Shown here in pieces: positions 1 through 44,898 of a stretch of 44,898 bases of DNA. Positions within the stretch are counted from its first letter, which is position 1. Every line of letters starts with the position of its first letter. The notes beneath the pieces were generated by a model. It had not been told where the DNA came from and ran no database searches. It worked only from the letters and a program-made list of their open reading frames with translations. The DNA is taken from IMG/VR virus record IMGVR_UViG_3300039191_000672, positions 1 through 44,898 of that record; one strand, given 5' to 3'. Made by a program: the position numbers and the translations under genes. The stretch comes from a virus.

Positions 1-130
1 AAGTGATAGAGGTTCATCAGACAGCTGCATGGATAGACCCGGGGTTTCAGGGTAACATCACTTTAGAGATTATTAATAATTCTTCAAACAGAAGAAAACT
101 CAAGGCCGGGGAATTAATAGCTCAGATAGT
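1..130. repeat. Terminal direct repeat, left copy
   Basis: Bases 1-130 match 44769-44898 with one mismatch (T at 4 against C at 44772); 5-130 and 44773-44898 are identical over 126 bp. The repeat lies inside one gene (dcd) and joins its two halves in frame. It is therefore best read as the overlap of a circular or circularly permuted molecule, not as a biological terminal repeat. Confidence 0.9.
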
Positions 131-272
131 CTTTTTCAAAGTAACCGGCACAGTACTGGAGCCTTACAGTGGCAGATATCAAAATTCAGATGGGGTAATT
201 GGTAGTCTAATAAATAAAGAAACGGAAATTAAACCGCTCTTTATTGGTGGACTGGGCCAGAAAGAAAATTAA
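3..272 (+). CDS. dcd: dCTP deaminase, C-terminal part (gene spans the contig junction)
   Basis: C-terminal half of a dCTP deaminase/dUTPase-fold trimeric enzyme, which turns dCTP into dUTP in the cytosol to feed thymidylate synthesis. Visible is the family block VHQTAAWIDPGFQGNITLE, with the alanine and the catalytic glutamate of the ITLE motif. The GTG at 3 is only a mid-gene valine codon: the frame is open to the left edge. The N-terminal half, with the GKSTIGR serine and arginine, is at 44472-44898. Ending with KEN at 272, the joined protein would be about 187 residues, normal for the family. The stop is followed by 96 bp without a clear gene. Confidence 0.88.
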   Translation: MIEVHQTAAWIDPGFQGNITLEIINNSSNRRKLKAGELIAQIVFFKVTGTVLEPYSGRYQNSDGVIGSLINKETEIKPLFIGGLGQKEN

Positions 273-368
273 ACTGTTTATTTTGCGGACATTCTGATGA
301 AGTGCCCTATTATTAAATATAAGCTGGCCCGGGCATTTATTAAAAACTTAAAATAGGAGGAAACTAAG

Positions 369-824
369 ATGGCACAATATACTTTAGCTCCTGCGGTAAA
401 AGATATTGCTAATAAGTTAATAGAAAAATATCATAATCACCTGCAGGGTTTCAAGATTATTTACTTATTCAGAGACAAATCAATGAAATCAAAAGGAAAA
501 GAGGTTTATGGTAAAGCTTCAAAAGTTCAGTCTAAGTACCAGGCTATCACCGGAGCAACATTTGTTATTGAGATAGCAGAACCGGCATTTGCTTCAATGG
601 ATCACAAACATCAGGTAGCATTAATAGATCATGAGTTAATGCACTGCTTTATAGATGAAAATGAACAACCAACTATACTTTCTCATGACTTTGAAGGATT
701 TAACAAAGAATTAAAAAGACACGGCTTCTGGGCTTCTGACTTGCAGATCATGGAGAAACAGCTGGAACAGATGCAATTATCCTTCGATGAAAAGAAACCT
801 GATCTTAAGGTGGTGAGTGGGTAG
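369..824 (+). CDS. Putative phage metallopeptidase (HExxH)
   Basis: 151 residues. The motif HELMH (about residues 88-92, in DHELMHC) is a zinc-metallopeptidase signature. The size and the surrounding sequence resemble the small putative metallopeptidase family common in Firmicutes phages, whose substrate is unknown. A strong GGAGG (356-360) sits 8 bases before the ATG. There is no signal peptide, so it should be cytosolic. Its stop overlaps the GTG of the next gene, so the two are translationally coupled. Function beyond zinc binding is not known. Confidence 0.72.
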   Translation: MAQYTLAPAVKDIANKLIEKYHNHLQGFKIIYLFRDKSMKSKGKEVYGKASKVQSKYQAITGATFVIEIAEPAFASMDHKHQVALIDHELMHCFIDENEQPTILSHDFEGFNKELKRHGFWASDLQIMEKQLEQMQLSFDEKKPDLKVVSG

Positions 825-1039
825 TGCCAATCAATCATAAGAATCTGGCCCGGGCCAGAAAAAAAACAGGGAAAACTAAAACATATCTAGCTGAACAGTG
901 TGGTGTTACAATAACCACTTATAGCAAGTGGGAAGAAGGAGAAACAACTCCCGGAGTCGATAAAGCAAAAATACTTGCAGATATATATGAAACAACAGTT
1001 GATGTATTATTTTTTAGCAGAGTATTTAGAATAATTTGA
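824..1039 (+). CDS. Small XRE-type helix-turn-helix protein
   Basis: 71 residues, GTG start overlapping the previous stop (GTAGTG). Residues 6-60 form a Cro/CI helix-turn-helix: LARARKKTGKTKTYLAEQCG, then TYSKWEEGETTPG, the usual recognition helix and following turn. There is no C-terminal partner domain, so it is a DNA-binding-only regulator. It lies in an early-type gene cluster with nucleases, far from the lysogeny switch, and its target is unknown. Confidence 0.75.
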   Translation: MPINHKNLARARKKTGKTKTYLAEQCGVTITTYSKWEEGETTPGVDKAKILADIYETTVDVLFFSRVFRII

Positions 1040-1049
1040 GGTGAGATAA

Positions 1050-1889
1050 TTGGATTTTAAATGCAGTTTAAGCAAATGGAGAACTAACAAAAGGTCGGCC
1101 AGGTTAACACTACTGGTCGGCCCCAAAGATGCACCGATAGACTTATATAACTTTGAAGATAAACCGCTCGATATTATTTTAGATAGCAATGTTAAGATAA
1201 AAGGAGAAATAAAAAATATTGAGCAGCTGGTAAAAGGAAAAATTAAAATTGTGATTATGACTGCTGAAGATTATAAAAAAGAGATTATTAGTGGTGGCCC
1301 GGGCCTTAAAAATTCAGATGAAATCAAAGCTACTTTTTTGATTGATGCTAATGAACAGGTTAAAAGAATGAATATGATTAGTGGCCGGCAAAGAAGAAAA
1401 GCTTTTGCAACTATAAAAGACATTGCCGAAAGTACTGGTCATGACAAAGATGAAATGTATAGGATTATAAAAGATAAATTTTCGGAAGTCACTGGCTATG
1501 GGGAAATTAGTCTTTCGGATTGCACTAGAAAAACTGCTGCTCTTTTTATTGAGTATTGCATAAGGCTTGGATACGAAAGTGGAGTTGAGTGGAAAGAACA
1601 TCCCAGAGAGAGAATGGACAACTTATACAGATGGCTGCGGCTATGCCTTGATCAAAAAATTTGTGCAGTATCTGGCCTGCCAGGAAAAGAATATTTGATT
1701 GATAATTCCGGGGCAATTATTCATGCCCATCACACAGATGCAATAGGAATGGGAAGAAACAGGCAGAAATTTGATGATAGCAATCTCAAAAAAATATCTT
1801 TATCAGCTAAATATCATAACGAAGCGCACAGTATGGGTTGGGAATCGTTTAAAAATAAATATCATGTTGAGGGTATTATCTATCCGTAA
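1050..1889 (+). CDS. Putative HNH nuclease of the phage HNHc_6 type
   Basis: 279 residues from a TTG start with GAGGTGA five bases upstream. The C-terminal third carries CAVSG (about 206), a histidine cluster HAHHTDAIGMGRNRQ (about 228) and SAKYHNEAHSMGW, the layout of the putative HNHc nuclease family found beside recombination genes in Firmicutes phages. The N-terminal half shows no motif I recognise. Such proteins probably act on DNA recombination or replication intermediates. The next gene also encodes a nuclease. Confidence 0.75.
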   Translation: MDFKCSLSKWRTNKRSARLTLLVGPKDAPIDLYNFEDKPLDIILDSNVKIKGEIKNIEQLVKGKIKIVIMTAEDYKKEIISGGPGLKNSDEIKATFLIDANEQVKRMNMISGRQRRKAFATIKDIAESTGHDKDEMYRIIKDKFSEVTGYGEISLSDCTRKTAALFIEYCIRLGYESGVEWKEHPRERMDNLYRWLRLCLDQKICAVSGLPGKEYLIDNSGAIIHAHHTDAIGMGRNRQKFDDSNLKKISLSAKYHNEAHSMGWESFKNKYHVEGIIYP

Positions 1890-1925
1890 CGGATTAGGTG
1901 CTGGCCCGGGGATCGGAGGTTGGTT

Positions 1926-2342
1926 TTGTTGGCTTGGAGAAATGTAAATGAAAAGCAAGTTAAAGATTTGATTAAGAAAAAGAGAAAAGGTGCTGGCGTT
2001 AATGTTTTGGAGGAGGAAGAACAGAAAAAGTTAGCTCAATACCTTGATTATAAATATCAAAAAGGTGATTGGTGCCACGTCCCTAATGAAGGGGACCACA
2101 AAGTTCAGTATTATGCTAAGCAAAAGACTTTGGGAGTTAAGTCAGGAGTGCCGGATGTATTAGTTTTCAGGCCGGTTGCCGGCTATAATGGAATTGCTAT
2201 TGAGCTAAAAAGGTTAAAAGGTGGCCGGGCAAGTGAAAACCAGAAGAGGTGGCTTAAAAGATTTAAAGAGAATGGCTGGGCTGTTAAGTTAGCAGAGGGA
2301 GCAGATGCTGCTATTGAATTTATTGAGGGATTGGAGGGATAA
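1926..2342 (+). CDS. VRR-NUC domain nuclease
   Basis: About 138 residues. The PD-(D/E)xK-like VRR-NUC core is clear: GVKSGVPDVLVF supplies the metal-binding aspartate, IAIELKR the E-x-K pair, and GRASENQKRWL the conserved helix. Stand-alone VRR-NUC proteins in phages are thought to cut branched DNA (Holliday-junction-like substrates). GGAGG at 1915-1919 best fits the TTG at 1926; TTG at 1920 or 1929 is also possible. It lies just after the HNH nuclease gene and probably belongs to the same operon. Confidence 0.85.
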   Translation: MLAWRNVNEKQVKDLIKKKRKGAGVNVLEEEEQKKLAQYLDYKYQKGDWCHVPNEGDHKVQYYAKQKTLGVKSGVPDVLVFRPVAGYNGIAIELKRLKGGRASENQKRWLKRFKENGWAVKLAEGADAAIEFIEGLEG

Positions 2343-2343
2343 A

Positions 2344-2670
2344 ATGATTTGGATAGACTTTTTTGATGAAAAAGAAAACAAAATTAAAAATATAAAAGAT
2401 AGTAATAAAATTAAAGTAATAAGATTTGATTTTATGGTAGATTGTCATGCAGACCAGATGTACATTTATTTAGAAGAAAAAAGGTTATCATCATTAACAA
2501 AACCATCTATAAAAATTAATTATAAACATTTAAAAATAAATAACATAAGCGCCACTATGTTTATTGAAAAAGCAATAACAGAACTCGAATATGAACCAGA
2601 TGGTTTTTTCTTAGACGATTCTATAACTTTAAGAATCAATCAAGGGCATGATATCAAAATAGAAATTTAA
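2344..2670 (+). CDS. Hypothetical protein
   Basis: 108 residues starting MIWIDFFDEKENK, with GGAGGG at 2333-2338 just inside the end of the VRR-NUC gene. It is acidic and lysine-rich with alternating beta-like segments, and has no membrane segment, cysteine cluster or known motif. It belongs to a run of small genes with close spacing. Function unknown. Confidence 0.7.
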   Translation: MIWIDFFDEKENKIKNIKDSNKIKVIRFDFMVDCHADQMYIYLEEKRLSSLTKPSIKINYKHLKINNISATMFIEKAITELEYEPDGFFLDDSITLRINQGHDIKIEI

Positions 2671-2682
2671 GGAGATGAGGTT

Positions 2683-2964
2683 ATGGAAAATATAGTTGAT
2701 ATAATTGATAACTTTTTAAATAAAATACAAAAAGAAACCAAAAAGAGACCTTATTTAGACATGATATTTTTTGTAAATGAAAAAGAATATAAAAAAATAA
2801 AAGATATTTTTATGAGTTCAGCTAATAATAAAAAATTAGTTATCAAGAGAACCATGGCTCATAGTGATCCAGATACTAGATATGAAGCTTATCGTTTTAA
2901 AAAGCGATGGATAAAGCTTGGGTTTAGAGTTGATACGAGTTCTGGTGAAAATAATGAAAATTAA
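2683..2964 (+). CDS. Hypothetical protein
   Basis: 93 residues preceded by AAGGAGATGAGG, a strong ribosome site. The middle (FFVNEKEYKKIKDIFMSS) and the end (DPDTRYEAYRFKKRWIKLG) look like a small mixed alpha/beta fold. No motif is recognised. Its 3' end overlaps the next gene by 11 bases, pointing to coupled translation. Confidence 0.7.
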   Translation: MENIVDIIDNFLNKIQKETKKRPYLDMIFFVNEKEYKKIKDIFMSSANNKKLVIKRTMAHSDPDTRYEAYRFKKRWIKLGFRVDTSSGENNEN

Positions 2965-3121
2965 ACTTAGATTTGAAAATCACGAAACTGGAACTATAAT
3001 TAGAATAATGGCAGATAAATATAATAATGCCGGTGAACTTTTAAGCTCAAAAAGTGTCGGTTATGTTAGTAGCAGACTAATCGCTAAGGGCGTGAAATTT
3101 AAAGATATAGATTTTGATTAA
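2954..3121 (+). CDS. Small hypothetical protein
   Basis: 55 residues from the ATG at 2954, chosen because GGTGA (2944-2948) lies at proper distance; the frame is open further upstream to 2918 but without a ribosome site. Mostly beta-prone sequence (LRFENHETGTIIRIMADKY). No known motif. Confidence 0.6.
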   Translation: MKIKLRFENHETGTIIRIMADKYNNAGELLSSKSVGYVSSRLIAKGVKFKDIDFD

Positions 3122-3134
3122 AGGGGTGATCACT

Positions 3135-3350
3135 ATAGAACTAATAAAAAATGTTCCTTATTTTATTTATAAATTCTTTTTATTTCTTGTAATGGCTGAA
3201 TTTATATTAAACAAAGCGCAATTTTTAAATCAAGTGTTAAATTATCCGGATATGCTGCAAGAAAAAGCGGCGCGTAATTTATCAAGAGAATACCTCATAA
3301 AACTAATTGGTGGAATATTAATTTTAAGATTTTTGTTAATAAAACTTTAA
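3135..3350 (+). CDS. Small membrane protein, possible ATA start
   Basis: About 71 residues with a hydrophobic N-terminal segment (YFIYKFFLFLVMAEFIL) and a second at the C-terminus (LIGGILILRFLLI), so probably two membrane passes. The start is odd. The clear ribosome site GGGGTGA (3123-3129) is five bases before ATA at 3135. The upstream TTG (3114) and GTG (3126) have no properly spaced site, and the first internal ATG is at 3192. A non-canonical start is the simplest fit, but TTG 3114 cannot be excluded. Confidence 0.5.
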   Translation: MELIKNVPYFIYKFFLFLVMAEFILNKAQFLNQVLNYPDMLQEKAARNLSREYLIKLIGGILILRFLLIKL

Positions 3351-3366
3351 AAAAAGGATGAGAACA

Positions 3367-3690
3367 ATGAAAACTGATTTAGAAAGACTCCACAAAGCTG
3401 CTTTAAAAGATAATCACAGACCCAGAGAAGGGAAGACTTTTTATGATTGCCATTTAGTTGCCGGGGCCTTAGAATTAGAAAATGAAGAGGTTATAATCTG
3501 GCTTCCATCTTTACGCAGTACAAAGCATATAAAACCAATGCTTAAAAAGGTATTACAAGATCATGATATTTCTATAGCAAGCAGACCGAATAGAAATTGT
3601 TGGATATTAGATAATGATTCGAGAATTATTTTTGCTCGCGGGAATATTAATGGTTACTCTCATGATTCGGCAGTAGTGACTTTTTGGTAG
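3367..3690 (+). CDS. Hypothetical protein
   Basis: 107 residues from the ATG at 3367 (AAGGATG region 9 bases upstream; an ATG at 3358 is too close to it). Sequence such as VIIWLPSLRSTKHIKPMLKK and ARGNINGYSHDS hints at an alpha/beta fold, but there is no P-loop or other motif I can name. A small helix-turn-helix gene follows after 9 bases. Confidence 0.65.
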   Translation: MKTDLERLHKAALKDNHRPREGKTFYDCHLVAGALELENEEVIIWLPSLRSTKHIKPMLKKVLQDHDISIASRPNRNCWILDNDSRIIFARGNINGYSHDSAVVTFW

Positions 3691-3699
3691 GAGGAATCT

Positions 3700-3948
3700 A
3701 TGATCAATTCCAATAAACGATATAATATAATTACAAGATGCATGAAAATATTATTCATGATTATAAATGAGAGTGGTTTAAATAGAAGTTTAATTGCCGG
3801 CAGGTTGGGGGTGAGCTCTAAAACGGTCAGTAGATACATTAACATTTTAAGAGCAGCAGGTTTTGAAATAGTTTATAATTTCAAAAAGAAAGAATATGAA
3901 GTAATTAATTATCAAATGGTGGAGGGGTTGGTTGGAGATGTTAAATGA
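3700..3948 (+). CDS. HTH_11/DeoR-like DNA-binding protein
   Basis: 82 residues. Residues 25-60 (ESGLNRSLIAGRLGVSSKTV followed by SRYINILRAAGFEI) form a winged helix-turn-helix of the HTH_11/DeoR N-terminal kind, and the protein ends soon after the wing. GGAGG stands 7 bases before the ATG. It lacks an effector domain. Its position shortly before the sigma-like late regulator suggests a role in phage gene control, which is inference. Confidence 0.7.
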   Translation: MINSNKRYNIITRCMKILFMIINESGLNRSLIAGRLGVSSKTVSRYINILRAAGFEIVYNFKKKEYEVINYQMVEGLVGDVK

Positions 3949-4192
3949 ATCTCGATTGATTTGCGAATATCAAGGTATTAAAAGGCATATTCAAGTTCCA
4001 GTATTATGCCCCAGATGCAACAGAAGGACTTTTATTTTAGATAATAGAAAAGAAAAGGGTAAATGTATAAGGTGCAGCAAAGAAATGACCGTTGATGAAT
4101 TACTCGAAGTTGTTAAGGCTGACTTTTTAGAAAAGCATAAATCTACTGATTATCAAATAAGAAATAACAGAGGTGACTGTGGCAATGCCTAA
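3932..4192 (+). CDS. Small zinc-ribbon protein
   Basis: 86 residues; TTG at 3932 lies six bases after GGAGG (3921-3925), ATG at 3938 is the alternative. Cysteine pairs CPRC (about 27-30) and CIRC (about 48-51) make a four-cysteine zinc ribbon. The remaining C-terminus is charged. Such proteins often bind nucleic acid or RNA polymerase. It overlaps both neighbours, so it is part of a tight operon with the late regulator. Confidence 0.68.
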   Translation: MEMLNESRLICEYQGIKRHIQVPVLCPRCNRRTFILDNRKEKGKCIRCSKEMTVDELLEVVKADFLEKHKSTDYQIRNNRGDCGNA

Positions 4193-4637
4193 TAAAGAGA
4201 AAGAAATTATAGAAGAGTTGTTGAATAATTATAGAAGAATTAAAGCAAAAGTTGCAACAGAAGCTATAAAAGATGCTCCTGAATATGCTTTGCAGGCTAT
4301 AAATTATAGCAAGGTAGGGTCTGGCGAAACTAACAATACATATTCTGATGTAGAAGAATTTGTTGCCAGGAAGTCAGAACAGGATAGTAAGTATAAGTGT
4401 TTAGTCAAAGCGAGGAATATTATATATCATGCCTATATTAATTTACCTATTGAAATGAGAAGAATAGTGGAATACTTTTATTTTAACGATATGTCAGTGA
4501 AAGATACGGCTAATCGAGTTGATTGTTCAGAAAATACAATTAGAAATAGAAAACCAGAAATATTTGCAGAATTAAAAGTTCACGGGTTGATGTCCGCCTG
4601 GGAGTTTTGGAATGAAAGTCGAGAATTATTGAGTTGA
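4185..4637 (+). CDS. Sigma-70 region-4-like late transcription regulator (ArpU/RinA type)
   Basis: 150 residues from the ATG at 4185 (GAGGTGA at 4170-4176). The C-terminal third, LPIEMRRIVEYFYFNDMSVK then DTANRVDCSENTIRNRK, is a sigma-region-4 helix-turn-helix. Small proteins of this layout placed just before the terminase are the late-gene activators of many Firmicutes phages (ArpU, RinA and similar). The 11-bp-phased repeats that begin 18 bases after its stop, over a -10 box, are a natural binding site. No anti-sigma or region-2 domain is present, so it should work with host RNA polymerase. Confidence 0.75.
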   Translation: MPNKEKEIIEELLNNYRRIKAKVATEAIKDAPEYALQAINYSKVGSGETNNTYSDVEEFVARKSEQDSKYKCLVKARNIIYHAYINLPIEMRRIVEYFYFNDMSVKDTANRVDCSENTIRNRKPEIFAELKVHGLMSAWEFWNESRELLS

Positions 4638-4654
4638 TTTTATTAAAAACATTA

Positions 4655-4709
4655 GTTTGGTGTAATTTTGGTATGATTTTGAGTTGTTTTTGAGTGGATT
4701 TTCTATATA
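4655..4709 (+). repeat. 11-bp-phased direct repeats, probable activator array
   Basis: Five T-tracts begin at 4656, 4666, 4677, 4688 and 4699, the first four followed by a GG or GAG element (units TTTTGGTATGA, TTTTGAGTTGT, TTTTGAGTGGA). The exact 11-bp step is one helical turn, so bound proteins would line up on one face. The array ends 7 bases before the -10 box TATAAT (4717-4722) and covers the place where a -35 box should be. Confidence 0.65.
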
Positions 4710-4728
4710 GAAAGAATATAATGATAGT
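4690..4728 (+). promoter_or_regulatory. Candidate activator-dependent late promoter
   Basis: TATAAT at 4717-4722 has no -35 box at 16-18 bp; the nearest TTGAGT (4690-4695) is 21 bp away. The missing -35 is replaced by the phased repeats, as expected for a promoter that needs an activator. It points toward the terminase and late operon. No start site is proven. Confidence 0.5.
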
Positions 4729-4785
4729 ATGAAGTAATTGTGAGCTTTTCCATTATTACTTATTTATTTCCTATTAAGGTTTTTG

Positions 4786-4819
4786 CCGGCTTAAACACTA
4801 CTGTTTAGGCTGGGTTTTT
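4786..4819 (+). terminator. Intrinsic terminator in the late leader
   Basis: An 11-bp stem CCGGCTTAAAC / GTTTAGGCTGG (two G-T pairs) with a six-base loop is followed by GTTTTT. It lies about 60 bases after the candidate late promoter and before any late gene. Transcripts would stop here as a short leader RNA of about 90 nt unless read-through is enabled. The arrangement recalls the lambda 6S RNA/tR' leader. Confidence 0.72.
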
Positions 4820-4845
4820 CATACTACCTCTATTATAATATGTGT

Positions 4846-5103
4846 GGCTCGGGCTCTATGTCCGGGCCATTACTCGTTTATAGAGCTATGAATCAGCCAT
4901 AATGTAGCACAAACATCAAGCCGCAGCTATTGGATATCATCAAAGAAAGTTGTCAGTTAAGCACTCCCACTGGCTACTTGAACCCTCAGAATTCGCGGGT
5001 CCTTCTGAGAATCTAGAGCGTTGCGGTGACGCTGAATCCCAAGAACTGGCTAGATTTCGGTAAAAAAAGTTCAATTTCATACAGTTGGAAACTTTTTATA
5101 TTT
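4846..5103 (+). ncRNA. Candidate structured RNA with pseudoknots upstream of the terminase
   Basis: A GC-rich island in AT-rich DNA with no ORF. Helices seen: GGCTCGG 4846-4852 / CCGGGCC 4862-4868, whose loop GCTCTAT (4853-4859) pairs exactly with ATAGAGC at 4880-4886 (pseudoknot); CTCAGAA 4985-4991 / TTCTGAG 5003-5009; AATCTAG 5010-5016 / CTAGATT 5050-5056 enclosing hairpin AGCGT 5017-5021 / ACGCT 5029-5033, whose loop TGCGG (5022-5026) pairs with CCGCA at 4921-4925 (second pseudoknot). TATAAT at 4834-4839 would start a transcript right at 4846, and an AAAAAGTTC/GGAACTTTTT hairpin (5064-5097) before a T-rich run would end it. I recognise no known RNA family. Rivals: an antitermination RNA, or the cos site expected upstream of a Nu1/GpA terminase. 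Confidence 0.55.
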
Positions 5104-5106
5104 TTT
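5064..5106 (+). terminator. Terminator-like hairpin at the end of the structured region
   Basis: AAAAAGTTC-AA (from 5064) pairs with TT-GGAACTTTTT (to 5097) with one bulged G and a ten-base loop, followed by the T-rich run ATATTTTTT. The stem is A/T-rich and therefore weaker than the terminator at 4786. Confidence 0.45.
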
Positions 5107-5132
5107 AAATTTGAATATTCATCTTTTATAAT

Positions 5133-5168
5133 AACTGTCATGACAGCTTTCGTGGCAGTTTTATTTTT
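5133..5168 (+). terminator. Intrinsic terminator before terS
   Basis: AACTGTCA (5133-5140) pairs with TGGCAGTT (5153-5160), eight base pairs with one G-T, followed by TTTTATTTTT. The left arm also lies in a perfect 12-bp palindrome CTGTCATGACAG. It is 77 bases before the small terminase gene, so late transcripts begun upstream must pass it. No ORF is seen between 5169 and the terS ribosome site. Confidence 0.6.
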
Positions 5169-5244
5169 ACCATCTTAAAAACATTTGTTTACAGTATTTT
5201 ACTGAACTTATGGTGATTTTAATTTCAGTGAAAAGGAGGGTCCT

Positions 5245-5802
5245 ATGAAATTCGCAGTTTCAGCCGAAGAGCTCGCAGAATTTATAGATATTTCCGAGCG
5301 CAGAGTTTATCAGTTGGTTGATGCAGAAATTATAGATAGAGTTACAGAAGGAAAATATGATCTCAAAGAATGTGCTAAAAAATATTATGAATTTAAGTTT
5401 GGAAGTGGCAATAGAGATCTGAATGAAGTAAAAGCTGAGCATGAAGAAATCAAAAAACGGATTAGTGAAATTAAACTTGCTAAGCAGCAAAATAAAGTTC
5501 ATGAAGCTTCAGATGTAGAATTTGCAATGACCAATATATTAACTACCTTTAGAAATAGAATTTTAGCAATACCTCCTAAATTATCTCCTCAAATAACAGG
5601 AATGAAAAATACAAATAAAATTAGTGATCTAATGAACTCTGAATTAAAAGAAGCTCTTGAAGAATTGTCAGGGTATGATCCATCTTTATTTGTTGATGAT
5701 GAAGATCTATACGAAGGTGATGCAGTTGAAGTCGAAAACAAAAAAGTTATTCAGGAAGGTTCTCAAAACAGTAGCACCTCCTCCGGATCTAAAAATAAGT
5801 GA
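5245..5802 (+). CDS. terS: Terminase small subunit, Nu1-like
   Basis: 185 residues with AAGGAGGG upstream. The N-terminus (VSAEELAEFIDISERRVYQL, then VDAEIIDRVTEGKYDLKECA) is the winged helix-turn-helix of the lambda gpNu1 family, which recognises the packaging site. A charged coiled stretch (about 60-90) and an acidic tail (LFVDDEDLYEGDAVEVE) follow, the latter probably binding the large subunit. It is followed by a GpA-type large subunit, the pairing seen in cos-packaging lambda-like phages. Its 3' end overlaps the large subunit gene by 77 bases. Confidence 0.85.
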   Translation: MKFAVSAEELAEFIDISERRVYQLVDAEIIDRVTEGKYDLKECAKKYYEFKFGSGNRDLNEVKAEHEEIKKRISEIKLAKQQNKVHEASDVEFAMTNILTTFRNRILAIPPKLSPQITGMKNTNKISDLMNSELKEALEELSGYDPSLFVDDEDLYEGDAVEVENKKVIQEGSQNSSTSSGSKNK

Positions 5803-7582
5803 CTGGGCTGATCAATATAGAAAATTACCTCGCGAAACATCAGCTGAACCAGGGCAATGGAGAACTAATCGAGCACCTTATCAAAGAAAAATAATGGATT
5901 CTATTAATGATCCAGAAGTTGAAAAAGTTGTTGTGATGAGCAGCTCTCAAGTTGGAAAGTCTGAAATAGTTATTAATGTTATGGGATATTATATTGATAT
6001 TGATCCGTGTCCAATGTTATTAGTGCAGCCAACTGTAGATGATGCACAGGACTTTTCAAAGAGAAGAATTGCTCCATCAATTAAAGCCACAGACTCATTA
6101 AGAGAAAAAGTTTCAGAAAGCAAAAGTAAAGATAGCAGCAATACTATTTTGATGAAATCTTTCCCTGGTGGATTTTTAGCTCTTGCCGGTTCTAACTCTC
6201 CATCTGGTTTAGCGAGTAGACCAGTGAGGATTTTATTGTGTGATGAAATAGACAGGTATCCATCTTCTGCAGGAAGTGAAGGCGACCCTTTAAAAATTGC
6301 AGAAAGAAGAACAACTACTTTCTGGAATAAGAAAAAAGTTTATGTTTCTACACCGACAATTAAAGATGCGTCCAGAATTGAAGATGAGTATAAAGCTGGA
6401 ACTCAGGAAAAGTGGAAACTTAAATGTCCTCATTGTGGAGATTATCAATATATACATCTACAAAATGTTAAATTTGAATATGAGAAAGACAAAAAAGGCA
6501 ATTATAAAGTCTGGGATTTAAAGTATGAATGCACCGAATGTCACAAAAAGTTTGATGAGCATGCCTGGAAGAATCAACCGGGAAAATGGATTGCTGAAAA
6601 TGATGATGTAATTAAGACAAGAAGTTTTCATCTTAATGCATTTGTCAGTCCCTGGACTCCATGGGAAGAAATTATGGAAGAGTGGCTGACCGTAAAGAAA
6701 GATCCGGAGCAATATAAAGTATTCAAAAATACAATGCTTGGTTTGCCCTGGGAAGAAAAAGGCGAAATTGAAGATGAAGAATTCCTTTTAAAACGACGGG
6801 AAGAATATGAAGCGGATGTGCCGGATGGGGTTCTACTTCTAACCGCTGGTGTTGACGTTCAAGATGATAGATTAGAATACGAGATAGCAGGCTGGGGGAA
6901 AGGGCAAGAGTCTTGGGGGATTGAGTATGGAATGATAATGGGCGCTCCTGATATGCCATCGACTTGGAGAATGCTTTCTGATAAATTAGACCAAACTTTA
7001 AGAACTGAGTCGGGTAAGGGGATGAAAATTGCCTGTACCTGTGTTGACTCAGGTGGTCATTTCACTTCAGATGTTTATAAATTTTGCAAAAAGAACGAAC
7101 ATAGAAGAATATTTGCTATTAAAGGTCGGGGTGGCCCGGGTATTCCTTTGATAGATAAGATTTACCGTAGCAAAAAAGAAAATGCTGCGGTTTTTATTTT
7201 GGGTGTAGACTCTGGGAAATCAACTATAATGTCAAGGCTCAAAATTAAAGAAAGAGGTGACGGATATTGTCATTTTCCTTCTAATAAAGAGAGAAATTAT
7301 GATCGCAGCTATTTTCAAGGCCTTATATCTGAAAAGTTGGTCCGGCGAAAAAGAAGTGGCCAGTATCGAATGGTTTGGGAAAAGATAAGTCCTAATCAAA
7401 GAAACGAGCCTTTAGATTTAAGAAATTATGCTTTAGCTGCACTTAATATACTCAATCCTAGCTTTGATGCACTTGAAAAAAGGTTAAAACAAAAAGGAAC
7501 TGGCAGTGTTAGTACAAGCAATTCTAAATCTAGAAGAAAAAAGAAACGTCGCGGTGTGGTTAATAAGGGTGTTTCAGTATAA
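5726..7582 (+). CDS. terL: Terminase large subunit, GpA family
   Basis: About 618 residues, close to lambda gpA (641). ATPase motor: Walker A-like SSSQVGKSE (about 72-80) and Walker B ILLCDEID with D173/E174. A CPHC...CTEC zinc knuckle lies near 236-275. The nuclease domain begins at GVDVQDDRLEYEIAGW, with a further acidic motif at CVDSGGHFTSD. It translocates DNA into the prohead and cuts concatemers. TTG 5726 fits AAGGTGA (5714-5720) five bases upstream; ATG 5720 overlaps that site. The conserved APPPDLKISDWADQYRKLP follows 16 residues later. A basic tail (SRRKKKRRG) ends the protein. Confidence 0.92.
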   Translation: MKSKTKKLFRKVLKTVAPPPDLKISDWADQYRKLPRETSAEPGQWRTNRAPYQRKIMDSINDPEVEKVVVMSSSQVGKSEIVINVMGYYIDIDPCPMLLVQPTVDDAQDFSKRRIAPSIKATDSLREKVSESKSKDSSNTILMKSFPGGFLALAGSNSPSGLASRPVRILLCDEIDRYPSSAGSEGDPLKIAERRTTTFWNKKKVYVSTPTIKDASRIEDEYKAGTQEKWKLKCPHCGDYQYIHLQNVKFEYEKDKKGNYKVWDLKYECTECHKKFDEHAWKNQPGKWIAENDDVIKTRSFHLNAFVSPWTPWEEIMEEWLTVKKDPEQYKVFKNTMLGLPWEEKGEIEDEEFLLKRREEYEADVPDGVLLLTAGVDVQDDRLEYEIAGWGKGQESWGIEYGMIMGAPDMPSTWRMLSDKLDQTLRTESGKGMKIACTCVDSGGHFTSDVYKFCKKNEHRRIFAIKGRGGPGIPLIDKIYRSKKENAAVFILGVDSGKSTIMSRLKIKERGDGYCHFPSNKERNYDRSYFQGLISEKLVRRKRSGQYRMVWEKISPNQRNEPLDLRNYALAALNILNPSFDALEKRLKQKGTGSVSTSNSKSRRKKKRRGVVNKGVSV

Positions 7583-7596
7583 GGAAGGTGGTTTGA

Positions 7597-7836
7597 ATGG
7601 CTTCGAAAGAGAGATTGAAAAAAGCAAAACAAAGATTAGAAGCTTATTATGAAGCAGAAATGGCTGTTCTTGCCGGCCAGGAGTACAAAATTGGAACTAG
7701 AAGTTTGACTCGAGCTAATTTAGAAGAAATAAGAGCAGCAATTAATAGTTTAGAAAAACAAGTTGATCAGTTAACTGCCGCAGTAAATGGAAAAGGCAGA
7801 AGAAAAGCTTATAGAATTACTGCCAGGGACTTATAA
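7597..7836 (+). CDS. Small head-joining-type protein (DUF6148/gpW-like)
   Basis: 79 residues, nearly all helical: two long amphipathic helices around AVLAGQEYKIGTRSLTRANL. This motif (GQ-Y-IG-R-LTRA-L) is typical of the DUF6148 proteins encoded between GpA-type terminase and lambda-type portal genes, the place of lambda gpW, which joins head and tail. GGAAGGTGG precedes the ATG. Assignment rests on motif and position. Confidence 0.75.
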   Translation: MASKERLKKAKQRLEAYYEAEMAVLAGQEYKIGTRSLTRANLEEIRAAINSLEKQVDQLTAAVNGKGRRKAYRITARDL

Positions 7837-7847
7837 AGGGTGGTCTT

Positions 7848-9527
7848 ATGAATTTAATTGATAAAGCTATAAAATATATCAGTCCTCAGACTGCATTAAA
7901 AAGAGAATATGCAAGAGAAAGACTTAGTGCATGGGAAAAATTTCAGAACTCTGGATACAGCGAAAGTGGAGCCAGCCATCAAAAAAAATCAATGAAAGGT
8001 TGGAATTCATTAAGCCGCAGCCCTAACGAAGACATCAATGATAATCTTGATACATTAAGGCAGCGTTCAAGATCACTATTTATGGGATCGCCTTTAGCAA
8101 CTTCTGCTATAAAAACCAATAGAACCAATGTAGTTGGTGCTGGTTTAAAATTAAAATCAAATGTAGATGCTGAAACTTTAGGAATAAGCGAAAACCAAGC
8201 TGACGAATGGAAAAGAAAAGTTGAAAAAGAATTTAGTTTATGGGCCGAATCAGTTTGGGCTGATAATTTAAGGTTAAATAATTTCTATGAATTACAGGGG
8301 TTGGCTCTGATGTCTTGGTTAATGAATGGAGATGTTTTTCCATTGATAAAAAGAGATGAGCCTAAAAGTTGGATGCCTTACACCTTAAGACTTCACCTTT
8401 TAGAAGGCGACAGAATAGGAACCCCTAATGTAGGTAGTAATTTTAGCTATTCAAGTTTCTACAGTGCTCAGTATAATACTTCTGGTAAAAATAGTGAAAA
8501 TGGAAACCCTATCTATAATGGTGTTGAAGTTGATAAAAAAAGCGGAGCTGTGATCGCTTACTGGGTGGCTAATAAACATCCAAAAAAGAAAATGGATGGC
8601 TATATTACAAAATGGAAAAGAGTCAAAGCTTTTGGAGATAAAACCGGCGAACCTAACATTTTACATTTGATGGAACCAGAAAGATGTGAACAATATCGGG
8701 GTGTACCTTATCTCGCACCAGTTATTGAATCTTTAAAACAAATAACTAGATATACAAAAGCCGAATTGACTGCAGCAGTTGTGCAGTCATTTTTTACTGC
8801 ATTTATAAAACAGGATGGCCCAGCCAACGAAATACCTTTTGGAGAAACTTTTATGGGTGAAGAACAAGTTGATGAAGAAGATCCTAACTCTTATGAAATG
8901 GGAGCTGGAACAATTAATGTTTTAGGTGAAGGTGAAAGTATTGAATTTGGAGATCCAACCAGACCAGGAAATAATTTTGAACCATTTATAAATGCTATAG
9001 CCAAACAAATTGGTGCAGCTTTAGAAATACCATACGAGTTATTGAATAAAGCTTTTCTTTCTTCATATTCAGCAAGTAGAGCTGCATTATTAGAAGCTTG
9101 GAAAGCATTTAAAATGCGGAGAACCTGGTTTGCTAATGACTTTTGTCAGCCGGTGTACGAATTATGGTTAACAGAAGCAGTTGCCCGGGGTAGAATTAAA
9201 GCGCCTGGTTACTTTAACGATCCGGCAATTAAAAGAGCCTGGGCTTCTGCAGAATGGATAGGACCAGCTCCGGGGCAGGTTGATCCAGTAAAAGAAGTCA
9301 CTGCTGCAATTATGAGAATAGAAAATGGTTTATCGACTAGAGAAAGAGAAACTACTGAGCTTAATGGAAGCAATTGGGACGATAATATAAAACAACTGCT
9401 TAAGGAAAATAAAAAGATCAGAGAAGCTTACGAAGGACTTGGGGAGGATGATCAAAATGCTGTTCAAAATATAGTTAAAACTTTATATAACAAAGAGATT
9501 GAAAAGGGGGCGACAAAAATTGACTAA
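7848..9527 (+). CDS. Portal protein, lambda gpB family
   Basis: 559 residues (lambda gpB 533). The family block near the start (PLATSAIKTNRTNVVGAGLK) is present, then WMNGDVF-like MSWLMNGDVFPLIKRDE, YRGVPYLAPVIESLKQITRY and SYSASRAALLEAW. The portal forms the dodecameric ring at one capsid vertex, through which terminase pumps DNA. It is 11 bases after the gpW-like gene and overlaps the protease start by eight bases. Confidence 0.93.
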   Translation: MNLIDKAIKYISPQTALKREYARERLSAWEKFQNSGYSESGASHQKKSMKGWNSLSRSPNEDINDNLDTLRQRSRSLFMGSPLATSAIKTNRTNVVGAGLKLKSNVDAETLGISENQADEWKRKVEKEFSLWAESVWADNLRLNNFYELQGLALMSWLMNGDVFPLIKRDEPKSWMPYTLRLHLLEGDRIGTPNVGSNFSYSSFYSAQYNTSGKNSENGNPIYNGVEVDKKSGAVIAYWVANKHPKKKMDGYITKWKRVKAFGDKTGEPNILHLMEPERCEQYRGVPYLAPVIESLKQITRYTKAELTAAVVQSFFTAFIKQDGPANEIPFGETFMGEEQVDEEDPNSYEMGAGTINVLGEGESIEFGDPTRPGNNFEPFINAIAKQIGAALEIPYELLNKAFLSSYSASRAALLEAWKAFKMRRTWFANDFCQPVYELWLTEAVARGRIKAPGYFNDPAIKRAWASAEWIGPAPGQVDPVKEVTAAIMRIENGLSTRERETTELNGSNWDDNIKQLLKENKKIREAYEGLGEDDQNAVQNIVKTLYNKEIEKGATKID

Positions 9528-10659
9528 GTTTTGGTCTTTTAAAAATATTGAAAATGAAGATTTAGAAAGCCTTGAATTAAGAATTGAAGGCGAAATATTA
9601 GATAGTGAAAATTCTTGGTTATACGACTGGCTTGACATACCCTATGCCAGCAAAAACCAACTCAAAAACACTTTAGTAGAAAATAAAGAAAAAAATATAA
9701 CGGTTTGGATTGACAGCCCGGGAGGTTCAGTTTTTGCAGCTGCCGGTATATACACCTTGCTTAAAGAGCATAAAGGAAAAGTTACTGTAAAAATAGACAG
9801 TAAAGCAATTTCAGCAGCAAGTATGATTGCAATGGCAGCGGATGAAATATATATATCACCTGTTGGCCAAATTATGATTCATAATCCTATTCCAGCAAAT
9901 GGAGTTTTTGGAGATGCTGAAGAACTAAGAAAAGTTGCTGATGTGTTAGATGAAATTAAAGAAGCAATTGTTAATGCTTATATAGCAGGTACTGGTAGAC
10001 CAAAAGATGAGATTTGGGAAATGATGAATCAAGAAACCTGGATGAGTGCAAATACAGCAGTAAAAGAAAAGTTTGCTGATAAAGTTCTTTATCAGGATGA
10101 AGATGAAGAATTTAACGTCAAAAATATCAAAGATTATGAGTTTAAAAGATTGCAGATAGTTAACAGTATGGAAACATCAATAAAAAAGATGATTTCTATA
10201 AAATCAAATGAACAAGCTGCAGAAAACAAAACTAAGAAAGATAATTCTAAAAAGGAAGGTGATCAAGACGTGGAAATTAAAAACTTAGAAGATCTAATTA
10301 ATGCTTATCCAGATTTAGTGAAGGAAGCAGAAAATAAAGCAGTTGAATCAGAAAGAAAAAGAATTAAAAACATTGACGAAATTGCAGGCAATATTGATCA
10401 AAAGCTTGTAAACAAAGCTAAGTTTGATGAACCAATGGATGCAAAGGATTTAGCTTTTGAAGCAATGAAATCTGATAAGAAAAAAGCTGGTCAGTATCTT
10501 AATAATGTTAGAGAAGATACTGAAGAGTCAGGGGTAGAAGATGTGGAAGCTAACAATTCAGCTGAAGAAGATGCTGGTCCTAAAAATGTGGATGATAAAG
10601 CTAAAAGTATAGTCGCTAAATTTGACGCTAAAAGGAGAGGAGTGAAGATTGATGGCTAA
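9520..10659 (+). CDS. Head maturation protease (ClpP/S49 type) fused to scaffold
   Basis: 379 residues. Residues 1-200 are a ClpP-like serine protease: VWIDSPGGSVFAA, then SAASMIAMAAD with the nucleophile at about S101, and IMIHNPIP with H121. The rest (from about 210) is charged and helical, as in assembly scaffolds. This is the lambda C/Nu3 arrangement: the protease matures the prohead and removes the scaffold. TTG at 9520 follows a GGGGG run and overlaps the portal stop. A nested start within it (10270) would give the scaffold alone. Confidence 0.9.
   Translation: MTKFWSFKNIENEDLESLELRIEGEILDSENSWLYDWLDIPYASKNQLKNTLVENKEKNITVWIDSPGGSVFAAAGIYTLLKEHKGKVTVKIDSKAISAASMIAMAADEIYISPVGQIMIHNPIPANGVFGDAEELRKVADVLDEIKEAIVNAYIAGTGRPKDEIWEMMNQETWMSANTAVKEKFADKVLYQDEDEEFNVKNIKDYEFKRLQIVNSMETSIKKMISIKSNEQAAENKTKKDNSKKEGDQDVEIKNLEDLINAYPDLVKEAENKAVESERKRIKNIDEIAGNIDQKLVNKAKFDEPMDAKDLAFEAMKSDKKKAGQYLNNVREDTEESGVEDVEANNSAEEDAGPKNVDDKAKSIVAKFDAKRRGVKIDG
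10270..10659 (+). CDS. Nested scaffold protein (Nu3-like), in-frame internal start
   Basis: Inside the protease gene and in the same frame, AAGGAAGGTGA (10252-10262) stands seven bases before GTG 10270. A start here gives 129 residues (VEIKNLEDLINAYPDLVKEA onward) made only of the helical scaffold part. The site falls between the protease domain and the scaffold, after a lysine/asparagine linker. Lambda makes Nu3 from an equivalent internal start in gene C. The start is seen; its use is inferred. Confidence 0.6.
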   Translation: MEIKNLEDLINAYPDLVKEAENKAVESERKRIKNIDEIAGNIDQKLVNKAKFDEPMDAKDLAFEAMKSDKKKAGQYLNNVREDTEESGVEDVEANNSAEEDAGPKNVDDKAKSIVAKFDAKRRGVKIDG

Positions 10660-11026
10660 TTATGAAGTTGTTGCTAACAATGAACCTGATAATTTAGTTG
10701 CTGGCCATGAAGTTCCATTATTGACAACCGGCTTAGTAATTTTAGGAAGCCAGGGTATTTTAGAAAGAGGTACTGTACTAGGTGTTGTTTCCGCTTCTGG
10801 AAAAGGTAAACTTTGCGATAAAGCAAGTGCAGATGGAAGTGAAGTTGCTAAATATGTTTTACCAGAAGATGTTGATACTTCTGGAGGAGATGTAACTTTA
10901 GCAGTCTGGAAATCAGGTATTTTCAATAGAAATGCTGTGATTTTTGGAGGAGATGATACTCCTGCCGATCATGAAGACGAGTTAAGAGATGTGAATATAC
11001 ATCTTAGAGATTCTGTTAATTACTAA
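10652..11026 (+). CDS. Head decoration protein, lambda gpD family
   Basis: 124 residues (lambda gpD 110). It has the family's beta-rich sequence with ERGTVLGVV and VTLAVWKSGIFNRNAVIFGG near the end. Such proteins trim the expanded capsid as trimers and hold it against internal pressure. AAAGGAGAGGAG precedes ATG 10652, overlapping the end of the scaffold gene; the capsid gene follows, as in lambda. Confidence 0.87.
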   Translation: MANYEVVANNEPDNLVAGHEVPLLTTGLVILGSQGILERGTVLGVVSASGKGKLCDKASADGSEVAKYVLPEDVDTSGGDVTLAVWKSGIFNRNAVIFGGDDTPADHEDELRDVNIHLRDSVNY

Positions 11027-11045
11027 ATTTAAGGAGGAAATATAA

Positions 11046-12107
11046 ATGGCTAATGAAATTAATTTAAACAACCCTCGCACTATGAAACCTGCTAGATCAA
11101 AAAATATGCCAGTTACGACGTTTATTCGCGACACATTTTTTGGTCAGGCACATACTTTTTTAACAAAAACTGTTGATGTCGATTTTAGAAAAGGAGGACG
11201 ACAGATAGCTCCTTTTGTAGCTAAAAATGTTGGTGGTATCAACATGGAAAGAAAAGGCTTTGAAACCAAAAACTATGAACCACCTAAAATTGCACCTCAA
11301 AGGCCTTTGAGTCCTGAAGTTCTAGAACCTAGACTCCCAGGAGAAACAGTGCACACAACTCAATCTCCGGAAGAAAGACAGGATTACTTTTTGGAGCAAG
11401 ACTCTCAAGAAATGGAAGACTCAATTTCTCGTAGAGAAGAACTGATGTGTTCTGAGCTTTTAACAGATGGAAAAGTAACTGTTAAAGGTTATATTGATAA
11501 TGATTTAAGTAAATTTAGAACAGATGAAGTAGATTACCAGTTTAATAATAAAACTATATTAACCGGAACTGATGCTTGGAATGATCCTGGGGCAACAAAA
11601 TATAAAGACTTAGAGACAGCTGTAGAAAATGTTCATAAGGCTGGTTATAATGCTGAAATGGCCATTATCGGGCAGGATGCATGGGCAGATCTATCGAACG
11701 ATAGTGATTTCAAAGATAAATTAGATAACAGAAGAATGGAAATGGGAATGATTAATCCTGAATTTAGAACAGTCGATGGCCATGGAGTTAAATATCTTGG
11801 TTTCATTAGCGATTTAGGGATTGATTTTTATACTTATTATTCCTGGTACATGGATTATGATGGTGTAATTAAACCTTATTTCCCATCTGATCATGTTGCA
11901 ATTGCACCTAAAGGAATTGGAGAAATGCTATATGCAGCTGTTACTCAGCTTGAAGATGATAAAAGATATCATACTTATGAAGGAACTAGAGTTCCTAAGA
12001 TATTTGCTGATACCAGTAATGATGTTATGACATTTAGAATGACTTCAAAACCTTTACCAGCGCCATTTGATATTGACAGCTGGCAAGTACTTGACACTAG
12101 AGGTTAA
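11046..12107 (+). CDS. Major capsid protein, lambda gpE family
   Basis: 353 residues (lambda gpE 341), HK97 fold expected. Family features: FIRDTFFGQAHTFLTKTVDV near the N-terminus, GGRQIAPFVAKNVGG, and an EDSISRREELMCSELLTDGK helix. Perfect AAGGAGG ribosome site, as expected for the most abundant virion protein. It follows protease, scaffold and decoration genes in lambda order. Confidence 0.93.
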   Translation: MANEINLNNPRTMKPARSKNMPVTTFIRDTFFGQAHTFLTKTVDVDFRKGGRQIAPFVAKNVGGINMERKGFETKNYEPPKIAPQRPLSPEVLEPRLPGETVHTTQSPEERQDYFLEQDSQEMEDSISRREELMCSELLTDGKVTVKGYIDNDLSKFRTDEVDYQFNNKTILTGTDAWNDPGATKYKDLETAVENVHKAGYNAEMAIIGQDAWADLSNDSDFKDKLDNRRMEMGMINPEFRTVDGHGVKYLGFISDLGIDFYTYYSWYMDYDGVIKPYFPSDHVAIAPKGIGEMLYAAVTQLEDDKRYHTYEGTRVPKIFADTSNDVMTFRMTSKPLPAPFDIDSWQVLDTRG

Positions 12108-12122
12108 TAAAGGAGGTAAATT

Positions 12123-12542
12123 ATGTTTAGAGTAACTCACGGCAAAGTTAGATTTAATAAAACTTTATATGGCGAAAATGAAAAGGCCGGAGATATAATT
12201 TCTGGCCTTTCTGCATCTCAAGAAAAAAGCTTAGCTAAAAAAGGCTATGGAGAAATTATAAACAATGTCAAAAAGAAAGAAAGCTCTAAATCTGATAACC
12301 CGAGCAAAGAAAAAGAGCCTGAAATTATACCGGATGATTTTACAGTTGAAGAAGTTGAGAAATTAATTTCTGAGACTGATGATCTGGATGAGCTTTATGA
12401 CATGCTTGATTTTGAAAGAGAAACTAAGAATAGAAAAGGGGTTGTATCCCCGCTGGAAGAAAAGATTGGTGAAATGGAAGAACCACCTGAAGAAGGGGAA
12501 GTGAATGTTGATTTAGATCCTGATCAAGTAATCACTGATTAA
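12123..12542 (+). CDS. Head-region protein with YqbF-like N-terminus
   Basis: 139 residues. Residues 1-42 (FRVTHGKVRFNKTLY, GDIISGLSASQEKSLAKKGY) resemble the small YqbF-type domain of PBSX-like phages. A charged linker and an acidic helical domain follow (FTVEEVEKLISETDDLDELY), like a HeH/SAP-type helix-extension-helix. It occupies the site of lambda FI, a DNA-packaging helper, but no sequence relation to FI can be claimed. Confidence 0.65.
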   Translation: MFRVTHGKVRFNKTLYGENEKAGDIISGLSASQEKSLAKKGYGEIINNVKKKESSKSDNPSKEKEPEIIPDDFTVEEVEKLISETDDLDELYDMLDFERETKNRKGVVSPLEEKIGEMEEPPEEGEVNVDLDPDQVITD

Positions 12543-12553
12543 GGTGTGATGTT

Positions 12554-12886
12554 ATGCCAAAATTAAAAGATTACTTACAATCTGATCTTGATATATTTAT
12601 GAACACTGATGAATTTGCAACTTCACACAATGTAAACGGAGCTGAAATGGATGTAATAGTTGATAATGACTTAATAGAGCAATGGGGTAAAAATAGGCAG
12701 ACTGGGTTCAAGGATCCTACTGGGATTTATAATGCAGACATGATGTTCATTGTGAAGGCTGCAGATTTTGGGGATAAACCTCTACCGGGTGAAAATATTA
12801 GGTTTGATGGTGACTTATACCAGGTAGCGGACGCAAAAGAGGAAACAGAATCATACCTGATCGGATTGGTGGCGAATTTCTCATGA
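12554..12886 (+). CDS. Head-tail joining protein, gpFII-like
   Basis: 110 residues (lambda gpFII 117). The pattern near the end, GENIRFDGDLYQVADAKEE followed by a short strand, is that of the FII/attachment protein family: a small beta barrel plugged under the connector. Its place just after the capsid genes agrees. Its stop overlaps the next gene (ATGA). Confidence 0.7.
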   Translation: MPKLKDYLQSDLDIFMNTDEFATSHNVNGAEMDVIVDNDLIEQWGKNRQTGFKDPTGIYNADMMFIVKAADFGDKPLPGENIRFDGDLYQVADAKEETESYLIGLVANFS

Positions 12887-13434
12887 TAAAAATTTCAACA
12901 AATATGGTTAAAGAAATTGAAAAAACTCTTGGTAGATATAAGAGTAAAACACCAATTGTATTATATCGAGCTCTTAATAGAGCAGCATCTACTATGAGAT
13001 CTAATGCTGCTAAGAAAACTCGCAAAGAATATCATATCAAATCAAGTGATGTTAAAAAAACAATAGAAACTATCAAAGCTCGCAGGTCAAGCCTGGGGGC
13101 TTTAGTAGTTTCAGAGGGTGAACATGTACCGCTTGATAAATTCAGATATAAACCTAGAAAACCTAAACCTTCTAATCCACCTCAACTTAAAGTTGCTATT
13201 AAAAGAGATGGTTATAAAGATTTAAAAGATGCATTTGTAACTGACATTAATGGCAACAAAATATTTAAAAGGGTTGGAGAAAAAAGGTTACCCATTACCA
13301 GAATGGCTGGCCCGGCCGTTCCTCAAATGATTGCAAACGATGAAATAGCAGATTATGCACAGGGCAGAGCAGAAGAGACATTTTACAAGCGCCTTGATCA
13401 TGAAGTTAAAAGAGTACTGGAGCGTGGTAAATAA
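12883..13434 (+). CDS. Minor tail protein Z-like (tail completion)
   Basis: 183 residues (lambda gpZ 192). N-terminal helices with YRALNRAASTMRSNAAKKTR, the charged beta middle, and the end (PRMAGPAVPQMI-like TRMAGPAVPQMIANDEI, YAQGRAEETFYKRLDHEVKR) match the GpZ family. Such proteins are needed to finish the tail so that it binds heads. ATG overlaps the previous stop. Confidence 0.82.
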   Translation: MIKISTNMVKEIEKTLGRYKSKTPIVLYRALNRAASTMRSNAAKKTRKEYHIKSSDVKKTIETIKARRSSLGALVVSEGEHVPLDKFRYKPRKPKPSNPPQLKVAIKRDGYKDLKDAFVTDINGNKIFKRVGEKRLPITRMAGPAVPQMIANDEIADYAQGRAEETFYKRLDHEVKRVLERGK

Positions 13435-13901
13435 TGGTTCCTATTTTATTGCAAAAACATCTAGTCGATGAAGTTCTTCCAGAAGTTTTTGAAGGCACTA
13501 AGTTTTTAAATACAGATAATGAAAAAGTAAATATTAATTTTTATGAGCAGTACTTGCCAAAAAAAAGAAAAGATAATGATGTTTTTCCTTTTGTAAATGT
13601 GATTTTGCTCGACGGGGAAGAACAAAGCAAAGATACTGCTAATTCAGCTCATATTCTTTTTATGGTCGGTGTTTATGATGAGAACGAAAACAATCAGGGT
13701 TATCAGGACAGCATAATTATTTTAAATAAAATATATCAACATTTAAGAGAAAAAGAATTATTTGATAGTAAATATGTTATTGATTATCCGATCAAATGGA
13801 TGACTAACGATGATGTAACTTACCCTTATTTTTATAGCGCCTTAGAAACTAACTGGGAAGTCGCAAAAGTTTTACAAACAAATGAAAATCTATACTCATA
13901 A
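13434..13901 (+). CDS. Tail terminator-like protein
   Basis: 155 residues, alpha/beta, beginning with a helix (LLQKHLVDEVLPEVFEG) followed by strands (VFPFVNVILLDGEEQSKD, AHILFMVGVYDENE). Fold pattern and position between the Z-like gene and the sheath gene fit the tail terminator/completion proteins that cap the tube. Its ATG overlaps the previous TAA. Moderately sure of the role. Confidence 0.65.
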   Translation: MVPILLQKHLVDEVLPEVFEGTKFLNTDNEKVNINFYEQYLPKKRKDNDVFPFVNVILLDGEEQSKDTANSAHILFMVGVYDENENNQGYQDSIIILNKIYQHLREKELFDSKYVIDYPIKWMTNDDVTYPYFYSALETNWEVAKVLQTNENLYS

Positions 13902-13914
13902 AGGAGTGAAATAA

Positions 13915-15387
13915 ATGGCTTATCAACACGGTGTATATATTACAGAACAAGCAACTTCTTTAACACCTCCTATACAGGTTGACAGTGCTATACAGGTTAT
14001 TGTAGGTACAGCACCAGTAAACTTGGTCGAAGAACCGCAGGCTGCTGTTAATAAACCACTTATTGCTTATAGTTACGCCGAAGCAGTAAGTAAGGTTGGC
14101 TATTCTGATGACTTTGAAAATTACACTATATGCCAGTCCATTGATGCATCTTTTAGAGTTTTTAATGTTGCACCAATTGTACTGATTAATGTTCTAGATC
14201 CTGCAGAACATAATATAGCTGTAACAGATGAAGTGCATGCAATCGTAAATAATGAAATTGAAATTGAAGAAGAAGGAATAATGTTAGATGAAAACTTTTC
14301 TGTCAGCAGCGAAGATGGAACAACAGATTATGTAAAAGATAACGATTATAAATTATCTTTTAATGATGATGGGTTTGTTGTATTAGAAGTTATTGAAGGT
14401 GGACAGATAGAAACTGATGGAGAAACATCACTAAACTTAGGTTTTACAAAGTTAGATCCTTCAGCTGTAACTAAAGATGATGTAATTGGTGGTTATGATA
14501 TTGCTACTGGTAAATATAAGGGCTTAGAAAATGTTGAACAGGTATTTCCTCAATTATCTGTTATACCTGGCACTATTCTGGCTCCCGGTTGGAGTCACAT
14601 GCCATCAGTAGGTATCGCAATGACTTCAAAAACAAAAGAAATTAATGGATCATTTAGCTGCCAGGCGGTTTTAGATATTGACACAAATGATGTTGACGGA
14701 GCTGCAGCTTATAGTGATGCGGCTGGTTGGAAAAATGACAATAGCTACACTGATAAAAATAATATTGTAGCCTGGCCAAAAGCTATGGTTGGAGATAAAA
14801 CATATTATTTTAGTGCTCTTATCGCGCCGTTAATGGCTTTTATTGATAACCAAAATAAAGGTGTTCCATTTGTCTCTCCATCTAATAAGCAAGCTAAAAT
14901 TACGGCTACTGTTTTGGATAACGGAGAAGAAGTATATTTGGACCAGGTGCAGGCTAATCTTTTAAATAGTAATGGTATTATAACTGCTATTAATATGGAT
15001 GGTTGGAAAGCTTGGGGTAATAGAACTGGAGCTTATCCATCAACTTCTGATCCTAAAGATGCCTTTATATCCGTCAGGAGAATGTTCGACTGGTGGGGAA
15101 ATACATTTATTCGGACATATTTCCAAAAGGTTGATGATCCAACCAACTTAAGATTGGTTGAAAATGTTGTGGATAGCGAAAATATCAGAGCAAATGGTTA
15201 TAAAGCGAAACAGCAGATAGCTGGAGCTAAGATTGAATTTAACCAAGACGAAAACCCATTGACTGATATTATTGATGGGAAAATAGTATTCCATCAGTAT
15301 TTAACACCTTACCCACCGGCTAGATCTATCACAAATATTCTAGAGTTTGACCCTTACGCTCTGCAAGCAGCTCTTGGAGGTGAATAA
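13915..15387 (+). CDS. Contractile tail sheath protein
   Basis: 490 residues. MAYQHGVYITEQATSLTPP is the standard sheath N-terminus, followed by the sheath core, and a C-terminal part with YLTPYPPARSITNILEFDPY like the P2/Mu sheath end that interlocks subunits. It makes this a myovirus. The segment around 120-170, rich in EIE and DGTTDYVKDNDY, is an inserted surface domain common in Firmicutes phage sheaths. GGAG before the ATG. Confidence 0.93.
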   Translation: MAYQHGVYITEQATSLTPPIQVDSAIQVIVGTAPVNLVEEPQAAVNKPLIAYSYAEAVSKVGYSDDFENYTICQSIDASFRVFNVAPIVLINVLDPAEHNIAVTDEVHAIVNNEIEIEEEGIMLDENFSVSSEDGTTDYVKDNDYKLSFNDDGFVVLEVIEGGQIETDGETSLNLGFTKLDPSAVTKDDVIGGYDIATGKYKGLENVEQVFPQLSVIPGTILAPGWSHMPSVGIAMTSKTKEINGSFSCQAVLDIDTNDVDGAAAYSDAAGWKNDNSYTDKNNIVAWPKAMVGDKTYYFSALIAPLMAFIDNQNKGVPFVSPSNKQAKITATVLDNGEEVYLDQVQANLLNSNGIITAINMDGWKAWGNRTGAYPSTSDPKDAFISVRRMFDWWGNTFIRTYFQKVDDPTNLRLVENVVDSENIRANGYKAKQQIAGAKIEFNQDENPLTDIIDGKIVFHQYLTPYPPARSITNILEFDPYALQAALGGE

Positions 15388-15389
15388 TT

Positions 15390-15911
15390 ATGTCAGTAAA
15401 TCCTATTCCAGAAAAAGTAGTTAACTTCAATCTTTATGATGAAGGCGAAAAAATGATTGGTATTACAGGTGAAGTGACATTACCAAATTTTGAAGCGATG
15501 TCAGAAACAATTTCCGGAGCTGGCATAGCGGGAGAATATGAAAGTCCAACACCTGGACATTTTAGCAGCATGGAAATAGAAATCCCTTATAGAACTGTTA
15601 ATGGTCGCTCAACGAAAATGATGACTCCGACTGCCAAGACCATAATTTTGCGTGGTTCTCAGCAAATCAATGATTCTTCTGCCGGAACTATTGAATATCA
15701 ACCGGTAAAAATAACTATGAAAGTAGTTCCTAAAAATCTTAATTTAGGCACTATGGGAGTTGGCCAGCCATCTGAAACAGCTAATACTCTTGAAATACTC
15801 TATATCAAAATAGTTATTGACGGAGAGGAAGTTTTAGAGTATGACAAACTAAACTTTATTTATGTCGTTGACGGCCAAGATATTCTAAAAGAAGTAAGAG
15901 ACCAGATATAA
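15390..15911 (+). CDS. Tail tube protein, P2 FII family
   Basis: 173 residues (P2 FII 172), two bases after the sheath stop. Residues 1-30 (PEKVVNFNLYDEGEKMIGIT) and the block FSSMEIEIPYRTVNGRSTKM match the FII tube family, a beta barrel that stacks into the inner tube within the sheath. It ends with YVVDGQDILKEVRDQI. Confidence 0.92.
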   Translation: MSVNPIPEKVVNFNLYDEGEKMIGITGEVTLPNFEAMSETISGAGIAGEYESPTPGHFSSMEIEIPYRTVNGRSTKMMTPTAKTIILRGSQQINDSSAGTIEYQPVKITMKVVPKNLNLGTMGVGQPSETANTLEILYIKIVIDGEEVLEYDKLNFIYVVDGQDILKEVRDQI

Positions 15912-15932
15912 ATTATATAGGAGGTAAATTAA

Positions 15933-16247
15933 ATGTCTAAAGAAGTGAAAAAAGATAATCCGTTGATCATTGAATTGAATAAACCTGTAAAATTTGAAGA
16001 TAGAAAAGTAGAAAAAATTGATTTAACCGGTTTAGAAAGCTTAAAAACTATCGATCTAATTGAATTAGAAAAACAATTTAATTTAGATGGTAACTTTTCT
16101 TCTCAACCGGAGGCCAGTGTTGCTTATGCAAGATTGGTATCTAACAGAGTTACAGATTTACCTTTGGAATTCTTCGATCAACTAGGTGCAAAAAATATTA
16201 TTAAAGTAAAGACTGCGGTAATGAATTTTTTCTACGGAGAGGAATAA
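15933..16247 (+). CDS. Tail assembly chaperone (P2 gpE-like, short form)
   Basis: 104 residues with LEKQFNLDGNFSSQPEASVA and VMNFFYGEE at the end, typical of the short tail-assembly chaperone encoded between tube and tape measure. It should hold the tape measure during tail building and is not in the virion. The 3' end holds a T TTT TTC slippery heptamer at 16226-16232, so a minor -1 frameshift product is expected. Confidence 0.85.
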   Translation: MSKEVKKDNPLIIELNKPVKFEDRKVEKIDLTGLESLKTIDLIELEKQFNLDGNFSSQPEASVAYARLVSNRVTDLPLEFFDQLGAKNIIKVKTAVMNFFYGEE

Positions 16248-16396
16248 AAGCCACTGACGGAAAAAAGTTAAGAAAAATTTCTGTCAGTTTAGGTTTGAGA
16301 ACATCAACCAGTGTTGATTTTTATTATTATTTAGAAATAGATGAACTTTTCAATATAGCTGATGATATAAAGGCGGTGACTAAAAATGGCAAGTAG
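15933..16396 (+). CDS. Tail assembly chaperone, -1 frameshift product (E+E')
   Basis: At T TTT TTC (16226-16232) ribosomes can slip back one base: the zero-frame codons TTT TTC are re-read as TTT TTT, then CTA CGG. The -1 frame stays open to TAG at 16394-16396, adding about 54 residues (KKLRKISVSLGLRTSTSVDF, then YYYLEIDELFNIADDIKAV). The tail is conserved-looking and fills the otherwise empty gap before the tape measure gene, which it overlaps. P2 makes E+E' by the same trick at T TTT TTG. Confidence 0.8.
16226..16232 (+). promoter_or_regulatory. -1 ribosomal slippery site T TTT TTC
   Basis: Heptamer of the X XXY YYZ form in the correct frame, fifteen bases before the short product's stop codon. 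The extension frame downstream has no stop for 162 bases. Confidence 0.8.
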
Positions 16397-18596
16397 AACC
16401 ACTTATCAAACTCATTTTCTTTTGGGCGCAAAAGTTCAATCCAGTATGCATAAATCTTTTTCTAAAGTCCAAAAGAATATGAAAAATATTAGAAAAAGTG
16501 CAGGTTATACAGAAAGTGCTTATTCTAAATTAAGCAGAACCATGAAAAGAGCTTTGGGTGCTGCCGGTATATATTTTAGTGCCAGAACAATAGTCACCGC
16601 TTTAAAAAGTTCTACTCAAGCAGCAATGGAATTTGAAGATCAAATGGCTGATGTTGGTACTCTCCTGGACGGCAATGTAAAAGAAAAGTTAGGTAATTAT
16701 AGTGAACAAGTTAAACAAACGGCAATTGCAACTGGTATTTCTACAGAGCAATTAAACAGAGGACTATATGAGACTATATCAGCATTAGGAGAAAGCGCTG
16801 ATACTTATGATATTTTTCAAAAGGCTGCAGAAAATGCTCGCGGTGGTAATGCTGATGTTCAAAACGTAGTTAAATTTCTATCAGCTACAATGAAAGGTTA
16901 TGGCGATGTAAGTGCGGAAACTGCTCAAAAAGTATCTGATTTAGGATTTCAGACAGTTAAACTAGGGCAAACAAGTTTCCCAGAACTAGCACAGAATATG
17001 GGTGATGTAGTACCTCTTGCTGGTGCGATGGGAGCCAATATGGAGTCTGTTTTCGGGGCGATGGCCACCCTGACTGGTGTTACTGGTGATACTGCAAAAG
17101 TAAGTACTCAGTTAAGAGGTGTTTTCACTGCTCTAACTAAACCAACTTCTAGAATGAAAGAAGTTATAAATGGGTTAGGTTATGAATCAGGTGCAGCTAT
17201 GATCAAAGCAAAAGGTTTCCAGGGGACGCTAAACCTTTTAAAGAAAGCAACTGGAGGATCTACTGAGCAATTAAGTAAAATGTTTGGCCGAGTTGAAGCA
17301 TTAAATGCAGTTATCGCTTTAACTGGAGCTCAGTCTGAGAACTTTACAACTAAAACAGAAGCTATGTATCAAGCAGTTGGAGCGAGCAACGAAGCTTTTA
17401 AAGATAAAGTTAAAACTTCTAAAGCATTAAGAGAACGTTTTGGCCAATTAATTAATGTTTTAAAAATTAATTTTGGTAACAAAGTTTTACCTTATATTAA
17501 TCAAGGTTTAGAATTTATTCTTACAAATTACAAAGAAATGGGAGCTCAAGCAAAAGCAGCTATGGAACCTGTTCGAGCAACATATAACTTTATAAAAAAT
17601 AATTGGACTGCAATAGAGCCAATTGTTGTAGGAATAACTTCTGCAATGATAGCATATAAAACTACTCAAATTGCTTTAACATCTGCTCAAAAAGCTGGCA
17701 TGATTGTCCAAGCAATTTCTAAAGCTTATAGTACTTTTCAGGCCACAATGAATGCAGCAAGATATTCTACTTTAGCAGCAAGCAAAGCTCAGGTAGCACT
17801 TAATCTTGCGATGTCAGCTAACCCAGCTGCAGTTGTGGCGATTGCTATAGGAGTTCTGGCCACTGCTGGATATTTACTTTATAAAAATTGGGATAAGATA
17901 CTACCTAAATTGCAAGCTTTTTATAATCTTATTAGAAATTTACCTGTTGTTGAAGCGTTTATAAGTGGAATAACTGACATTTATCAATCAGGAAAAGAAA
18001 CTTTTAACGGTTTGATTAACTTTGTCAGTGGCGTTTTTACCGGCAACTGGTCAAAAGCCTGGGATGGAGTAGTTCAGGCGGTCGGGGGCTCATTTTCTTT
18101 AATAGGAGATCTAGTTAAATTACCAATCAATAATACTATAGGTTTGATTAATACAGCCCTTGCAGGTATCGGAAAGATTGATATCTCAATTCCTGACTGG
18201 GTACCAGGAGTTGGTGGCAAAAGTTTTGGCCCTGACATTCCAGAAATTCCATTGTTAGCAAAAGGAACAAATAATTTTGGCGGAGGTATGGCTATAGTTG
18301 GAGAACAAGGTCCTGAGTTAGTTAACATGCCGCAAGGAACTCAAGTAACAACTGCAACAAAAACAGAGACTCTTATTCAGAAATTAAAAGAAACTCCTTC
18401 TAAAGCTACAGAAATACTTAATAATCTAAAAAACACTGTTGTAAATAAGAAAGTAAATCTTACTTTTGCCCCTAATGTAACTATTGAAGGTAATGCAGAT
18501 AAAGAAGATGTAAAAAGAGGAATTATAGAAACTAAAGCTGACTTTGAAGAGTTATTAAATGAATTTTTAGGTAATCCGCGGGCTGATTTTAGTTAA
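16386..18596 (+). CDS. Tape measure protein (TP901 core)
   Basis: 736 residues, the longest gene of the tail. TP901-type core at about 70-340 (TAIATGISTEQLNRGLYETI, then QNMGDVVPLAGAMGANMESV). A hydrophobic segment near 477-497 (AAVVAIAIGVLATAGYLLY) could enter the host membrane during DNA delivery. The C-terminal ALAKG-like LLAKGTNNFGGGMAIVGEQG motif is typical of phage tape measures. Length sets tail length, suggesting roughly 110 nm by the usual 1.5 angstroms per residue. Confidence 0.92.
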   Translation: MASRTTYQTHFLLGAKVQSSMHKSFSKVQKNMKNIRKSAGYTESAYSKLSRTMKRALGAAGIYFSARTIVTALKSSTQAAMEFEDQMADVGTLLDGNVKEKLGNYSEQVKQTAIATGISTEQLNRGLYETISALGESADTYDIFQKAAENARGGNADVQNVVKFLSATMKGYGDVSAETAQKVSDLGFQTVKLGQTSFPELAQNMGDVVPLAGAMGANMESVFGAMATLTGVTGDTAKVSTQLRGVFTALTKPTSRMKEVINGLGYESGAAMIKAKGFQGTLNLLKKATGGSTEQLSKMFGRVEALNAVIALTGAQSENFTTKTEAMYQAVGASNEAFKDKVKTSKALRERFGQLINVLKINFGNKVLPYINQGLEFILTNYKEMGAQAKAAMEPVRATYNFIKNNWTAIEPIVVGITSAMIAYKTTQIALTSAQKAGMIVQAISKAYSTFQATMNAARYSTLAASKAQVALNLAMSANPAAVVAIAIGVLATAGYLLYKNWDKILPKLQAFYNLIRNLPVVEAFISGITDIYQSGKETFNGLINFVSGVFTGNWSKAWDGVVQAVGGSFSLIGDLVKLPINNTIGLINTALAGIGKIDISIPDWVPGVGGKSFGPDIPEIPLLAKGTNNFGGGMAIVGEQGPELVNMPQGTQVTTATKTETLIQKLKETPSKATEILNNLKNTVVNKKVNLTFAPNVTIEGNADKEDVKRGIIETKADFEELLNEFLGNPRADFS

Positions 18597-18612
18597 AAAA
18601 GAGGTGGTTATT

Positions 18613-18816
18613 TTGACATATATTACAAAATCTGGTGATACATTTGACATTATTGCAAAAGAAAAATTAGGTAAAGAAAAACACACAAAAGAATTGATGC
18701 AAGCAAACGAAGACTATATAGATTATGTTATATTTCCCGCCGGAATAGAGCTTGAAATACCAGAGATAAATGAAAATAGATCTTTAGGTGTTCAGGCTCC
18801 TCCTTGGAGGGATTAA
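18613..18816 (+). CDS. Tail protein X (LysM-like)
   Basis: 67 residues, P2 gpX family (67 residues in P2). LysM-like ITKSGDTFDIIAKEKLGK and YVIFPAGIELEIPEI, ending in PPWRD, the family's hallmark PPW. TTG at 18613 follows GAGGTG at 18601-18606; an in-frame GTG at 18604 overlaps that site. P2 gpX is needed for tail completion. Confidence 0.88.
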   Translation: MTYITKSGDTFDIIAKEKLGKEKHTKELMQANEDYIDYVIFPAGIELEIPEINENRSLGVQAPPWRD

Positions 18817-18819
18817 AAA

Positions 18820-19827
18820 ATGAAAACTAGAAGAGCAAACCCTGTTATTTATTATGAAGGTACTAATATAACAAAGGATTTAGAAAAAGAAATTAAATCT
18901 TTTTCTTTTACAGATGTAGCCTCCGGATCATCAGATACTATACAACTTAAAGTGCACGATATTACAAAAAAATGGCTAACAAACTGGGCCCCTAAAAAAG
19001 GTGACATAATTACAGCTGCAATAGAAATTGAAAATTGGAACAGTAAAGGAGATAACAGAACTTTTAGTTTTGGCCAATTTATTGTTGACCGTCCTCGATA
19101 TCGAGGGCGTCCAATCGAATTAAGTTTAAACGCTGCAGCATTACCTAATAATACTAGTTTTACCACTACTGAAAAAAGCAGAACTTTTCATATAGCAACT
19201 TTAGAAAAAATTGCTCAAAAAATATCTACAGAAAATAATTTAAATTTAGTTTTTGACTCATCTTTAAATCCAGAAATTGAATATGTGGAACAAAGTGAAG
19301 TTAGTGACAAAGTTTTTTTGAATGACCTATGCACCAGGTATGGTGTAGTAATGAAAATCTATAAAGAAAAAATAGTTCTATATAACGAAAAAGAATATGA
19401 AGAAAAATCAGTAGCAACTACTATAGACGAATCAGAATTAGAAGACTGGGATTTAGATCCTAATCTTACTGACAGTGGCTACGATGGTGTTACAATAACT
19501 TATTTTGACCCAACGGTAGAAGAAAGAAAAAAATATACATTTACAATTCCAGGTGAAGAAGGTAAGAAAATATTAAAAATTAACGATTTAGTTTTTTCGC
19601 TTTCCGAAGCTGAAACTAAAGCAAAGGCAGCTTTGAGAGCCAAAAATAAAAGTGAAATTATACTCAAAGGTAAACTAAGAGGAGGCTCTTTTTTAATTGC
19701 TGGCAGCACTATTGATGTAACTGGTTTTGGTGAATATTCAGGCAAGTATTATATTGATCGAATAACTCACACTTTAAAACCTCACAAAATGGGGTTAGAA
19801 ATGCATAAAGTTCTGGAGGGTTATTAA
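18820..19827 (+). CDS. Baseplate hub, late control D-like protein
   Basis: 335 residues. P2 gpD/T4 gp27 family: NPVIYYEGTNITKDLEKEI start, FSFGQFIVDRPRYRGRP, LNDLCTRYGVVMKIYKEKIV and FGEYSGKYYIDRITHTL near the end. It forms the trimeric hub that joins tube and spike. The ATG overlap at its end couples it to the spike gene. The name late control comes from P2, where it is also linked to gene control; nothing here supports that role. Confidence 0.9.
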   Translation: MKTRRANPVIYYEGTNITKDLEKEIKSFSFTDVASGSSDTIQLKVHDITKKWLTNWAPKKGDIITAAIEIENWNSKGDNRTFSFGQFIVDRPRYRGRPIELSLNAAALPNNTSFTTTEKSRTFHIATLEKIAQKISTENNLNLVFDSSLNPEIEYVEQSEVSDKVFLNDLCTRYGVVMKIYKEKIVLYNEKEYEEKSVATTIDESELEDWDLDPNLTDSGYDGVTITYFDPTVEERKKYTFTIPGEEGKKILKINDLVFSLSEAETKAKAALRAKNKSEIILKGKLRGGSFLIAGSTIDVTGFGEYSGKYYIDRITHTLKPHKMGLEMHKVLEGY

Positions 19828-20381
19828 TGAATTTTATTAAGGAAAAAATAATTAAAATATTAAAAAATATGATTCGAATCGGTAATGTCTCGACTATTGA
19901 TTATAATCGCGGAGCTGTAAAAGTAACTTTTCCAGACAAAGACGATATAGTAAGCGACTTTCTCCCTTATCTTTCGTTTGAATATAACATGCCTAAAGTA
20001 GGCGATACTGTTTTATGTGTTTTTCTACCAAACGGAATTTCCAAAGGTTTTTGTCTGGGCCAACCTTATAGTCTCAAAAATATGCCAAAGCAGCCCGGGC
20101 CACAATATTATTATAAAAACATTTATGATGAAGCTTTTTATCAGTATGATAAAAACTCAAAAACCTTAACTATAGATGCAGATAATATTGTGCTTAATGC
20201 AGCAACATCAATCATTTTTAAAGCCCCTGCTATTACTTTAGATGGAGAAACAAATATAACTCAAAACTTAACTGTTAATAAAAATATAACTGTTAATGGT
20301 AAAATTTCTGCAGGTGGAAATATAACCTCAGGAGGAGCTATTATTGACACCGCCGGCAACACTAACCACCACACTCATTAG
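19827..20381 (+). CDS. Baseplate spike protein, P2 gpV-like
   Basis: 184 residues. An OB-fold-like N-terminal part (MIRIGNVSTIDYNRGAVKV, then YLSFEYNMPKVGDTVLCVFL) is followed by a regular beta-helix stalk (TITQNLTVNKNITVNGKI-type strands) and the tip NTNHHTH, an HxH pattern that in P2 gpV binds iron at the point. The trimer pierces the outer surface. Order D-V-U-W-J-I follows. Confidence 0.9.
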   Translation: MNFIKEKIIKILKNMIRIGNVSTIDYNRGAVKVTFPDKDDIVSDFLPYLSFEYNMPKVGDTVLCVFLPNGISKGFCLGQPYSLKNMPKQPGPQYYYKNIYDEAFYQYDKNSKTLTIDADNIVLNAATSIIFKAPAITLDGETNITQNLTVNKNITVNGKISAGGNITSGGAIIDTAGNTNHHTH

Positions 20382-20396
20382 AAATAAGGTGATTAT

Positions 20397-20795
20397 ATGA
20401 TTGGATATTTTGGTCCGATTATCTTTGAAACATCAGATAGTCGGATTTTGAATTTTAATGACTTTTCTCATTCAGCTTCTGCAAGTTATGAAAAACATCA
20501 GATTATTGGCCAAAAACCCAGAAGTGAATTTAGTAATCCTGATCTTGAAACAATTAGCTTTACAATTAATCTTAACGGTAACCACGGAGTTAAACCCCGA
20601 GACGAAATAGAAAAGTGGGCCAGCATTGTAAATCAAGGAGAAGCGTATTCACTTGTTATAGGCAGCAAAATAGTAGGAGATGATCTCTGGGTATGTCAGA
20701 GCATAAGCTCAGCCTGGAATACTTTATTTAACCAGGGAGAATTATTTTCAGCAAAAATAGATATCTCTCTTGAAGAATATATTTCGGAGATGTGA
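20397..20795 (+). CDS. Tail protein U-like
   Basis: 132 residues. MIGYFGPIIFETSDSRILNF at the start, ASYEKHQIIGQKPRSEF and DLETISFTINLN match the P2 gpU family, a small protein tied to tail and baseplate assembly. AAGGTGA precedes the ATG; the TGA overlaps the next ATG. Confidence 0.88.
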   Translation: MIGYFGPIIFETSDSRILNFNDFSHSASASYEKHQIIGQKPRSEFSNPDLETISFTINLNGNHGVKPRDEIEKWASIVNQGEAYSLVIGSKIVGDDLWVCQSISSAWNTLFNQGELFSAKIDISLEEYISEM

Positions 20796-21103
20796 TGCAA
20801 ATGATTGATACAACAAAAATTAATTTGAGTTTAAATGATGATCTTGAAGAATATCAGGAAGTTATAAGAAATGTGAAAACTATACTTACCACTCCGAAAG
20901 GAACAGTTGCTTTTGATAGAGAGTTCGGAATTGATTGGTCTATTCTTGACCAACCGATGGCCCGGGCCAAAGGACTTTTGACTGCAGAGTATGTTAAACA
21001 GGTAAGAAAATATGAACCCAGAGTAAAAGTTACTGAAGTATTATTTGAAAAACCAAACCAAGATGGAGTTTTAATACCTAAGGTGGTGTTAGAAAGTGGC
21101 TAA
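20795..21103 (+). CDS. Baseplate wedge W-like protein (gp25 family)
   Basis: 102 residues from ATG 20795 (GGAG at 20786-20789). VIRNVKTILTTPKGTVAFDR and EFGIDWSILDQP are the gp25/gpW lysozyme-like wedge signature. It helps nucleate the sheath on the baseplate. An in-frame ATG at 20801 is an alternative start. Contains a GGCCCGGG site. Confidence 0.88.
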   Translation: MQMIDTTKINLSLNDDLEEYQEVIRNVKTILTTPKGTVAFDREFGIDWSILDQPMARAKGLLTAEYVKQVRKYEPRVKVTEVLFEKPNQDGVLIPKVVLESG

Positions 21104-22244
21104 AATTGAAGAATTGAAACACTTGCCGGAAATAAATTTTGTGGAGACAGATGTAGAAACTATGCTGGCTGACGCTATAAAAGGTTATGAACAAGCTTTT
21201 TATGATCAGACAGGGAAAAAGAAAACTTTAAGGCCGGGTGATCCTGTTCGAATTTGGATTTACTCTCAGGTTTTGAAACAATACCAAACTAACTTATTAA
21301 TAGATAAAGTAGCTAAACAAAATTTACTTTATTATTCTGAAGGTGAAAAATTAGAACATTTAGCTGCACTGTTAAGTGTTGAAAAAGATGGTCCACAAAA
21401 AGCGATAACAACTATGGAAATTACTCTTTCTGCAGCACAAGGTAATGCAGTTCCGATTCCTAAAGGCACCAGAGTTACTCCTGGTAATAATATATTTTTT
21501 GAAACAACTGAATATCATGAAGTTCCGGCCGGATCCACAACCTATGAATTTCAAGTCACCTCTACTGAATCAGGAACGATTGGTAATGGTTTTACAGCAG
21601 GTCAGATAGATACCCTTGTAGATCCTATACCTTATACTGAATCAATAACTAATATAGATACAAGTCAGAATGGAGCTGAGGAAGAAAGCGATGAAAGTCT
21701 GACCAGAAAAACATATTTGAAACCGGAATCATTTTCAGTTGCTGGCCCTGAGGGGGCATATATATTTTTTGTCAAAGAATTTAGTCAAAGCATTATTGAT
21801 GTTGTACCGACTTCTCCTTCTCCAGGAGTTGTTGATATTAGATTTATTCTAGAAAGCGGTGAAATTCCTGACCAGGCAATAATAGATTCTCTAAAAGAAT
21901 ATTTAGATTTTAAAAAAAGAAGACCGCTTACGGATAATGTTCAGGTTGGAGCTCCAGTTCAGGTTATGTATGATATAGATTTGACTTATTACATATCTTC
22001 GAATGATGAAGATATTGCTCAAAATATACAAGATGCAGTTGATCAAGCTATATCTGATTATCAACAATGGCAAAAAACAAAAATTGGCCGGGACATAAAC
22101 CCAGATGAACTCAAAAGTAGAATAAAAGAAGCCGGAGCTAAAAGGTCTATTGTTACAACACCAGCATTTACTCAAGTTCAGAAAACAGAGGTGGCAGCTG
22201 CAGCCAATATAACTGTTAATTATGGAGGTTTAGAAGATGAATAA
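21096..22244 (+). CDS. Baseplate J-like protein
   Basis: 382 residues, GTG start after AAGGTG. P2 gpJ/T4 gp6 family: YSEGEKLEHLAALLSVEKD, the beta block VPIPKGTRVTPGNNIFFET, GTIGNGFTAGQIDTLVD and NGAEEESDESLTRKTYLKPE are typical. Forms the inner wedge ring of the baseplate. Overlaps genes on both sides, indicating coupled expression. Confidence 0.92.
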   Translation: MAKIEELKHLPEINFVETDVETMLADAIKGYEQAFYDQTGKKKTLRPGDPVRIWIYSQVLKQYQTNLLIDKVAKQNLLYYSEGEKLEHLAALLSVEKDGPQKAITTMEITLSAAQGNAVPIPKGTRVTPGNNIFFETTEYHEVPAGSTTYEFQVTSTESGTIGNGFTAGQIDTLVDPIPYTESITNIDTSQNGAEEESDESLTRKTYLKPESFSVAGPEGAYIFFVKEFSQSIIDVVPTSPSPGVVDIRFILESGEIPDQAIIDSLKEYLDFKKRRPLTDNVQVGAPVQVMYDIDLTYYISSNDEDIAQNIQDAVDQAISDYQQWQKTKIGRDINPDELKSRIKEAGAKRSIVTTPAFTQVQKTEVAAAANITVNYGGLEDE

Positions 22245-22977
22245 TAAATTAGATGAAGTTAAACTCATTGAAATTTTACCTCCAAATTTAAGAGAAGACC
22301 CGGATATCATAGCAGCAAGCGAAAGCATAGACGCTGAACATCAAATAACAGTAAGCAAAATAAACAATGTATTGACTGTTGGAGATATTGACAATGCTGA
22401 AGAAAAGATTGTCGATCATTTAGCCCTATCGGCTCACGCTGATTATTATGAGCTAAGTTTATCAATTGAGAAAAAAAGAAAAATAGCAAAAAATGCTTAC
22501 ATCCTACACTATACAAAAGGGACACCATATGCAGTTGAACAGCTTGTCAGTGATGCATTTGATAATGCAACTGTGGAAGAGTGGTTTGAGTATGGTGGAG
22601 ACCCTTATTATTTTAGAATTCAGGTTGAGGATAGAATAACTGATCAAGAAGTCTTAAGAAAACTACTGAAAGCTATTAACTCAGCAAAAAATAAAAGGTC
22701 CTGGTTAGAATCTGTTAATATTAAGCGCGAAAATTTTGCTAATTTATACCTGGCATCTTTTATGCATACTAATCAAAATGTCACTTTGAAACAGATCCCA
22801 GTTCAAGATGTTTATGATCCAGTCAATAATCTTTATGTTGCTGCAGTAAATAGACAATCAAAAGAATTGATTTTAAAACAAATACCCTTACCTGAGGTTA
22901 TAGAAAGTTCAGGTGCTTTAAAAGTTGGAGTCGCAAACAGACAAAGTAATTATTTAAAATTATACACGGAGGTGTAA
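22237..22977 (+). CDS. Tail protein I-like (baseplate wedge) with C-terminal repeat
   Basis: 246 residues. Residues 1-170 match P2 gpI: LVDHLALSAHADYYE-like IVDHLALSAHADYYELSLS and NAYILHYTKGTPYAVEQLV, then VEEWFEYGGDPYYFRI. The last 65 residues hold two copies of a 29-residue unit (LKQIPVQDVYD...AVNRQSKE and LKQIPLPEVIE...VANRQSNY) not part of the core family. It probably links the baseplate to the fibre proteins encoded next. Confidence 0.87.
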   Translation: MNNKLDEVKLIEILPPNLREDPDIIAASESIDAEHQITVSKINNVLTVGDIDNAEEKIVDHLALSAHADYYELSLSIEKKRKIAKNAYILHYTKGTPYAVEQLVSDAFDNATVEEWFEYGGDPYYFRIQVEDRITDQEVLRKLLKAINSAKNKRSWLESVNIKRENFANLYLASFMHTNQNVTLKQIPVQDVYDPVNNLYVAAVNRQSKELILKQIPLPEVIESSGALKVGVANRQSNYLKLYTEV

Positions 22978-22980
22978 ATT

Positions 22981-23538
22981 ATGGCCCAGTTTAATAGTTT
23001 AACAATTACTCAAGATGGTTTAGAGCTCCAATCAAAAGCTCAGACTGGTACTACTCTAAATTTTACCAGAGCTGCAGTCGGAGATGGAGAATTGCCAGAT
23101 GGCACAAATTTGATTGATTTAACTGCCTTAATAAATGAAAAAGAATCACTTAATCTTACCGATTTATTTGTTGATGGCAGCGGGAATGCAAGAGCCAGGG
23201 CTACTGTTTATAATCAAGGCTTAGATACCGGGTTTTATATTAGAGAGATTGGACTTTTTGCTAATGACCCGGATAAAGGCGAAATTTTATATTGCGTAGC
23301 AAATGCCGGGCAGTATGCTGACTTTTTACCTGCCGGTACTGGATCAGATATTGTAGAGTCAACTCTTGATCTAGTAACTATTGTAGGTAATGCAGATAAT
23401 GTAACAGCTCAGATAGATGAAAGTCTAACTTATGTCACAGTTAAAGATATTAATGATAAATTAGATTTAGAGACAGCTGATCATCAGTATAAATTAGTAG
23501 TTATTGATGGTTCGCTTGTTTTAGAGGAGGTATTATAA
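22981..23538 (+). CDS. Tail-collar/fibre base protein
   Basis: 185 residues. The phage tail-collar fibre domain (DUF3751 type) fills most of it: GLELQSKAQTGTTLNFTRAA, VGDGELPDG and GFYIREIGLFANDPDKGEIL. In P2-like phages this is the N-terminal domain of the H fibre, which plugs into the baseplate. Here it is a separate short protein, so the receptor-binding part must come from the genes that follow, including the DGR target. GGAGGTG before ATG. Confidence 0.88.
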   Translation: MAQFNSLTITQDGLELQSKAQTGTTLNFTRAAVGDGELPDGTNLIDLTALINEKESLNLTDLFVDGSGNARARATVYNQGLDTGFYIREIGLFANDPDKGEILYCVANAGQYADFLPAGTGSDIVESTLDLVTIVGNADNVTAQIDESLTYVTVKDINDKLDLETADHQYKLVVIDGSLVLEEVL

Positions 23539-23856
23539 ATGAAAGGATTTCCAAAGAAACTTAATTCAAAAGCAGATTATGAAAACATAGTCGATGATTT
23601 TGGTTACACTCAAAAAATTAAGGAAGCTTATCAAGCATTGTTAGAAACTGATAAGCATTATGTGTTTGATAAAAAATTGGCAGCAGAAACAGATAGAACT
23701 GGCCCACTCCCTAATTATAAAGTTATGAAAGAAGATGATCAGGAAACTGAGACAGTGAAAATTGTTCAGTACAAATTAGTAGATAACCCTGACTCAAAAT
23801 TAAAAGAGTTAGGATTTACAGAAGCCGAAGTTCAAGGGGTGATTGACCAATGCTAA
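23539..23856 (+). CDS. Hypothetical fibre-region protein
   Basis: 105 residues, starting right after the collar gene with GAGGAGGT upstream, and overlapping the DGR target by seven bases. It contains DFGYTQKIKEAYQALLETDK and ends with ELGFTEAEVQGVIDQC, a helix like those that close small adaptor proteins. No known domain. Its place between fibre base and diversified adhesin suggests an adaptor or chaperone, which is inference. Confidence 0.65.
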   Translation: MKGFPKKLNSKADYENIVDDFGYTQKIKEAYQALLETDKHYVFDKKLAAETDRTGPLPNYKVMKEDDQETETVKIVQYKLVDNPDSKLKELGFTEAEVQGVIDQC

Positions 23857-24887
23857 GTGTAGTAGGAGCAGATAGTCCTGCTTTTTATAATGCAGAGGGA
23901 AACATAGAAAAGACAGCCGGAGTTCAGGGAATAGATATCCCGGCCCTGGCATTAAGAATTAATAGACAGAATCTAAAAATTGAATCAGCATCAGCACTAA
24001 CTGCCGCAGACAATGATGGCAGTTTTTCTAGTTTTGCGATGGGTACTGATTATTATATCTATGCATGTCAGCCAGCTGATGGAATTGAACCAGATTTTGT
24101 ACTTTCAGCTAACTCTACTTATCCAGATGCAATACCTTCTGGTGTTACTCCCAGTGCTGATAATACTCGCAAAATCGGTGGTTTTCACTATGGCCGGGTA
24201 AGGAATAGTTCAACAGTTTCTGATGTATCAGAGAGTATTGTTCCGAACTCAGTCTGGGACCTTGTTAATCGTCCGAAATGTTCCCCTGAGGGGATGGCTA
24301 AGGTCGGTAACCTATGGGTTGATATTTATCTGGCCGGCGATGATGGCAACGGCGGTGTTGAGTCTAAGTATAACGCTACACCTATCACCGGTACAGAAGG
24401 ACTTAGTTGGTATAGTTTCGCTGAGAGATTTGCTAAGGTAGATAAGAGAATGGCATCAATGTCAGAATGGACAGCGTTAGCTCAGGGCAGTCCCCAGGGT
24501 AATGATGGTGATAACGTCAATGCTTGGTCTAATACATCAAACAGTGGTAGAGCATCAACTGGTACTGTAACAAATGCTATCAGTAATTATAATATTGTTG
24601 ATTGTGCCGGTAATGTTTGGGAATGGCTTGATGAAGTTTCAATCAGACAGGATTCTACAAGTTGGCAGTGGTATGATCCCGCAACTGACTTCGATGAAAC
24701 AATGGAGTCCGGATGGGACCAGCTTGGTGATATGTATCTCCCTAATGCAGATGGCCTTTCAGCTTTCCGCGCCGGTGGCTATTGGGCTGATGGTGTTCAC
24801 TGTGGTGCTCGTGCGTTGGGCCTGAGCCGCAGGCCTTGGCACGTGAACTCGTATATCGGGTCTCGTGGTGTCTGTGATCCTCTGTAA
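23850..24887 (+). CDS. DGR target: diversified lectin-fold tail-fibre protein
   Basis: 345 residues. The C-terminal half has the C-type lectin/FGE-sulfatase-like fold used by DGR targets: MASMSEWTALAQGSPQG, then DCAGNVWEWLDE (about 250-262), and FRAGGYWADGVHCGARAL to the end. The last 41 residues are the variable repeat plus four residues. The N-terminal half (about 1-130) is a probable trimerising or attachment part without a motif I know. It should display the variable residues on the receptor-binding face of the tail fibre. GGGGTGA ribosome site; overlaps the previous gene. No transmembrane segment. Confidence 0.9.
   Translation: MLSVVGADSPAFYNAEGNIEKTAGVQGIDIPALALRINRQNLKIESASALTAADNDGSFSSFAMGTDYYIYACQPADGIEPDFVLSANSTYPDAIPSGVTPSADNTRKIGGFHYGRVRNSSTVSDVSESIVPNSVWDLVNRPKCSPEGMAKVGNLWVDIYLAGDDGNGGVESKYNATPITGTEGLSWYSFAERFAKVDKRMASMSEWTALAQGSPQGNDGDNVNAWSNTSNSGRASTGTVTNAISNYNIVDCAGNVWEWLDEVSIRQDSTSWQWYDPATDFDETMESGWDQLGDMYLPNADGLSAFRAGGYWADGVHCGARALGLSRRPWHVNSYIGSRGVCDPL
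24764..24876 (+). repeat. DGR variable repeat (VR)
   Basis: 113 bp matching the template repeat at 25290-25402 at all 91 non-adenine positions. Twelve of the 22 template adenines are changed (six to G, counted with others to C or T). In protein terms nine of ten adenine-bearing variable codons differ. It ends 11 bases before the end of the target gene; the fully identical 3' part (ATCGGGTCTCGTGGTGTC) is where mutagenic homing would start. Confidence 0.95.
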
Positions 24888-24931
24888 TTCGTAATTTGAT
24901 AATCTGTCTTTTTATTAAGGTGTGAATATTT

Positions 24932-25267
24932 ATCAAAAATCTAACAATACATCAAAAAGTATATGATCTTATGGTTTGGTTTTTCCCGATCGTAGATAAC
25001 TTTCCAAAGTATGAAAAATTTGTACTTTGTACACAGATTAAGAACTCTGTACTTGATATCTCAAAAATTATTATTGAAGCAAATAAAACCAGAGGTAGCA
25101 AAGTTAGATTTCTACATCGGATTGATGTCAGACTTGAACAGTTAAGAATGCTAATTAGGTTTGCTCATGAAAGAAAATATCTAAACCATTCTAAATATGA
25201 AAATGTATCTAAAAAAGTTGATGAAGTCGGCCGAATGCTTGGTGGCTGGATAAAATCATGTGAATAA
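24932..25267 (+). CDS. avd: Avd, DGR accessory variability protein (non-canonical start)
   Basis: About 111 residues. Four-helix-bundle family: VYDLMVWFFPIVDNFPKYEK, then SKVRFLHRIDVRLEQLRMLI and EVGRMLGGWI, matching the helix pattern and the VGR-LG-W end of the Bordetella phage Avd. It forms a basic pentamer that binds the RT and template RNA. The first ATG (24971) lies inside helix 1 and has no ribosome site. AAGGTG at 24916-24921 points to ATA 24926 or ATC 24932; the stop TGA at 24923 closes the frame, so no ATG/GTG/TTG exists before 24971. Confidence 0.85.
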   Translation: MKNLTIHQKVYDLMVWFFPIVDNFPKYEKFVLCTQIKNSVLDISKIIIEANKTRGSKVRFLHRIDVRLEQLRMLIRFAHERKYLNHSKYENVSKKVDEVGRMLGGWIKSCE

Positions 25268-25289
25268 AATTTTGGGGTTAAGAGCGTTT

Positions 25290-25402
25290 TTTCCACGCCG
25301 GTGGCAATTGGAATGATGGTGTTCACTGTGGTGCTCGTGCGTTGAACCTGAACAACAAGCCTTGGAACGTGAACTCGAATATCGGGTCTCGTGGTGTCTG
25401 TG
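25290..25402 (+). repeat. DGR template repeat (TR)
   Basis: 113 bp, 23 bases after the avd stop. Translated in the target frame it has eight AAC/AAT codons, all but one changed in the VR. Invariant residues use codons without A (CGT, GGT, GCC, TGT, TTG), although arginine in this genome is mostly AGA. It is copied into cDNA by the RT with errors at adenines and replaces the VR. Confidence 0.95.
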
Positions 25403-25583
25403 CTCTTCATGCAAAAATCTTTCAGACAGTAGTGGTTACGGCCACTGCTGCAGTGTTTCTAGTAATGAGGAACAGGCTTTTAATCCCTGCTGAGATACTT
25501 TTTTAAGTCAATCCAGCAAAAAATTTAGATTGCTGGCCAGGCAGTAAGTATTGAAAGATAGAAAATTGTCACAGTCAGCGACT

Positions 25584-25615
25584 GCCCGTTCTCATTTGAG
25601 CGGGCTTTTAATTTT
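25584..25615 (+). terminator. Terminator-like hairpin between template RNA and RT gene
   Basis: GCCCGTTC pairs with GAGCGGGC (eight pairs with one G-T), loop TCATTT, then TTTTAATTTT. It would end the template RNA here and lower expression of the RT, whose start is 32 bases downstream. Confidence 0.6.
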
Positions 25616-25646
25616 CACCCAAATATAGAGAAAGTGGTGAGATAAT

Positions 25647-26759
25647 ATTCCAAAAAAATTTAAGAATTCATATCCAAAAATATACGATTTTGAGAACCTA
25701 TACATTTCTTATGAAAATGCTAGAAAATCTAAACGATATACTAACCAGGTCCTTAAATTTACCAATCAACTAGAAAGCAATTTAATTAATCTACAGAACC
25801 AACTTATTTGGAAAGAGTATTTACCTGGCGAATATCATCAATTTTATGTCTATGAACCTAAGCAGCGTTTAGTTATGGCACTTCCTTTTGAGGATAGAGT
25901 GGTCCAGTGGGCGGTATATAGAAATCTAAACCCTATATTCGATAAGACTTTTTATGAGCATAGCTGCGCCTGTCGGATTGGCAAAGGTACTCATTATGCA
26001 GCGGACCAGCTGCAGCACTGGATGAGAAAACTTGATAGAAGTCCAGGAGAAACTTATTATCTTAAAGCTGATGTTGCAAAATATTTTTACCGAATAGATC
26101 ACAGAACTCTTTTTGAAATTATCAAAAGAAAGATTAGCTGCAGAGATACCTTAGAGTTGATCTGGAAGATAATTAAAAAAGATGATGGTGAATTTGGAAT
26201 ACATCTCGGCGATCATTACTTTGAACAAGGGAAAATTAAGGGGATAGGAATCCCGATCGGTAATTTAACCAGTCAGCTTTTTGCAAATGTTTATCTCGAC
26301 TTCATGGATAAGTTTATAAAGCATAATCTAAGAGCTAAACACTACGTCAGATATATGGATGATTTCGTTATTCTGGGAAAACCAAAGAAAGAACTACATA
26401 CTATCAGACAGGAAATAGAAATATTTCTTGCTGATTACTTAAAACTTGAACTTAACAACAAAACTACTGTTGATAATATATGGAATGGTATAGATTTTTG
26501 CGGATATGTTACTTATCCACCATACCGAAAATTGAGAAAGAGTACAAAAAGAAAACTAAAAAGACGGCTTAAATATCTTCAAAAGAAGTACTATAAAGAG
26601 GAGGTGGGAATAGATGAAATAAATGCCAGTGTACAAAGTTACTTGGGAATATTGAAACATTGTGATAGTCATAATCTCACAATGTCAGTTATTGGCCAGT
26701 TGGAAGATGAAATACTTAATCAACTAGATTTAGAGGACGCTCTAGAACAAAGAAGTTGA
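25647..26759 (+). CDS. DGR reverse transcriptase (ATT start)
   Basis: About 370 residues. Motif A ADVAKYF with D142, the DGR signature IPIGNLTSQ (202-210) and the active site YMDDF (236-240) are all present. The conserved N-terminus (PKKFKNSYPKIYDFENLYIS, then PGEYHQFYVYEPKQR) lies upstream of the first ATG (25875), so that ATG cannot be the true start. TGA at 25638 closes the frame; only GAT AAT ATT CCA AAA follow, and ATT 25647, six bases after GGTGA, stands where relatives have the ATG of MPKK. It copies TR RNA with errors at adenines, together with Avd. Confidence 0.93.
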   Translation: MPKKFKNSYPKIYDFENLYISYENARKSKRYTNQVLKFTNQLESNLINLQNQLIWKEYLPGEYHQFYVYEPKQRLVMALPFEDRVVQWAVYRNLNPIFDKTFYEHSCACRIGKGTHYAADQLQHWMRKLDRSPGETYYLKADVAKYFYRIDHRTLFEIIKRKISCRDTLELIWKIIKKDDGEFGIHLGDHYFEQGKIKGIGIPIGNLTSQLFANVYLDFMDKFIKHNLRAKHYVRYMDDFVILGKPKKELHTIRQEIEIFLADYLKLELNNKTTVDNIWNGIDFCGYVTYPPYRKLRKSTKRKLKRRLKYLQKKYYKEEVGIDEINASVQSYLGILKHCDSHNLTMSVIGQLEDEILNQLDLEDALEQRS

Positions 26760-26822
26760 TGCAATATACAGATAAGCAAATACTTTTGCCTTGTAGTGGG
26801 GCTTGTTTTGAGGTGAAAACAC

Positions 26823-27284
26823 GTGAATGCAAAATGGAGACCGTTTACAGACGAAATAATTTATTATTGGAACAAATTTTTTGAGCATACATTTATAAAA
26901 AGTTTTCTCGCGGTGGGGGGCACATTGCTGACTATGATATTTGGAGATATGAATGCAGCTATGCAGGGTTTTTTAATTTTGTTGGCGGCAGATTATACAA
27001 CAGGAATTATAAAAGCAAGTAAAAAAGGTCAGTTATCAAGCTGGATGTCCCGGAAAGGTTGGGGGAAAATAGCAACATATTCAATCGTTATTTCTCTTGG
27101 CCATCTTGTAACTCAAATAGGAATGGCCGGCATGAGAGATTTTGTGCTTTTATGGGCCGGAGCTACTGAAGCAATTTCAATTTTAGAAAATTGTGATGAA
27201 CTTGGTGTTGCTATACCTGAATTCATGCGCGAGAAACTTTTAAGAACAAAAGAAAATAAATTTGGAGAGGAGATAAAACAATGA
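26823..27284 (+). CDS. Phage holin (phage_holin_4 type)
   Basis: 153 residues, GTG start after GAGGTGA. Hydrophobic segments at about 27-45, 47-65, 86-103 and 105-125, with the family motif AADYTTGIIKASKKGQLSSW between them. It makes the holes that let the amidase reach the wall at the end of infection. Its stop overlaps the amidase ATG. Confidence 0.87.
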   Translation: MNAKWRPFTDEIIYYWNKFFEHTFIKSFLAVGGTLLTMIFGDMNAAMQGFLILLAADYTTGIIKASKKGQLSSWMSRKGWGKIATYSIVISLGHLVTQIGMAGMRDFVLLWAGATEAISILENCDELGVAIPEFMREKLLRTKENKFGEEIKQ

Positions 27285-27760
27285 AAGTGGTAGATGTAAG
27301 AGATAAATTACCAACTCATAATTCAAAAAAATATCCAACCAGACCAATTTCAGCTATATATTATGTAGCAGTGCATCATAGCCTTACAGATAATATGCCT
27401 GGAGGTGAAGATATTTATGCTTTTGCCAGGTATCATGTAAATAATTTAGACTGGCCGGGCATTGGATATCACTATGTAATTGATGCGGATGGAACTGTTT
27501 ATAAAACTAATGCAGCCAAAACAAAAAGTTATCATGTAGGAAAACATAATCAGTCAGCATTAGGTGTCTGCCTGGTTGGTGATTTCCGTGACTATGATCC
27601 AACAAGTAAACAGTACAAGGCGCTTGTTGATTTATTGAAAACATTGCAAAATGCTTATGGTATTACTACTGAAAACATCAAAGGTCACAGTGAATTTGAA
27701 GGTTATCAGTGGAAAAAGTGTCCGGAAATAGACATGGACCAGTTAAGAAAAGAGGTTTAA
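27281..27760 (+). CDS. Endolysin: N-acetylmuramoyl-L-alanine amidase (Amidase_2)
   Basis: 159 residues, one PGRP/amidase_2 domain like T7 lysozyme. Zinc ligands: VAVHHSL (His near 32), GHSEF (His near 139) and KCPE (Cys near 148); GIGYHYVIDADGTVY is the conserved core strand. It cuts the bond between muramic acid and the stem peptide. There is no signal peptide and no separate wall-binding domain, so release depends on the holin just upstream. The missing binding domain is usual for endolysins of outer-membrane hosts. Confidence 0.93.
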   Translation: MKVVDVRDKLPTHNSKKYPTRPISAIYYVAVHHSLTDNMPGGEDIYAFARYHVNNLDWPGIGYHYVIDADGTVYKTNAAKTKSYHVGKHNQSALGVCLVGDFRDYDPTSKQYKALVDLLKTLQNAYGITTENIKGHSEFEGYQWKKCPEIDMDQLRKEV

Positions 27761-27764
27761 TAAT

Positions 27765-27977
27765 ATGACTGAAAATGAAAAGAAAGAATTAAAAGGGAGA
27801 TTACTTTCATTTGTTTCTAGAAAGTTTCTGATAGCTCTAGTTATTTTGATAGCTTCTACTGTAATGGTCATGAAAGATCAATTAAATGCAACTCAGTGGC
27901 TTAGCATAGTTACTGCAGATCTTATAACTTATGATTTTTCAAATGCTTACTCAAAAAAAGCAAAGAAAGGGTGGTAA
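27765..27977 (+). CDS. Small membrane protein, lysis cluster
   Basis: 70 residues with two short hydrophobic segments (FLIALVILIASTVMVM and the weaker LNATQWLSIVTADLITY). It lies four bases after the amidase stop. Could be a second holin or holin regulator; nothing in the sequence decides. Confidence 0.65.
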   Translation: MTENEKKELKGRLLSFVSRKFLIALVILIASTVMVMKDQLNATQWLSIVTADLITYDFSNAYSKKAKKGW

Positions 27978-27978
27978 T

Positions 27979-28392
27979 TTGAAAACCAAAACTAAGATTA
28001 TATTAATTGTAATAGCTGTAATAATTGCTTTGGCATTGCTGTTTTTTGTAGGCAAAGAAATTGCTGCAGGTTTTGCAGCTGTATTAGGTATTTTCGGTTT
28101 TAGTGGTAAAAAAGCTCTTAAGGAAAGATCTGATGAAATCAGTAAAAAAGCTGATCAGGAAAAAGAAATAACTGAAGATGTAGAAAATAATATTGATGAT
28201 CGTATAGCTAAAGATGAGCAGCTGCAGCGGGATGATAAAAAAAGAGCCAAAATTGCCGAGGATTTAGAAAAAGAAGATGAAGATAGGGAAGAACGATTAA
28301 AAAAGATTGATCAGGAACAGGAAGAAAGAAGAAAAAAAGGTAAAGAGTTAAGTGCCAGGCTGGAAGAATTAAAAGGGGATGGTGAAAATTAA
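27979..28392 (+). CDS. Membrane-anchored coiled-coil protein, possible inner-membrane spanin
   Basis: 137 residues; TTG start after AAAGGGTGG. One N-terminal membrane anchor (IILIVIAVIIALALLFFVG) then a glycine/alanine stretch and a long charged coiled coil (about 45-130). This is the plan of Rz-type i-spanins, but the family is too variable to prove it. It is followed directly by a secreted coiled-coil protein, as expected for a spanin pair in a host with two membranes. Confidence 0.6.
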   Translation: MKTKTKIILIVIAVIIALALLFFVGKEIAAGFAAVLGIFGFSGKKALKERSDEISKKADQEKEITEDVENNIDDRIAKDEQLQRDDKKRAKIAEDLEKEDEDREERLKKIDQEQEERRKKGKELSARLEELKGDGEN

Positions 28393-28858
28393 AAAAATAC
28401 TGATTATTATTATAACCTTAATTTTGTTATCCTTCCCTGGACAGATAAATGCCGAAGATCAATCCGATGTGAGCTATCAAAAGCTTTTAGAGAGAAATCA
28501 AGAATTAACTAAAATAGCTGAAGGCTTTAAACAAAATTGGCAGGAAGCAGAAAAAAATATTGATGAATTGCAAAAAGAAAATAAAGACTTAGCTACTAAA
28601 AAAAATAAATTCAAAACTTTATATGAGCAGGAAAGAGAAGATAAAAAAGAATATAGACAATTATATTTAAGATCTCAGGAAGACTTGAAGAAAACTTTAG
28701 ATTCAAATAAAAGACTACATTCTTATATTGATAGCTTGAACGAGACTATAGACAATTACTTGAATAGAACTGATATATCTGTATCAACCAGTATTGGTAT
28801 AAATGCTAAGAATCCGGAAGAGAGCTTGTTCATAGTAGGCTTTGAGTTCGGACTTTAA
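28382..28858 (+). CDS. Secreted coiled-coil protein, possible outer-membrane spanin partner
   Basis: About 158 residues. Signal peptide KKILIIIITLILLSFPGQINA with probable cleavage before EDQ; no lipobox cysteine. A coiled coil fills about 30-125. The end, SVSTSIGINAK and ESLFIVGFEFGL, is a beta hairpin with alternating hydrophobics and a terminal aromatic/leucine pattern like outer-membrane barrel strands. GTG 28382 or ATG 28379 may be the start, overlapping the previous gene. A bridge from coiled coil to outer membrane would suit disruption of that membrane during lysis. Confidence 0.6.
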   Translation: MKIKKILIIIITLILLSFPGQINAEDQSDVSYQKLLERNQELTKIAEGFKQNWQEAEKNIDELQKENKDLATKKNKFKTLYEQEREDKKEYRQLYLRSQEDLKKTLDSNKRLHSYIDSLNETIDNYLNRTDISVSTSIGINAKNPEESLFIVGFEFGL

Positions 28859-28885
28859 ATAAATAACTTTGTAGCGGAGGTAAAT

Positions 28886-29116
28886 ATGCAATATTTAATG
28901 TTTTTACTACTAATTATTTTAGATTTGATTTTTAGTGCTGGGACTTCATATTTTGTTTTAACTAAAAAAATGAAGAAAATAGATAGAAATTCTAGCTGCG
29001 GGACTGGAAGTATTGGAGAAGCAATTTTTGCTTGGATAATTGTTGTTGTACTCTTTATAGTTTTACTTGCTGTTTATGGTTCATTATTATATTGGATAAT
29101 GTTTCTTTTAATTTAA
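28886..29116 (+). CDS. Small two-pass membrane protein
   Basis: 76 residues with GGAGGT upstream. Two hydrophobic segments (LMFLLLIILDLIFSAG and WIIVVVLFIVLLAVYGSLLY) around a short charged loop with one cysteine. Lies at the end of the lysis cluster. No known family. Confidence 0.62.
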   Translation: MQYLMFLLLIILDLIFSAGTSYFVLTKKMKKIDRNSSCGTGSIGEAIFAWIIVVVLFIVLLAVYGSLLYWIMFLLI

Positions 29117-29127
29117 AGGAGGTCATT

Positions 29128-29340
29128 GTGGCCATTTTAAAAGTTTTACTCATTGTTTTAATTTCCATTATCATTTCCGGGTTACAAAGCTATTCGGTGT
29201 ACAAGTGGCTGTTAAGCGGAGATCATCAAGCACCTTTTAATCCTTTTGCACCTCAACAAAATTCATTGATAGGTGCTGCAGCTGCCGGAATTGTTTTCGC
29301 AACTGTAAACACAACTATATTACACTGGATTATATTTTAA
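29128..29340 (+). CDS. Small membrane protein, end of late operon
   Basis: 70 residues from GTG 29128 after AAAGGAGGT; a longer in-frame opening upstream has no ribosome site. Two hydrophobic segments (LLIVLISIIISGL and LIGAAAAGIVFATV) with a proline-rich loop between. Holin-like in size and layout, but without a family motif. A strong terminator follows seven bases later. Confidence 0.62.
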   Translation: MAILKVLLIVLISIIISGLQSYSVYKWLLSGDHQAPFNPFAPQQNSLIGAAAAGIVFATVNTTILHWIIF

Positions 29341-29347
29341 CTATTAA

Positions 29348-29388
29348 CCTCTAGGGCGAAAGCCTTAGGGGTCTTTTTTTATTTTTTT
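29348..29388 (+). terminator. Intrinsic terminator of the late operon
   Basis: CCTCTAGGGC (29348-29357) pairs with GCCTTAGGGG (29362-29371) around a GAAA tetraloop, followed by TCTTTTTTTATTTTTTT. A textbook terminator at the end of the head-tail-DGR-lysis gene run. Confidence 0.92.
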
Positions 29389-29414
29389 AAATTATTTTTA
29401 TAAATTCATTGAAG

Positions 29415-29442
29415 TTGTGCTACATTAATGCTACACTATAAT
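29415..29442 (+). promoter_or_regulatory. Promoter with tandem operator repeats
   Basis: TTGTGC (29415-29420), 16 bp, TATAAT (29437-29442). The heptamer TGCTACA occurs twice, at 29418-29424 and 29429-29435, exactly 11 bp apart and covering the -35 and spacer. Ribbon-helix-helix proteins bind such tandem repeats, so the protein encoded next is the likely binder. Expressed apart from the late operon, thus perhaps in the lysogen. Confidence 0.6.
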
Positions 29443-29479
29443 TAATGAAACTAATTATAATTTAAAGAAGGAGTGCTAT

Positions 29480-29629
29480 ATGGATAAAAATAAAGTTATA
29501 AGAGTAAGGGTTAGCGGAAAATTTTTAGAAAGAGTCGATAATGAATCTAAAAAAAGAGGGATGACTAGAAGTGATTTTGTTAGGTTTGCATTAGAAAATA
29601 CAATCCAAAGTGGCCAAAAAAATAATTAA
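29480..29629 (+). CDS. Ribbon-helix-helix regulator (49 residues)
   Basis: MDKNKVIRVRVSGKFLERVD is the ribbon and first helix, MTRSDFVRFALENTI the second: a complete ribbon-helix-helix (CopG/Arc type) DNA-binding dimer subunit. AAGGAG stands 7 bases before the ATG. It has its own promoter with tandem heptamers, suggesting autoregulation, and precedes a secreted protein gene by 20 bases. Confidence 0.8.
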   Translation: MDKNKVIRVRVSGKFLERVDNESKKRGMTRSDFVRFALENTIQSGQKNN

Positions 29630-29649
29630 TAAGAATAGGGGCGATAATA

Positions 29650-30297
29650 ATGTTTAAAAAAATAATCTTTGTGTTTTTAGCTTTAATTATTATAGGTTTT
29701 GCAACCGGAGTTTTGAATATTAATTCTGAAAAAAATAAAATTAATAAAAACCAAAATGTAAATGCGATAGAAAATGAAAAAGATCAAGCAGTTGATTATA
29801 CTATCATTGACGATGAATTAAATTTATATGATGATGTTTTTAGATATAATTATCATATAGTTGTAAAAGGCGAACCAGGAGTAAAACAATTAAAAAAAAT
29901 TGCTCAAAAAGTAACTGAAAAAGCTAAAGATGATAAAAATTTTAATGCGTTAAGAATTTCTTTTTATGATCGCAAAGAATATGTTGGTCATGGAATAACA
30001 CTGGGAAATGTTATTTTTGCTTTAAATGGAGATTGGGGAGAAGCTCAAAATGTAGTTAGTGGTGATTATGATGTCATGGAGTTCAAATATAATTTATTAG
30101 AAAAAGATTGGAGTAAAAAATTAACTAATCAAGAAGTTGAAATTTGGTCTTACTATAAAAAATATAGTGAATCAACTAATCAAAGTCAAGATGAAATTTT
30201 CGAAACAGCTGCTAAAAAGTTCAATATGACTGCTGTAGAAGTTAAAGATATCGTATTTAAAAAAGTTTTCTGGAATGGGAATAGCAAAACTGAATAG
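29650..30297 (+). CDS. Secreted or membrane-anchored protein, possible lysogenic cargo
   Basis: 215 residues. N-terminal hydrophobic segment (IIFVFLALIIIGFATGVL) acts as anchor or signal; no cysteine follows, so not a lipoprotein. The exported part has strands (DDVFRYNYHIVVKGEPGVKQ, then NALRISFYDRKEYVGHGI) and a C-terminal helical region. I do not recognise it. It lies between the late terminator and integrase with its own promoter upstream, the usual place of genes expressed in the lysogen. Confidence 0.65.
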   Translation: MFKKIIFVFLALIIIGFATGVLNINSEKNKINKNQNVNAIENEKDQAVDYTIIDDELNLYDDVFRYNYHIVVKGEPGVKQLKKIAQKVTEKAKDDKNFNALRISFYDRKEYVGHGITLGNVIFALNGDWGEAQNVVSGDYDVMEFKYNLLEKDWSKKLTNQEVEIWSYYKKYSESTNQSQDEIFETAAKKFNMTAVEVKDIVFKKVFWNGNSKTE

Positions 30298-30306
30298 GTT
30301 CTTAAA

Positions 30307-30340
30307 TACAGGCCTTCATTATGGCCTGTAATCTTTTATA
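30307..30340. terminator. Bidirectional terminator between convergent genes
   Basis: TACAGGCC (30307-30314) and GGCCTGTA (30323-30330) pair perfectly around eight bases. Short T-rich runs follow on both strands. It covers the stop codon of the integrase gene on the minus strand. A strong inverted repeat beside a serine integrase could instead be part of attP. Confidence 0.6.
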
Positions 30341-31860
30341 TTAATTGTGGATTCAAAACGATACGCCCCACCTCCACCATCAACATCCACAATATAATCT
30401 ATAGTTATATTGTTTTCATATACGGTGACTTTTTTAACGAAAGTTTTGACGATCCTTCGCTGATCTTCAAGGCTTTCGTTTTTAATGTTTCTATACTTAA
30501 TTAATTCCTCAACTATTCTTTCTTTAGAAGGGGAATTATTTTCAGCTTGAAATCTAGCTTCTTCGAGATACATTTCATAATCAGCTTTTTGATTTTCAAG
30601 AGAATTCAATTTTTCATTCATTGAAGGTTGGTATAATCCTTCAGCAACAGCTTCTGTAATATTATCAATTTTTTTCTGAACATTTTTTAAATGATTTTCA
30701 AATCTTTCAATGTCAGAATTAATTTCTTTATTTTGATTCTTAGCAAATTTGTATACTTTGGCAGCTATATTTTCTATTGCAGCAGGGGAAAACAGTTCTT
30801 CTACCATGTTGTCTAAAACAGCCTTTTCCACAAAATCTTTGCTAATTGAAGGCATGTCACAATCTCTTTTTCTCTTCCTGGTAGAACATTCGTAAGAAGT
30901 ATAGATAGTTTTCTTTCTTCCAGCAGTCCTTCTATTTCCGACCATTGCCCCTTCGCATTTTCCGCACTTAATTAAACCAGCAAGAATATAAATTTCTTTC
31001 GCCTTGTTGTTAACTGCTTTCTTATTACCTTTCATTCTTTTTTTCACCTTCCTCCAGGTATGATCATCAATAATCTTTGGCATTCCACCTTCAATTCTAA
31101 TAATTTTCTTTTTATTTTTTGATTTATGATGATTTCTTTTTCCGGCCCTTTTACTTACTGATCTATTAAATATATAGACACCTCGATATTTTTCATTAAC
31201 TAAAATGTCATGCAAGCTGGGTCTACTAAAATTACCACCTGTTTGAGTTTTAAAACCTTTCTTTTTTAATTCATCGATTATCTCCGAATATCCATGGCCA
31301 TTAGCATACATTTCAAAAATTAACCTTACACTTTTTGCCTGATCTTCATTAATTATATAGGTTTTGTCTTCGGCAACATCAAATCCAAGTGGAGCTATCC
31401 CTCCGTTATGTTTACATTTCAAAGCATTTTCTTTCATACCTTTTTTAACTTCTCGTCTTAAATTAGCAGAATAAAATTCGTTATATCCTTCCAAAACAGA
31501 TTCTAGTATTATAGATTCCGGACTGCCGTCTAAATTTTCTAAAACAGAAAGAATTTCAACTCCATTTTCTCTCAGTTTTCTTTTGTAAACTGCCGAATCA
31601 TATCTATTTCTAGCAAATCTATCTAATTTATGTACAATAACAAAATCAAATAGATCCTTTTCACTGTCTTTTATCATATCTAAAAAAGCAGGACGATCAG
31701 AAGTGGTAGCTGATTTTGCCCTATCAGTATAAGTTTTATTAATTTTTATATCATTTTTTGCTGCATATTCTTTAACTGCTCTAATTTGAGCATCTATAGA
31801 TTCTTCTCTTTGGTTGCTGGAGCTAAACCTTGCATAAATTGCAGCCGTTGGTTTACTCAT
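30319..31860 (-). CDS. int: Large serine integrase
   Basis: 513 residues. Resolvase domain 1-150: AAIYARFSSSNQREESIDAQ with the catalytic serine at about S13, and VHKLDRFARNRYDS. Recombinase domain with GGIAPLGFDVA and YSEIIDELKKKGFKTQTGG. Zinc ribbon CGKC...C...C (about 300-345), then a coiled-coil segment (about 370-445). It joins attP and attB by double-strand breaks with a serine link, inserting the phage in the host chromosome. No excision factor gene is recognised. It overlaps the ImmA-like gene by eight bases. Confidence 0.94.
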   Translation of the reverse strand: MSKPTAAIYARFSSSNQREESIDAQIRAVKEYAAKNDIKINKTYTDRAKSATTSDRPAFLDMIKDSEKDLFDFVIVHKLDRFARNRYDSAVYKRKLRENGVEILSVLENLDGSPESIILESVLEGYNEFYSANLRREVKKGMKENALKCKHNGGIAPLGFDVAEDKTYIINEDQAKSVRLIFEMYANGHGYSEIIDELKKKGFKTQTGGNFSRPSLHDILVNEKYRGVYIFNRSVSKRAGKRNHHKSKNKKKIIRIEGGMPKIIDDHTWRKVKKRMKGNKKAVNNKAKEIYILAGLIKCGKCEGAMVGNRRTAGRKKTIYTSYECSTRKRKRDCDMPSISKDFVEKAVLDNMVEELFSPAAIENIAAKVYKFAKNQNKEINSDIERFENHLKNVQKKIDNITEAVAEGLYQPSMNEKLNSLENQKADYEMYLEEARFQAENNSPSKERIVEELIKYRNIKNESLEDQRRIVKTFVKKVTVYENNITIDYIVDVDGGGGAYRFESTINIKDYRP

Positions 31861-32335
31861 ATTTATCCTCCTGATGTTTAAATCTTTTTAAAACTCCTAA
31901 CGGTTCAAAACAAATATAATAATTTTTATATTTAATATTCGAACCATATTTTCTTTTATAAAATTTCATTCCATTGATTAAAAATTCTTCTGTAACTTCT
32001 AAATAAATTGATAATTGATATCTTGATTTAACTCCATCTTCAAAAGCTTTAATCAAATCTTTAAAACTTATTAATTTTTGATAAGCCCAAGCTCGAGCTC
32101 TTTTTTCTTGCTTTATATTCGATATATTATCTTGATTAATTATATTGCCATATGTAGTATAGTAATGTCCTAATTCTTCTCCTAAAACACACTTTTTTTG
32201 TGCTGCAGTTTCTAGTTTATTGCTTAAAGAAATAATGTTATCTATATAAAGACCTTCCAAACGACCAATTTTACAATTTTCTATGACTTCAATACCTTCT
32301 TTTTTTGCTTTTTCTAATAAATTTTTATAAGTCAT
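31853..32335 (-). CDS. ImmA/IrrE-family protein
   Basis: 160 residues from the ATG at 32335, chosen for GAGGTGG upstream on the minus strand. VLGEELGHYYTTYG is the ImmA/IrrE active-site region, in the common phage variant where the first histidine of HExxH is glutamate. Zinc peptidases of this family cut or inactivate the neighbouring repressor to induce the prophage. It sits between repressor and integrase, the usual order. Whether the variant site is active is unknown. Confidence 0.82.
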   Translation of the reverse strand: MTYKNLLEKAKKEGIEVIENCKIGRLEGLYIDNIISLSNKLETAAQKKCVLGEELGHYYTTYGNIINQDNISNIKQEKRARAWAYQKLISFKDLIKAFEDGVKSRYQLSIYLEVTEEFLINGMKFYKRKYGSNIKYKNYYICFEPLGVLKRFKHQEDKYE

Positions 32336-32348
32336 TTTTTGCCACCTC

Positions 32349-32705
32349 TTATTTATCTCTTTTAGACAGCAGGTACTCAATATATTTTTCTAATTCTTTT
32401 ATTTCACTTTCAGTTAATTCATCTCCATCCAAATGAGCTGCGATAGTTTCTGGCATTTTTTTGTGATCACTTCTTTTTTTAACATCATATCCACTTAACC
32501 AAGCTGGATTCACATTAAAATATCTGGCTAAAGTTTCAACAGTAGGTATTTTTGGTGTTGTTTCTCCAGAAGAATAACGATAGACTGTAGATTTATTTAA
32601 ACCTATATTATTTGCAATTTGAGGTATGGATTCAGAACTGTTTTTTAATAATTCGTTAAGTCTTTTAACAAATTTCTTTTCTTTAATTTCTTTTTTTCGA
32701 TCCAT
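32349..32705 (-). CDS. CI-like XRE repressor
   Basis: 118 residues. Helix-turn-helix at about 10-65 (IPQIANNIGLNKSTVYRYSS, then GETTPKIPTVETLARYFNVN). The C-terminal 45 residues are acidic and helical, probably the dimer or ImmA contact; no peptidase-type S24 domain, which fits regulation by an ImmA partner. Faces the Cro-like gene across a region with repeated GTTGCAAAA sites, which it probably binds. Strong GGAGGTG ribosome site. Confidence 0.85.
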   Translation of the reverse strand: MDRKKEIKEKKFVKRLNELLKNSSESIPQIANNIGLNKSTVYRYSSGETTPKIPTVETLARYFNVNPAWLSGYDVKKRSDHKKMPETIAAHLDGDELTESEIKELEKYIEYLLSKRDK

Positions 32706-32737
32706 TTCCGCACCTCCTTATAATGTAGTATGTTTTT

Positions 32738-32766
32738 ATTATAATACTATAAATCTATTTTTGCAA
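32738..32766 (-). promoter_or_regulatory. Leftward lysogeny promoter
   Basis: On the minus strand: TTGCAA, 17 bp, TATAAT (ATTATA on the plus strand at 32738-32743), reading into the repressor. The -35 box is inside GTTGCAAAA, the first nine bases of the operator sequence, so bound regulator would block it. Confidence 0.7.
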
Positions 32767-32794
32767 CAAAAATAATGCATTTTATTTAAAAAAA

Positions 32795-32860
32795 GTTGCA
32801 AAATGCATTGACAATCTGTAAATACTCTGCTATTATAATATACAACAAGTTGCAAAATGC
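32795..32860 (+). promoter_or_regulatory. Lysogeny operators GTTGCAAAATGC
   Basis: The 12-mer GTTGCAAAATGC occurs at 32795-32806, just before the -35, and at 32849-32860, just after the expected start site. A third exact copy lies at 33106-33117. A shorter copy (GTTGCAAAA) on the minus strand at 32759-32767 covers the leftward -35 box. The placement fits a two-way repressor switch. Confidence 0.75.
32808..32836 (+). promoter_or_regulatory. Rightward early promoter
   Basis: TTGACA (32808-32813), exactly 17 bp, TATTAT (32831-32836): near consensus, the strongest promoter seen here. It drives the Cro-like gene and early operon. Operators flank it at 32795-32806 and 32849-32860. Confidence 0.85.
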
Positions 32861-32884
32861 GAATTAAATAAGGGGGTGATTGAC

Positions 32885-33178
32885 TTGCCAAAAAGAAAAT
32901 ATCCGGAATTGTTGAAAGTGAAAGGTAAGATTAAAGAAGAAAAAGAAACCATTGAATCAGTAGCCGAAAAAGTTGGAATGGCAAGGAACACTTTGTCTAG
33001 AAAATTGAATGGATATACTCCAATGACGCTACCTGAAATGTATAAAATAGCAAAAATATTGGGAATTGATCCAGATGAGATTGTTGATTATTTTTTTATA
33101 AATTGGTTGCAAAATGCGAATAATGAAAAAGGAGGAGAAAAAAATGGCTTTAGCAATAAAAAGAGTGACAGTCGATAG
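32885..33178 (+). CDS. Cro-like XRE regulator
   Basis: 97 residues from TTG 32885, with AAGGGGG upstream. KIKEEKETIESVAEKVGMAR, then NTLSRKLNGYTPMTLPEMYK is a complete helix-turn-helix. It is the first gene of the rightward early operon and divergent from the repressor, the place of cro. An operator copy lies within its 3' end (33106-33117), coding for the WLQNAN stretch. Overlaps the next gene. Confidence 0.8.
   Translation: MPKRKYPELLKVKGKIKEEKETIESVAEKVGMARNTLSRKLNGYTPMTLPEMYKIAKILGIDPDEIVDYFFINWLQNANNEKGGEKNGFSNKKSDSR
33106..33117 (+). promoter_or_regulatory. Third operator copy inside the Cro-like gene
   Basis: Exact GTTGCAAAATGC followed by GAAT, the same 16 bases as at 32849-32864. 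It lies 27 bases before the next gene start and 250 bp from the promoter, a distance where a DNA loop between operators is possible. Confidence 0.6.
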
Positions 33179-33305
33179 AAAAACAGGTAATGTTACAAAT
33201 CGAGAAATAATAGACAGCAATCCAGATATAAAAGAAAGTGAAATTTATTCTCCTTTTTCAAAAATAGTTTATGACAAAATTATGAATAGGGAGGGAAGCA
33301 ATTAA
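33144..33305 (+). CDS. Small early protein
   Basis: 53 residues, start chosen for GGAGGAG at 33131-33137. The sequence MALAIKRVTVDRKTGNVTNR is beta-hairpin-like. No family recognised. Its TAA overlaps the ATG of the next gene. Confidence 0.62.
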   Translation: MALAIKRVTVDRKTGNVTNREIIDSNPDIKESEIYSPFSKIVYDKIMNREGSN

Positions 33306-34345
33306 TGGATCAACTAAAAGAGAGCAAGTTTAACTATAGCCAACTCCAACCAGAGATGGCTAATTTTTTGAAAACAAAAGAAACTAACATGAAAGAAATT
33401 GTTGGCAGCGCTTATACCAGAATTGGAAAAGAATTAAAAGATGCTCAAGATAAACTTTCTCAAAATGGATATGGTTGTTTCCAGGAATGGTACGAAAGCT
33501 TAGGTTTTAAAAAAGATAAAGTTTATAGAATAATAAAAAGGTATAATTTGATTCTCGCAAATAGCGAGAAACAAGATTTAATCGAAGACTTACCTTTAAG
33601 CTTGAGTTACGAAATCGCAAAAAAATCAGCCGATCCAGAGCTCAAGCAGCAAGTCCTGGATGGAGAAATAACTTCTCATAAGAAATTTAAAAAACTAAAA
33701 AAAGAAAAAGAAAAACTTGAAGAAGAGAAAGAAAGACTGGAAGAAAGTAACCAATTTTTAGAACAAATTAGAGATGGTCTTATAAAAGAGAGAGACCAGG
33801 AACGTCAGAAAAAAATAAATGTTTATAAAAAAATTAAGGAATTAAAAGATAAAGAACCTGAAACTATAGAAAAAGAAGTTATTCCAGATGATTATAAAAG
33901 AATGAAAGAACAAAACAGAAAAATGAAGCAGCAGCTGCAGCAAAAGCAGAATGAACTAGATAAGTTATCTAATGATATCAAGGAGTTGAATAAAGATAAA
34001 AAAATCATTGAAGAGAAAGCCAATCTTAATGAGCGGGAAGCGGAAGAATATAAACAGCTTAAAAATAAAATAAAAAATCTCAAAGAACAAAAAAACAGTA
34101 TTCACAGAAAGTTTGAAGCTGTTGGCAGTATAGCTGATTTTGTAACTGATATAGAAAGCTTTTTGCAGAATAAGCTGGCTCCAGTTAAATATTCTCGAGC
34201 ATTAACTGAAGCAAGTGATGATGAAATTGTAGTCAAAAATGTAAAAGAAATAGTAGGTAAAGTCAGAGAGTGGTGTAATGAAGTTGAGGATCTACTGCCA
34301 GAAAAGAAAAATTATATTGATGCTGAGGTGATTGATAGTGAGTAA
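33305..34345 (+). CDS. Coiled-coil protein with DUF3102-like N-terminus
   Basis: 346 residues. N-terminal 100 residues (GSAYTRIGKELKDAQDKLSQ, GCFQEWYESLGFKKDKVYRI) are like DUF3102/ParB-type helical DNA-binding regions of plasmids and phages; SLSYEIAKKSADPELKQQ follows. A long coiled coil covers about 115-270. The C-terminus (ADFVTDIESFLQN and VREWCNEVEDLLP) is helical. It may organise DNA or partition, but the role is unproven. Early operon. Confidence 0.68.
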   Translation: MDQLKESKFNYSQLQPEMANFLKTKETNMKEIVGSAYTRIGKELKDAQDKLSQNGYGCFQEWYESLGFKKDKVYRIIKRYNLILANSEKQDLIEDLPLSLSYEIAKKSADPELKQQVLDGEITSHKKFKKLKKEKEKLEEEKERLEESNQFLEQIRDGLIKERDQERQKKINVYKKIKELKDKEPETIEKEVIPDDYKRMKEQNRKMKQQLQQKQNELDKLSNDIKELNKDKKIIEEKANLNEREAEEYKQLKNKIKNLKEQKNSIHRKFEAVGSIADFVTDIESFLQNKLAPVKYSRALTEASDDEIVVKNVKEIVGKVREWCNEVEDLLPEKKNYIDAEVIDSE

Positions 34346-34922
34346 TGAAGTTATTAGTTTAAAGCAAAATGATATCCAGGAGCTTAACGATGAAGAGCTT
34401 GAAATGCTTCAGACTAAAGTAATGAATGCTAGAATTAATAAACTTGCTGCTAAAATTAACGAAGCAAACTTGACTGCTAAAAAAGCTGAAAATAAAGCTA
34501 AAGAAGCTAATAGAAAACTAGAAAAATTAGAAAAAGAACAGGAGGGGATAAAAGATATAGCGGTCAATTCTGCTAGAGTTAATGCTCCTCGATATGACTG
34601 GGTAAATCAAAGTACTTTTGGAGAATTTTTGGAACCATCTATTGGTTCTAGAACCTTTGGGAAATTACTCAAGGTAGTAGGTTTAGCTAAAAGAAATTCA
34701 AGCAGGACAAGGCCATATAGAAAATATGTCGGTAAAAGCAAATATGCCAGGGTAAAGACTTTTGAAAAATATAATACTACTGATTGGCACTATATAAGAT
34801 GCCTCGATTTTATTGATGACTGGCTGGAAGAACACGGTTATTATAAAGATTTTTATTCTACAGAAGATGAAAAGCAAAGAAAAGAATATATCGACTGGTT
34901 ATATGTTAAGTATGTCGATTAG
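34338..34922 (+). CDS. Early coiled-coil protein, antirepressor-like C-terminus
   Basis: 194 residues; GTG 34338 follows GAGGTGA (34325-34331). Coiled coil at about 8-75, then NQSTFGEFLEPSIGSRTFGK plus LLKVVGLAKRNSSRTRPYRK, a pattern seen at the C-terminus of phage antirepressor (ORF6C, KilA-C) proteins. The end (DFIDDWLEEHGYYKDF) is acidic. No Bro or AntA domain is present, so the function is open. Confidence 0.62.
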   Translation: MSNEVISLKQNDIQELNDEELEMLQTKVMNARINKLAAKINEANLTAKKAENKAKEANRKLEKLEKEQEGIKDIAVNSARVNAPRYDWVNQSTFGEFLEPSIGSRTFGKLLKVVGLAKRNSSRTRPYRKYVGKSKYARVKTFEKYNTTDWHYIRCLDFIDDWLEEHGYYKDFYSTEDEKQRKEYIDWLYVKYVD

Positions 34923-35017
34923 GAGTTGATCAAGATAAAGAAATTGTATTCAGAGCTCAGCAAAAGTTAGGAATGAAAACAGGACTGGGATATGCAAGCA
35001 TAAATTTTGTTGATTAA

Positions 35018-35152
35018 ATGACTGATCAATTAGCATTATCAATTATCAATACTTTAGAAAAACAAATTTCAAAAATCAAAGATGATATGGAAGCTAAATT
35101 AAATAAAAGGAATTCGGGAGAGGATGAATTAAATGCAACTGACAAAAAATGA
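35018..35152 (+). CDS. Tiny coiled-coil ORF
   Basis: 44 residues (MTDQLALSIINTLEKQISKI then KDDMEAKLNKRN), amphipathic helix. There is no clear ribosome site, and its 3' end overlaps the next gene by 20 bases in another frame. Kept because the helix is well formed and the gap is otherwise empty. Confidence 0.35.
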   Translation: MTDQLALSIINTLEKQISKIKDDMEAKLNKRNSGEDELNATDKK

Positions 35153-35390
35153 AAAAACAGCTAGTTTATTACTTGATTTATTTGCGGACTTCAATGATAA
35201 AGCTGAGGTTATTTATTATGTAGATCCAGTAGATGAATTAGTAATGTGTTCTATAGGAAAAGAAACAAAACTCATTTGTTCCATAAACGAGGTAGAAAGC
35301 GCAACCAGTACTAAAGATGATGTTTTATTCATTGAAGCGGGCAAAACTTTTAAATTAACTAAATTTGGTCCTGTGGAGGTGCAAAAATGA
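35133..35390 (+). CDS. Hypothetical early protein
   Basis: 85 residues with GGGAGAGG before the ATG. Alpha then beta sequence (SLLLDLFADFNDKAEVIYYV, FIEAGKTFKLTKFGPVEV). No motif. The stop overlaps the next ATG (ATGA). Confidence 0.65.
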   Translation: MQLTKNEKTASLLLDLFADFNDKAEVIYYVDPVDELVMCSIGKETKLICSINEVESATSTKDDVLFIEAGKTFKLTKFGPVEVQK

Positions 35391-35593
35391 AAATAGAACT
35401 AAGTCTAACTGAGGAAATGACTGTTATAGGTTCTTTGCAAATGAGATTAGCGCAGCTTAAATCTATGAATAATGAGGATGATTTTATAAAAAATGAAATT
35501 AGGAAAACAGAAAACACATTAAGAAGAATAAGAGAAGAGAGTAAAAGACAGGTTGAAGAAATGATAGGAGATGATCCGGATGGGAACAGTTAG
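35387..35593 (+). CDS. Small helical early protein
   Basis: 68 residues, mainly one long amphipathic helix pair (IGSLQMRLAQLKSMNNEDDF, IRKTENTLRRIREESKRQVE). GGAGGTG upstream within the previous gene. Function unknown. Confidence 0.62.
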   Translation: MKIELSLTEEMTVIGSLQMRLAQLKSMNNEDDFIKNEIRKTENTLRRIREESKRQVEEMIGDDPDGNS

Positions 35594-35882
35594 AGAATGG
35601 CAATTATTTTTGATGGGATTACTATGGGGATTACTTTTATTTAGGTTACTTCCTTCAACATTCTTAGAAATATATAAAGAATTTAAAGAATTATTTATAC
35701 TGCTGCTGGCCCGGACAATTATATTTTTTAGACGAATCAGAAAAAAATGGACTATTTGGCGAAAAAGCAAAGAAATCCCAGCTGATGGAACAGCTGAGAT
35801 TCAAAAGAAAAAACACTCTAAGTACATTATAACAAATAGCTGCACTGATTTCCATAGACAAAATTTCGAGAGGTGGAGGTAA
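35580..35882 (+). CDS. Small membrane protein, early region
   Basis: 100 residues from ATG 35580 (GGAG 9 bases upstream; ATG 35571 is too close). Hydrophobic LFLMGLLWGLLLFRLLPSTF and LFILLLARTIIFF suggest two passes or a hairpin, followed by a basic tail (RRIRKKWTIWRKSKE). No known family. Confidence 0.55.
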   Translation: MGTVREWQLFLMGLLWGLLLFRLLPSTFLEIYKEFKELFILLLARTIIFFRRIRKKWTIWRKSKEIPADGTAEIQKKKHSKYIITNSCTDFHRQNFERWR

Positions 35883-36134
35883 ATGAAATTATTTTTAAAA
35901 TTTAAAATCTGGCTGATTGGTATATTGATTCCTTCAATTCATAAAGACTTAGATTTTTTAGAATTGAATTATGACAGAGGTAAGTCTGGTCCCCTGATCA
36001 TATTATCAGATAAAGGAGCCGGCAAAATTAAGGACTGGGAAGGTAAATATTATCACTCTTATCAAAAAACTGTAGGTAAGACTAAATTAACTCATTATGA
36101 TACAACAGAAATTTACAGAGCGGAAGAAAATTGA
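35883..36134 (+). CDS. Hypothetical early protein
   Basis: 83 residues with GAGAGGTGGAGG upstream. Short hydrophobic start (FKIWLIGILIPSIHK), then polar sequence with LIILSDKGAGKIKDWEGKYY. Unrecognised. The replication initiator follows after 27 bases. Confidence 0.6.
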   Translation: MKLFLKFKIWLIGILIPSIHKDLDFLELNYDRGKSGPLIILSDKGAGKIKDWEGKYYHSYQKTVGKTKLTHYDTTEIYRAEEN

Positions 36135-36161
36135 AAGATAAACTTGTGGTGGTGATAAAGC

Positions 36162-37097
36162 GTGGCTGGATACTTCAAAATCTATCGAGATATATTTGAA
36201 AGCAGTATATGGATGCAGCCAGTTGATTTACGATTGTTTATATACCTGATTGGACAGGCCCGCTATAAAGAGCAGCCAAACACCAAATATAAGAGTTATG
36301 GAATAATTATTAAACGCGGGCAGTTCCTCAGGTCTTATAGAAAAATAAGAGATGATCTAGAGTATTTTGAGAACAATGCTCTTAAGCATTATAGCCTTTC
36401 AGTAATCAAACGTTCGGTGGATAGACTTGTAGATCAAGAAAGAATAGAAATTGAGCAAACTAAGCTTGGAACACTCTTTACAGTCGTTAATTACCGGCAG
36501 TATCAGGATTATCAAGAAAATAATGATGAGCTTGGAACAGACTTGGAACAGGGTTGGAACGGACTTGGAACGGACGCGGAACAATACAGTAAGAAGGGGA
36601 AAGAAGGATGTAAGAAGGGGAAAGAAAAACGTTCGGACTCTGAAAGCCCGAACCCTCCTTCTAAAACCGAAGAAGATAACCCAAAATATGACGAAGATTC
36701 TAGACCTTATAAAGCAGCAATGCATTTAAGAAAAAGGATCTTAGAAAATAATGAAAAAGCTCAGGTTCCTAAACCGGATCCTAAGTCAATGGAAAATTGG
36801 GCTTATGAAATAGACAAATTAAATAGATTGGGCCCAGTAGGAAGAAACGATGCCGGATATGATTGGAAGGAAATTGCAATGATAATGGAGTGGTGTCAGG
36901 ATCATCACTTCTGGAAGAGCAACATTTTATCAGCCGGTACTTTTAGAGAGCAAATAATCAAATTAGAAAATCAGATGAAAAGCGATATTAACAATGGAGA
37001 TTGGAAAGGATCTAAAAACTCAAAACAAAAAGGAGATAAGAGAAAAGAATTATTTTTAAAATATAAGGATCAAGAGAACAATTCCGGAGGTGAATAG
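36162..37097 (+). CDS. Replication initiator / replisome organiser
   Basis: 311 residues, GTG after GTGGTGA. N-terminal winged helix (AGYFKIYRDIFESSIWMQPV then DLRLFIYLIG, RGQFLRSYRKIRDDL, VDRLVDQERIEIEQTKLGTL) is that of phage replisome organisers. A low-complexity linker (about 120-185) is encoded by iterons. The C-terminus (YDWKEIAMIMEWCQDHHFWK, ILSAGTFREQIIKLE) is like the DnaD/initiator helical domain that recruits a helicase loader. Origin inside the gene recalls lambda O. The next gene starts around its stop, as loader genes do. Confidence 0.8.
   Translation: MAGYFKIYRDIFESSIWMQPVDLRLFIYLIGQARYKEQPNTKYKSYGIIIKRGQFLRSYRKIRDDLEYFENNALKHYSLSVIKRSVDRLVDQERIEIEQTKLGTLFTVVNYRQYQDYQENNDELGTDLEQGWNGLGTDAEQYSKKGKEGCKKGKEKRSDSESPNPPSKTEEDNPKYDEDSRPYKAAMHLRKRILENNEKAQVPKPDPKSMENWAYEIDKLNRLGPVGRNDAGYDWKEIAMIMEWCQDHHFWKSNILSAGTFREQIIKLENQMKSDINNGDWKGSKNSKQKGDKRKELFLKYKDQENNSGGE
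36529..36583 (+). repeat. Five 11-bp iterons, candidate replication origin
   Basis: Units: AGCTTGGAACA, GACTTGGAACA, GGGTTGGAACG, GACTTGGAACG, GACGCGGAACA, head to tail without gaps. Since 11 is not a multiple of three, the units are read in changing frames and give unlike peptides, so the DNA itself is what is kept. Lambda has its ori iterons at the same place in gene O. The flanking A/G-rich stretch may be the melting region. Confidence 0.7.
36589..36626 (+). repeat. 17-bp direct repeat beside the iterons
   Basis: GTAAGAAGGGGAAAGAA occurs at 36589-36605 and 36610-36626, 21 bp apart. It is a purine-only strand after the first bases. Here the spacing is a multiple of three, and the peptide KKGKE is repeated too. 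Confidence 0.65.
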
Positions 37098-37098
37098 A

Positions 37099-37674
37099 TT
37101 GGAAAAAACAGAGGTCATACAGTTACTTAGTATTTTAGATAAATATTATAACCATAAATTTAATTTTCCGGTTGAAGATGATGATGAAAATGCTCTGGTG
37201 ATAGAGACTTGGCACGATTATCTGGGAGAATATAAATATAAAGTTGCATCTGTAGTGCTAAAAAAAGTAATGATTGAAAAAGAATGGCCACCGACTCCCG
37301 GCGATTTAATCAAAGAAATACAAAAAGCAGTAACTAAAGATAATCCAGTAATGAAGATCAGCGGACCGGAAGCCTGGAATATGGTAGTGAGTGCGATTAG
37401 AAGACACAGTTGGGTTTATAATCCTAAAAAAGTAAAGGAAATTTTACCGGAACCAGTTTTGAAAGCTGCAGAAGTAACAGGATTTAGTTTAATTAATAAT
37501 AGTGGTGATGATAATAGCTTTATTATGAATAGATTCATTAAGACTTACGAACAAATTCAGGAGCACGAAAAAGAAAGGATGCTGCTTCCCAGTGGTATTA
37601 GAAAAGACATTGAGAGATTAGAAAGACCAGAAGTCAAACAACTTGCAGAGAGGATGAGTGATAATAATGAATAA
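37099..37674 (+). CDS. Putative helicase loader-like protein
   Basis: 191 residues from TTG 37099 (GGAGGTGA 4 bases upstream). The N-terminus VIQLLSILDKYYNHKFNF, then WHDYLGEYKYKVASVVLKK and EWPPTPGDLIKEI match the phage replicative-helicase loader/inhibitor type (G39P-like), where the PPTPGD turn is typical. Directly follows the initiator gene, as lambda P follows O. No helicase or polymerase is encoded nearby, so it should load the host helicase. Confidence 0.68.
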   Translation: MEKTEVIQLLSILDKYYNHKFNFPVEDDDENALVIETWHDYLGEYKYKVASVVLKKVMIEKEWPPTPGDLIKEIQKAVTKDNPVMKISGPEAWNMVVSAIRRHSWVYNPKKVKEILPEPVLKAAEVTGFSLINNSGDDNSFIMNRFIKTYEQIQEHEKERMLLPSGIRKDIERLERPEVKQLAERMSDNNE

Positions 37675-38110
37675 TGAAGTTTTCTTGGAATGGGACAATG
37701 CAAATCAGGAATTAGAGAAGTTGGCAGACGCAGCATTTATTTATCCAGCATTTTCAAAAGAAAACGGTCATATTTCTATTAACTTATTTTTTATTGATGA
37801 AAGAGGTTTAAATATAAAAATACCTCAGGAACATAGAAAGCAACTGGAGCAAATTTTAGTGGCTTTAACTCAAGAAATTATCCAGAAAGTTGGGCTTACA
37901 GTTATAGGGATGGTTTATAAAAAAGAGGAACTGACAGATAAAGTTAGAAAAATGATGGCCCGGGATGCAATCAATAGATTTAAAAAATATTTTGAGGATC
38001 ATGATCTAAAAGATTTTATAGGTAGAAAGTTTAGAAAAAAATTAGGATTGCCGGTTGAAAAAGATAAAGAATATACTATTAGATTAGCCTGGGAGGATGA
38101 GGAACAATGA
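37667..38110 (+). CDS. Hypothetical early protein
   Basis: 147 residues from ATG 37667, overlapping the loader gene. Beta-rich start (HISINLFFIDERGLNIKIPQ), helix LEQILVALTQEIIQKVGLTV, and basic C-terminus (ARDAINRFKKYFEDHDLKDF, GRKFRKKLGLPV). Basic helices suggest nucleic-acid contact. Contains a GGCCCGGG site. Unrecognised. Confidence 0.62.
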   Translation: MNNEVFLEWDNANQELEKLADAAFIYPAFSKENGHISINLFFIDERGLNIKIPQEHRKQLEQILVALTQEIIQKVGLTVIGMVYKKEELTDKVRKMMARDAINRFKKYFEDHDLKDFIGRKFRKKLGLPVEKDKEYTIRLAWEDEEQ

Positions 38111-38340
38111 AACCAATTATAGTGAATGGAAACATTGATTCAGATACTAAAGATGATATGGCCGACCTACTCAGAGACTTTAAGAATGATAATAAAGGTA
38201 AAAGAATTAAAATTGCCGGACCATTTATTGAAACAGCATTAAGTGTTGCAAATTATGAGAATGTTGAAATTGAATTAAGCGAAAATTATAAAGAAATTAG
38301 ACTAAATATTACTGATAAAGACGTTGAGATTTCGGCTTAA
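38107..38340 (+). CDS. Small hypothetical protein
   Basis: 77 residues, ATG overlapping the previous stop (ATGA). Sequence MADLLRDFKNDNKGKRIKIA then FIETALSVANYENVEIELSE suggests an alpha/beta unit. No motif known. Confidence 0.62.
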   Translation: MKPIIVNGNIDSDTKDDMADLLRDFKNDNKGKRIKIAGPFIETALSVANYENVEIELSENYKEIRLNITDKDVEISA

Positions 38341-38353
38341 GGAGTTGGTTGAG

Positions 38354-38752
38354 GTGCCAGTTGTTAATACAAATGTAAAAGAAATAGGTTATGCTGCATT
38401 AGCTCTGGCCATAATCGAGGGATATACACCAGAAGGAGCTCTGCAGGTAGTAGAAACAGGAGAAGAGCCAACAACTAAATTTAATGGGACAAATGATGTT
38501 TTGGATATGATTATTTTAAAATATACCGATGATATGACTTATAAAGAGGTCGGAAGAGTTTATAATCTTAGTGCAGATAATGTCTATAACAAAGTAAGAA
38601 GATTAGCAGCCAAAAAAAGAACTGAGGATATCGTGAAACTCTATGATGCCGGACTCGATTTTAACCAGGTGGCCAAAGTTTTTAGGATGTCCAGACAGGG
38701 AATCTGTTATAGATACAACAAGGTCAGGGGTGGAGACAATGAAGAGTCATGA
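38354..38752 (+). CDS. Tandem helix-turn-helix protein
   Basis: 132 residues. Two helix-turn-helix units: MTYKEVGRVYNLSADNVYNK (about 61-80) and LDFNQVAKVFRMSRQGICYR (about 105-124), both sigma-4/HTH_23 style. AAGGAG at 38339-38344; GTG 38354 preferred over TTG 38345. Probably a regulator in the early operon. Overlaps the next gene. Confidence 0.66.
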   Translation: MPVVNTNVKEIGYAALALAIIEGYTPEGALQVVETGEEPTTKFNGTNDVLDMIILKYTDDMTYKEVGRVYNLSADNVYNKVRRLAAKKRTEDIVKLYDAGLDFNQVAKVFRMSRQGICYRYNKVRGGDNEES

Positions 38753-38918
38753 GGTTATTTTCAAGAAAGACGGCAGAGTTAGAAAAGAAGTGATCAAAGC
38801 AAGAAATCAGTCAGTTGCAGTCGAAAAAATTAAAAAGAAATACAGGACCACTCATGTTATAAAAGTCAGAAAACCAAAAGTAACTTTTGATGAGATATTA
38901 AATAAATTGTTAGGGTGA
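38739..38918 (+). CDS. Small basic protein
   Basis: 59 residues from ATG 38739 with GGTGGAG upstream; lysine- and arginine-rich (KKDGRVRKEVIKARNQSVAV). Could bind nucleic acid. The stop overlaps the gene that follows. Confidence 0.6.
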   Translation: MKSHEVIFKKDGRVRKEVIKARNQSVAVEKIKKKYRTTHVIKVRKPKVTFDEILNKLLG

Positions 38919-38923
38919 TCAGG

Positions 38924-39172
38924 GTGAGTAAAAAAATTGAAGTAGGTGATACAGTTCAAAGAAAATATACATTTGGAACTGGTAATAAGACGATCGAGGG
39001 AGTAGTGCTGGGGAAAGATGTTAACAAGATATCTGGAGAGACCTGGTTAAGAATAGCGGTTAGAGGTAATCTGAATTATAAAATTCTATCACCAGAGAAA
39101 AGATGTAAGAAAATTGATAAAAAATATAAACTGCATGAAGATGGGAAAATGAAACTTTTTGAGGAGTTTTAA
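38924..39172 (+). CDS. Small beta-rich protein
   Basis: 82 residues, GTG 38924 after GGGTGA. The middle (KIEVGDTVQRKYTFGTGNKT, then WLRIAVRGNLNYKILSPEKR) looks like an SH3-like or beta-barrel fold. Function unknown. Confidence 0.6.
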   Translation: MSKKIEVGDTVQRKYTFGTGNKTIEGVVLGKDVNKISGETWLRIAVRGNLNYKILSPEKRCKKIDKKYKLHEDGKMKLFEEF

Positions 39173-39174
39173 GG

Positions 39175-39336
39175 ATGAGTGATTATGTTTGGCTGCAGAT
39201 TATAAAACATGCACTTCAACATTATGTTAAAAGAGAAGATGCGAGCGAAAAAGACTTAAAACAGGAGCGAAAAGTAATGAAATATTACAAGGATAGAGTT
39301 GATAGTTTTAAGGCGAGACACAAAATAGGAGGTTAA
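39175..39336 (+). CDS. Small helical protein
   Basis: 53 residues (MSDYVWLQIIKHALQHYVKR at the start), starting two bases after the previous stop; AAGG overlaps. The charged helix YYKDRVDSFKARHK ends it. Confidence 0.5.
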   Translation: MSDYVWLQIIKHALQHYVKREDASEKDLKQERKVMKYYKDRVDSFKARHKIGG

Positions 39337-39338
39337 CA

Positions 39339-39473
39339 ATGGGCGGTTTTCGTAAAAATATCAAAGATAGAATAAAAAAAGAATATAGTCAATTATCAGA
39401 TGTAGAAATAGAAGAGATCATTAAAGAAGCTGAGAAGAAGGTGGAGAATGATGAAAAAGAAAAAGCAAAATAG
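39339..39473 (+). CDS. Small charged helical protein
   Basis: 44 residues after AGGAGG. MGGFRKNIKDRIKKEYSQLS followed by an acidic/basic helix. Function unknown; overlaps the next small gene. Confidence 0.5.
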   Translation: MGGFRKNIKDRIKKEYSQLSDVEIEEIIKEAEKKVENDEKEKAK

Positions 39474-39585
39474 ATTTATTTATAGAATTCATTACAGAAC
39501 CGCAAATGGTAGTGGAGGATGGAAAAGGATAATAACTAAGGATAGAATGACCGTCGCCAGAAGGGACCAATTAGAAAAAAGTTGA
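39451..39585 (+). CDS. Small basic protein
   Basis: 44 residues with GGTGGAG just upstream; very basic (MKKKKQNRFIYRIHYRTANG) and beta-hairpin-like with GGWKRIITKDRMTV. Overlaps neighbours on both sides. Confidence 0.5.
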   Translation: MKKKKQNRFIYRIHYRTANGSGGWKRIITKDRMTVARRDQLEKS

Positions 39586-39659
39586 TGGATAAATATGATT
39601 ATTTAAGAAAGCTAAAAATATTAGTGACTAAAGTAGAATGGGTTAATAAAATTGGATAA
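39585..39659 (+). CDS. Very short ORF
   Basis: 24 residues (MDKYDYLRKLKILVTKVEWV), starting at the stop of the previous gene (TGATG). Too short to judge; listed because the overlap is typical of coupled phage genes. Confidence 0.3.
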   Translation: MDKYDYLRKLKILVTKVEWVNKIG

Positions 39660-39690
39660 AGATTCAAAACTTAAATGAGGTGATATGAAA

Positions 39691-40026
39691 ATGGACTTAA
39701 CAGTATTTTACGAGCTGCTTAATGATATAGAGCAGAATCCAGAAGCTAAGACAGTAATAATGCCGTATGATATTTGGTTCAACTTTAAAGGAACAGAGAT
39801 ATTTATGAATTATGGCCGGTTCATATCTGCTGAAGACGGACATATAAGATGTTTTGAAGATGACCCAAAAGATAAAGTGGAGCTTTTTGATTTAGAACTC
39901 ATTAGAGTCTCACCACACTTAATGGAACGCGATTATTTATTAACAGAAAAAGTTATTACTAAAACAGGAATTGAGAAGATTATTGAGTTAGAAAAAATAA
40001 TTGCTGCAGCTGAAGGAGGTAAATAA
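39691..40026 (+). CDS. Hypothetical early protein
   Basis: 111 residues from ATG 39691, seven bases after GAGGTGA (ATG 39685 is too close). FYELLNDIEQNPEAKTVIMP and ENDIRCFEDDP-like HIRCFEDDPKDKVELFDLEL; acidic. No known domain. GGAGG at its end serves the next gene. Confidence 0.62.
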   Translation: MDLTVFYELLNDIEQNPEAKTVIMPYDIWFNFKGTEIFMNYGRFISAEDGHIRCFEDDPKDKVELFDLELIRVSPHLMERDYLLTEKVITKTGIEKIIELEKIIAAAEGGK

Positions 40027-40362
40027 GTGGAAGACAAACTTAAAGGTCCCTGGGAATTTATAGAATATAAAAACTCGATGTTTACAGTTTTAGAAGTTAA
40101 AGACAAAAACAATAATAAGGTGATTGCTAATTTTGTTGCAAATGATGAAGATTATCCGGATAAGAAAAGGTTGGCCCTGGCAATATCAAAAATACCTGAC
40201 TTACTAAAGCTATTTGCGACTATCAAAACAGAGGTTAAGCTAAAGGATCAGAAAGAAAACAACTCTGATGATCAGAATATGATGATTAATTATTTAATCA
40301 AAGAGAACTCAGAGGAGCTGGCCCGGATTATTAAAGAAATAGAAGTTGATTTAAATGGATAG
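40027..40362 (+). CDS. Hypothetical early protein
   Basis: 111 residues, GTG start directly after the previous stop. The beginning LKGPWEFIEYKNSMFTVLEV followed by VIANFVANDEDYPDKKRLAL is the common phage protein layout that ends in a helix (LLKLFATIKTEVKL). Unrecognised. Confidence 0.6.
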   Translation: MEDKLKGPWEFIEYKNSMFTVLEVKDKNNNKVIANFVANDEDYPDKKRLALAISKIPDLLKLFATIKTEVKLKDQKENNSDDQNMMINYLIKENSEELARIIKEIEVDLNG

Positions 40363-40426
40363 TAGATATTTATTTTGGTTTATATTTATCTGGTGTTTGA
40401 TTACAATAGCCAGAGCGAGAAAATAG
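40355..40426 (+). CDS. Tiny membrane protein
   Basis: 23 residues, nearly all one membrane segment (YLFWFIFIWCLITIARARK), overlapping the previous gene. No strong ribosome site. Possible but unproven. Confidence 0.35.
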   Translation: MDSRYLFWFIFIWCLITIARARK

Positions 40427-40436
40427 GGAGGCGAAG

Positions 40437-40868
40437 ATGGATTTAGGAAACATATTATTTGCAATTGTTGGAGTAATTTTCGGAACCATAGTCACAGCTA
40501 CAAAACTGCATAAAGAAAATTATGAACAGCAGAAGATGATCAATAAATTAAATAATAAATTAGTTCTTGAAAAAACTTCAATAAAACTCCTTATAAAAAT
40601 GTATGAGGAGCAAGTAATAAAAAACGTAAACGATAAATATGCTAGAACATGTGAACCACCTAAGAAAGATTTTAAAAAGATTAAATTTGAAAATGAACCA
40701 ATATTTCCGGGGTTGGGAAAAGAAGGTTTCGTTTCAGGAGGACAAAATTATTATGGTATCAGAAGTCCTTTTAGCTGGGTAGAATTTTATTCTAGACCTT
40801 ATTTGCCATATTCAGCTAGAAAAGAATTGGAAAACAATAAAGAGGTGGAAAACAATGATGAAATATAA
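40437..40868 (+). CDS. Membrane-anchored early protein
   Basis: 143 residues with GGAGGCG upstream. Single N-terminal membrane segment (ILFAIVGVIFGTIVTAT), a coiled coil (about 25-65), then a soluble tail with PSFSWVEFYSRPYLPY-like SPFSWVEFYSRPYLPYSARK. Cytoplasm or surface side cannot be told. Confidence 0.6.
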   Translation: MDLGNILFAIVGVIFGTIVTATKLHKENYEQQKMINKLNNKLVLEKTSIKLLIKMYEEQVIKNVNDKYARTCEPPKKDFKKIKFENEPIFPGLGKEGFVSGGQNYYGIRSPFSWVEFYSRPYLPYSARKELENNKEVENNDEI

Positions 40869-41358
40869 AACTGATTGCGGAATGGAATTTAATTCATCTA
40901 AACATTCATGTAAAAAAGATGTTAATTTAGAAAGGGAATCAATCAAAGGTAACCCGCCCAAAAATCAAAAAGTTGAATTTGGGATGAATGAAAAATGCAA
41001 AGGGTGTGCAGTAGTAAAAGAAAAAATTGATAAGCAGCTAAATATTGAAGATGGAACAATTTTTAAAACTAAAGTTAAGTACTGTGAAGCTAGATCAATA
41101 ACCCCTGAAGAAAGATACTGGCTGCTGTTGGATAGTTTGAGAGAGACTATTTCGGTATCAGTTAATGATTATGAAACCAGAGAAGGTTCATTCGAGCGGT
41201 TAGATGAGTTGCATAGAATTAATAATAAACTCTTGAAAGTAGCAAAATTGGCAAAAGATTTGCTTTTAAAATTAGAAGTTAATTCAGATGCCTGCGGGAA
41301 AATGAATACAGTTGAGTATTTAGAGGGAGCAATCAGAGACGCGGAAGGCAAAAAATAA
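40855..41358 (+). CDS. Cysteine-containing early protein
   Basis: 167 residues; GAGGTGG six bases before the ATG. Eight cysteines with groups CGMEF...SC, CKGCAVV and YCEAR, so metal binding is likely in the N-terminal half. The C-terminal half is helical (YWLLLDSLRETISVSVNDYE, LLKVAKLAKDLLLKLEVNSD). Unknown role. Confidence 0.6.
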   Translation: MMKYKTDCGMEFNSSKHSCKKDVNLERESIKGNPPKNQKVEFGMNEKCKGCAVVKEKIDKQLNIEDGTIFKTKVKYCEARSITPEERYWLLLDSLRETISVSVNDYETREGSFERLDELHRINNKLLKVAKLAKDLLLKLEVNSDACGKMNTVEYLEGAIRDAEGKK

Positions 41359-41453
41359 TGACTTGCCTAAAATGTGGAAAAGTTATTGTTACAGATACCG
41401 ATCAGCCAGAATTTGGAGTCTGCGATAATTGCATAAAGAAGAAAGGTGATTAG
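41358..41453 (+). CDS. Minimal zinc-ribbon protein
   Basis: 31 residues: MTCLKCGKVIVTDTDQPEFG then VCDNCIKKKGD. Two CxxC pairs, a complete four-cysteine zinc ribbon and nothing else. The start overlaps the previous stop (TAATG); the next gene begins right after its stop. Confidence 0.6.
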   Translation: MTCLKCGKVIVTDTDQPEFGVCDNCIKKKGD

Positions 41454-41660
41454 ATGCTTGAGACTATTATAGCAGCATATTTAATAATGGGTTTATTGAT
41501 AACTGTAAGTTTAGGAGATGTTTTTAGTTCAGTTTATATAGATTGGCAAGATATTTGGCTCGACATATTACTCTTTATTTTTGGAGTTATTATTTCTCCA
41601 GCAATAGGATTTTGGGTAATTGCTGTAGGAATTATTGAAAAATTTAGAGGGAAGTTATGA
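41454..41660 (+). CDS. Small two-pass membrane protein
   Basis: 68 residues; AAAGGTGA upstream. Hydrophobic segments AAYLIMGLLITVSLGDVF and LLFIFGVIISPAIGFWVIAV. No known family. Confidence 0.58.
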   Translation: MLETIIAAYLIMGLLITVSLGDVFSSVYIDWQDIWLDILLFIFGVIISPAIGFWVIAVGIIEKFRGKL

Positions 41661-41995
41661 ATTTGGATTTTGATAAAATAACTGTACATGACTATTGTGA
41701 TTATTGCGGACAAAAGGTTGTAGTCGGCTCTAATGAAAAAGGTAGAATATTGTGCGACACATGCGAATCACACGAGAAAGATAAAGCGGATATTGTAGAT
41801 CATCAAGGTGAACAAATTACAAAATTAAAAAGAAAAAATGAAAAACTATCAAGCAAAATTAAAATGTATTTGAATAAAGCTAAAAAAGAATTAAAAGATC
41901 TGGAAAATGAGGATATGGTAAATCATGATTTTGGTTATGCACAAATGTACCAGGAGAGAATTGATATTTTAGAAAAAATATTAAACAATTTATAA
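41657..41995 (+). CDS. Zinc-finger plus coiled-coil protein
   Basis: 112 residues. YCDYCGQKVV and CDTCESH give a CxxC-x-CxxC zinc finger at about 12-37, followed by a coiled coil (IVDHQGEQITKLKRKNEKLS) and a second helical hairpin. Overlaps the membrane protein gene (ATGA). May bind nucleic acid. Confidence 0.62.
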   Translation: MNLDFDKITVHDYCDYCGQKVVVGSNEKGRILCDTCESHEKDKADIVDHQGEQITKLKRKNEKLSSKIKMYLNKAKKELKDLENEDMVNHDFGYAQMYQERIDILEKILNNL

Positions 41996-42013
41996 AAGAA
42001 AAGGTGATAAATT

Positions 42014-42217
42014 ATGGCCCAAAACATAGCAGTTAATTGTGAAGTTAAGCGAAAATTTGGTAAAAAAATAATTATGCTTGATGACGCTTTAAAAAAAGAA
42101 AAAGGAAAAAACTATAAAGATAAATACAAAACTGCAGCACCACCTAATGTAATGAGCTTTGATGGAAAAGAAGATTTAGTGAGAGTTTCTTTAGAAGAAA
42201 AAAGAGCTGATGAATGA
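42014..42217 (+). CDS. Small basic protein
   Basis: 67 residues with AAGGTGA upstream. MAQNIAVNCEVKRKFGKKII, then a lysine-rich helix and a polar end. Unknown. Confidence 0.55.
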   Translation: MAQNIAVNCEVKRKFGKKIIMLDDALKKEKGKNYKDKYKTAAPPNVMSFDGKEDLVRVSLEEKRADE

Positions 42218-42375
42218 TGCCTAAATTGGAAAACAAACTTCACAATCATCCTATTATGGAAAAGAAATTAGGACTAAATTATGATCATGTAATTATTGAT
42301 AGGGAAGTTTTTGAAGAATTGAAATATATGCAGTATAAAAATAATGGTTATATAAACATTAAGGAGAGTGAATAA
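42217..42375 (+). CDS. Small hypothetical protein
   Basis: 52 residues (MPKLENKLHNHPIMEKKLGL, then DHVIIDREVFEELKYMQ), overlapping the previous stop. Position before SSB and the 2-base gap suggest coupling to it. Confidence 0.5.
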   Translation: MPKLENKLHNHPIMEKKLGLNYDHVIIDREVFEELKYMQYKNNGYINIKESE

Positions 42376-42377
42376 TT

Positions 42378-42899
42378 TTGTTAAACAGAATATTACTTAT
42401 TGGCAGGCTGACACGAGATCCTGAGCTTCGTTACACCAGTAATGGAACTCCGGTTTGTAATTTTACAATAGCAGTAGAAAGAAATTATACCAATCGTGAT
42501 GGAGATTATGATGTAGATTTCATTAATATTGTCACTTGGAGAGCTCTTGCAGAAAATTGTGCTCGGCACCTTGGAAAAGGAAGACTTGTTGGAGTCGATG
42601 GATCACTGCAGATTAGAAAGTCAGAAAACAATAACAGAACTTATATTAATCCTGAGGTTAATGCAGATACAGTTCAGTTCTTAGATTATGCAAAAAACAA
42701 AAGAAATAATTCACATAATAATAACCGGCAGCAGAATTCTAAAAATAACAACCAAGGGAACAAAAAACAGCAGCAGCCACAGAACAATAATCAGAACAGT
42801 CAAAGTCAGCAGCAACCTCAAAATCAGCAACAGAATTTTAACCAGAATCAGGGAGGAAACGGAAATTTTGATCCTGATGACTTCGATGTTCCTTTTTAG
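42378..42899 (+). CDS. ssb: Single-stranded DNA-binding protein
   Basis: 173 residues, TTG start after AAGGAGAGTGA. The OB fold (MLNRILLIGRLTRDPELRYT, NFTIAVERNYTNRDGDYDVD, FINIVTWRALAENCARHLGK) covers residues 1-105. A glutamine/asparagine-rich linker and the acidic tip DPDDFDVPF follow; the tip recruits repair and replication partners. It coats ssDNA made by the phage replisome. A phage copy is typical. Confidence 0.95.
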   Translation: MLNRILLIGRLTRDPELRYTSNGTPVCNFTIAVERNYTNRDGDYDVDFINIVTWRALAENCARHLGKGRLVGVDGSLQIRKSENNNRTYINPEVNADTVQFLDYAKNKRNNSHNNNRQQNSKNNNQGNKKQQQPQNNNQNSQSQQQPQNQQQNFNQNQGGNGNFDPDDFDVPF

Positions 42900-42937
42900 T
42901 CGCAAAGTTCAGCACTTAAAAATAGAAAGGAGATAAG

Positions 42938-43447
42938 ATGGGATATATAAGCAGAGAAGATCAAAAAATAGCAGAAGTACTAAGTCACTTTCAACTTTAC
43001 CTTAATGACAAAATAGATAAGTATAAAGAAGTTGATGCGGTAGAAAAACCGGCTAAGTTTATGCGCTCTATTAAGATGGCCCGGACCTATACCGGCAAAG
43101 TTAAGGACATGCTGGTTAAGGATGCAGCCAAAGAACAGAAAGAAAACATTGCTCAAAAAGTGCAGGAGACAAAACTTTCACTTGATTATACCAGAGTGGC
43201 CAAAAAGAAAAAGAGGAAAATGAGGAAAGAAAACGATGTCACTGTAATAGATACTGATGATCTTTATGACATCATCGATAAGACTGTAAAAGTTAACTGT
43301 CTTAAATGCACTAAATCAAAAAAAGAAATTGAAGAATGTAAATTAAGGCAGCACTTACTTAAATATGACATTCCAGTAATTCATGATGATCCAGAGCATA
43401 GCAGCTGCCCTTATAAAGTGTTGCCGGATATGGTGCAAAATGAATGA
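42938..43447 (+). CDS. Hypothetical protein with C-terminal cysteines
   Basis: 169 residues, AAGGAG upstream. Helical N-terminus (HFQLYLNDKIDKYKEVDAVE), basic middle (RVAKKKKRKMRKEND), then NCLKC, ECKL, and SSCPYKVLP, which together form a likely metal site. Contains TGGCCCGGACC. Not recognised. Confidence 0.6.
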   Translation: MGYISREDQKIAEVLSHFQLYLNDKIDKYKEVDAVEKPAKFMRSIKMARTYTGKVKDMLVKDAAKEQKENIAQKVQETKLSLDYTRVAKKKKRKMRKENDVTVIDTDDLYDIIDKTVKVNCLKCTKSKKEIEECKLRQHLLKYDIPVIHDDPEHSSCPYKVLPDMVQNE

Positions 43448-43709
43448 TTATTATATCTGCGACATTAAAGGTTGCGGCGAACAGATCAGGAATGGCCGGT
43501 TTTGTCACTATCATAACTCACTAACCAGGTACCGGCCATGTGCCTGGTATTATCACAAAGATTTAGGGACAGCTGCAGTTGCATGGTGTGGAAAGAAAGG
43601 TAAAAGATTTATTGAGGTCAACTGCAAAGGTTGCGAGGATCACATTAAACCTGAGGAAGGAATCGAAATCATCGAGAAGTTAACTGGACTTAATGGAGGT
43701 GGAGAATGA
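43440..43709 (+). CDS. Cysteine/histidine-rich protein
   Basis: 89 residues from ATG 43440, overlapping the previous stop. C-x4-C, CHYH, AWCGKKGKRF and CKGCEDH: at least two zinc sites in a compact protein. Continues the series of small zinc proteins of the early region. Confidence 0.6.
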   Translation: MNDYYICDIKGCGEQIRNGRFCHYHNSLTRYRPCAWYYHKDLGTAAVAWCGKKGKRFIEVNCKGCEDHIKPEEGIEIIEKLTGLNGGGE

Positions 43710-44077
43710 ATATTAGCAAAGAGGTTGAAGAAATAATGAAAGATGATGAGCAGCCATTTATTCAAGTAAGAAAAAGATATACTGATGAAGGTAAATATAA
43801 TCCATGGTATTTGAGTAATAAATTATCTTTAAAAGAATATGGTTTAATGTCTTATCTCTGGTATGTGGTTGAGTACACAAACACTTTTAAATTAAGATAT
43901 TTAACTTTGAAATTTGAAACTACAGAAAAAGATATAAAAAACTCAATAGATAAATTAATTGAAGAAGGTTATCTTCAAATTTCAAGAGTTCCGATTCCGA
44001 AGAAAGTATATAGATTTGATATATTCAGAAATAAGTATAGAACAAGTAGCAGATACACTTCAAAGGATTTATTCTAG
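43706..44077 (+). CDS. Winged-helix protein, replication-type
   Basis: 123 residues, ATG overlapping the previous stop, GGAGGTGGAG upstream. FIQVRKRYTDEGKYNPWYLS, KEYGLMSYLWYVV and TEKDIKNSIDKLIEEGYLQI are the winged helix of RepA/DnaD N-terminal type. No partner domain. May regulate replication or transcription. Confidence 0.64.
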   Translation: MNISKEVEEIMKDDEQPFIQVRKRYTDEGKYNPWYLSNKLSLKEYGLMSYLWYVVEYTNTFKLRYLTLKFETTEKDIKNSIDKLIEEGYLQISRVPIPKKVYRFDIFRNKYRTSSRYTSKDLF

Positions 44078-44088
44078 GAGTGAGATAA

Positions 44089-44454
44089 ATGGGAGATCTA
44101 GAATTAGTAAGAGATAGTGGAAAAATTACTTTTAAAAAAATAAATGATAATAAAAATAATACAATGATTGCCGGCTGGATTTCAGCTAAACGTACCGGCA
44201 TCTGGCTTAATCATATTAGAGGATTAGAAAATAGATTTTTTGATATTGAAGAAAGGCCAGAAATTAATGAAGATCACATTACTCTTTATGAGTCCGGTCA
44301 GATAATTGGGTGGATAGAAAAAGAGCATAAAAAAGAAATTAAGAACATGCTCTGGAAGCATCTAAAACATTATACTCATGAACCGGCAGAAAAAGAAGTC
44401 AAAAAAGAGGTTAAAGAGGAGCCGGCAGACTTTGGCCAACTGGCATTATTTTAA
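44089..44454 (+). CDS. Hypothetical early protein
   Basis: 121 residues; AGGAGTGAG upstream. Beta sequence (LVRDSGKITFKKINDNK, MIAGWISAKRTGIWLNHIRG, YESGQIIGWIEKEHK), then a helix and a tail with FGQLALF, a possible clamp-binding QLALF motif (inference). dcd follows. Confidence 0.6.
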   Translation: MGDLELVRDSGKITFKKINDNKNNTMIAGWISAKRTGIWLNHIRGLENRFFDIEERPEINEDHITLYESGQIIGWIEKEHKKEIKNMLWKHLKHYTHEPAEKEVKKEVKEEPADFGQLALF

Positions 44455-44471
44455 AAGACAGGAGTGGAAAA

Positions 44472-44898
44472 ATGATTTTATCAGATCAAGAAATTATAAA
44501 AGCCCAAACAGAACATAATATAATAAGTGATTTAATCCGGACCAGGTGGAGCCGGCATCATACGATCTAAGGCTAGCAGATAAAATATTGCTGGAAAGAA
44601 ATTATGCAAGACCTATAGGAATGAATGAAGAGGTTAAATATATACCGACATCAATCAATGACCGGCCACTCAATCCACAAGAATTTGTTTTAGGCAGCAC
44701 CGAGGAATATATTTCATTGCCGGATAATCTAGCAGCATTTGTTACCGGCAAGTCTACAATCGGAAGAAAAGCGATAGAGGTTCATCAGACAGCTGCATGG
44801 ATAGACCCGGGGTTTCAGGGTAACATCACTTTAGAGATTATTAATAATTCTTCAAACAGAAGAAAACTCAAGGCCGGGGAATTAATAGCTCAGATAGT
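44472..44898 (+). CDS. dcd: dCTP deaminase, N-terminal part with frameshift
   Basis: ATG 44472 follows GGAG. MILSDQEIIKAQTEHNIISD is the family N-terminus, but the frame then hits TAA at 44568. The family sequence resumes in the next frame (NPDQVEPASYDLRLADKIL, from 44534) and runs, with GKSTIGR, to the right edge and on to position 3. One T missing in the run at 44531-44533 explains it. Lying next to the contig end, a sequence error is likely; a true broken gene is possible. Confidence 0.8.
44769..44898. repeat. Terminal direct repeat, right copy
   Basis: Repeats 1-130 with one mismatch (C at 44772, T at 4), giving Ala or Val in dcd. See the left copy. Confidence 0.9.

Follow-up and report, generated by a model that had tools for sequence, protein, structure and literature searches.

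A predicted lambda-type cos site upstream of the terminase genes of a GpA-type phage family, shared with putative satellites

Analysis of the DNA upstream of the terminase genes in a 44,898-nucleotide stretch of viral DNA (hereafter referred to as the window) was undertaken. It mainly yielded a predicted cos site at 4997–5084, which there takes the place of the single unrecognised structured RNA proposed in a preliminary description. We consider it very probable that this segment is the cos site of a phage with a lambda-type (Nu1/GpA) terminase. The features of the region are as follows:

4173–4637, + strand: gene of an ArpU-like late regulator with a sigma-70 region 4 HTH (Pfam PF08281, E = 1e-6)
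4786–4813, + strand: intrinsic terminator-like hairpin after the regulator gene (12-pair stem, T tail)
4834–4839, + strand: TATAAT, putative −10 element for a late promoter; 4815–4845 is nearly invariant in the family
4844–4870, + strand: 11-bp hairpin (z = −6.3) containing the dyad earlier offered as a rival cos
4949–4977, + strand: hairpin in which two pairs show compensatory changes when the window is compared with its relatives
4997–5007, + strand: predicted cosQ, GGGTCCTTCTG; the lambda equivalent, GGGTCCTTTCC, is in the same place, as are those of aligned GpA-type phages
5021–5042, + strand: predicted cosN, TTGCGGTGACGCTGAATCCCAA; record ends of six phages fall in the aligned segment (nhmmer E = 4.1e-6)
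5046–5058, + strand: conserved CTGGCTAGATTTC between cosN and R3, with a CTAG-like core common to most relatives
5072–5084, + strand: R3-like putative TerS-binding segment of cosB, CAATTTCATACAG, at the position of lambda R3 and of the relatives' RTTTCNTT segments
5133–5160, + strand: hairpin resembling an intrinsic terminator (11 pairs with a T tail; z = −4.1), located between cos and terS and conserved across the family
5245–5802, + strand: terminase small subunit (TerS, Nu1-like), assigned by its position before TerL and homology to satellite TerS
5657–7582, + strand: terminase large subunit (TerL), GpA family (Pfam GpA_ATPase and GpA_nuclease, E < 1e-80)

The cos candidate adjoins terminase genes of the Nu1/GpA type, with terS directly downstream. 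The window TerS has no Pfam match; it is 40% identical to the TerS of the putative satellites described below, which itself matches PHROG 57, terminase small subunit. The coordinates given for TerL are those of the open reading frame, and the actual start may lie further downstream. Judging by its position and family, the product of 4173–4637 may be a late activator. The intergenic stretch between the regulator gene and terS contains no open reading frame of 60 or more amino acids, the longest small ones between 4637 and 5245 being 46–50 amino acids. The GC-rich, gene-poor island recognised here in the preliminary description is real: its GC content is 43–52%, compared to about 23–35% around it. 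Elsewhere in the window, a diversity-generating retroelement was observed at 23850–26759, with an Mtd-like target gene (23850–24887) and a reverse transcriptase (25875–26759). Its variable repeat starts at about 24764 and its template repeat at about 25290; the two differ at 6 of 60 positions, all of them template adenines.

The profile used in the search for cos was made of 13 other cos regions and contained no sequence of the window family. When the 44.9-kb window was searched with this profile (nhmmer), positions 4997–5064 of the + strand were matched with an E value of 4.1e-6, the runner-up being at 0.93. The comparison set consisted of annotated records of phages that have a related TerL of the GpA type, several of these records being deposited from physical or inferred ends. 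For six phages (lambda, the Roseburia phage Shimadzu, Lagaffe and Pioen of Faecalibacterium, Lily of Paenibacillus, and nd4) the deposited linear record ends inside the aligned cosN (TGCGGTG...CCC). The cos site is documented for lambda, Lily and Lagaffe, and the ends of Shimadzu, nd4 and Pioen are those deposited in the records. Paenibacillus phage Lily reportedly has 5′ cohesive ends with 12-base overhangs (PMC6070908), and cos of Faecalibacterium phage Lagaffe was located upstream of terS by PhageTerm (PMC5883640). The Shimadzu record carries GTGCTTGCGAG at both ends, and the nd4 record similarly carries GCTGGCGAG.

Both the alignment and the nhmmer match place the GGGTCCTT-like cosQ motif (4997–5007) about 20–30 bp before cosN. 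The consensus of the block is, roughly, GGGTCCTTCTG, about 15 bases, TTGCGGTG...CCCAA, CTAG, about 15–20 bases and TTTCNTT. From the alignment with Shimadzu, the cohesive end is predicted to be at about 5026–5037 (GTGACGCTGAAT), a segment identical in all eight aligned family members. The R3-like CAATTTCATACAG is 47–59 bp from the predicted left nick; R3, the TerS-binding site of lambda, occupies bp 50–65 (PMC9026076). Contig ends noted in the loci include none at cosN, and two family contigs stop near window positions 4716 and 4730. Since concatemers, circles and lysogens read across cosN, contig ends away from it are neutral with respect to cos.

The window and lambda (J02459) have in common a Nu1/GpA terminase, the order cosQ-cosN-R3-terS with similar spacing, a cosQ of the form GGGTCCTT and, some 50 bp away from the known or predicted nick, an R3 or R3-like segment. 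Unlike lambda, the window has a terminator between cos and terS, a diverged R3-like segment (ATTTCATAC compared to RTTTCCTTCC) and weak two-fold symmetry of cosN, with 6 of 16 positions symmetrical versus 10 of 16 in each of lambda, Lily and Shimadzu. The weak symmetry and the divergence of the R3-like segment count against the cos assignment. The start of terS is about 220 bp from the left nick in the window and 191 bp from it in lambda. The cos site of N15 is without the IHF site, R2 and R1, and these elements are therefore non-essential (PMC9026076). The Gram-positive GpA-type phages Lily, Shimadzu, Lagaffe and Pioen, as well as nd4, resemble the window in having, roughly, GGTNCTTC...TGCGGTG...CCCAAAA...CTAG...TTTCNTT upstream of terS, which starts 79–156 bp into their records.

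A cos site had also been proposed earlier as an alternative to the structured RNA, at the dyad 4846–4868. The kind of element was right and its place was wrong: the nicks are predicted near 5026–5037, about 160–180 bp downstream of the dyad. In favour of the dyad is its strength as a GC-rich inverted repeat situated 5′ of a terS of the GpA type; however, the cos motif and, by alignment, the relatives' record ends are at 4997–5084, the pattern GGGCCATTACTCGTTTATA taken from the dyad part was found only in the nine close relatives, and no cosQ-like motif was seen upstream of the dyad. That the dyad is cosN thus appears highly improbable.

Relatives of the window were collected through the terminase. 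TerS and TerL searches revealed nine close viral contigs, and TerL revealed ten more distant loci, among which L028 and L029 are apparently one prophage. The close contigs differ from the window by 9–11% over 660 bp in full-length alignments. In this close family only 4 of 65 columns vary in 4996–5060, compared to 31 of 96 just upstream; by segment, about 3–6% of columns vary in 4815–4899 and 4996–5060, and 32% in 4900–4995. A more diverged cos block is present upstream of terS in L020, L022, L023, L025, L026 and L029. A low-identity DNA similarity search of 4640–5250 against phage records gave only chance-level matches of 22–34 bases. An 18-base pattern taken from 5021–5038 led to a second contig group (L032, L033, L039, L042 and L043), in which a 66-bp block with 86–91% identity is located directly upstream of another terS. 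The same 18-mer also matched a 435,946-bp contig (L035), which was rejected as a relative: the match is due to chance and the surrounding motif is absent.

There are good grounds to regard the second contig group, with contigs of 15–19 kb, as putative phage satellites. They are represented by L057, L058 and L059 and also by L033, L042, L065 and L066. The first 127 bases of L058 and of L059 recur at the end, which suggests that both are closed circles of about 18.4–18.5 kb. The satellites encode a DnaB-like helicase, an integrase, a replisome organiser, their own TerS and a tape measure protein of 812 amino acids; L039 also encodes a lambda-D-like head decoration protein. In the five satellite contigs searched for it, the window's TerL had no relative. 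For a satellite to have a tape measure gene seems unusual, and no description of such a gene was found among the titles and abstracts from a single literature search.

In PICIs of lambda-like phages, cosQ and cosN copy those of the helper, and the equivalent of R3 belongs to the island itself (PMC9026076). The putative satellites have the same arrangement. Their cosQ-cosN block (TTGCGG...TAGATTTCG) is identical at 39 of 39 bases to that of helper relatives such as L009, and their R3 (CGATTTCCTTCC) differs from the helper's. L065 and L066 have nearly the same TerS as L060–L064 and an unchanged R3, but their cosQ-cosN block is not the same, as though it were suited to the TerL of another helper. 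Both situations would be expected were cosN recognised by TerL and R3 by TerS. Since the block structure of the satellites is what the PICI model (PMC9026076) predicts, it provides an independent check on the cos assignment. The putative satellites differ from PICIs in encoding a full-length TerS, compared to the shorter Rpp of PICIs, and in having tape measure and head decoration proteins.

The proposal of a single structured RNA with loop pseudoknots is unsupported for the 3′ half of the region, which is cos and is conserved in sequence as far as lambda. Nor did the comparison of relatives favour the pseudoknots. In relatives, U-to-A and G-to-A changes disrupt the GCTCTAT/ATAGAGC loop helix (three broken cells, no compensatory changes). 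The CCGCA/TGCGG loop helix has no compensatory changes either; it is invariant, hence uninformative either way, and its 3′ arm, TGCGG, lies in the conserved cosN. A scan of Rfam at gathering thresholds was empty, and at relaxed thresholds the best weak match had E = 0.13, which is the level of chance. These results, together with the lack of a recognised partner gene adjoining the region, make a guide-like RNA, a CRISPR mimic or another known RNA class scarcely credible, as such a reading could draw on nothing but the hairpins and the chance-level Rfam matches. A long-range stem, 4890–4945 with 5002–5057, was also tried and rejected: its complementarity does not exceed that of shuffles (p of about 0.07–0.09 in the window, 0.28 in L004 and 0.5–0.8 in the satellites), and most of its pairs never vary.

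The individual helices described earlier fared unequally. The first hairpin stands out (z = −6.3, 0 of 200 shuffles); the whole 260-nt fold is ordinary (z = −1.3, equalled by 19 of 200 shuffles), as is the fold of 4841–4990 alone (z = −0.6). Of the terminator-like hairpins that had been proposed, the one at 5133–5160 is real-looking (z = −4.1) and the one at 5064–5105 is weak (z = −1.75). A second promoter-like site, TTTAAA-17-TATAAT (10 of 12), was observed at 5104–5132, between cos and the 5133–5160 terminator; its predicted transcript would start in or near the terminator hairpin. The TATAAT at 4834–4839 stops six bases 5′ of the dyad, as had been described, and no consensus −35 element was found for it by the promoter scan. 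In the hairpin at 4844–4870 a G-U pair is changed to A-U in L009, and the stem is otherwise invariant. The hairpin at 4949–4977 has two compensatory changes among seven independent sequences. Just upstream of the satellites' cosQ there is a hairpin with three compensatory pairs in four sequences; the pair at the helix end is unformed in two of the four. Both sets of independent sequences are small. Covariation is modest in the one phage hairpin and clear in the satellite hairpin at the equivalent place, and some base pairing in the 5′ half looks selected at these two sites. Only the window family and the satellites were seen to have the extra hairpin-bearing segment of about 150 bp that precedes cosQ.

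These observations bear on a broader alternative, in which a structured non-coding or leader RNA extends from near 4845 to about 5100–5160, contains cos within its 3′ half and affects late transcription through attenuation or antitermination ahead of terS. The near-invariance of TATAAT and of 4815–4899, the z scores of the first hairpin (−6.3) and of the pre-terS terminator (−4.1), and the two terminators that bracket the region are in its favour, as are the two compensatory changes in 4949–4977 and the satellite hairpin, where consistent one-sided changes accompany the three compensatory pairs. However, the folds of the whole (z = −1.3) and of 4841–4990 (z = −0.6) are not exceptional, the compensatory changes of the helper separate the window lineage from its relatives and are equalled in 31 of 500 shuffles, the complementarity of 4870–4947 to cos is not significant (p of about 0.07–0.09 in the window), and no Rfam match was obtained. 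We regard this alternative as possible and somewhat doubtful. A functional RNA confined to 4841–4990 is a low-to-moderate possibility. More tentatively still, and on balance improbably, the base-paired element by cosQ, found in the phage and in the putative satellites, could be a cos-linked RNA, or a hairpin extruded from the DNA, by which late transcription or DNA packaging is coupled to the joining of the ends.

The 5′ half is most simply read as a late promoter, the TATAAT in its nearly invariant context, with a leader downstream of it that extends across cos as far as terS. The TATAAT, hairpins and terminators (4786–4990 and 5133–5160) would then most likely represent the late-operon promoter together with its untranslated leader. 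In the virion the late promoter and terS would be at opposite ends of the DNA, to be joined only when the ends anneal after infection and the DNA circularises.

The cos assignment is based on the sequence, order, spacing, conservation and gene context of the elements as seen, and the binding, nicking and role of cosQ are modelled on lambda. By analogy with that phage, TerS would bind the R3-like cosB segment (about 5072–5084) and position TerL, which would make staggered nicks in cosN, about 12 bases apart (about 5026–5037), and so produce cohesive ends. The cosQ at 4997–5007 would be required for packaging to stop at the next cos of the concatemer.

A speculative RNA is thus replaced by a predicted packaging site, which indicates where the physical ends of the DNA in this phage family are likely to be, with GTGACGCTGAAT as the predicted overhang. 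In GpA-type phages of Gram-positive hosts, the arrangement of cosQ, cosN and R3 known from lambda can be recognised. The family is also linked to putative satellites carrying a copy of its cos, so that packaging of satellites by their helpers can be tested by sequence.

Follow-up and report, generated by a model that had tools for sequence, protein, structure and literature searches.

How does a phage stop a retroelement that mutates one of its own genes from firing too often? The question is raised by a 44,898-nucleotide stretch of viral DNA (the window, a bare IMG/VR record), in which a target gene with a variable repeat (VR) is followed by avd, a template repeat (TR), a spacer and a reverse transcriptase (RT) gene (Table 1). 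A sequence-only reading had taken this arrangement for a complete diversity-generating retroelement (DGR) in a temperate, contractile-tailed phage. The order of the parts is borne out by gene calls with Pfam and PHROGs matches, and the fold of the spacer by covariation; the word "complete" is another matter, to which we return below.

Table 1. Features of the DGR locus and of the genes just upstream, in window coordinates.
Feature	Position	Strand	Evidence or remark
Tail-collar fibre N-terminal domain protein, 185 aa	22981..23538	+	Pfam PF12571 2e-11; PHROG tail fibre 3.1e-52
105-aa protein, function unassigned	23539..23856	+	Position kept in relatives
Target, Mtd-fold variable tail protein, 345 aa	23850..24887	+	Mtd second domain; PDB profile; AF2 model
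VR, C-type-lectin part of target	24764..24876	+	Differs from TR at 12 template adenines and nowhere else
Adenine-free VR 3' end, IMH-like	24856..24876	+	Identical to TR 25382-25402; homology ends thereafter
GATAATCTG motif 3' of VR, recurrent in clade	24898..24906	+	WWTCTG/WWTYTG enriched after VR; BPP-1 has hairpin in that place
avd, accessory variability determinant	24932..25267	+	bAvd profile; AUC (24932) or AUA (24926) start likely
Long-range RNA helix bracketing TR, 5' strand	25274..25285	+	12 bp with 25476-25487
TR, last 21 nt IMH*-like	25290..25402	+	Top direct repeat; VR alignment
Structured spacer of template RNA	25403..25646	+	Covariation
Long-range RNA helix, 3' strand	25476..25487	+	Pairs with 25274-25285; homology to FGE-type cassettes starts about here (25484)
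Intrinsic-terminator-like hairpin, then TTTTAATTTT	25584..25605	+	Between template RNA and RT
Shine-Dalgarno-like AAAGTGGTGA ahead of RT	25631..25640	+	Sequence; AGTGGTGA or similar there in clade
DGR RT, AUU start, 370 aa	25647..26759	+	YMDD and IGNLTSQ motifs; PHROG RT 1.2e-137

Adenine-directed differences between VR and TR

A de novo repeat search of the region ranks the VR/TR pair (offset 526) first among direct repeats. Aligned base by base, the two repeats differ at 12 of the 22 TR adenines and at none of the 91 C, G and T positions (hypergeometric p 1.3e-10); the changes are A>G (7), A>C (3) and A>T (2), and they alter nine residues. Realignment thus returned the very counts, of bases and of residues, on which the sequence-only reading had relied. 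The last 21 bases of the VR hold no A and so qualify as an IMH, with IMH* at the matching end of the TR. Just 3' of these elements the two copies show a D/A codon difference (GAT vs GCT).

Could the differences have arisen by ordinary gene duplication, recombination or selected point mutation instead of templated adenine mutagenesis? Tail tips are, in general, fast-evolving genes, but the adenine-only pattern and the RT and Avd genes adjoining VR and TR argue against this origin, as do the relatives: in the 22 clade members that have both repeats (16 distinct TRs, members related to one another), adenines differ at 270 of 562 positions and other bases at 12 of 1964. These counts, together with the pair of near-identical cassettes described below, already contradict ordinary mutation as the source, and its probability is close to nil; templated adenine mutagenesis is the reading that we carry forward.

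An Mtd-fold target in a contractile-tailed phage

What does the VR diversify? The sequence-only reading had proposed a lectin-fold protein at the end of the tail cluster, next to a collar protein, and both are there. Pfam detects the Mtd second domain in the target (8.7e-19), and the best solved relatives of the protein in a PDB profile search are variants of BPP-1 Mtd (1yu1, 5.5e-21). An AF2 model built from 56 homologous sequences (pLDDT 88, pTM 0.87) aligns with Mtd 1yu2 at Z 31.4, with an rmsd of 2.4 over 297 residues (VIA-align), placing the VR in a C-type-lectin fold. When the 1yu1 profile alignment is combined with the codon tables of the window and BPP-1, all eight AAY (AAC/AAT) codons of the window TR map to Mtd variable positions (344, 346, 357, 359, 360, 364, 366 and 368), which, with the Mtd-homologous target, assigns the locus to the BPP-1 Mtd subgroup. 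Because of this parallel with BPP-1, variation of the target would be expected to switch host range.

Residues 3-345 of the model align on Mtd 47-378; the target therefore begins at about Mtd residue 47 and, as modelled, has no counterpart to the N-terminal ~46 residues of BPP-1 Mtd. The missing N-terminal part may be substituted by the tail-collar protein, probably a fibre stub with the Mtd-like tip sitting nearby, and by the 105-aa protein encoded between stub and target. The latter had no match in Pfam and PHROGs searches; in the Mtd-type relatives examined (L003, L006, L010, L011, L112-L121), it immediately precedes the target.

The rest of the gene content supports a temperate, contractile-tailed phage (a myovirus) whose tail cluster ends with the target, as the sequence-only reading had it: there are baseplate genes, a large serine recombinase, a CI-like repressor and a weak tail-sheath match that falls below the Pfam cut-off. 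The host is probably Halanaerobium or a close relative, because relatives with RTs 79-87% identical to that of the window reside in Halanaerobium saccharolyticum and in a Halanaerobiales MAG. A literature search, with subscription papers outside its scope, found no paper linking a DGR with Halanaerobium.

A missing hairpin and the evidence for recent homing

An exact search with a 27-nt VR/TR string matched no second viral contig; relatives were then retrieved via the RT and target proteins, eleven near ones from IMG/VR first and further ones later, and all counts given here come from related sequences and public contigs. The clade comprises two cassette types, one with Avd-A and an Mtd target, like the window, and one with Avd-B and an FGE-domain target.

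Phage DGRs usually have a GC-rich hairpin after the VR, which in BPP-1 is helpful, not essential (PMC3240598, PMC12875486). A scan of 70 nt (stem of at least 5 pairs, loop of 3-6) finds no such hairpin or cruciform in the window, nor in any of the listed Mtd-type members besides it; applied to BPP-1, a scan of this kind detects the hairpin, and FGE-type members have a GC-rich hairpin with a GATA loop. "Complete" is therefore too strong a word: target, VR, avd, TR, spacer and RT are all present, but a usual cis element is missing. Mtd-type cassettes show a homing pattern of VR diversity without it, and the hairpin after the VR does not strictly define a DGR.

Does this gap mark a decayed or frozen retroelement, its VR/TR differences left by past activity and its homing now lost? 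The RT also has no canonical start, one relative (L013) keeps the target but just residues 238-370 of the RT, and a similar RT fragment occurs in G022. Against decay, the window has an intact RT, Avd and TR, each of them conserved, and the RT, which would be expected to be broken in most copies of a dead element, has an uninterrupted frame in 65 of the 69 judgeable Mtd loci. The most telling case is a pair of relatives from different samples, L003 and L004, that share one TR (0 of 113 bases differ) and differ at 1 of 914 target bases outside the VR and at 12 of 113 bases within it, every one of the 12 at a template adenine. Since the differences are almost confined to the VR and, there, to adenines, this pair must have homed recently, and it did so with AUU-start RTs (L003 also without the hairpin). 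Decay is accordingly very improbable for cassettes of this kind.

Where the TRs of two lineages differ at non-adenine positions, each VR agrees with the TR of its own cassette (18 of 18 positions between the window and L011, 10 of 10 between L010 and L016), as predicted by TR-to-VR copying. The cassette is a recently active Mtd-type DGR, probably of Halanaerobium phages, and we are highly confident that an active element of BPP-1/Mtd type resides in a temperate contractile-tailed phage; the sign of activity that had been read from a single VR now has a counterpart in near-identical relatives. For the window phage itself, activity would follow from that of its kin.

A folded template RNA

The TR would be transcribed within a folded RNA. 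The helix that brackets it is 100% paired in 13 relatives, and three of its pairs show two-sided changes. Across the 56 pairs tested (helix, spacer hairpins and terminator stem), 99.7% of cells are paired and 17 pairs have two-sided changes. The alignment of 13 Mtd-type relatives was built without regard to structure; it gives a covariation score of 0.323, whereas shuffles score 0.187 and slid versions no more than 0.095; the slid control is lenient because that alignment was also the source of the structure, and relatedness also helps against the shuffle control. The folded spacer of the sequence-only reading is supported by these changes. FGE-type cassettes have TR flanks that are dissimilar to those of the Mtd type yet complementary to each other (TAGTAGGCC with GGCCTACTT, read by eye). 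An Rfam search of the region gave no family match.

The stem of the terminator-like hairpin persists in 12 of the 13 Mtd-type relatives, L011 having lost it by deletion; its changes are mostly one-sided, with a single pair showing a two-sided change. Such a hairpin would favour template RNA over RT mRNA; alternatively, it may act as RNA structure alone. Homing in E. coli is better with a construct in which template RNA, as well as RT, is more abundant (PMC12875486).

Non-canonical start codons of the RT and, probably, of Avd

The RT is recognizable by its matches (RVT_1 2.3e-20 in Pfam, besides the PHROG) and its intact motifs, YMDD at residues 236-239 and IGNLTSQ, which fits [IVL]GxxxSQ, at 204-210; it is 50% identical to the RT of phage BalMu-1. 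But where does its translation start? An in-frame TGA (25638) lies three codons ahead of the AUU at 25647, and the first ATG, GTG or TTG comes only at residue 77, a canonical start so late that the RT is unique in it among the 55 plus-strand ORFs of at least 100 codons in the window. A start at the first ATG (25875) was rejected in favour of the AUU. All 24 clade members with an intact 5' end have AUU (20) or AUC (4) at this site, although these RTs are related to one another and do not make 24 independent cases; in RTs outside the clade, a canonical start is found within a few codons in 98 of 101. The site coincides with or adjoins the start site of other DGR RTs, and in L022, which is more distantly related, the codon is AUA. 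Two or three of the 24 (L010, L192) have a TTG or GTG 2-3 codons upstream, where it appears too near the Shine-Dalgarno sequence for preferred use. A literature search, again with subscription papers outside its scope, found no DGR RT recorded as starting at AUU. A published DGR pipeline calls ORFs from ATG only (PMC6642488), which would shorten such an RT.

Might ribosomes instead reach the RT by frameshift or reinitiation from an overlapping GTG in the Shine-Dalgarno-like sequence, so that the start is not AUU alone? A GTGGTG in another frame does stand just ahead of the RT, and in the window this frame (GTG GTG AGA TAA) ends one base before the AUU, an arrangement compatible with reinitiation. 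The frame varies, however, stopping before the RT in the window and just inside it in L010 and L112 and staying open longer in L003; with a frame not conserved in relatives, a shift from it onto the A-run at the RT start was rejected. The GTGGTGA equally fits a Shine-Dalgarno sequence, the AUU/AUC position matches or neighbours that of other DGR RT starts, and reinitiation would still use AUU. An origin in the GTG frame is thus unlikely, and direct initiation at AUU remains the preferred reading.

The avd gene appears to share this habit. Its bAvd score rises from 103 bits from the ATG at 24971 to 113 bits from 24932 (cut-off 40; Pfam bAvd 1.9e-29, PHROG DGR Avd 3.6e-29), and an in-frame stop is present at 24923; translation probably begins upstream of the ATG, at the AUC (24932) or the AUA (24926). 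In the window and in L003, L006, L010, L011 and L016, the conserved Avd N-terminus has no canonical start and fits AUC, AUA or AUU; L112-type avd starts at TTG, and FGE-type avd mostly at GTG or ATG.

A throttle on tail-tip mutation?

How would such an element work? Transcribed within its folded RNA, closed by the helix between bases just upstream of the TR and bases in mid-spacer, the TR would serve the RT, with Avd, as template for cDNA carrying random bases opposite adenines; this cDNA would replace the VR and substitute residues of the Mtd-fold tail tip on the face that binds the ligand, and the tip would then probably bind a different host surface. The AUU start and the upstream terminator-like hairpin would together throttle RT synthesis and keep RT output low. 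Start codons of the AUU/AUC/AUA class are checked by IF3, as in infC. The clade may, then, be deliberately under-translated: (i) the RT, and in the window subclade also Avd, would start at AUU, AUC or AUA; (ii) the hairpin would make template RNA exceed RT; and (iii) the quality of the start codon would set the mutation rate of the tail tip and could tie it to IF3 level and to the growth state of the host. We advance this proposal tentatively, at somewhat less than even chances; a near-cognate start could be efficient in the host all the same.

Probable exchange of cassette heads by recombination within the RT gene

How did one clade come to serve two kinds of cassette head? RT phylogeny does not track the Mtd/FGE split, and Halanaerobium saccharolyticum MA284_T2 carries both types (L015 and L017). 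The FGE-type members L007 and L188 share every one of the first 555 RT bases but are only 69-84% identical over the last 444, in which L007 is 81-95% like the window. A tree of RT bases 1-450 allows the FGE types as one clade (p-AU 0.415); a tree of bases 760-1110 rejects this (p-AU 0.00014) and requires 4 changes of label. Homology between the window and FGE-type cassettes begins in mid-spacer, at 25484. Plain transfer of whole cassettes was dropped as the source of the two types, given that trees from the two RT ends conflict. Because of this conflict, the L007/L188 identity pattern and the point at which homology sets in, the heads (target, Avd, TR, 5' spacer and RT start) appear to have been swapped by recombination inside the RT gene. 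A mosaic RT of this sort implies that phages can trade whole target-plus-template heads.

Comparison with known DGRs

The window DGR is of a known kind, a variant marked by its conserved near-cognate RT start, terminator-like hairpin, missing target hairpin and head swapping. Its closest kin of the other type, FGE-type cassettes of Halanaerobium phages and prophages (L007, L008, L009, L015, L188-L190), have RTs 78-87% identical to that of the window and share the AUU start, the Shine-Dalgarno sequence and the 3' half of the spacer; they differ in an Avd only ~35% identical, an FGE-sulfatase domain where the window target has Mtd, another TR and the GATA-loop hairpin. The DGR of Chromohalobacter phage YPCBV-1 (OP380511) combines Avd and RT with an Mtd-like target (41% identity over 85%) and an adjoining baseplate cluster; unlike the window, its RT, only 36% identical, starts at TTG. 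In the archaeal virus ANMV-1 (PMC4372165), an Mtd-like target and adenine-specific VR/TR differences recur, but the host is archaeal and a short inverted repeat, absent in the window, follows the VR.

The BPP-1 DGR (mtd-avd-TR-brt) resembles that of the window in gene order, adenine mutagenesis pattern, Avd, structured spacer, Mtd-fold target (~27% identity) and aligned variable positions; a long helix between bases upstream of the TR and the spacer is also predicted there (duplex -22.8 kcal/mol). Unlike BPP-1, the window phage is contractile-tailed and has a serine recombinase, its target is without the ~46 N-terminal residues, its RT is preceded by a terminator-like hairpin, and its VR is not followed by the GC-rich hairpin that BPP-1 needs for efficient homing. 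The two also differ at the RT start: brt has an ATG start but no clear ribosome binding site, and supplying such a site raises retrohoming 100-fold in E. coli (PMC12875486), whereas the window RT combines a good Shine-Dalgarno sequence with AUU. If the throttle is real, the clade-wide near-cognate start would be an independent route to a BPP-1-type brake on the RT.

Relatives of the DGR cassette

At one related locus (L013:3902-5399), the Mtd gene is present and the RT is reduced to residues 238-370; avd, the TR and the N-terminal half of the RT are all gone. A second genome (G022 C39) carries a similar RT fragment, and in both the DGR has probably been lost, leaving the tail tip frozen. The cultured strain Halanaerobium saccharolyticum MA284_T2 carries two DGRs of the window's clade (L015 and L017), one FGE-type and the other Mtd-type; in each, the VR and TR differ at adenines only.

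At L011:4808-5000 the spacer is ~50 nt shorter and the terminator-like hairpin is absent, with the AUU start retained. Three more distant DGR RTs (L022, L023 and L206) have AUA at the homologous start site, in L022 with no canonical start nearby. Past the VR of Mtd-type and certain FGE-type cassettes, a GATAATCTG / WWTCTG motif is enriched, lying 10-40 nt downstream in relatives.

Other genes of the window

The 105-aa gene also precedes the target in the examined Mtd-type relatives of the clade. The predicted metallopeptidase is labeled "transposase" by PHROGs (2.3e-10), at odds with its Pfam assignment.

Additional features of the window
Feature	Position	Match or context
Phage metallopeptidase (Pfam)	369-824	PF18894, 1.8e-31
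105-aa gene	23539-23856	Upstream of target; without family match
GATAATCTG / WWTCTG copy	24898-24906	3' of VR
346-aa protein	33305-34345	PHROG 1733; phage-conserved

Follow-up and report, generated by a model that had tools for sequence, protein, structure and literature searches.

Near-cognate AUU and AUC codons as probable starts of the mutator genes in a phage DGR

Diversity-generating retroelements (DGRs) are deliberate mutators, and little is known on how their dose is limited. Homing in the Bordetella BPP-1 element requires Avd as well as the reverse transcriptase (RT). The gene order and parts of that element (mtd, avd, template repeat, brt) are the same as in the locus described here. 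The brt gene is described as devoid of a clear ribosome binding site, and addition of such a site raised activity 100-fold in E. coli (excerpts of PMC12875486). As for non-canonical starts in general, they are inhibited by an excess of IF3 (excerpts of PMC2268962), and AUU and AUA starts of S. aureus, accompanied by a strong Shine-Dalgarno (SD) sequence, give about 10% of the AUG level in poor medium (excerpts of PMC13009471). Both ingredients, DGRs and starts at AUU, AUC or AUA (AUH), were already known, and no earlier report of their combination was found: AUH-started DGR genes are not mentioned in the excerpts covered of the literature on DGR start codons, Halanaerobium DGRs and phage AUU initiation (PMC6642488, PMC3240598, PMC3091744, PMC9769972 and PMC10612066 included). 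They would be hidden from one DGR survey, because ATG was taken as the sole start in its ORF step (excerpts of PMC6642488).

The DGR locus and the start regions of its genes

The window, i.e. the whole stretch of DNA analysed, is a viral record of 44,898 bases, in which the DGR spans positions 23850-26759. It is composed of an Mtd-like target gene (PF21916), avd, a template repeat (TR) and an RT gene. Its features are listed below; "clade" refers to the group of related RTs defined in the next section.

23850-24887, plus strand: target gene, Mtd-like tail protein, with an ordinary ATG (PF21916, 8.7e-19; start canonical at the same codon in 10/10 homologues)
24764-24876, plus strand: variable repeat (VR), 3' end of the target gene, located by TR/VR pairing
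24917-24922, plus strand: avd SD, AAGGTG, read from the sequence
24932-24934, plus strand: candidate near-cognate avd start codon, ATC (ATT in L009, L018 and L019, ATA in L010, TTG in 20 other clade loci)
24932-25267, plus strand: avd gene, from the predicted start ATC 24932 (NCBIfam Avd, 1.2e-35; ATC found at -7, the commonest Avd start place)
25290-25402, plus strand: TR (113 bases against the VR, with 12 mismatches, all at TR adenines)
25636-25640, plus strand: RT SD, GGTGA (GTGGTGA invariant in 17 aligned loci; SD of 5-6 bases in 19/19 distinct RTs)
25647-25649, plus strand: candidate near-cognate RT start codon, ATT, replaced by ATC in some relatives (0/31 clade loci canonical; 15 ATT and 4 ATC in 19 distinct RTs)
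25647-26759, plus strand: DGR RT gene, from the predicted start ATT 25647 (Met1 of bRT, 8ub7, on the same codon)

The RT is matched by the RVT_1 profile (2.3e-20) and by the solved Bordetella bRT (8ub7, E 1.2e-52), and is of the DGR type. Avd matches bAvd (1.2e-32) and the NCBIfam Avd model NF033474 (1.2e-35, above the family cut-off), and is identified as the DGR accessory protein; a sequence search with Avd for a solved relative gave none at E 0.001. An Rfam search of positions 23400-27400 produced no match.

In the raw sequence, the RT frame is closed upstream by a TGA at 25638-25640 and is open over 25641-26759; its first ATG, GTG or TTG is the ATG at 25875, residue 79 of the frame. The sequence-only reading had proposed that this stop and the conserved N-terminus leave ATT 25647 as the start, with GGTGA six bases upstream. 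The SD is found there, at 25636-25640, and the proposal is corroborated by the alignment with bRT, which begins with bRT residue 3 against window residue 5, so that Met1 of bRT corresponds to ATT 25647, an Ile codon. In addition, a canonical codon lies within a range of 9 to 18 codons upstream of the DFENL motif in 188 of 214 distinct DGR RTs; in 171 of these its place is exactly -13 or -14. ATT 25647 is located at -14. It is the likely RT start by these comparisons. Repair of the frame by an indel was also considered: a shift at the A7 run or nearby opens only a short GTG GTG frame, with no other ATG, GTG or TTG close by.

The avd frame is similarly preceded by an in-frame TGA (24923-24925) and open over 24926-25267, and its first ATG, GTG or TTG is the ATG at 24971, residue 16. 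The commonest Avd start lies 7 codons before the Q of the QKxYD motif. In the window this place is occupied by ATC 24932, 9 bases after the SD AAGGTG, whereas ATA 24926 is found at -9. Of the two starts between which the sequence-only reading had left the choice, ATC 24932 is the likelier, as judged from this modal position; the absence of a canonical codon was confirmed for both.

A third gene had also been suspected of an ATA start:

3135-3350, plus strand: small gene, possible start ATA 3135 (TTG 3114 and GTG 3126 also in frame)

The codon is ATA in the window and ATC in six full-length relatives, with the SD AAAGGRGTGATC. TTG 3114 and GTG 3126, however, are in frame and open in the window and in all six relatives, and nothing forces the choice of ATA.

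Start codons in related DGRs

Relatives were collected by scanning IMG/VR and GTDB genomes. The set includes 31 loci, the window among them, in which the RT is at least 67% identical and has a visible N-terminus; L012, a fragment devoid of the N-terminus, was excluded. All named hosts are Halanaerobiales, namely the isolate Halanaerobium saccharolyticum MA284_T2 (L017, L019), of a salt-loving genus, and a Halanaerobiales MAG (L018). At the RT start position ATT is found in 26 loci and ATC in 5, ATG, GTG and TTG in none; of the two elements of the isolate, L017 has ATT and L019 ATC. After removal of identical sequences, 19 distinct RTs remain, forming one clade (SH-aLRT 100), with 15 ATT and 4 ATC. 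Along the clade tree the third base changed between T and C at least 3 times, and never to G.

In 67 of the 70 outgroup RTs of the same tree, a canonical codon occupies one of the positions -15 to -12, and of the distinct RTs outside the clade 186 of 195 have one near the start place (9-18 codons before DFENL). Survey cases outside this range include L240, L246, L248, L259, L332, L015 and L054, where the canonical codon lies further up or down or the alignment is ambiguous, and L085, which is misaligned. In the same 214-RT survey, 17 clade RTs have no canonical codon in range, and L009 and L089 have one a few codons upstream: a TTG two codons before the RT start in L009 (and L019), a GTG three codons before it in L089. 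Both lie too near the SD and appear to be poor start candidates. Just 5' of the RT start, the window leader is two bases longer than that of L002, and several relatives carry an in-frame TGA; for these reasons the leader is taken as non-coding.

An SD of 6 bases precedes the AUH codon in 17 of the 19 distinct RTs, and one of 5 bases in the other two (the window and L010). By comparison, when all ATH triplets of seven clade loci were scored, SDs of at least 6 bases were found before 1.9% of them, and of at least 5 bases before 5.6%. The RT codon shows three sequence features of an AUH start: no canonical codon at the required N-terminus, an SD at proper spacing, and AUH kept against AUG. The refuting results named by the sequence-only reading (a normal start in relatives, an indel restoring one, different N-termini) were looked for, and none was found.

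A start at avd was scored in the 28 clade loci with an Avd call, as ATC (4), ATT (3), ATA (1) or TTG (20, at -7 or -10), and never as ATG. In L009, L018 and L019, ATT opens the avd frame directly after a TGA. The comparison with related DGRs, proposed by the sequence-only reading as a check, thus gives AUH for RT in 31/31 loci, and for avd 8 AUH, 20 TTG and no ATG. AUH starts on both mutator genes, as originally claimed, are seen in the lineage of the window; elsewhere in the clade avd has TTG, though never ATG, and these 20 loci count against a uniform AUH start of avd.

The RTs of L006-L008, L017 and L086-L088 are 78-87% identical to that of the window, yet sit with another Avd type; the Avd of L006-L008 is only 33-35% identical to the window's. 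The presence of different Avd types in one RT clade points to exchange of avd between DGRs.

Further candidates were found among other DGRs. In L032 (a Halanaerobiales MAG) and L396, a G-rich SD is followed at the RT start by ATA GCC AAA ACA; the same column reads ATG GCA/GCT AAA/AAG AC in L397-L399 and ATG ACA AAA ACA in L374, a second element of the L032 genome. An alternative GTG of L032 is absent in L396. L374 is an ordinary ATG-started DGR within the Halanaerobiales; its TAG lies near the natural gene end, which rules out a broken gene. In another Halanaerobiales genome, L356 encodes a DGR RT 31-34% identical to the window's, which begins ATT ATT CCT AAA AAA with no canonical start, and its TR/VR pair has 22 of 25 mismatches at adenines; its relatives have GTG (L384, L385) or ATG (L386-L389, L391, L392). 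Outside the order, the RT of L136, whose tree sister L025 is Paenibacillus sanguinis, has ATC/ATT, and the avd genes of L146 and L116, with ATA, look like further AUH cases. From these alignments, AUH starts would have arisen separately in L032/L396 and in L356, and probably also in L136.

Two side observations concern the same regions. A Pro codon (CCN) follows the AUH codon in three RT lineages (ATTCCA/T or ATCCCG in the clade, positions 25647-25652 of the window; ATTCCT in L136 and in L356), and other possible non-canonical starts are ACG for avd in L023 and L117 and GTA for RT in L128.

Element activity, controls and alternative explanations

In 27 of the 31 clade loci a TR/VR pair of 105-123 bases was obtained, in which the two repeats differ at 5-18 TR adenines and at 0-2 of the remaining positions. 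The unpaired loci are L004 and L098, which have no upstream DNA, and L095 and L011, with short matches only. The first score used favoured mismatches at A; a neutral score, applied to 10 loci, gave the same picture, and with it the window repeats pair over 119 bases with 12 mismatches at A and 2 others. Seven RT pairs were computable and gave dN/dS ratios of 0.02-0.06, dS reaching 1.3; two deeper pairs are saturated. A degenerate element is ruled out by the adenine-specific differences and the low RT dN/dS, which likewise argue that the weak starts must be used. As homing is active and needs RT, and by the BPP-1 example Avd too, both genes would be translated without a canonical start. Initiation at near-cognate AUU, AUC or AUA codons, as the sequence-only reading had it, is thus strongly supported by the relatives, the signs of activity and the controls given below, all of them comparisons of sequences.

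The explanation considered probable is that the mutator genes use SD-placed AUH starts, AUU for RT and most likely AUC for avd, at which initiation would be weak, perhaps checked by IF3, and selected for low dose. It can also be supposed that the AUH codons are real starts kept by inertia rather than by such selection. The main RT clade has a single origin, so that its 31 loci are not independent; one origin suffices for all of them, inertia could account for the conservation, and avd alternates between AUH and TTG. Against this, synonymous sites saturate (dS up to 1.3), the third base underwent its T/C changes without ever becoming G, although G makes up 13% of clade fourfold sites, and separate AUH origins are seen in L032/L396, L356 and probably L136. 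Inertia is, on balance, rather unlikely.

A second alternative is that AUH starts are in wide use in the host clade, the DGR being unexceptional. The infC start is ATC in H. saccharolyticum and in one Halanaerobiales MAG and ATT in Caloramator, and a third phage gene possibly has ATA/ATC. To evaluate the starts of the other phage genes, homologues of the window genes were taken from clade loci, from the loci surrounding the gene at 13915 and from a further set of loci; 3 of 36 families had been set aside beforehand as false ORFs (two internal starts, avd 24971 and RT 25875, plus the shadow ORF 29032). In the 33 remaining families, 133/133 homologues have a canonical start within six codons, 125 of them at the exact codon, against 0/18 exact and 2/18 within six codons for RT, and 3/16 and 11/16 for avd (Fisher tests, p <1e-15, kinship being ignored). 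The host control covered 309 ORFs of at least 120 codons in 400 kb of H. saccharolyticum chromosome; 14 SD-supported ATH codons precede the first canonical start, of which 13 adjoin it, one codon before, and the remaining one is the ATC of infC. An earlier background test over all SD-like sites of the host, a very noisy one, had shown no excess of ATH at SD spacing. With infC alone among 309 ORFs and all other phage homologues canonical, wide use of AUH starts is very unlikely.

Production of RT by frameshift or slippage from a short upstream frame, such as GTG GTG in the SD region with a -1 shift at the A run, is scarcely credible. In loci of the L002 type there is an open frame, GTG GTG ATA ATA TTC CAA AAA AAT, and a -1 shift into the RT frame would be possible at A AAA AAT; the GTG frame is, however, closed by TAA 25643-25645 in the window and by a stop before the slippery run in the L090 group, and the ATH codon and its SD are kept where it is closed. 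Least probable of all are starts at the first internal ATG of each gene (24971 for avd, 25875 for RT), which are the calls of a gene finder limited to ATG, GTG and TTG and give shorter proteins, given that ATG 24971 is unconserved (ATA in L018, ACT in L094 and L101), while an RT from 25875 loses 76 conserved residues, alignable to bRT from residue 3 onwards, and purifying selection acts on this gene.

Mutator dosage and comparison with known systems

In the favoured explanation, the SD at normal spacing would place AUU (RT) and most likely AUC (avd) as starts, and the initiator tRNA would decode them as fMet. Initiation would reach only some per cent of the AUG level, up to about ten, with IF3 discriminating against the codon as it does for infC, and selection would keep the start weak since no more than trace amounts of an adenine mutator would be required. 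A very low mutator level as the purpose, which the sequence-only reading had proposed, is plausible, with indirect support from the persistence of weak codons while synonymous sites saturate, from the small fraction of AUG given by the S. aureus starts cited above, and from the Bordetella element, where initiation of the RT is weak too. Two elements upstream of RT, a terminator-like hairpin and a possible masking of the SD, would act in the same direction:

25584-25615, plus strand: terminator-like hairpin (25584-25605) and T-rich tail, between TR and RT (in 28/31 clade loci, with compensatory changes)
25615-25619, plus strand: TCACC, able to pair with the RT SD GGTGA, possible SD masking (pair conserved, no covariation, weak z-scores)

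In these 28 loci 35-44 bases separate the GC-rich hairpin from the RT start; many have a T-rich tail after the hairpin, the T tract being degraded in the L090 group. Compensatory pairs include CCCG/CGGG, CCTG/TAGG and CCCA/TGGG; no hairpin was found in L011 and L089, and L010 has a different one. The hairpin was seen by examining each locus separately and was missed by RNAalifold on the RT leader, where the arms are off register between groups. Being placed between TR and RT, it may terminate the template RNA, in which case RT would rely on read-through. Downstream of it, these 28 loci also share a CACC that can pair with the SD; covariation is absent and the folding z-scores are unremarkable. 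In L010 a strong hairpin encloses both the SD and the AUU. Hairpin and SD pairing would fit an RT held low at several steps.

Outside the clade, SDs of at least 5 bases precede RT less often than other genes of the same loci: 45% versus 57% of cases where GC is low (one-sided p 0.023) and 29% versus 44% where it is high (p 0.0012), with crude starts for the comparison genes and related loci. RT SDs are therefore only modestly weaker there, and no weakening was seen for Avd SDs against other genes of these loci.

A wider proposal, which is possible but doubtful, is that selection has repeatedly put near-cognate starts on the mutator genes of Halanaerobiales DGRs, so that RT and the mutagenesis rate would depend on the IF3-to-ribosome balance by which the AUC-started infC of the host is also governed, with the hairpin and the SD masking as further locks. 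Mutation supply would then follow the growth state of the host. A conserved near-cognate RT start would amount to a one-codon dosage control, tying mutagenesis to initiation fidelity through IF3, and the phage example would join a short list of bacterial genes with conserved AUU, AUC or AUA starts. There is also a practical side, as gene finders limited to ATG, GTG and TTG truncate or miss such genes: RT is listed from 25875 and avd from 24971, and surveys or constructs based on such annotation lose the 76 N-terminal RT residues.

Of the known systems, infC resembles the DGR RT in its AUH start, good SD and long conservation, with ATC in the host itself. Its weak start is reportedly part of an autoregulatory loop; the DGR differs in this respect, its products playing no part in initiation. 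Another parallel is offered by cvfC1 (AUU) and ccpN (AUA) of S. aureus, in the Bacillota, with conserved AUH starts and extended SDs and, in reporters in poor medium, about 10% of the AUG output (excerpts of PMC13009471); they are cellular genes measured by ribosome profiling, whereas the DGR starts are deduced from comparison of loci. The DGRs of Bacillota phages, for example BalMu-1 (50% RT identity), have homologous RT and Avd and the same start region, but ATG starts. ATG also starts brt and avd of BPP-1, unlike the genes of the window. In BPP-1 initiation of the RT is weak through the missing clear ribosome binding site (excerpts of PMC12875486), whereas the window DGR combines a good SD with a weak codon.
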